20,123 bases of DNA from the IMG/VR virus record IMGVR_UViG_3300023179_000630, positions 1 to 20,123 of that record; one strand, written 5' to 3'. The notes beneath the pieces are model-generated. The model was not told the DNA's origin and ran no database searches. It was given only the letters and a program-made list of their open reading frames with translations. Below, one piece after another: positions 1-20,123 of this stretch (position 1 is the stretch's first letter; every line of letters starts with the position of its first letter). Source of the stretch: a virus. A program made the position numbers and the translations under genes.

Positions 1-128
1 GGTATGGTATAATGCAAGTCTGGCGCGTAGATGCTAGCTGCTTCTTGCGAAAGGATTTTTATATCCTCCATTTTATCAGCAAAAGCCGAAGAGCAGAAGA
101 GAGCCAGCAATAAAATTGCTTTTTTCAT
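1..128 (-). CDS. secreted small protein, partial (signal peptide)
   Basis: The frame reads off the left edge of the window, so only the first 42 codons are visible. It begins MKKAILLLALFC and continues to SSAFAD. This is a typical Sec signal peptide: a basic N-terminus, a leucine-rich core and an A-F-A cleavage site just before Asp. The mature part seen (KMEDIKILSQEAASIYAPDL) is not recognised. The start is ATG at 128-126 with no strong ribosome binding site in front. The gene is divergent from the one at 187, so both are read from the short AT-rich gap 129-186. The product is probably exported to the periplasm. Its function is unknown. Confidence 0.6.
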   Translation of the reverse strand, partial: MKKAILLLALFCSSAFADKMEDIKILSQEAASIYAPDLHYTI

Positions 129-186
129 GGCATTTAATTTAGTTAATGGGTATAATACTTAGGTAATTTAAATTTTAAAGTCAACT

Positions 187-630
187 ATGAAAACTTGGAC
201 ATTAGATGTTAAATTGGGCGTTGATGGAGAGTATTATATTCATCTTAACGATGAAATACTAGAAGCTACTGGCCTTAAAATTGGTGACTCTATAAAATGG
301 GTAGATAATAGCGACGGCTCATGGAGTATGAAGAAAATGGATGATAGCCTCAAGTACTATGTTGTAGATATTCTTAGCACATTCCGTAATCGTTATGTCA
401 TCAAGGCTAAGTCTCTTGAAGATGCAATGGATGAAGTTGTGTTTAATGAGCACGACCCGGACTTTAAAGAGTTCTCTCAAAAGCATCTGGGAACTCAGAT
501 TTTTGACGGCCGGGAGATTTCATATTCCGATATTATACAACTTCAATATTCAGATAATGATTATCTAAGCTCGTGGACGGAATCAGAAGTAATCGAACGG
601 CTTACTAATACTATTGACTATAAGGATTGA
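187..630 (+). CDS. AbrB/SpoVT-like N-terminal domain protein
   Basis: This is a 147-residue protein. Residues 2-52 look like a swapped-hairpin AbrB/MazE-type domain: alternating beta strands, then EATGLKIGDSIKWVDNSDGS followed by a charged strand. That pattern is shared with small proteins of T4-like cyanophages. Residues 58-95 (YYVVDILSTFRNRYVIKAKS then LEDAMDEVV) form a second alpha/beta segment that resembles phage proteins with a conserved FRnrY core. In other families AbrB folds bind DNA or act as antitoxin-type regulators; which role applies here is not shown. A TATAAT at 151-156 lies 30 nt before the ATG and is a plausible -10 box. The gene runs into the next with a 1-nt gap. Assignment of the first domain is moderate. 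Confidence 0.75.
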   Translation: MKTWTLDVKLGVDGEYYIHLNDEILEATGLKIGDSIKWVDNSDGSWSMKKMDDSLKYYVVDILSTFRNRYVIKAKSLEDAMDEVVFNEHDPDFKEFSQKHLGTQIFDGREISYSDIIQLQYSDNDYLSSWTESEVIERLTNTIDYKD

Positions 631-631
631 T

Positions 632-817
632 ATGTTTCGTAGCCAGGCTCAGCTTAAACTAATGCGTGAGCAAAAAGAAAGTATCATGAGCGGTTTCTTT
701 TATAATCTTGTAGAGAACACACAATTTGCTCTTGAAGATATCAAAGATATGTTTCTAGAAGAGCATCCAGATGAACAAGATTTTCTTAATGAGCTAGTAT
801 CGGAGCTTGACAATTGA
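632..817 (+). CDS. small acidic protein, unknown function
   Basis: The protein has 61 residues. The ATG at 632 is chosen because it follows an AAGGA ribosome binding site at 622-626. The frame also extends upstream to a TTG at 614, which would overlap the previous gene. The product is probably helical, with an amphipathic N-terminal half (RSQAQLKLMREQKESIM) and a strongly acidic C-terminal half (EDIKDMFLEEHPDEQDF). No domain is recognised. It is sandwiched between the AbrB-like gene, ending at 630, and the next small ORF, whose TTG start overlaps its stop codon. That spacing suggests one co-translated transcript. Confidence 0.7.
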   Translation: MFRSQAQLKLMREQKESIMSGFFYNLVENTQFALEDIKDMFLEEHPDEQDFLNELVSELDN

Positions 818-984
818 TTATCAAGGTAAGCAATTCAGGGCGTAAGCCTAGTAAGAAGCAGAAAGAAAAGCAAAAGGCAGCCTGGGCCGAACATTGTAAA
901 AAATATGGACTAGACCAGGGCAAAGAGAATAAGAAAGATGTTCGATATAGAATTAACAAGTTTGGTGAATTCGAAAGAGTCTAA
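814..984 (+). CDS. small basic Lys-rich protein, unknown function
   Basis: This 56-codon frame starts at a TTG (814-816) whose last two bases are part of the upstream TGA stop, an overlap that is common in this window. The product is very basic in its first half (SGRKPSKKQKEKQKAAWAEH). It then has a tail with KKDVRYRINKFGEFERV. Short Lys-rich ORFs of this kind occur beside dCMP deaminase in T4-like phages, from memory of the group. Its last 47 nt overlap the dCMP deaminase frame at 938. Either the overlap is real or the deaminase starts a few codons later. There is no clear ribosome binding site, so expression would depend on coupling. Confidence 0.5.
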   Translation: MIIKVSNSGRKPSKKQKEKQKAAWAEHCKKYGLDQGKENKKDVRYRINKFGEFERV

Positions 985-1408
985 ATGGGATCTAAGGTTT
1001 TTAAACCTAGCTTCTCATATCAGCACATGGTCAAAAGATCCTAGCACGAAAGTTGGTTCAGTAATAGTTAATGAAAAAAATCATATATTATCTGTTGGGT
1101 ATAACGGTTTTCCTAGTGGTGTTGAAGATAATGATAGCCGCTACCTTGATAGAGATACTAAACTTAAATTCGTGTGTCATGCTGAAAGAAACGCCCTTGA
1201 CAATGCCCATTCCGATGTTTCAGACTGCACTCTCTACGCAACGTTGATGCCATGCAACGAATGTGCTAAATCTATTATACAGCGCGGAATTAAACGCGTT
1301 GTATGTTATGTACCGGAATCATTTGACGGTACTCGTTTTAATTGGGAAGTAACTACATCTATGTTAGAAGAAGCGGGAATTCAGTTAGATATACTGACTC
1401 CCGTATAA
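938..1408 (+). CDS. cd: dCMP/deoxycytidylate deaminase
   Basis: The 156-residue protein carries the zinc-dependent cytidine/dCMP deaminase signature: H81-A-E83 in CHAERNA and P105-C106-N-E-C109. The conserved SKDPSTKVGSVIV strand lies near residues 32-44 and the substrate-loop motif GYNGFP near 54-59. The enzyme converts dCMP to dUMP and so supplies dTMP synthesis during phage DNA replication, as T4 Cd does. T4 Cd is somewhat longer, about 190 residues. Family members usually begin close to SKWDLRF (residue 15), so the first 12 or so codons may be upstream extension. TTG at 959 and GTG at 962 are alternative starts. The stop TAA lies inside a late-promoter box at 1404-1411. Confidence 0.92.
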   Translation: MFDIELTSLVNSKESKWDLRFLNLASHISTWSKDPSTKVGSVIVNEKNHILSVGYNGFPSGVEDNDSRYLDRDTKLKFVCHAERNALDNAHSDVSDCTLYATLMPCNECAKSIIQRGIKRVVCYVPESFDGTRFNWEVTTSMLEEAGIQLDILTPV

Positions 1409-1411
1409 ATA
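1404..1411 (+). promoter_or_regulatory. T4-type late promoter box TATAAATA
   Basis: This is an exact match to the T4 late promoter consensus, which is recognised by the phage sigma factor gp55 with gp33 and the sliding clamp. It overlaps the TAA stop of the dCMP deaminase gene and precedes hsp20. By T4 geometry, transcription would start near 1416-1418, inside the hairpin at 1414-1441. That hairpin would then become the 5' end of a late hsp20 transcript. Confidence 0.6.
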
Positions 1412-1413
1412 AC

Positions 1414-1441
1414 ATTGCAGCGCCTTCGGGGCTGTAATTTT
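1414..1441 (+). terminator. UUCG-tetraloop hairpin with U-rich tail
   Basis: The arms ATTGCAGC-CC and GG-GCTGTAAT close a TTCG tetraloop at 1425-1428, with one bulged G at 1422 and one G-U pair. A TTT run follows. It has the shape of a rho-independent terminator for the upstream genes. It also lies right after the late box at 1404, so it could instead protect the 5' end of the late hsp20 mRNA. Confidence 0.6.
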
Positions 1442-1468
1442 AATCTTGCTTAATTTAAGGAGAAATAT

Positions 1469-1975
1469 ATGACTTCATTTCCAACTATGGTTCTGGGCAA
1501 CCAATTTAAGGATCTTGACAAGTTTTTTGTTGGATTCGACGACACGTTCAACCGTCTGGCAAAGTTCCATGACGATGTTGCTAAGAACATTCCAAACTAC
1601 CCTCCATACAATATCAAGAAAGTAGACGATAACAAGTACGTTATTGAGCTGGCCGTTGCTGGTTTCTCAAAGAACGAACTAGAACTAGAACTTGCTGATG
1701 GTGTTCTTTCAGTTAAGGGTTCAACTTCTATCGACTCGCTTGTTAATGATGGAGTAGACCAGACATACCTATACAAGGGTATCTCTGACCGCGCTTTCTC
1801 ACGCAAGTTTACTCTTGCCGATACAGTAGAAATCAAGAATGCCGAATACATTAACGGCCTTCTAAAGGTTTTCCTGGAGCGTATCATTCCTGAGCACAAG
1901 AAGCCAAAGAAGATTGAAATCTCTGATTCCTCATCAGATAAGCAACTTCTAGTTGAAGATGCTGATAAATCATGA
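1469..1975 (+). CDS. Hsp20 / alpha-crystallin small heat shock protein (IbpA-like)
   Basis: The 168-residue protein has a full alpha-crystallin domain at about residues 48-150. It begins PYNIKKVDDNKYVIELAVAG and includes YLYKGISDRAFSRKF and the NGLLKVFLER strand, followed by PEHKKPKKIEI. This is the IbpA-type arrangement. Residues 1-47 are the variable N-terminal arm, and a Ser/Asp-rich tail follows. Small heat shock proteins hold unfolded proteins for refolding by DnaK/ClpB. T4-like cyanophages commonly encode one, probably for capsid or tail assembly or for host stress. A good ribosome binding site (AAGGAG, 1457-1462) precedes the ATG. Late transcription from the box at 1404 is likely. Codon use is rich in C-ending codons, which suggests high expression. 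Confidence 0.93.
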   Translation: MTSFPTMVLGNQFKDLDKFFVGFDDTFNRLAKFHDDVAKNIPNYPPYNIKKVDDNKYVIELAVAGFSKNELELELADGVLSVKGSTSIDSLVNDGVDQTYLYKGISDRAFSRKFTLADTVEIKNAEYINGLLKVFLERIIPEHKKPKKIEISDSSSDKQLLVEDADKS

Positions 1976-2049
1976 ACTGGTGGCCAGTTACAGATGAAGA
2001 GTGGGAATATTTAAACAGAAGTAAAAATTATTCTCTATCCTTTATCTAA
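1972..2049 (+). CDS. 25-residue ORF, unknown function
   Basis: The ATG at 1972 overlaps the Hsp20 stop codon (ATGA). The frame reads MNWWPVTDEEWEYLNRSKNY and five more residues to a TAA, just before the terminator hairpin at 2055. It contains three Trp in 25 residues. The coupling and position before a terminator favour translation. There is no independent ribosome binding site and no recognised family, so it may be incidental. Confidence 0.4.
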   Translation: MNWWPVTDEEWEYLNRSKNYSLSFI

Positions 2050-2054
2050 AAACC

Positions 2055-2083
2055 AAGAAAGGGGGAAAGCCCCCTTTCTTTTA
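2055..2083 (+). terminator. strong rho-independent terminator
   Basis: The arms AAGAAAGGGGG (2055-2065) and CCCCCTTTCTT (2070-2080) form a perfect 11-bp stem with the 4-nt loop AAAG, followed by TTATT. It ends the hsp20 transcript before the next promoter at 2098. Confidence 0.88.
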
Positions 2084-2097
2084 TTAATGAAAAAGGC

Positions 2098-2103
2098 TAT
2101 AAT
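2098..2103 (+). promoter_or_regulatory. -10 box of a probably leaderless transcript
   Basis: A perfect TATAAT ends 6 nt before the ATG at 2110. A start site 7 nt downstream of the box would fall on the A of the ATG. No convincing -35 hexamer is seen at 2075-2080, which is inside the terminator arm. No ribosome binding site precedes the ATG. Confidence 0.5.
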
Positions 2104-2109
2104 AGACTT

Positions 2110-2397
2110 ATGAATGACTTTATTACAGACATATGGAGTTGGATAAAGAATGATTATAAGTCTAATAATCTTAGGTTTATTGTTGAGCTTATCGCTTGGG
2201 CTATTAGTATTGGCTGTTCAATTACAATGGCGCTTACCGTGCCTAATCCTCCCCTGGCCATACTTTATCCTATTTGGATTACTGGTTGCTGCCTTTACGC
2301 ATGGGCTGCATATACTCGCAAATCTTTTGGCATGATTCTTAATTACATGCTTCTAGTTACTATCGACAGTATTGGTCTAATCAGACTTTATCTATGA
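2110..2397 (+). CDS. small integral membrane protein (three hydrophobic segments)
   Basis: The 95-residue protein has a charged N-terminus (DIWSWIKNDYKSNNLRF) followed by about three hydrophobic segments near residues 23-42, 47-66 and 73-93. It has a VPNPPLAILYPIW stretch with several prolines. Similar short membrane proteins with a conserved FIVELIAWAISIG start are carried by T4-like cyanophages, to my recollection without a known function. It is coupled to the next gene by a 4-nt ATGA overlap, so the two products probably work together. The start has no ribosome binding site and sits at the predicted transcription start. Another frame at 2150 (61 codons) is a shadow. Confidence 0.75.
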   Translation: MNDFITDIWSWIKNDYKSNNLRFIVELIAWAISIGCSITMALTVPNPPLAILYPIWITGCCLYAWAAYTRKSFGMILNYMLLVTIDSIGLIRLYL

Positions 2398-2618
2398 TTA
2401 ATATTAAGCCGCTTAAGGTGGTTGAATGGGCTGCTGTTGTATGTGTAGTTACCGCAGCTGCTCTTACATCATTCGACATTACTCCAATCAATAAGATTCT
2501 ATTCTTTTTAGGTAACACACTATGGATGGTTGTTGCCTACTATTGGAGGCAATGGAGTTTATTTGTTGTTAATGCTATAATGAACGTATTCTATCTCTAC
2601 GGTATTATTACCGGGTAG
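2394..2618 (+). CDS. small integral membrane protein, partner of the preceding gene
   Basis: The 74-residue protein has about three hydrophobic helices: residues 10-25, 33-48 (NKILFFLGNTLWMVVAYYW) and 55-72 (LFVVNAIMNVFYLYGI). The layout and the Asn in the last helix recall half-size PQ-loop/SemiSWEET or PnuC-like units, but the similarity is too weak for a transporter claim. It overlaps the upstream membrane protein by 4 nt, so they are translated together and may form a heteromeric membrane complex. The function is unknown. Confidence 0.72.
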   Translation: MINIKPLKVVEWAAVVCVVTAAALTSFDITPINKILFFLGNTLWMVVAYYWRQWSLFVVNAIMNVFYLYGIITG

Positions 2619-2642
2619 AATTAATTTTTTAAAGGAAAACAT

Positions 2643-2957
2643 ATGTCACATGTTAAAGTTTATCGGATGATGAATGGTGAAGAATTCATCGGTGAGTTTG
2701 TAGAGTTTTTTGAGTCGCGTTTCAAGCTTCGTAATGTAGGTGTAATTCAGCTAGTTCCTAATGCTAAGGGTACAGTCTCGGTGGCATTGGTACCATTCGC
2801 ACCCTATGGAAATAACACTGAATTTGAATTCGAACGCGGTCACGTTACTACATCTTTTGATCCTAATACAGATCTTCTTAATAGCTATAACAAGATCTTT
2901 GGTTCTGGTATTGAAATTGTTCCTGCAGGTGGTATTGACCTTTCATCGGGTAGCTAA
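2643..2957 (+). CDS. Sm-like (LSm) protein of cyanophage type
   Basis: The 104-residue protein begins VKVYRMMNGEEFIGEFVEFF. A bent-strand beta barrel pattern follows, with VALVPFAPYG near residue 50 and a DLLNSYNKIFGSGIEIV helix-strand near 77-93. This matches the family of Sm-like proteins described from a marine/cyanophage source, for which a crystal structure exists. Sm folds usually bind RNA as rings, but an RNA role in phage infection has not been shown for this family as far as I know. A strong ribosome binding site (AAAGGA, 2631-2636) precedes the ATG. It sits directly upstream of the DNA polymerase with a 34-nt gap containing TATAAT at 2959-2964. Confidence 0.75.
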   Translation: MSHVKVYRMMNGEEFIGEFVEFFESRFKLRNVGVIQLVPNAKGTVSVALVPFAPYGNNTEFEFERGHVTTSFDPNTDLLNSYNKIFGSGIEIVPAGGIDLSSGS

Positions 2958-2991
2958 TATAATATACAATTCGGCCTTGAAAGTGAATTAG

Positions 2992-5529
2992 ATGAGATTT
3001 TATACGAATGTACATCTCTATAAGAATGAATTTCTAATCCGAGGCTACGAGGGCGACGAGAAAGTACAATATACTGTACCTTGTCGCCCTTACCTATTTG
3101 TAACCGATCGCGTTAGTCTTGAAGAGTATAAAACTCTCTATGGTAAGACAGTTTACCGTAAAGAGTTTGATAGTACTTACGATGCACGGGCCTATATCAG
3201 CGGCATGAGTGACATTTCCGGTAAAGAAACTTACGGGATGACTAACTGGGTGTATCCGTTTATCAACGATCACTATCAGGGAGAAATTGCATATGACCCG
3301 AAGAAAGTCTCAGTTGTCACAATCGATATCGAAATCAAGGCGGAGGGCGGCTTTCCAGACATCTCAGTTGCAGATAGACAAGTCACCGCTATTACCCTCA
3401 CAAAAAACGGCAAATCAATCGTCTTCGGATACTACGATTATAAACCCTCATCAGAAAACATAACCTACGTTAAGTGTAGAGATGAGAATGATCTGCTTAA
3501 TAAGTTTATCTTAGCATGGCGTTCGAAGCAGTTCTTGCCTGACATTATCACCGGCTGGAACGTTGAGTTCTTCGATATGCCCTATATGATTAATCGTATT
3601 ACGCGTATCCTTGGCCCTGAGTCTGCTAAGCGACTATCACCGTGGGGAATTCTCTCCGAACGGCAGATAGAAATCGCTGGTCGTGAATATACTATTCCTA
3701 TCATCGTAGGTATTAGTATTCTTGATTACATGCAGCTGTATAAGAAGTTTTCATTCTCACAGCAAGAAAGCTATAAACTAGATCATATTGCGTTTACTGA
3801 ACTAGGCGAACGCAAGCTAGACTATAACGCGCTTGGTTTTGAAACCCTCGATGAGTTCTATGAAAAAGACTTTCAGAACTATATCGAGTATAATATTCGA
3901 GACGTTGCGCTAGTCGATCGACTAGAAGATAAACTTAAGTTTATTGAGCAAGTACTGGCAATTGCCTATGACGCCAAGGTAAACTATCTAGACACGTTTA
4001 CGTCTGTGCGCATGTGGGATATCATTATCCATAATTATCTAATGGAACAGAATATTGTTGTTCCGATGTTTGATGTTGCACAACGTAAAGAAAAAGATCG
4101 ACAGATCGTAGGTGCTTATGTAAAAGATCCTCAGCTAGGTATGCACAACTGGGTTGTGTCGTTCGACTTGAATAGTCTGTACCCGCACCTTATCATGCAA
4201 TACAATATTAGTCCTGAGACATATAAAGGAACGTTTGGAAGTCTCTCGGACGATAGTGGCGTAGATAGAATCCTTAATGGTGCGTTAAACGACCTAAGCA
4301 TAAGGAATGAGATTACCTCTCAGAACTATACAGTAGCTGCGTCTGGTTGCTACTTTGATCGCGATCGTCAAGGTTTCCTGCCTAAGCTGATGGAGCAGAT
4401 GTATAATGACCGGGTTAAGTATAAGAGCCAGATGATTGCTGCTAAAAAGCAGTATGAGAAGGAAAAGACTTACGAGTATGAAAAGGAAATTGCACGCTGT
4501 CATAACATGCAGCTTGCTAAGAAGATTCAGCTAAACTCAGCTTATGGCGCTCTTGCGAATATGTTCTTCCGCTGGTTTGATCCTAAGTATGCCGAATCTA
4601 TTACAAAGTCGGGTCAGCTTTCTATCCGCTGGATGGAAAAGAAGATGAACGAGTATCTCAACAAGACTCTTAAGACTGATAATATTGACTATGTTCTTGC
4701 AGTTGATACCGATTCAATGTATATTACACTGGATGAGTTAGTCAAGCAGACAGCAGCAGAACTTCCGACCGAGAAGTTAGTTAAGTATCTAGATAAGTTC
4801 TGTGATAGAGTACTTGAGCCGTATATTGATAAGTGCTATGAAGAGCTGTCAATCTATGTGAATGCTTATGAGCAGAAGATGAAGATGAAGCGAGAAGTTA
4901 TTGCTGATAAAGGCATCTTTACTGCTAAGAAGCGATATATTCTTAACGTGCATAACTCTGAAGGCGTTCAGTATGCCGAGCCCAAGCTTAAGATGATGGG
5001 CATCGAGGCTGTTCGTTCATCCACTCCTGCACCAGTTCGTAAGATGATTAAAGAGAGTATGACTATTATCATGACCAAGACTGAAGATGATATGATTTCA
5101 TACATTGAGAAGAGTAGAGATGAGTTTAAGAGGCTACCGTTCGAACAAATTGCATTCCCGCGCGGTGTTACTGAACTCGATAAGTGGTCTGATAGTAGTG
5201 GCGGTAAGGTGTTCAAGTTAGGTACACCTATTCACGTTAAGGGTGCTCTGCTATACAATCACGCAATCAAGCAGCGTAAGCTCGATAAGAAATATGATAC
5301 TGTAAAGAAGGGAGAGAAGATTAAGTTCTGCTATCTTAAGACTCCTAACTACCTTGGCGAGCATGTTATATCGACGCCCGGAAAGCTTCCTAAAGAGCTA
5401 GATCTAGAACATATGATCGACTATGATGTGCAGTTTCAGAAGGCGTTTATTGAGCCTATCAAAGGTATTCTGGATACTATAGGATGGGAAACTGAGAAGA
5501 GAAATACGTTGGAAGAGTTCTTTATATAA
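2992..5529 (+). CDS. 43: family B DNA polymerase (T4 gp43-like)
   Basis: This 845-residue replicative polymerase has its 3'-5' exonuclease in the N-terminal half. Exo I is D112-I-E114, the same numbers as in T4 gp43. Exo II is ITGWNVEFFDMP and Exo III is YNIRDVALVD. Polymerase motif A is FDLNSLYPHLI with catalytic Asp near residue 392. Motif B is KIQLNSAYG near 511-518 and motif C is DTDS at 572-575. The KKRY motif follows. All key residues are intact. It is slightly shorter than T4 gp43 (898 residues). It would act with a clamp, clamp loader, the helicase at 9837 and a primase to copy the phage genome. The stop codon is inside the late box at 5525-5532. Confidence 0.97.
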   Translation: MRFYTNVHLYKNEFLIRGYEGDEKVQYTVPCRPYLFVTDRVSLEEYKTLYGKTVYRKEFDSTYDARAYISGMSDISGKETYGMTNWVYPFINDHYQGEIAYDPKKVSVVTIDIEIKAEGGFPDISVADRQVTAITLTKNGKSIVFGYYDYKPSSENITYVKCRDENDLLNKFILAWRSKQFLPDIITGWNVEFFDMPYMINRITRILGPESAKRLSPWGILSERQIEIAGREYTIPIIVGISILDYMQLYKKFSFSQQESYKLDHIAFTELGERKLDYNALGFETLDEFYEKDFQNYIEYNIRDVALVDRLEDKLKFIEQVLAIAYDAKVNYLDTFTSVRMWDIIIHNYLMEQNIVVPMFDVAQRKEKDRQIVGAYVKDPQLGMHNWVVSFDLNSLYPHLIMQYNISPETYKGTFGSLSDDSGVDRILNGALNDLSIRNEITSQNYTVAASGCYFDRDRQGFLPKLMEQMYNDRVKYKSQMIAAKKQYEKEKTYEYEKEIARCHNMQLAKKIQLNSAYGALANMFFRWFDPKYAESITKSGQLSIRWMEKKMNEYLNKTLKTDNIDYVLAVDTDSMYITLDELVKQTAAELPTEKLVKYLDKFCDRVLEPYIDKCYEELSIYVNAYEQKMKMKREVIADKGIFTAKKRYILNVHNSEGVQYAEPKLKMMGIEAVRSSTPAPVRKMIKESMTIIMTKTEDDMISYIEKSRDEFKRLPFEQIAFPRGVTELDKWSDSSGGKVFKLGTPIHVKGALLYNHAIKQRKLDKKYDTVKKGEKIKFCYLKTPNYLGEHVISTPGKLPKELDLEHMIDYDVQFQKAFIEPIKGILDTIGWETEKRNTLEEFFI

Positions 5530-5532
5530 ATA
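5525..5532 (+). promoter_or_regulatory. T4-type late promoter box TATAAATA
   Basis: An exact late consensus overlaps the polymerase stop codon (TAA at 5527-5529) and lies 30 nt before the ATG of the nucleotidyltransferase gene at 5563. The context is AT-rich on both sides. It suggests that the gene at 5563 is expressed late, unlike the polymerase. Confidence 0.65.
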
Positions 5533-5562
5533 TATTATAAAGTTTATTCATAGCGAGTAATT

Positions 5563-7491
5563 ATGTTTTCCTTTTCTTTCTACTTAAATGAAAAATATCA
5601 GGCATTAGGAACTCCAGATCCTAAGCATTATACTCACCTGGCTGATTATGCATTTAGAGGATCATCTGCCACCGGCGCTGCTGCTAATATTTACAAGCAC
5701 ATGCAGCACCGAGAAAATAGCAAATCCTCTATGGAACCACAAAAGAAAACAGACGGTAAGGTATCAGTAGTTACCGTAAGAAATTCTAAGGATTCTCCAT
5801 TCCATAATCCTCATCATCCTGAAAATGCTGTGGGTGTTGCGTATAAAGGTAGAATGGATGCTAAGACAGTCAAACCTGAAGACAAAGTATCTTACTCGCA
5901 CGAAGACATAAAGAAGCATTATGGTGCAGAGCATCATTTGACTCCTATGCTTTCATCACTTCTAGACCATGCCCATAAGATTCATGGTGCAGCTCCTATC
6001 ATTCAGCATGACATTCATACAACAGAGCCTAAGAAAGACATTCATTTTGCTAATGGTAAAGCTACCTGGCAACCTAATGTAGTTCGTAACTCTACTTCGA
6101 ATCCAGAAGAAATAAAGAAGCTTCATAGAGCTAAAATTGTTATCGCGTCGCACACCGCTATGGATAAGAATTTTAATAATCCTCATGGTCTAAAGCCTGG
6201 TAAGGATATTAAGCATCATCCAGATGTTTATAATGTAGAACTAAATGCTCCTAAGGTTAGTAGTAAGAAACTCGATACCCACAATAAGGCTATTGGTGCG
6301 CATTTAAAAAATAAAGAGACCCGTTCCCATTTAGATACTGTTGCTAATGCATCATACAAACATCATCTAGAGCCGTTCGTCAATAGTAAGATTCGTTCAG
6401 GCGAGTATGGCGGCGAAGGTCAGAAACAATTAACGCATGGTGACTTTAAAAAGTTTGTTTCAGATGCACACGATAAAGAAATTGCTAAGGTTAAGACTGA
6501 TAAAGCTAAGCAGGCTAAGACTGAAGCAAAGCATGCAGCTTTAAAAGAAATAGATTCTCATAAGAGCGCTATTAATAAGACGTTTGAAGTGCATCATGCT
6601 ATGACTAATGCGGTCAGAGATTATGTTCACGAGACGCATAAGGCTGATGAAAGCTCTCCTATCAAGCATGAGATTCCAGATGAGCATGGTAAGTTTAAGC
6701 CTGCTCCTCCAGAAGGATATGTTCCTCGCGGCAAGCATCCTGCTACTTCTACAACCAAGCTTAATCCTCGTTCAGAGTTTAATAGAGCTAACTTTGCTAA
6801 GAACGCAGAGCTAAGTAAGAAGAAGCCAAGCGTCACAGAAGATACAGAACATAAAGCAGTAGTTATTCCTGCCGCACGTATGCAACCTTTCCATCGTGGC
6901 CATGAAGCGCTTATTAAAGATGCCTTAAAGAAAAATCACGGCCCAGTTCATTTGTATATTACGAAGAACAAGCCTAATGATGCTGATAATCCTCTTTCAG
7001 CTGAGCATCGTTCTAATCTAATTAAGCATGCATTTCATAAAGATATTGAAGCAGGAAAACTTCATGTTCATGAAGGCGGAAGCATGTTCCAAAACATGAC
7101 ACACTTCCATAAAAACAACCCTCATATTACTAATGCGCATGTTGTATTAGGAAAGGGCCGAGAAGAATCTGCTAAGCAAGTTGCTGCTTACAACGGCAAA
7201 ACAGATAAGGCGGGAAACGTTCCTTATCACTTTAAGCATCTATCTACCAGCATTAGATCTGAAGCTGGTGGCGAGCATGATACTGTAAGAGCTACTGAGC
7301 TTAGAAATATGGCTCATAGCAATGCTTCACACGAAGAGAAGCTTAAGTATTTTAAAGATAGAATGCATCCAGACATTCCTCATAATCTGGTAAAGAAAAC
7401 ATTAAGCGATGTTGAAGCAGTCAAGCCAAAAGCTAAGAAACTAAAAGAAGGCTTCCAATCCTTCCGTGACTTTATTATTAATCTTCTATAA
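5563..7491 (+). CDS. two-domain protein: DUF6267-like (KxDG) plus HxGH nucleotidyltransferase
   Basis: This large, His- and Lys-rich protein has 642 residues. The N-terminal 220 residues resemble DUF6267 of T4-like cyanophages. K62-T-D-G65 corresponds to the KWDG position of that family, which matches motif I (KxDG) of covalent nucleotidyltransferases/ligases. IIQHDIHTTEPKKDIHFANG follows. A Lys/Ala/His-rich linker covers about 240-420. The C-terminal domain (430-600) is a cytidylyltransferase-like HIGH-superfamily fold. It has RMQPFHRGHEALI with H444 and H447, YITKNKP, VVLGKGR, LSTSIRSE and ATELR near 576-580. Such domains transfer a nucleotide from ATP or CTP to small substrates; the substrate here is unknown. 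The late promoter suggests a role in the virion or in late metabolism. Confidence is high for the C-terminal domain and moderate for the N-terminal one. Confidence 0.82.
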   Translation: MFSFSFYLNEKYQALGTPDPKHYTHLADYAFRGSSATGAAANIYKHMQHRENSKSSMEPQKKTDGKVSVVTVRNSKDSPFHNPHHPENAVGVAYKGRMDAKTVKPEDKVSYSHEDIKKHYGAEHHLTPMLSSLLDHAHKIHGAAPIIQHDIHTTEPKKDIHFANGKATWQPNVVRNSTSNPEEIKKLHRAKIVIASHTAMDKNFNNPHGLKPGKDIKHHPDVYNVELNAPKVSSKKLDTHNKAIGAHLKNKETRSHLDTVANASYKHHLEPFVNSKIRSGEYGGEGQKQLTHGDFKKFVSDAHDKEIAKVKTDKAKQAKTEAKHAALKEIDSHKSAINKTFEVHHAMTNAVRDYVHETHKADESSPIKHEIPDEHGKFKPAPPEGYVPRGKHPATSTTKLNPRSEFNRANFAKNAELSKKKPSVTEDTEHKAVVIPAARMQPFHRGHEALIKDALKKNHGPVHLYITKNKPNDADNPLSAEHRSNLIKHAFHKDIEAGKLHVHEGGSMFQNMTHFHKNNPHITNAHVVLGKGREESAKQVAAYNGKTDKAGNVPYHFKHLSTSIRSEAGGEHDTVRATELRNMAHSNASHEEKLKYFKDRMHPDIPHNLVKKTLSDVEAVKPKAKKLKEGFQSFRDFIINLL

Positions 7492-7500
7492 AATAGAAAC

Positions 7501-7740
7501 ATGAAAGCAGAATTAGATAATGACTTTGATTTTGGGTTTAGTATTGTCGACGAAAACGAACTAGACATAGCTCAAACAGCTAAGTCTAGTTCAGATAAAG
7601 TTGATAAGATCTATAAAATGATTCTCCCTCTTCTTTCTAATTTGGAAAAGAATCCAGATAAAGACTATATTTACTGGCCAAATAGAATAGACAAAATTAA
7701 AGAATTTAAACAGAAGTTAAAAGCCATTTACGAAAGTTAA
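7501..7740 (+). CDS. conserved T4-like phage protein, unknown function
   Basis: This 79-residue acidic protein starts KAELDNDFDFGFSIVDENEL. It contains KIYKMILPLLSNLEKNPDK and then YIYWPNRIDKIKEF. The IlPLLsNLekNPdKdYIyWPNR core is strongly conserved among T4-like cyanophages and relatives near the replication genes, from memory of the group. No biochemical role is known to me. The sequence is predicted to be mostly helical. The start lies 9 nt after the upstream stop. Its TAA overlaps the ATG of the next gene (TAATG), so translation is coupled. Confidence 0.8.
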   Translation: MKAELDNDFDFGFSIVDENELDIAQTAKSSSDKVDKIYKMILPLLSNLEKNPDKDYIYWPNRIDKIKEFKQKLKAIYES

Positions 7741-7910
7741 TGACATTTTATTATGCAGTAGATGAATTCGGCGATAAGATGCGCCGTTTTTATTCTATAC
7801 GACTGGCTAAACAATATATTAGTAATAAGCCTGGCTGGTCTTTATTAAAAGAAAAGCTTATAATTAAGCCTGTTATTGACTGGACCAATTTTGAGGAGGC
7901 TTTATTTTGA
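7740..7910 (+). CDS. 56-residue protein, unknown function
   Basis: The ATG at 7740 uses the last A of the upstream stop codon (TAATG), and the frame ends inside the TTGA start overlap of the next gene. The product starts TFYYAVDEFGDKMRRFYS and ends KPVIDWTNFEEALF. A similar KPVIDWDD segment occurs in the next protein, around residue 116. The shared phrase may be an old duplication or a small interaction motif. It is too short to classify, but the tight overlap on both sides supports a real gene. Confidence 0.65.
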   Translation: MTFYYAVDEFGDKMRRFYSIRLAKQYISNKPGWSLLKEKLIIKPVIDWTNFEEALF

Positions 7911-8431
7911 AAGTCTTTATAGGCAAATACCCTAAGCACCATACTAAAGAGCGTAAGGTAAGTATCCGCATTGATAAGTGGGATACATGGAGTATGGACC
8001 ATACTCTTGCTCTTATTATTCTTCCTATGCTTAAGCAGGTGAAAGCTAATAAGCAAGGATCACCTAGCGACCTTCCTGAATTTCAACAAATAGACAATCA
8101 ATACCCTCAAACCTGTTTTGACTTCTATGCAGAAGGAAATGACGACGCATGGGCTGCAGGTCATAAGCACTGGGAAGAAATCATGGATAAAATGATTTGG
8201 TCATTTGAGCAAGTGCTTGACGAAGATTGGGATGAGCAATACTGGCTAGTTAAACCTGTAATCGATTGGGATGATATGGCTAGCAAAGAAGGGTTAGACG
8301 AAAAGGGCTTAAAAGAGATTAAGTGGAAGGTTCGGGGTGAATGTGATTGGGACGGCCGTATGATGCATTCGCAGCGTATACGAGAAGGTCTTGAGCTTTT
8401 CGGTAAGTATTACCAGGACTTATGGGATTAA
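7907..8431 (+). CDS. conserved phage protein, unknown function
   Basis: This 174-residue protein starts at TTG, chosen because a strong ribosome binding site (GAGGAGG, 7893-7899) lies 7 nt upstream and because TTGA overlaps the previous stop. It contains IRIDKWDTWSMDHTLALIIL followed by PMLKQVKANKQGSP, and AWAAGHKHWEEIMDKMIWSF near residues 82-101. This WDTWSMDHTLA...W..I.dkMIW pattern is widespread in myoviruses and other phages, but its function is unknown to me. The protein is rich in Trp and acidic residues. It is the last gene of the 7501 run before the GC-richer insert at 8434. Confidence 0.78.
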   Translation: MKVFIGKYPKHHTKERKVSIRIDKWDTWSMDHTLALIILPMLKQVKANKQGSPSDLPEFQQIDNQYPQTCFDFYAEGNDDAWAAGHKHWEEIMDKMIWSFEQVLDEDWDEQYWLVKPVIDWDDMASKEGLDEKGLKEIKWKVRGECDWDGRMMHSQRIREGLELFGKYYQDLWD

Positions 8432-8433
8432 TA

Positions 8434-8535
8434 ATGAACGAACGAATTGCACAACTTTATGCTGTCTTGCCCAAGGAACAAGGAGTTGAAGACGGTACCG
8501 TAAGTAACAACCAGCGTACAAGGAGAAAGCAATGA
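8434..8535 (+). CDS. 33-residue ORF, unknown function
   Basis: The frame reads MNERIAQLYAVLPKEQGVED and then a basic tail to a TGA that overlaps the next ATG (ATGA at 8532). Its first five codons, together with the DNA ATGAACGAACGAATT, recur at 8763. That repeat suggests this short frame and the following one mark an insertion into an older gene that began MNERI. The AGGAGA at 8520-8525 serves the next gene, not this one. Function is unknown and translation uncertain. Confidence 0.45.
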   Translation: MNERIAQLYAVLPKEQGVEDGTVSNNQRTRRKQ

Positions 8536-8777
8536 TCCGAGACGACATTATCCGCATGGCGCGGGAGGCGGGGTATGGAGAAGCGATGGTGGATTTACAC
8601 TTACCCGCACTTATCCGCTTTGCCGCACTGGTCGCCGCTGCGGAGCGTGAAAAAGACACCGCCCTGCTACTGAAGTGCTTGGCTGCTTTGGGGTCAGGCA
8701 GGCCCGATGTTCGACAAATCGCCATTGAGCGATTGCGTGCACGACTAGAGGGTGAGTTAGCTATGAACGAACGAATT
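8434..8777 (+). repeat. 15-bp direct repeat flanking a GC-richer module
   Basis: ATGAACGAACGAATT is present at 8434-8448 and again at 8763-8777, both times encoding Met-Asn-Glu-Arg-Ile in frame at the start of a short peptide. The DNA between the copies is clearly richer in G and C than its surroundings. This is the pattern expected when a piece is inserted by recombination at a short repeat. Confidence 0.6.
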
Positions 8778-8810
8778 AATGAACTTGCAATTGATAAGGA
8801 AAATACATGA
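8532..8810 (+). CDS. small phage protein of the RDDIIRMAREAG type, fused to an MNERI tail
   Basis: The 92-residue protein has two parts. Residues 1-77 begin IRDDIIRMAREAGYGEAM and include LIRFAALVAAAEREKD. This N-terminal pattern is very common in small proteins of proteobacterial phages, where its role is unknown. GC content and codon choice differ from neighbouring genes, with GCG, CGG and CCC codons in use. Residues 78-92 (MNERINELAIDKENT) belong to the AT-richer local sequence and restart the MNERI phrase seen at 8434. The product therefore looks like a transferred gene fused in frame to the end of a native one. An AGGAGA ribosome binding site at 8520-8525 precedes the ATG. The stop overlaps the recombinase start (ATGA). 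Confidence 0.7.
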   Translation: MIRDDIIRMAREAGYGEAMVDLHLPALIRFAALVAAAEREKDTALLLKCLAALGSGRPDVRQIAIERLRARLEGELAMNERINELAIDKENT

Positions 8811-9844
8811 GCTTTTTTAGAGACTTAGTGGAGACTATTAAAGATGAGGATACTTGTATTGCCGCTGACGGCAACGGTAGTGCTGAGTTTGGTGGTTTTA
8901 TTGATACTGGCAGCTATATTCTCAACGCTGTTCTCTCTGGTAGCCTCTATGGTGGCGTACCTGATAACAAAGTTACTGCTTTTGCAGGAGAGTCCGCTAC
9001 TGGTAAAACTTTCTTCGTACTTGGTGTCGTTAGAGCCTTCCTTGACAAGAACCCAGCCGGGGGAGTCGTCTACTACGACACCGAAGCAGCAGTAACGAAA
9101 CAGATGATGGAAGACCGTGGTATCGATACAAACCGCGTTATTATTGCTGAGCCAGATACTATCCAGAAGTTTAAGACTCATGCACTTAAAATGCTTGATG
9201 CTTATGAAAAGCAGCCCGAAGACAAGCGCCCTCCTATGATGTTTGTGCTTGATTCTTTAGGTCTGCTATCTACCTCTAAGGAAATGGAAGATAGCTTGGA
9301 AGGTAAAGATACTCGCGATATGACTAAGTCGCAGGTTATTAAAGCAGCCTTCCGAGTTCTTACATTGAAGCTTGCTAAAGTTCGTATCCCAATGCTAGTC
9401 ACCAACCACGTCTATGAAATGGTTGGCTCTTATGTTCCTACAAAGGAGGTATCAGGTGGTTCAGGGCTCAAATATGCTGCCAGCACTATTGCAATGCTCA
9501 GCAAAAAGAAAGAAAAAGACGGAGACGCAATTATTGGAAACATCATTAAAGTCAAGATGTATAAGTCCCGTCTATCAAAAGAACACGGAATCGCAGAAGT
9601 GTTACTTACTTACGACAAGGGCCTCGACCGCTACTACGGTCTCCTAGACTTGGCTGAGAAGTATGACATTATCAAGAAGTCGTCTACCCGCTATGAATTA
9701 CCAGATGGTCGTAAAGTATTTGGCAAAGAGATTAATCGTAATCCTGCTGAGTATTTTACTGCTGAAATCATGGAACAGCTTGAAGAAGTAGCTAAGAAAG
9801 AGTTTAGTTATGGATCAAACATAATAACAGAAACTGATGATTGA
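8807..9844 (+). CDS. uvsX: UvsX-type RecA-like recombinase
   Basis: The 345-residue protein has Walker A GESATGKT at residues 61-68 and Walker B-like MMFVLDSLGLL near 145-155. VTNHVYEMVGSY near 200 and the GGSGLKYAAS segment follow, the latter in the place of the DNA-binding loop 2 of T4 UvsX. Length and motif order match T4 UvsX (about 390 residues) with a shorter C-terminus. UvsX forms filaments on single-stranded DNA and catalyses strand exchange. In T4-like phages this drives recombination-dependent replication and repair. It is coupled to the helicase gene by an 8-nt overlap, the same order seen in cyanophages. The start is ATG at 8807 overlapping the upstream stop; GATAAGGA lies just before it. 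Confidence 0.95.
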   Translation: MSFFRDLVETIKDEDTCIAADGNGSAEFGGFIDTGSYILNAVLSGSLYGGVPDNKVTAFAGESATGKTFFVLGVVRAFLDKNPAGGVVYYDTEAAVTKQMMEDRGIDTNRVIIAEPDTIQKFKTHALKMLDAYEKQPEDKRPPMMFVLDSLGLLSTSKEMEDSLEGKDTRDMTKSQVIKAAFRVLTLKLAKVRIPMLVTNHVYEMVGSYVPTKEVSGGSGLKYAASTIAMLSKKKEKDGDAIIGNIIKVKMYKSRLSKEHGIAEVLLTYDKGLDRYYGLLDLAEKYDIIKKSSTRYELPDGRKVFGKEINRNPAEYFTAEIMEQLEEVAKKEFSYGSNIITETDD

Positions 9845-11222
9845 AAATACAATCTTTAATAACTTAGTCTTTAATGAAGAGTTTGCAAGAAAAACTCTTC
9901 CTTTTTTAAAGGCAGACTATTTTCAGAATAAGCTTGATAAGGTTCTGTTTAAACTAATAGATGAATATGTAACAAAGTATAATAGTATTCCTACTAAAGC
10001 AGCGCTGATAGTAGAGTTGGATAGTGTCTCAGGTACTAATGATGATGAGCATAAAATGCTCGTTGATAAAGTAAATGAGATTAAGGATGAGCAAGCAGAT
10101 GTTAAATGGCTAGTAGACCAGACTGAGAAGTATTGTCAGGACAGAGCCATTTATAATGCTATTATGAGCTCTATTCAGATTATCAATGGCAATTCGCAAG
10201 ATGGTAAAGGTAAGATACCAACTCTACTCTCTGATGCATTAGGTGTATCATTCGATACTCATATTGGTCATGACTTTCTAGATGACTTTGAATCACGCTT
10301 TGAGTTTTATCATCAGAAAGAAAAGCGAGTTCCGTTCGATTTAGATTACTTTAATACTATTACTAAAGGCGGCTTACCTCTTAAGACACTTAACGTGGCT
10401 CTTGCTGGTACCGGTGTAGGTAAATCTCTCTTTATGTGTCATTGTGCTGCTGCTAATTTAATGAGCGGTAAGAACGTTCTATACATTACTATGGAAATGG
10501 CAGAAGAGAAGATTGCCGAGCGTATAGATGCAAACCTATTGAATGAGCCAATGGATATGCTATCGATGCTGCCTAAAGAGGCATACGATAAGAAGATTGA
10601 ACGCATTAAGAATAAGACGCTAGGTAAGTTAATCATTAAGGAATATCCTACTGCGTCTGCAGGGGCTGCTCATTTTAGGCATCTTCTAGGCGAATTGAAG
10701 TTGAAAAGAAATTTTGTTCCTGATATAATCTATGTGGATTACTTAAACATCTGCATGTCTTCGAGGCTAAAGTATGGTTCAAATGTCAATTCATACACAT
10801 ATATCAAATCTATTGCAGAAGAGATTAGAGGGCTCGCGGTTGAATTTAATGTACCAATCGTATCTGCAACTCAAACTACGCGCTCAGGTTATACTAATAC
10901 TGATCTCGGCCTCGAAGACACTAGCGAATCGTTTGGGTTGCCCGCGACTGCGGATTTTATGTTTGCTCTTATCACGTCAGAGGAACTGGAAGACCTTGGA
11001 CAAATACTGGTCAAACAATTAAAGAATCGATATAACGATCCTAGTCATCATAGAAAGTTTGTAGTAGGTGTAGATAGATCTAAGATGAGGCTCTATAATG
11101 TAGAGCAGTCAGCACAAGATGATATTATAGATGATACTCCGTTGTTTGATCGTTCGTCGTCTGGAGAACGTATCAAGCAAGAACGTAAATTTGATAAAAC
11201 GGTCTTTGACGAATTCAAATGA
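9837..11222 (+). CDS. 41: replicative DNA helicase (T4 gp41 / DnaB-like)
   Basis: The 461-residue protein is close in length to T4 gp41 (475). The N-terminal helical domain covers about residues 1-150. The RecA-like motor follows, with Walker A GTGVGKS at 191-197, the H1a-type YITMEMAEEKIAERI segment at 216-230, Walker B DIIYVDYLNI with D301, and the H3-type VSATQTTRSG near 344-353. The H4 region has LKNRYNDPSHHRKFVVGVDR. It unwinds DNA 5'-3' ahead of the polymerase as a hexamer and would work with a gp61-like primase not seen here. The ATG overlaps the end of uvsX, and its stop overlaps the metallopeptidase start (ATGA). Confidence 0.95.
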   Translation: MIENTIFNNLVFNEEFARKTLPFLKADYFQNKLDKVLFKLIDEYVTKYNSIPTKAALIVELDSVSGTNDDEHKMLVDKVNEIKDEQADVKWLVDQTEKYCQDRAIYNAIMSSIQIINGNSQDGKGKIPTLLSDALGVSFDTHIGHDFLDDFESRFEFYHQKEKRVPFDLDYFNTITKGGLPLKTLNVALAGTGVGKSLFMCHCAAANLMSGKNVLYITMEMAEEKIAERIDANLLNEPMDMLSMLPKEAYDKKIERIKNKTLGKLIIKEYPTASAGAAHFRHLLGELKLKRNFVPDIIYVDYLNICMSSRLKYGSNVNSYTYIKSIAEEIRGLAVEFNVPIVSATQTTRSGYTNTDLGLEDTSESFGLPATADFMFALITSEELEDLGQILVKQLKNRYNDPSHHRKFVVGVDRSKMRLYNVEQSAQDDIIDDTPLFDRSSSGERIKQERKFDKTVFDEFK

Positions 11223-11644
11223 TTAATATTAGTGTTAAAAAGACTTCTAAAGAACAAGAAGAAGTTCTAATAAATGCTGCCACCTTTTATCTTGATAAAC
11301 TTAACATAAGAAAGAGAACCATACCTCTAGACATAGAAATAACTCTATGTAAATTAGATGCTGATGGATATTGTGATTTTAACTATGATCATAAATATCC
11401 AGAGATAGCTATACATTTAAACAAGCGATTATCTGAAAAGGATATGCTTGTTGCTCTTGCTCATGAATTAGTTCATTCTAGGCAATATCTAAGAAAAGAA
11501 CTAATTAGTAAGGATAGAGTTTTTCTATGGAAAGGAAAAACTTCTAAGAATTATGAGTGGGAAGATGAAGCATACGATTTAGAAAGTCAGCTCTATGAAA
11601 GGTATGAAAATGAGTGCAAATACAAACATTGGCACAAGTTCTAG
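11219..11644 (+). CDS. zinc metallopeptidase-like protein (HExxH), copy 1
   Basis: The 141-residue protein has the zincin signature H82-E83-L-V-H86 in LAHELVHSRQYL. A tryptophan region (FLWKGKT) follows, then YEWEDEAYDLESQLYERY, whose acidic residue(s) at 115-118 could supply the third zinc ligand. The arrangement resembles small SprT/M-type phage metallopeptidases. In this window the protein at 13232 has the same order (HExVHxxQY, WxG, WExEA), so the two are paralogues or share a fold. The substrate is unknown. It is directly coupled to the helicase gene (4-nt overlap) and overlaps the next frame. Confidence 0.8.
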   Translation: MINISVKKTSKEQEEVLINAATFYLDKLNIRKRTIPLDIEITLCKLDADGYCDFNYDHKYPEIAIHLNKRLSEKDMLVALAHELVHSRQYLRKELISKDRVFLWKGKTSKNYEWEDEAYDLESQLYERYENECKYKHWHKF

Positions 11645-11846
11645 TAAGAGAAAGAAGTATAATCGCTATGCATCTTTAGAAGCTGTTGAATTTGGTAATT
11701 GGCTAATAAAGGCTAGCAGTGCTGACGCTGGAGGTATTTTAGTTATTATGTACAATACCAAAACATATCAAGCCTGTACTAAGTATTTTAGTGATGAATA
11801 TCAGGCTAATATCTTTATTACGTATGCGATGGAGAAGTATCAGTAG
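11610..11846 (+). CDS. 78-residue protein, unknown function
   Basis: The ATG at 11610 is preferred because an AAAGG at 11598-11602 stands 7 nt upstream; two in-frame ATGs at 11595 and 11604 are alternatives. The product has a Ser/Lys-rich start (SANTNIGTSSSKRKKYNRYA). A compact alpha/beta part follows, with EFGNWLIKASSADAGGILVI and YFSDEYQANIFITYAMEKY. No family is recognised. It overlaps the metallopeptidase by 35 nt and ends 29 nt inside the convergent minus-strand phosphoesterase gene. It is therefore the last gene of this plus-strand run. Confidence 0.65.
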   Translation: MSANTNIGTSSSKRKKYNRYASLEAVEFGNWLIKASSADAGGILVIMYNTKTYQACTKYFSDEYQANIFITYAMEKYQ

Positions 11847-12588
11847 TTTCTAGCTTCTTAGTCCAGTAAACTATATCCCAGGTGCCGTCCATTTTTTCAA
11901 CGAGAGCAGAGCAGCTTTCAACCCAATCACCGCAGTTCATATAGTATAGACCGCTTATCTCTTTGATCTCCGGGGTGTGAATATGTCCACATATAACGCC
12001 CTGGAACTCTCTCTTCTTAGCATAATGAGTGATATTGCTTTCGAACTTAAATATAAAGTCGACGGCCTTTTTTACTTTATGCTTAAGGAACTTTGATAGG
12101 CTCCAATAATCAAAACCAAACTTATATCTAACCCAGTTGTATACTGAGTTAACCCATAGTAAAGAATCGTATGCTTTATCGCCTAAGAAGCTAAGCCATG
12201 GAGCTAATCGAGTAATACCATCGAACATATCTCCATGCACAACGAGATACTTCTCACCAAGAATACCTCTATACTCTGCGTGATTAACAACGCTAATGTT
12301 CCCTAAAGTAAATAGACCAACATAGGGTCTAAGAAACTCATCATGATTACCCGTCACATAGGTAATCTTAACGCCCTTTCGGCTAAGTTTGAATATCTTG
12401 CTTACTAGATGGGAATGAGACTTCTTCCAGTGCCATTTCTGTTGCTTAACTCGCCATCCATCTATAATATCTCCAACCAAAAATAGCTCTTCACACTCAT
12501 TATGCTTAAGAAAATCTGTAAGCAATTCAGCTTTGCTTTCTTTAGTTCCCAGATGTATATCTGATACGAATATGGTCTTGTACTTCAT
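11818..12588 (-). CDS. calcineurin-like metallophosphoesterase, LpxH-like
   Basis: The 256-residue protein has all five metal-binding blocks of the family: D10-I-H12 (VSDIHLG), G39-D40 (LVGDIIDGW), G80-N-H-D-E (TGNHDEF), H118-G-D (VVHGDMFD) and G201-H-I-H-T-P. The spacing and the GW and DxxE features fit bacterial LpxH/UDP-2,3-diacylglucosamine diphosphatase-like enzymes. Those cleave UDP-diacylglucosamine in lipid A synthesis. Annotation to that exact substrate is uncertain, because many relatives act on other phosphoesters. It is the last gene of a three-gene minus-strand cassette behind two small membrane proteins and overlaps the previous gene by 4 nt. A role at the host envelope is an attractive inference. 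It could equally act on nucleotides or RNA ends. Confidence 0.88.
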   Translation of the reverse strand: MKYKTIFVSDIHLGTKESKAELLTDFLKHNECEELFLVGDIIDGWRVKQQKWHWKKSHSHLVSKIFKLSRKGVKITYVTGNHDEFLRPYVGLFTLGNISVVNHAEYRGILGEKYLVVHGDMFDGITRLAPWLSFLGDKAYDSLLWVNSVYNWVRYKFGFDYWSLSKFLKHKVKKAVDFIFKFESNITHYAKKREFQGVICGHIHTPEIKEISGLYYMNCGDWVESCSALVEKMDGTWDIVYWTKKLETTDTSPSHT

Positions 12589-12851
12589 TTCTTATCGCAT
12601 GCCTCTCTCTTCTCCTTCTCACACTTATCTACCATTATAATAACGGTATTGACTTTAGTATTTAATCTAATAAGATCGTTATCTAGAGTTCTGATTCTAT
12701 CAATAAGTGCTATAAGAATATTATTAGTCTCGCTAATAATAGGTTTAACTTCTGTAGTAGTCCATCTGTAGAGATAGAATATCAAGTAGCCCATACAGCC
12801 TGCTGCTACAACAGGAAAGCCAAATTTTTCTATTAAGTGTACTATTTCCAT
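12585..12851 (-). CDS. small membrane protein, cassette copy 2 (holin-like topology)
   Basis: The 88-residue protein has one N-terminal membrane helix (about residues 8-30) starting EKFGFPVVAAGCMGYLIFYL. A heptad-type segment follows, ISETNNILIALIDRIRTLDN, then DLIRLNTKVNTVI. The C-terminus is highly charged and Lys-rich. It is clearly related to the next protein (12851-13129): both have a GFP-(V/M)-(V/A)-AA-C-GY helix start and a (D/K)-RI-T-DNDL coiled region. One helix plus a charged tail is compatible with a holin, antiholin or spanin-like partner, but no enzyme motif is present. Proteins of this pattern are found in T4-like cyanophages. TAATG and ATGA overlaps couple all three cassette genes. 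Confidence 0.72.
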   Translation of the reverse strand: MEIVHLIEKFGFPVVAAGCMGYLIFYLYRWTTTEVKPIISETNNILIALIDRIRTLDNDLIRLNTKVNTVIIMVDKCEKEKREACDKK

Positions 12852-13129
12852 TAGTCTTTTCTTAATTCATCAGTGTTATTCAGTCTAGAGATTCTCTCTA
12901 CATCAGGAGGAAGATCTAAGGCAGTTGAAATCAGGATATCAATTTTAAGTAAATCGTTATCCATTGTCTTAATTCTTTTATCTAATGATAGTATTATACT
13001 TTGAATACTCTTGATGTTACTAATGACACCAGCTAAAATAAATTTCAGTGTCAAGTACACAAAATAGCCTGCGCATAGTGCTGCTGCCATTGGAAACCCA
13101 AGCTCTGCTAGAAGCTTATAGAAGTCCAT
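12851..13129 (-). CDS. small membrane protein, cassette copy 1 (holin-like topology)
   Basis: The 92-residue protein begins DFYKLLAELGFPMAAALCAG, followed by YFVYLTLKFILAGV as a membrane helix. It then has the amphipathic region IKSIQSIILSLDKRIKTMDN. A short tail (DLPPDVERISRLNNTDELRKD) follows. The ATG at 13129 is chosen because AAAGGAG stands 5 nt upstream (13135-13141); the frame is open for 7 more codons. It is the paralogue of the gene at 12585-12851. The DNDL and GFP/GY phrases are shared. It leads the minus-strand cassette, and a late-promoter-like box lies at 13152-13159. The function is unknown; holin-like or envelope roles are inference. Confidence 0.75.
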   Translation of the reverse strand: MDFYKLLAELGFPMAAALCAGYFVYLTLKFILAGVISNIKSIQSIILSLDKRIKTMDNDLLKIDILISTALDLPPDVERISRLNNTDELRKD

Positions 13130-13151
13130 GGTTTCTCCTTTGAGAATCAAT

Positions 13152-13159
13152 TATTTATC
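13152..13159 (-). promoter_or_regulatory. late-promoter-like box GATAAATA
   Basis: On the minus strand the sequence reads GATAAATA, 7 of 8 matches to the T4 late consensus. It lies 22 nt before the start codon of the first cassette gene, with AAAGGAG in between. The placement suits late expression of the three minus-strand genes. One mismatch makes it less certain than the boxes at 1404 and 5525. Confidence 0.4.
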
Positions 13160-13165
13160 AGCCTG

Positions 13166-13194
13166 TTGCCTTTCTTTTCGAATACTCGTACAAT
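13166..13194 (+). promoter_or_regulatory. early sigma70-type promoter (TTGCCT, 17 nt, TACAAT)
   Basis: The -35 is TTGCCT at 13166-13171 and the -10 is TACAAT at 13189-13194, with 17 nt between. The flanking CTTTcTTT and ...TACAATG match the other early promoters of this window. This is the weakest member at the -35. It drives the metallopeptidase gene at 13232. Confidence 0.75.
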
Positions 13195-13231
13195 GATGAT
13201 GTTGGGTAAGCAATCACACACAGGAGCATAC

Positions 13232-13738
13232 ATGAACAACGTTACAGATATCAAAGTAGACGAAAACGTCTTTACTACAGTCCAGATCAATACCTACATG
13301 AAGGGCAACCTAGGAATCTTTCGAAAGGTTGTTGCTGCAGCAAAGAAGGCTATCGAAGCGCCGTTGCGTGATAAGCTGACTGAAGCGGGCAACGATGTGC
13401 GTATTGTTTATTATCTCAAGAACCTTAAGACGCGTCGCACTCACGGCAAATGCATCCGAAGTGCTAACGGCAAAATGATTACGGTTCTGCTTAACGCAAA
13501 GGTATTGCCTAGCATAAAAGATATGGCTGAGACGCTAGGTCATGAGATGGTTCACGTCGAGCAGTATATGACCGGGCGGATGACAAGCGATGGTTATCAT
13601 CGAGTATGGGAAGGTCAGAAGCATCATGGTCGCGGTACTACTTATGAGAGCTATCGCAATCTGCCTTGGGAGAAAGAGGCGTTCGATCGCCAAGCCGAGG
13701 AGGCATCCAAGATCCTCAATGCGTACCACAAGGGTTGA
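13232..13738 (+). CDS. zinc metallopeptidase-like protein (HExxH), copy 2
   Basis: The 168-residue protein uses the ATG at 13232, chosen for the AGGAG at 13222-13226 and because the predicted mRNA starts near 13201. The frame is open back to the promoter. Residues 100-112 read ETLGHEMVHVEQY, with zinc ligands H104 and H108 and catalytic E105. HRVWEGQKHHGRG and YRNLPWEKEAFDRQAEE follow, which may give the third ligand. The same layout occurs in the protein at 11219, but sequence identity outside the motifs is low. The N-terminal half may recognise the substrate. An early promoter directly in front suggests action soon after infection. The target is unknown. Its TGA stop lies within the -35 box of the next promoter. 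Confidence 0.82.
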   Translation: MNNVTDIKVDENVFTTVQINTYMKGNLGIFRKVVAAAKKAIEAPLRDKLTEAGNDVRIVYYLKNLKTRRTHGKCIRSANGKMITVLLNAKVLPSIKDMAETLGHEMVHVEQYMTGRMTSDGYHRVWEGQKHHGRGTTYESYRNLPWEKEAFDRQAEEASKILNAYHKG

Positions 13739-13763
13739 CTTTATTTCCGCGTGACGCTATCAT
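13735..13763 (+). promoter_or_regulatory. early sigma70-type promoter (TTGACT, 17 nt, TATCAT)
   Basis: A perfect -35 core at 13735-13740 contains the TGA stop (13736-13738) of the metallopeptidase gene. The -10 is TATCAT at 13758-13763, spacer 17 nt. It is followed by a leader of about 35 nt with AAGGAG before the AAA ATPase gene. Confidence 0.85.
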
Positions 13764-13805
13764 GTATTGGTCGTTAGGGAAACACACACAACACAAGGAG
13801 AGAAA

Positions 13806-14681
13806 ATGATTACTGTGACTCAAGTCGGTAACAAGTTCGTCGGTTCGATCGACGGTGTCGAAGTTGTTCGTTCGGTGAACGCTTCGTATGTTAACAAGAA
13901 GGTTCGCGAGATGAGCTCGACTAGCTTTGTTCCTCAAGCTGCTGCTCCGGTTTCGCAATTCGGTATCAATGAGCGTTTTGACTTTACTTCGGACCTCGTG
14001 ACGATGGTTGCGAAGGGTCAGACTGCTTCGGCTGTTATTACTGGCGAAGGTGGTCTGGGCAAGTCGTTTACGGTTACTGCTGCTCTGAAGGCTGCAGGTC
14101 TGAAGGACTTCAGCGAGAAGGAGCCTGGTGATACTGCTGCACCGCGTACGACCTACCGTGTCGTCAAGGGCTTCTCGACTGCTAAAGGCTTGTATCGCGT
14201 TCTGTACGAGAACCGCAACTCGATTATCGTTTTCGATGATTGCGATAGCATTCTGAAAGATGCTGATGCGCTTAACCTGCTCAAGGGTGCGCTTGATTCG
14301 TATGATCGTCGTATTATCTCGTGGAATACTTCGCGCATTGACGATCTTCCGCGCTTCTTTCAGTTCAAGGGTGGGGTCGTATTCATCTCGAATATGCCGC
14401 AATCGAAGATCGATCAGGCTATTCGTTCGCGTTCGATGAACGTTGACTTGTCGATGACAACCGATCAGAAGATCGAACGCATGGAGACTCTCGTTAGTTC
14501 TCCTAGCTTTCAGCCGGACATGCTGATGTCGGTTAAGCGTGATGCTCTTGACTTGATTAAGCAGAAGCGTGATAGTGCTCGGGAGATTAGCTTGCGTACG
14601 CTGTTGATGGTTGCAAAGATTCGCAGCTCGGGTAAGCAGAACTGGAAGAACCTGGCGACTTATATGCTGGTTAACGGTTAA
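13806..14681 (+). CDS. AAA+ ATPase, phage early gene
   Basis: The 291-residue protein has Walker A GEGGLGKS at residues 80-87, Walker B IIVFDDCD at 140-147, and a sensor-1 strand VVFISN at 191-196. PQSKIDQAIRSRS follows with arginines in arginine-finger positions, then a helical lid. The first 55 residues form a separate beta-rich part (VTQVGNKFVGSIDGVEVV). The ATG at 13806 has AAGGAG 7 nt upstream; the frame is open upstream to 13767. Serine is coded almost only by TCG and the DNA is GC-richer than that of its neighbours. Codon use therefore differs from the rest of the phage, suggesting separate origin or strong expression. AAA+ proteins of this size load or remodel DNA or protein complexes; the partner is unknown. 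Confidence 0.87.
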   Translation: MITVTQVGNKFVGSIDGVEVVRSVNASYVNKKVREMSSTSFVPQAAAPVSQFGINERFDFTSDLVTMVAKGQTASAVITGEGGLGKSFTVTAALKAAGLKDFSEKEPGDTAAPRTTYRVVKGFSTAKGLYRVLYENRNSIIVFDDCDSILKDADALNLLKGALDSYDRRIISWNTSRIDDLPRFFQFKGGVVFISNMPQSKIDQAIRSRSMNVDLSMTTDQKIERMETLVSSPSFQPDMLMSVKRDALDLIKQKRDSAREISLRTLLMVAKIRSSGKQNWKNLATYMLVNG

Positions 14682-14682
14682 A

Positions 14683-14907
14683 ATGAATAACCGATTAACT
14701 GCTTTAGTAAATGCTGCCACTAGAGCTACGGCAAACAAGCCAGAAACTATGCCAGCTCTTTTGGCGCAGCTTATTATTGAGGACTGTATTAAGTTATGTA
14801 ATATAGAATCTGATAGTAATAAGGCATGGGAAATTGATATTGGCAGAATGATGGGTGCTGCAGAGATTCAATTAAAAATAAAAAAGGCATATAAAGAAAA
14901 TGATTAG
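14683..14907 (+). CDS. 74-residue protein, unknown function
   Basis: The frame starts at ATG 14683, one base after the AAA ATPase stop, and has no separate ribosome binding site. The product is helical: NRLTALVNAATRATANKPET, then ALLAQLIIEDCIKLCNIESD and EIDIGRMMGAAEIQLKIKKA. Short helical proteins with an ...E-D-C-x-x-L/I... segment are frequent in phages, but no family is certain. It overlaps the SWIM-finger gene by 8 nt. Co-transcription with the ATPase from the promoter at 13735 is likely. Confidence 0.68.
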   Translation: MNNRLTALVNAATRATANKPETMPALLAQLIIEDCIKLCNIESDSNKAWEIDIGRMMGAAEIQLKIKKAYKEND

Positions 14908-15211
14908 TGTACGTGAGGTTACTAGTTGGGATTGGAGTAATCATACCTATTTTCTTAATGACTCACAAAATAAGCTTTTGGGTTATCAGGTAGATGGAGA
15001 AAAGCCAGTTACCTTTACTACTCCAATGGACTTCGATAAGCGAGGTCGTAAATTCGAAGTTATTAAAGCTGATACAGAAAAGAATACTCGAATCATTCAA
15101 GGTTCAAAAGGTAGTGTTTATTATATCACTAATGTAAATGGCGTTGAACGATGTACGTGTACTGGATTTAAGTATCACGGCAAATGCAAACATATTAAGG
15201 AGGCAGTATGA
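14900..15211 (+). CDS. SWIM-type zinc finger protein
   Basis: The 103-residue protein ends with C85-T-C87, eight residues, then C96-K-H98. This fits the SWIM finger CxC...CxH, found in proteins that bind DNA or other proteins. The first 80 residues are beta-rich (NHTYFLNDSQNKLLGYQVDG, then RIIQGSKGSVYYITNV) and not otherwise recognised. Stand-alone phage SWIM proteins are known but poorly studied. It sits in an overlapping string (8-nt overlap with the previous gene, 4-nt with the next), so it is made from the AAA ATPase transcript. Its role may be nucleic acid binding. Confidence 0.75.
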   Translation: MISVREVTSWDWSNHTYFLNDSQNKLLGYQVDGEKPVTFTTPMDFDKRGRKFEVIKADTEKNTRIIQGSKGSVYYITNVNGVERCTCTGFKYHGKCKHIKEAV

Positions 15212-15363
15212 GTAAGTCACCATTTGAAATTCGACTAGAAATTTTCCGTCAAGCATATCATATTGTCTGGGAGAACTCGGACAAAGATGCTACCGCAGAA
15301 GAAGTTGTTGAAGCTTCTTTTGAACTAGCTGCGCGTATTAAGGCCTTTGTGGATAAAAGCTAA
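15208..15363 (+). CDS. 51-residue protein, unknown function
   Basis: This frame has a near-perfect ribosome binding site (AAGGAGG at 15198-15204) placed 3 nt before ATG 15208. Its stop TAA shares its last A with the ATG of the next gene. The product is helical: SPFEIRLEIFRQAYHIVWEN, then AEEVVEASFELAARIKAFVD. Similar short helical proteins are common beside gp-coding genes of myoviruses, but no function is known. The strong start and both overlaps make it a confident gene. Confidence 0.78.
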   Translation: MSKSPFEIRLEIFRQAYHIVWENSDKDATAEEVVEASFELAARIKAFVDKS

Positions 15364-15713
15364 TGAGCGATAATATTATTAAGCCTTTCGATCTTCAAGA
15401 AACTATTGACGATTTTATCGATTATTTCGATTGGGAACGCGTTAATGATGTGATGGAGCATTTGGATTGGAGATGGGCTACTATCGGAAACGATATTCCT
15501 TCTATTCCTCAAATGAAGAAGCATGCTCGTAAATATCTTCGAGAAGTCGCTGAAGGAGTATTGAAGCAAGCAACTGAAAAACCAGATCTTGATTCGGTAA
15601 ACTATTATACTTGTACAGGTGGCTTTAATTACGAAGCTACCAAATACAAAGATAGCGATAAAATCTATCTAAAGATGCATTTCGCAGTATCGGAATGGAG
15701 CAATTACGACTAG
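15363..15713 (+). CDS. conserved phage protein, unknown function
   Basis: The 116-residue acidic protein has FIDYFDWERVNDVMEHLDWR followed by WATIGNDIPSIPQMKKHARK near residues 18-56. CTGGFNYEATKY and an IYLKMHFAVSEW strand follow. The Y-F-D-W....V...L-D-W-x-W pattern recurs in hypothetical proteins of many phages. No catalytic motif is visible. It is coupled to the preceding gene (TAATG). Its TAG stop is followed immediately by the next early promoter. Confidence 0.75.
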   Translation: MSDNIIKPFDLQETIDDFIDYFDWERVNDVMEHLDWRWATIGNDIPSIPQMKKHARKYLREVAEGVLKQATEKPDLDSVNYYTCTGGFNYEATKYKDSDKIYLKMHFAVSEWSNYD

Positions 15714-15742
15714 TTGACTTTATTTCTTCGTCACGCTACAAT
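15714..15742 (+). promoter_or_regulatory. early sigma70-type promoter (TTGACT, 17 nt, TACAAT)
   Basis: The -35 at 15714-15719 abuts the TAG stop of the upstream gene. The -10 is TACAAT at 15737-15742. The spacer of 17 nt shares ATTTC and CGCTA with the neighbouring promoters. It drives the zinc-finger gene at 15773. Confidence 0.87.
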
Positions 15743-15772
15743 GTCTATGTTGAGTGAGGAGAAGGAGCCGCA

Positions 15773-16003
15773 GTGTTTGATTCTCATGCTAGGGAACAGA
15801 ACTTCGAGGAATCCGAGATGGGCCAGCTACATGCTATCCACCTCAGCGAGAACGCCGTAGCGAGGGTGAGAGCAGGTCTCAGCACTGGTCCTAGCCTGTC
15901 GCATTGTGTCGACTGCGCGGAAGAAATTCCAGTGGCAAGGCGCAAAGCCATTGCTGGAATCAGTCGTTGTATTTTCTGTCAGACAGCCGCGGAAAGGGGT
16001 TGA
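15773..16003 (+). CDS. TraR/DksA-type C4 zinc finger protein
   Basis: The 76-residue protein starts at GTG 15773, which is preceded by AAGGAG (15762-15767) with 5-nt spacing. The C-terminal half is a DksA/TraR finger: C45-V-D-C48 and C66-I-F-C69 around EEIPVARRKAIAGIS, the usual P-x-A-R-R/L-x-A-x-P/G signature. The N-terminal half is a short helix-rich part (EESEMGQLHAIHLSENAVAR). TraR-like proteins bind the secondary channel of host RNA polymerase and change promoter choice without ppGpp. Phages carry such short versions, so an early role in redirecting host transcription is plausible. The acidic tip residues typical of TraR are only partly matched. The stop is inside the next promoter's -35. 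Confidence 0.85.
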   Translation: MFDSHAREQNFEESEMGQLHAIHLSENAVARVRAGLSTGPSLSHCVDCAEEIPVARRKAIAGISRCIFCQTAAERG

Positions 16004-16028
16004 CTTTTTTTCGTCGCCGCACTACAAT
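16000..16028 (+). promoter_or_regulatory. early sigma70-type promoter (TTGACT, 17 nt, TACAAT)
   Basis: The -35 at 16000-16005 contains the TGA stop (16001-16003) of the TraR-like gene. The -10 is TACAAT at 16023-16028, spacer 17 nt. A TTAGGAG ribosome binding site follows before the gene at 16056. Confidence 0.87.
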
Positions 16029-16055
16029 TATCTTACTGACTTAGGAGACACACAC

Positions 16056-16247
16056 ATGACGAACTTGTCCAATGACCAACGTGGCGATACTATCAATAAC
16101 CTTATCGATGCTGGCGATCTCGACATCCGCTTCATCGCCAATCGCCTGGTTGCACTAGACTCTAATCAAGCTGCCAAGCTTGCTGACTACCTCAGCACCT
16201 ACATTCAAATCTTTGACGTGAAGAACGCACAACAGGAGGCTGCATAA
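16056..16247 (+). CDS. 63-residue protein, unknown function
   Basis: The ATG at 16056 follows TTAGGAG (16041-16047) and the early promoter. The product is helical: NDQRGDTINNLIDAGDLDIR, then NRLVALDSNQAAKLADYLST. It is short and acidic with no recognised family. It overlaps the next tiny ORF by TAATG. The same start region carries GAGACACACAC, similar to the leaders of other early genes here (CACACAC at 13213-13221 and 13782-13788), which may be a shared leader feature. Confidence 0.72.
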   Translation: MTNLSNDQRGDTINNLIDAGDLDIRFIANRLVALDSNQAAKLADYLSTYIQIFDVKNAQQEAA

Positions 16248-16327
16248 TGTTTACTTTGACCAAGAAAGAGCAATCCAGTATCCATAATGGTCTTGCAGAA
16301 GAACTACGTAGCCTAAAGGACAACTAA
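16247..16327 (+). CDS. 26-residue peptide, unknown function
   Basis: The ATG at 16247 overlaps the previous stop (TAATG), and AGGAGG stands upstream at 16234-16239. The frame reads MFTLTKKEQSSIHNGLAEEL plus six residues to a TAA one base before the next ATG. The excellent ribosome binding site and the tight fit between two genes support translation despite the small size. No function can be assigned. Confidence 0.6.
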   Translation: MFTLTKKEQSSIHNGLAEELRSLKDN

Positions 16328-16328
16328 A

Positions 16329-16544
16329 ATGGGCTTTTTTAACGAGGGCATTCCCCGTTACGATTATCGCGGTCGTAGCGAACGTATTCCTTCTCGTGAG
16401 GACAATTCATATTGCGCATTCAAAGCTCCTGAGAAGCGTTATACCGGGAACAACATGGTAGGTATTACCATTATGCATAAGAGCTGCCTTCAGCCTATCT
16501 TTAATGAAGACTCGGCTATTGATGCTGCTACTATGAGGCGTTGA
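16329..16544 (+). CDS. 71-residue protein, unknown function
   Basis: The ATG at 16329 follows AAAGGA at 16315-16320. The protein is basic: GIPRYDYRGRSERIPSREDN, then CAFKAPEKRYTGNNMVGIT, ending ...AIDAATMRR. Two cysteines are present (residues 29 and 52), but no finger motif. The protein is not recognised. Its TGA stop at 16542-16544 lies inside a promoter-like TTGATT element. Confidence 0.7.
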   Translation: MGFFNEGIPRYDYRGRSERIPSREDNSYCAFKAPEKRYTGNNMVGITIMHKSCLQPIFNEDSAIDAATMRR

Positions 16545-16569
16545 TTTATTATCCATTATAGGTCATAAT
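16541..16569 (+). promoter_or_regulatory. promoter-like element of a probably leaderless gene (TTGATT, 17 nt, CATAAT)
   Basis: The -35 TTGATT at 16541-16546 contains the TGA stop of the upstream gene. The -10 is CATAAT at 16564-16569, spacer 17 nt. The ATG at 16576 starts 7 nt after the box, where transcription should begin, and no ribosome binding site is present. The sequence lacks the extended ATTTC/CGCTA matches of the other promoters. Confidence 0.6.
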
Positions 16570-16575
16570 ACTATT

Positions 16576-16881
16576 ATGTTATACGCTGATATCAAACTTG
16601 TAGACGGAACCGTTACTCGAAAGTTTTTCGAAGACCGGGCGAAGGGTTATGGTGATTTTGGTTATGTCAAGTATCTGCTCCGAAAAGAGTTTGGCAAAAA
16701 CTCCGAGTTATTATCTATCGGCTCTATTCCTGACGAGCGCGTTCATGGCTGGGTTCCTCCTAAACCTATTGACGGTTATGAATTTGAAAATATGAGGCAT
16801 ACTAAGTTTGCGTTCGGTCGTACTAGTAAGAAGGTTATTGGTTTCGTTCCTAAAGACGATGATTTCGACTCCGAAGACTGA
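16576..16881 (+). CDS. 101-residue protein, unknown function
   Basis: The product starts LYADIKLVDGTVTRKFFEDR. It includes the basic segment GYVKYLLRKEFGKNSELLSI and GSIPDERVHGWVPPKPIDGY, then a tail ending DDDFDSED. The beta-strand/helix/beta layout is compact and the C-terminus is very acidic. No family is recognised. The initiation codon sits at the predicted transcription start (see 16541-16569), so translation may be leaderless. Its last 23 nt overlap the next frame. Confidence 0.7.
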   Translation: MLYADIKLVDGTVTRKFFEDRAKGYGDFGYVKYLLRKEFGKNSELLSIGSIPDERVHGWVPPKPIDGYEFENMRHTKFAFGRTSKKVIGFVPKDDDFDSED

Positions 16882-17161
16882 TAAGCCAGGTTCTGGCGTT
16901 TGGAAGGGCTTTACTATGGGAATGGTATTAGCGTTCTCCATTGCATACCCGGCCGCCGCCAAGGCCGTTATTAACACTATATTCGACACGACTCACTATT
17001 ATGTTTCAAAGGTCATGAATAAGATTGTTGAATTTGATGAGCGTATTGTGCCTAGGAACATTACCGGGCGTCAGATCGAAGCCAAGCCTAAAGTCAAGCA
17101 ATTAGAACCTAAATCAGACCCATTTACAGTCAAATCAGTTCCCGAAGGAGAGAAGCCATAA
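16859..17161 (+). CDS. membrane-anchored protein, unknown function
   Basis: The 100-residue protein has one hydrophobic segment at about residues 19-36 (TMGMVLAFSIAYPAAAKAVI), followed by a charged tail rich in Pro, Lys and Glu. The AYPAAA sequence could be a membrane helix or a signal-like segment. The ATG at 16859 overlaps the previous gene by 23 nt without a clear ribosome binding site. ATG 16916 is an alternative that would begin just inside the helix. The frame is also open upstream to 16808. The stop overlaps the next ATG (TAATG). The function is unknown. Confidence 0.62.
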   Translation: MISTPKTDKPGSGVWKGFTMGMVLAFSIAYPAAAKAVINTIFDTTHYYVSKVMNKIVEFDERIVPRNITGRQIEAKPKVKQLEPKSDPFTVKSVPEGEKP

Positions 17162-17298
17162 TGTGGGGTTTAATTTTAGTAACGATAATGATACAAGATC
17201 CAGTCCCTAAGATTAATGTTGTATATACTCCATCGCGTTATAGTATTACGTACGATGATATTAGCCGACAGCATATTGGATTCAAATACAAGCAATGA
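17161..17298 (+). CDS. 45-residue protein with hydrophobic N-terminus
   Basis: The ATG overlaps the previous stop (TAATG), with AAGGAGA at 17145-17151 upstream. The product begins WGLILVTIMIQDPVPKINVV and continues with a Tyr-rich part (YTPSRYSITYDDISRQ). The hydrophobic start may be a short membrane anchor or signal. It is followed by a coupled ATGA overlap with the next gene. No family is recognised. Confidence 0.62.
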   Translation: MWGLILVTIMIQDPVPKINVVYTPSRYSITYDDISRQHIGFKYKQ

Positions 17299-17507
17299 TT
17301 GCCTGGGTATACTATATTGTAGTAATGAATGCAAATCACTCAATAGATATTGAGGTGAAGCATTTTAATCAATATAGTCAATGCGAGAAATACATGCACA
17401 GCAATCACAAGAAGCTCATCAAGCTCTACTATCAGCCCGAAGTACAGAAGATGACTGGCGGTGGTTGCCGTCGCGAAGGCTTCAGGGTTCCCAAGAAGGG
17501 CGGTTGA
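17295..17507 (+). CDS. 70-residue protein with hydrophobic N-terminus, unknown function
   Basis: The product begins IAWVYYIVVMNANHSIDIEV. It has two cysteines (residues 30 and 58) and a basic C-terminus (GGCRREGFRVPKKGG). The pattern of a hydrophobic start, a cysteine in a ...YSQCEKYM... helix and a second cysteine near the end recurs in short phage proteins that may be secreted or membrane bound. No role is established. It is coupled to the gene before it. Its TGA stop is inside the next promoter's -35. Confidence 0.65.
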   Translation: MIAWVYYIVVMNANHSIDIEVKHFNQYSQCEKYMHSNHKKLIKLYYQPEVQKMTGGGCRREGFRVPKKGG

Positions 17508-17532
17508 CTTAATTCTCGTCTCGCGCTATAAT
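17504..17532 (+). promoter_or_regulatory. early sigma70-type promoter (TTGACT, 17 nt, TATAAT)
   Basis: The -35 at 17504-17509 contains the TGA stop (17505-17507) of the previous gene. A perfect TATAAT lies at 17527-17532, spacer 17 nt. Both hexamers are consensus, so this should be one of the strongest promoters of the window. GAGGAGG follows before the gene at 17561. Confidence 0.92.
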
Positions 17533-17560
17533 TAGTTCAACATGATGAGGAGGAGGTAAG

Positions 17561-17764
17561 ATGGCTAAGGTAACCGTATTTTATAAGACGACTCTCTATT
17601 TCGAACAGGTCGTCGAAGTTCCCGATGAAAACATCGCAGGCAAATGGCCTAATCAAACTGTGGTTAACGCTTCTGATACGATAGTTGACCAGCTCAACTA
17701 TCTTAATGAAGTTGACTGCGAGTCTGAGATTGAGAGCATCGTCGTTCATGGCTTGACCTCTTGA
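17561..17764 (+). CDS. 67-residue protein, unknown function
   Basis: The ATG at 17561 follows GAGGAGG (17549-17555), an excellent ribosome binding site. The product is beta-rich: KVTVFYKTTLYFEQVVEVPD, then VDQLNYLNEVDCESEIESIV and VHG. The alternating strand pattern with a single helix suggests a small folded domain. No family is recognised. It is monocistronic, between two consensus promoters. Its stop is inside the next -35 box. Confidence 0.75.
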   Translation: MAKVTVFYKTTLYFEQVVEVPDENIAGKWPNQTVVNASDTIVDQLNYLNEVDCESEIESIVVHGLTS

Positions 17765-17789
17765 CTTAATTTCCCCTCCAGGCTATAAT
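17761..17789 (+). promoter_or_regulatory. early sigma70-type promoter (TTGACT, 17 nt, TATAAT)
   Basis: The -35 at 17761-17766 contains the TGA stop (17762-17764) of the previous gene. A perfect TATAAT lies at 17784-17789, spacer 17 nt. It drives the gene at 17821, and possibly the tRNA and the genes beyond. Confidence 0.92.
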
Positions 17790-17820
17790 GATCACATCAT
17801 TGAGAGAGAGGAGAAGCAAG

Positions 17821-18060
17821 ATGAAGGTTTCTGAACTGATTGAGCTGTTAGAAGGTTTCGATGCAGATGCCGAAATCCATTTTACGTATGGGTCAAATGA
17901 CTACTGGCACACGCAGGTCGCACCGGCTGTTCGTGATGTATTCGAGGGTGATATTGTCTTTAGCGAATATCACAGAATGGACACGCTGCTTGAAGATTAT
18001 GAGGGCCCGGAAGACGAAGAAGACGACCGAACGGTTCGTAGGGTCGTAGTCATTCAATAA
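17821..18060 (+). CDS. small phage protein of the ELIELLEGFDADAEI type
   Basis: The ATG at 17821 is chosen because GAGGAG (17807-17812) precedes it and because the upstream ATG at 17788 overlaps the -10 box. The 79-residue product starts KVSELIELLEGFDADAEIHF. This is a common pattern in short phage and bacterial proteins, consistent with a small alpha/beta fold. An acidic run follows (EDYEGPEDEEDDRTVRRVVV). The function of this group is unknown. The gene ends 8 nt before the tRNA and is probably on the same transcript. Confidence 0.78.
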   Translation: MKVSELIELLEGFDADAEIHFTYGSNDYWHTQVAPAVRDVFEGDIVFSEYHRMDTLLEDYEGPEDEEDDRTVRRVVVIQ

Positions 18061-18068
18061 TAGTTTCA

Positions 18069-18144
18069 GGGCTGGTAGCTTAGGGGTCAAAGCGTTCGAC
18101 TCATAATCGATTGATCGTCGGTTCGAATCCGACCCGGCCCACCA
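18069..18144 (+). tRNA. tRNA with CAU anticodon (elongator Met or Ile2)
   Basis: The 76-nt gene folds as a full cloverleaf. The acceptor is GGGCTGG/CCGGCCC (one G-U) and the D stem is GCTT/AAGC. The anticodon stem is 95-99/107-111 with a U-U mismatch at the first pair, and the loop CTCATAA places CAU at 18102-18104. The T stem is GTCGG/CCGAC with loop TTCGAAT. CCA is encoded. G1-C72 pairing rules out an initiator tRNA. CAU then means elongator Met, or Ile if C34 is modified to lysidine. Phage tRNAs usually supplement codons that are rarer in the host. It lies 18 nt before a TTG-started gene. Confidence 0.95.
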
Positions 18145-18162
18145 TTAACAAGAAGGAAGACA

Positions 18163-18378
18163 TTGGGACAATCTAGAATCAGATCATTATATGAATCCAT
18201 CATCAATGTAGGGACAGGATTCATCATTGCGACAATATCTCAGATCCTGATTTTTCCGTTTTTCAACATTCACATTGCATTAGCCGACAACATTTTAATC
18301 GGGCTAATCTTCACAATCATAAGTATAATCAGAAGTTACATCATCAGACGCATATTCAACTCATTGGAGAGCAAATGA
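18163..18378 (+). CDS. DUF7220-like small membrane protein
   Basis: The 71-residue protein starts at TTG 18163 after GAAGGAA. It begins GQSRIRSLYESIINVGTGFI, followed by two hydrophobic helices (about residues 18-37 and 43-60) and IRSYIIRRIFNSLE. The QSR..SL.E, QI.IFP.F, FT.IS..RSY..RR pattern matches DUF7220 membrane proteins of proteobacterial phages. Their function is unknown. The frame overlaps the next one (ATGA). It may be co-transcribed with the tRNA from the promoter at 17761. Confidence 0.8.
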   Translation: MGQSRIRSLYESIINVGTGFIIATISQILIFPFFNIHIALADNILIGLIFTIISIIRSYIIRRIFNSLESK

Positions 18379-18500
18379 ATCAGCGACAAGAAGAGCAATT
18401 AGAATCGTACATGAAGCTCTATGACAAAGAGGTAGCCATCATTCCATGGATTGTCTCAGTCATTGGATTGTTTTCGATTGCGGCGATTCTGTTCTCGTAG
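18375..18500 (+). CDS. 41-residue single-pass membrane peptide
   Basis: The ATG overlaps the stop of the DUF7220-like gene, with TTGGAGAG at 18364-18371 upstream. The product reads NQRQEEQLESYMKLYDKEVA, then a hydrophobic helix IIPWIVSVIGLFSIAAILF, and stops. A charged head followed by one C-terminal helix fits a tail-anchored membrane peptide. The end lies inside the convergent frame 18456-19046. The function is unknown; with its neighbour it may form a membrane complex. Confidence 0.65.
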   Translation: MNQRQEEQLESYMKLYDKEVAIIPWIVSVIGLFSIAAILFS

Positions 18501-19046
18501 CCAGATAGCCTCCTGCATTTTAACAACCGACCGCCCCCTCTTCCAACCCGAAGGGATTGGCCAGCCATTAAATCGTTTCTCTTCATCGGATAGTACATTA
18601 ACTATCCAGAACCAGCCCTTGGCGTTTTTATATTTGCGCATGACAGCCGATTGCCATTTACGCCGTTCTTCTGACATGGGCCCCCGACCAGTTTTCTTTT
18701 TACCTCTATTACTCATACCAATACGATAACGATGCAATGCAGATAATCCACCATGAGATGGATTCTTTAATTTCATTTGCATGGACTTGATAGGCCGCTT
18801 GAAGCCTTTGGCAGTACGTCGTATAAGAACATCAGAACGAAAAGTAAAAGAACCATACGTTCGTTCCCATATTGGCTTACGAGTAGCAATTAAATGCTTG
18901 TTAGATTGCTTCTCTATTAGCTCAATAAGATATTCCTTAGCGGAGTAATACTTGAATATGTCTTTCTCATTCTTTATTACATGTATAATCTTAGATCGAG
19001 ATCGTTTGTGTGTTACTAAGAATATAGAATAAGATGTCGCTTTCAT
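18456..19046 (-). CDS. protein with NUMOD3/homing-endonuclease-associated tail motif
   Basis: The protein has 196 residues from ATG 19046. Two earlier in-frame ATGs at 19091 and 19058 are alternatives; 19046 is preferred because GGA stands 8 nt upstream and a late-like box at 19095 would start transcription inside the longer version. The C-terminal part is very basic: MSNRGKKKTGRGPMSEERRK, then WFWIVN and DEEKRFNGWPIPSGWKRGRS. The W..N...EKR....IPxGWKxGR phrase is frequent at the end of phage homing endonucleases and their helper proteins. I see no GIY-YIG or HNH catalytic core. The N-terminal part (about 1-110) is unassigned. It may be a DNA-binding protein left from a homing endonuclease or an undescribed variant. 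It is a lone minus-strand gene. Confidence 0.6.
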   Translation of the reverse strand: MKATSYSIFLVTHKRSRSKIIHVIKNEKDIFKYYSAKEYLIELIEKQSNKHLIATRKPIWERTYGSFTFRSDVLIRRTAKGFKRPIKSMQMKLKNPSHGGLSALHRYRIGMSNRGKKKTGRGPMSEERRKWQSAVMRKYKNAKGWFWIVNVLSDEEKRFNGWPIPSGWKRGRSVVKMQEAIWLREQNRRNRKQSND

Positions 19047-19094
19047 AGAGTATTCCATAGAGATATAAGAAAACCATGCACTCACATGCATTCT

Positions 19095-19102
19095 GATTTA
19101 TA
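19095..19102 (-). promoter_or_regulatory. late-promoter-like box TATAAATC
   Basis: The minus strand reads TATAAATC, 7 of 8 matches to the T4 late consensus, just upstream of the minus-strand gene. Its start site would lie near 19089, inside the longest possible reading frame. This supports the shorter start at 19046. Confidence 0.35.
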
Positions 19103-19208
19103 TATAGCTTGGTTTAAGAAATATCTAAGAAAAGGTAAAAGGGGTAGAGAAGTCACCTCAGGAGCAATGGGGAGACAAAGGGATAGACATATTATCTCCA
19201 CAGTGATT

Positions 19209-19318
19209 CGCTATGAAATACCGCTATGATTTCGCTGTATTTCCCGCTATGAAACCGCTATGAAAACTCTATGAAATCCCGCTATGAAACCGCTATGAAA
19301 ACTCTATGCTCTACTATG
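19209..19318 (+). repeat. helically phased CGCTATGAAA iterons
   Basis: About ten degenerate copies of CGCTATGAAA/CTCTATGAAA start at 19209, 19222, 19233, 19245, 19256, 19267, 19280, 19291, 19302 and about 19313. The spacing is 11-13 nt, roughly one helical turn. A larger 35-bp unit (19243-19277) is repeated almost exactly at 19278-19308. No frame with a start and ribosome binding site covers it. The stretch 19103-19208 before it holds nothing I can assign beyond a 20-codon frame with a poorly placed ribosome binding site. Such arrays are typical binding sites for an initiator or repressor. Confidence 0.8.
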
Positions 19319-19361
19319 TGCAGCAAATGACTCGCAGCATTATACTTTTGCAATAATCATT

Positions 19362-19389
19362 CGCAAACAAATACAGCTAGTTATTTGCG
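19362..19389. repeat. imperfect palindrome (CGCAAA ... TATTTGCG)
   Basis: CGCAAACAAATA and TATTTGCG surround the centre CAGCTAG, giving an 8-bp inverted repeat with a 3-nt bulge. It lies between the iterons and the larger repeats and could be a protein binding site. The remaining sequence of 19320-19433 shows no gene. Confidence 0.4.
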
Positions 19390-19433
19390 CATTCAGCTTT
19401 CGCGCACATGATCTTCCATTATGACTGATCTCT

Positions 19434-19680
19434 GAAATTAAATCAACTCAGATCAGTAGCGCAATTTGTTTTAGGCGCTAGGGCTGTGGGCCACCCGCCC
19501 CGTCCATCCCAGGTGTGCCTTTCGAATCATTAAAGACAGTATACTGGGGCGCGGAAATTAAAACAACTGCAGGGAGTAGCGAAAGTGTCTGAGGCTAACG
19601 CCCACCCTCGCCGTCCATCCCGAGCGCTGCTCATCGAATCAGTAAGATCATTGTACGCGTTCGCAAGAAATAAGTCAACC
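19434..19680 (+). repeat. diverged 113-120-bp tandem repeat (two full, one partial copy)
   Basis: Copies start at 19434, 19554 and 19667 with GAAATTAAATCAACT, GAAATTAAAACAACT and GAAATAAGTCAACC. The first two share AGTAGCG about 23 nt in, GTCCATCCC about 68 and 58 nt in, and TCGAATCA about 89 and 80 nt in. They end with a related segment (TTAAAGACAGTATAC against TAAGATCATTGTAC). The third copy is only its first 30 nt and runs into the C-poor tract. An 8-bp inverted repeat (ACTGATCT at 19424-19431, AGATCAGT at 19450-19457) brackets the start of copy one. No coding frame spans the unit. It may be a replication origin, a structured RNA gene or a regulatory array. Confidence 0.7.
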
Positions 19681-19721
19681 TGAATGTTGTAGGGGGAAGA
19701 AGTTTTTGGGAAGAAAAAAAG

Positions 19722-19750
19722 TTGACTTTATTTTTGGGAAAATTTATAAT
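19722..19750 (+). promoter_or_regulatory. early sigma70-type promoter (TTGACT, 17 nt, TATAAT)
   Basis: Consensus TTGACT at 19722-19727 and TATAAT at 19745-19750 are separated by 17 nt. The first half of the spacer (TTATTTTT) matches the other early promoters, while the second half has G and A where they have C. It drives the C-less gene. Confidence 0.92.
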
Positions 19751-19806
19751 GTTCTTGTTGTTAGGGAAAAGTAAATTTTAATTTTATATTTTAAGAGAGA
19801 GAAAAT

Positions 19807-20070
19807 ATGAATAAGTTTAGTAAAGTTTTTATTGAATTGTTGAATGATAATAGTATTAGTGAAGAAGAATTGAATTTGATTAATGAAGTAGTTATTAAAG
19901 AAGGTTGGTATAGTTTTGGTAATTATAGAGGTGAAGTAGAAGTAGATTATATTGGTAATGAATTGGAAAATGAAGAAGAATTGAGAAAAGAAAGTAGTTA
20001 TTTTTGTGAAGAAGTATTTGATAATATAATTTACTTTGAAGAAAATGTTTTAATTAAAGTAGTAGTTTAA
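19807..20070 (+). CDS. C-less early gene: acidic protein, unknown function
   Basis: The 87-residue protein lacks Ala, Pro, Thr, His and Gln entirely, because every codon for these needs a C. It is rich in Glu, Asn, Val and Ile. Sequence includes SEEELNLINEVVIKEGWYSF and then NYRGEVEVDYIGNELENEEE. Synonymous choices also avoid C: Phe is only TTT, Ser only AGT, Asp only GAT and Arg only AGA; one TAC is the single exception. The ATG has AGAGAGAG upstream as a weak ribosome binding site. It has its own consensus early promoter and its own terminator, so it is a single-gene unit. It is not recognised. The pattern of acidic helices and strands could suit a DNA mimic or a host-inhibitor, but nothing shows this. 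Confidence 0.8.
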   Translation: MNKFSKVFIELLNDNSISEEELNLINEVVIKEGWYSFGNYRGEVEVDYIGNELENEEELRKESSYFCEEVFDNIIYFEENVLIKVVV

Positions 20071-20078
20071 TTAATAAT

Positions 20079-20111
20079 AAAGAAAGGAACTGTAGCAAGT
20101 TCCTTTCTTTT
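20079..20111 (+). terminator. strong rho-independent terminator
   Basis: The arms AAAGAAAGGAACT (20079-20091) and AGTTCCTTTCTTT (20098-20110) form a perfect 13-bp stem with loop GTAGCA, followed by T. It closes the C-less gene's transcript 8 nt after the stop codon. The right arm holds the first C bases of the region in any number. Confidence 0.9.
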
Positions 20112-20123
20112 CTGCCCCAGTTG

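Follow-up and report, generated by a model that had tools for sequence, protein, structure and literature searches.

Putative phage transcription units almost without cytosine: a recurrent class possibly kept by purifying selection

Apparent transcription units whose RNA would contain essentially no cytosine (C) recur in many phages, where sequence comparison shows that the lack of C follows the direction of transcription, spans coding and untranslated sequence, is conserved in diverged homologues and does not reflect C-to-T conversion. One such unit lies in the stretch of viral DNA analysed here (the window, 20,123 nt in full). The reading that we prefer, with confidence just short of even, is that this unit belongs to a recurrent phage class with transcripts that are essentially cytidine-free from start site to terminator and that are kept so by purifying selection. 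Open-access full-text literature yielded nothing relevant on cytosine-free phage genes or transcripts, in keeping with an initial reading of the window from its letters (the sequence-only reading), which knew of no described gene class of this kind.

The window is a 20-kb virus fragment encoding a T4-type DNA polymerase, UvsX and a DnaB-like helicase. The features in and around the C-poor unit are as follows.

19436 to 19672, plus strand: a noncoding element (GTCCAYCCC...TCGAATCA) that immediately precedes the unit in two diverged copies, found by alignment and pattern search.
19681 to 19725, plus strand: C-free run of 45 nt upstream of and into the -35 box.
19722 to 19750, plus strand: predicted strong sigma-70-type promoter, TTGACT-17-TATAAT, matching 11 of 12 consensus positions.
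19756 to 19806, plus strand: putative 5′ leader, C-free, with a purine-rich ribosome site (AAGAGAGAGA) at 19793-19802, read from the sequence.
19807 to 20070, plus strand: C-free gene of 87 amino acids with one C (silent TAC at 20034), of no known family.
20079 to 20110, plus strand: terminator-like hairpin, AAAGAAAGGAACT-GTAGCA-AGTTCCTTTCTTT, read from the sequence.
19997 to 20123, no strand assigned: 127-bp overlap with contig IMGVR_UViG_3300023179_000720 (G001), which extends downstream.

A base count of 19681-20089 (A 165, T 150, G 91, C 3) confirms the three C originally reported there, at 19726 (in the -35 box TTGACT), 19754 and 20034. Judging from the -10 box, the start site would lie at about 19756-19757; C19754, four bases past the -10 box and at about -3, would then be upstream of it, and the presumed transcript would carry a single C (20034) ahead of the terminator stem. 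The first C 3′ of the gene, at 20090, is inside that stem. The longest C-free run in the unit is 279 nt (19755-20033), the next-longest in the window, with the tract excluded, is 31 nt, and every 200-nt stretch outside the tract has at least 17 C. Dinucleotide-preserving shuffles never gave a C-free run of 180 nt. When the same protein is encoded with the phage’s own codon usage, 26.6 C are expected against the 1 seen, the minimum in 2000 codon draws was 12 C, and log10 P(no C) is -16.4, which bears out the initial view that the property is one of nucleic acid rather than protein. The protein also lacks Ala, Pro, Thr, His and Gln, as had been noticed (0 residues versus 18.7 expected, P=7e-10). 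With one C before the hairpin stem, G retained and flanks of normal composition, the unit fits the C-free class as it can be defined from sequence.

In the close relatives L126, L132 and L148, the corresponding site is occupied by small early genes in a variable array. Each gene has a promoter of the kind TTGACTTTATTTTCGCGGCAGGATATAATG and a ribosome site of the form GAGAGAGGAG, and all of them contain C. The window unit uses the promoter and ribosome-site frame of the neighbouring cassettes (TTGACTTTATTTTTGGGAAAATTTATAATG, AAGAGAGAGA) with C only in the -35 box, and its promoter lacks the spacer C that is present in the neighbouring early-gene cassette promoters. Because it shares the frame of the array, the unit looks adapted to its own phage’s early array rather than a piece of foreign scrap. 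It has the place and frame of T4-like early-gene cassettes (small genes, an own TTGACT...TATAAT promoter and a purine-rich ribosome site) and replaces the ordinary cassette seen in the three relatives; C content is normal in their cassettes, whereas the gene of the window unit carries a single silent C and its leader is C-free. Its predicted local sigma-70 promoter, purine ribosome site, small open reading frame and setting in a variable array are accordingly those of the early-gene cassettes of the T4 superfamily.

The upstream noncoding element, about 115 nt long, precedes the early array in the window group, in one or two copies (L126 at 10720; L132 at 3591; L148 at 1031 and 1142), and it also stands upstream of the C-free gene of an otherwise different phage, G031 (L157 6950-7075, minus strand). 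It gave no Rfam match and no tRNA prediction. Tandem repeats of the CTATGAAA type (CCGCTATGAAA, ACTCTATGAAA) occupy window positions 19220-19310, upstream of the early array, and are also found in the relatives in varying copy number. A tRNA with a CAT anticodon lies near the array (18069-18144), and another occurs in G028 (L158 10751-10825). A cyanophage origin of the window group was considered and rejected, as no psbA was found in the relatives. One cassette gene of L148 (about 2256-2576, phage G027) is partly depleted; its remaining C are almost all in GpC (AGC, GGC, GCN), and NAC and NTC codons are absent. The depletion rule differs between phages.

The 2.9 million viral contigs of IMG/VR were scanned with three patterns, each of which demanded a promoter or a ribosome site together with an ATG and no C in the next 120-140 bases. 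These scans revealed C-free units in at least 17 more phage contigs, all of normal composition, that represent about 12 lineages, several of them not T4-like. The scans rely on consensus promoters and ribosome sites, so the frequency of the class cannot be estimated from them. There are 26 C-free blocks of 160-2305 nt in 17 phages, and the longest runs with no C at all measure 1493, 1382, 922, 885 and 853 nt. Some blocks hold a single gene (109 amino acids in G031), others three to four (G030), four in succession (G028), or five or more in 2305 nt with one C (G036); the 1493-nt run is that of G038. The other units examined in detail are those of G039, G034, G035, G041, G043, G045, G033, G040, G044 and G037, the last from a phage with a GC content of 51%. 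The carriers are mostly large myoviruses, and the terminase of G036 has its closest relatives in phages of Methanobacterium and Gordonia. By comparison, 2.01 Mb of unselected UvsX relatives, fetched regardless of composition, contained no C-free run of at least 110 nt; the many similar tracts that the sequence-only reading would have taken as a sign of general composition bias are seen neither there nor elsewhere in the window.

Six scan hits (L152, L154, L155 and L174-L176) were set aside because their sequence is merely AT-rich or skewed between strands. Among these, L175 (CASEAD010000090.1) is a bacterial contig with an extreme strand skew over 8 kb (C 7.5% and G 21% on the hit strand), a different kind of C poverty from that of the phage units. 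When 85,000 genomes of bacteria and archaea were scanned with the promoter pattern, AT-rich or strand-skewed hits alone came back, and at that sensitivity the class was seen only in virus records. At the contig end of L197 (12420-12839, G042), a phage with 24% C, there is a 420-nt C-free stretch with no evident long reading frame. The 853-nt block of L186 (about 830-1740, G034) is flanked by two copies of TATAATATTGCGCGAATAAGAATGATTCTTATTTAGA, each directly after a promoter; L188 has a similar hairpin, and the arrangement is possibly a promoter with an attenuator or a small RNA.

Most blocks open close to the start site of the first promoter that can be recognised upstream, with start sites placed from -10 boxes, and several end at an intrinsic-terminator stem, such as AGGA/CCTAATAGGTCCTTTTTTT in G033 and GGGAGGG.../CCCTCCC in G044. 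Untranslated gaps and trailers are C-free as well (7 C in 3.1 kb of noncoding sequence from 11 units). Promoters internal to blocks have lost the C of the -35 box (TTGACT to TTGATT), whereas the C of TTGAC is retained in the promoter that comes first in the window and in G028, G030 and G031. In G038 (L193), two putative transcripts diverge from 1122-1155, with the minus strand C-free leftward and the plus strand C-free rightward; this switch of strand at a divergent promoter indicates that the absence of C follows transcription direction. The minus-strand transcript is C-free for about 250 nt and then becomes abruptly C-rich within the same reading frame. That frame (560-1121, minus strand) has a C-free first part of about 100 nt, likely encoding a membrane anchor, and a C-rich remainder rich in Pro, His and Gln.

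Homologous C-free genes of different phages, at 28-76% identity, stay C-free despite turnover at synonymous sites, and the question whether the absence of C is kept while codons change is thereby answered in the affirmative for families of the class other than that of the window protein. A family of 104 amino acids typified by G030 has 1-3 C of about 312 in four phages (100, 90 and 70% identity). In the pair at 70% identity, C is involved in 2 of 68 base differences, whereas a control gene compared between these phages gives 123 of 289. At locus L183, the member of this family lies between neighbours with about 10% C, which indicates a trait of the gene itself rather than of its region. C-free proteins of unrelated phages also match one another at 28-36% identity (E 2e-6 to 3e-10), with both partners C-free: G031 with G039 (34%, E 3e-10), G038 with G034 (E 2e-6), G035 with L191 (E 6e-8) and G043 with G044 (E 2e-7). 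A reversed-sequence control gave no E below 0.017. A C-containing homologue, which the sequence-only reading had named as counter-evidence, does exist in the G030 family, in G028 (44% identity, 19 C of 309, or 6%); the members at 70-100% identity are C-free. In two families searched against 50,697 phage records, no C-containing homologue was found, and as the loci themselves were found through their lack of C, such homologues could have been missed.

Across 17 units, the proportions of A, G and T are those of the phage’s small genes with C left out (mean deviations of -0.019, -0.009 and +0.028, respectively). Since T is not raised, C appears to have been forbidden rather than converted, and the unchanged average share of G argues against general structure avoidance and against any enrichment for R-loops or Rho resistance.

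One rival reading is evasion of Rho-dependent termination. Rho is widespread in bacteria and prefers YC, and a C-free RNA would have no Rho utilization (rut) site; rut sites are C-rich and G-poor, and a C-free transcript is their compositional opposite. Poorly translated early operons with gaps might thus escape host Rho and would need intrinsic terminators. Such an account suits a property that lies in the RNA and includes untranslated gaps, as well as units ending at hairpins that resemble intrinsic terminators. It is nevertheless rather unlikely. In partly depleted genes, synonymous C loss favours no single 5′ neighbour, and C is not lost more after a pyrimidine than after a purine: the NNC ratio is 0.37-0.38 after T or C versus 0.13-0.21 after A or G in the most depleted genes, and 0.50-0.51 versus 0.55-0.58 in the less depleted ones. 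The preferential loss of YC dimers expected of a Rho-evading transcript is thus not seen in these genes, G is not enriched overall, and a handful of C would be harmless to such a transcript, yet runs of 1.4-1.5 kb have none.

Selection for unstructured RNA, in which the absence of G-C pairs keeps the message open for translation or spares it from double-strand nucleases, seems more doubtful still. The sequence-only reading was right that such RNA should be weakly structured. Predicted structure is about half of the phage background, with a minimum free energy per nucleotide of -0.06 to -0.12 versus -0.16 to -0.23, weaker in 13 of 13 units tested. As a purpose it is not favoured: weak structure follows automatically from the lack of C; G and U, which can form G-U pairs, are not reduced relative to A; and single C in open contexts should be tolerated. 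Both Rho evasion and structure avoidance fit less well than selection by an agent that reads C.

Transcription-coupled deamination, by which the exposed non-template strand would lose C to T over time, had been raised as the mutational alternative and is very improbable. Strand and direction do follow transcription, internal -35 boxes have gone from TTGAC to TTGAT, and GpC is spared in one partly depleted gene. Against this, a gene hypermutated from C to T should show an excess of T equal to the missing C, and T lies 0.094 below that expectation (p=9e-7, 17 units), with A about equal to T even in the noncoding parts. At codon position 2 the missing C has been replaced mainly by A, not T; Ser is kept as AGT, and TCN codons are gone. 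The C of a C-containing homologue corresponds in the C-free gene to G 8 times, T 5 times and A 3 times, and C-rich sequence begins 300 nt into one C-free transcript.

Equally hard to credit is the suggestion that C-free, G-bearing transcripts serve to form stable R-loops, which might for instance prime replication. R-loops can be the starting points of replication in T4-type phages, and GC skew is close to 1 over the unit. The sequence-only reading had expected stable R-loops to form; as a purpose, the unchanged G share does not favour them. Moreover, several separate coding units occur within one phage, and the class is also found in phages outside the T4-like group. Chance or protein composition can be set aside almost entirely, in that the small acidic proteins, with their abundant Glu, Asp, Lys and Asn, might happen to need no C codons, but with synonymous sites alone P is about 1e-16 in the window gene and ranges from 1e-6 to 1e-20 in the others, and the untranslated parts are C-free too.

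The preferred reading, purifying selection against C, would require that the units are expressed while each C in nascent or finished RNA is costly and that messages lacking C escape this cost in both synthesis and use. An agent that reads C would act while these transcripts are made or used. The first candidate would be blocked or starved CTP incorporation, through CTP shortage or a chain-terminating CTP analogue; the second a C-directed RNase; and the third an Alc-like factor, halting RNA polymerase where the DNA contains cytosine. An effect on C incorporation, or a C-directed cut in RNA, would hit coding and untranslated sequence alike. The small products might be early functions needed under C-directed attack, which is a guess. 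Several observations sit poorly with these proposals. The switch from no C to C-rich sequence within one frame of L193 (G038) goes unexplained by a cost for each C, the C-free stretches run past the last gene, where a block to CTP incorporation would matter less, and the existence of partly depleted genes argues against an absolute rule.

Known systems offer partial parallels. T4 Alc is a precedent, a factor that halts RNA polymerase when the DNA contains cytosine (PMC8076793, PMC2993671), and Alc and the dC-specific nucleases are phage systems reading unmodified cytosine; T4 escapes through genome-wide hydroxymethylcytosine, however, and not through C-free genes. No T4 Alc homologue was detected in 22 phage records, many of them fragments, in a search that found the T4 positive control and that would miss a remote or unrelated factor. 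Prokaryotic viperins make ddhCTP, an anti-phage product that, incorporated as a C-type nucleotide, ends the RNA (PMC12926258). In the described case it acts on a phage-type RNA polymerase (T7), whereas C-free units have sigma-70-type promoters, and the tie to these units is one of analogy only.

More broadly, and tentatively, phages of many kinds may carry cytidine-free operons as a form of three-letter coding for expression under a C-directed block, which would point to an undiscovered, widespread C-targeting defence or to a phage-borne shut-off factor. If selection does bar one of the four nucleotides from the whole transcript of certain genes, a factor in infected cells must read it at a cost high enough to purge untranslated sequence, and the price paid is the loss of five amino acids. 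Finding it would reveal a mechanism of defence or takeover that is not now known. The C-free units would be a direct sequence signature of phages facing such a factor, and studies of how RNA is made and degraded would gain naturally occurring three-letter genes.

Homologues of the window protein were found in the same phage only, among viral contigs, cultured phages and 25 related records, and it had no match in PHROGs, Pfam or phages. Searches with 20 C-free proteins against Pfam and PHROGs likewise gave nothing convincing, and no family library names them. The MKV gene of L185, considered as a relative of window 17788-18060, showed no similarity to it. AlphaFold2 models of the window protein had a pLDDT of 51 alone and 56 with three putative relatives, too poor for a fold search. 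A weak similarity to the C-free protein of G041 (E 0.027, alignment-shuffle p 0.004) is at most suggestive of kinship; for the G039/G031/G041 family, the summed p over three members is 0.019 and the hhalign probability 3%.

The contig that overlaps the window end (G001) is a second contig of the same virus, with positions 1-127 identical to the last 127 bases of the window. Several contig ends fall in or near C-free genes, namely the junction of the window with G001 and the ends of G032 and G030. The overlap (window 19997-20123) resembles a break at the k-mer length of the assembly, which would fit strain variation at these sites.
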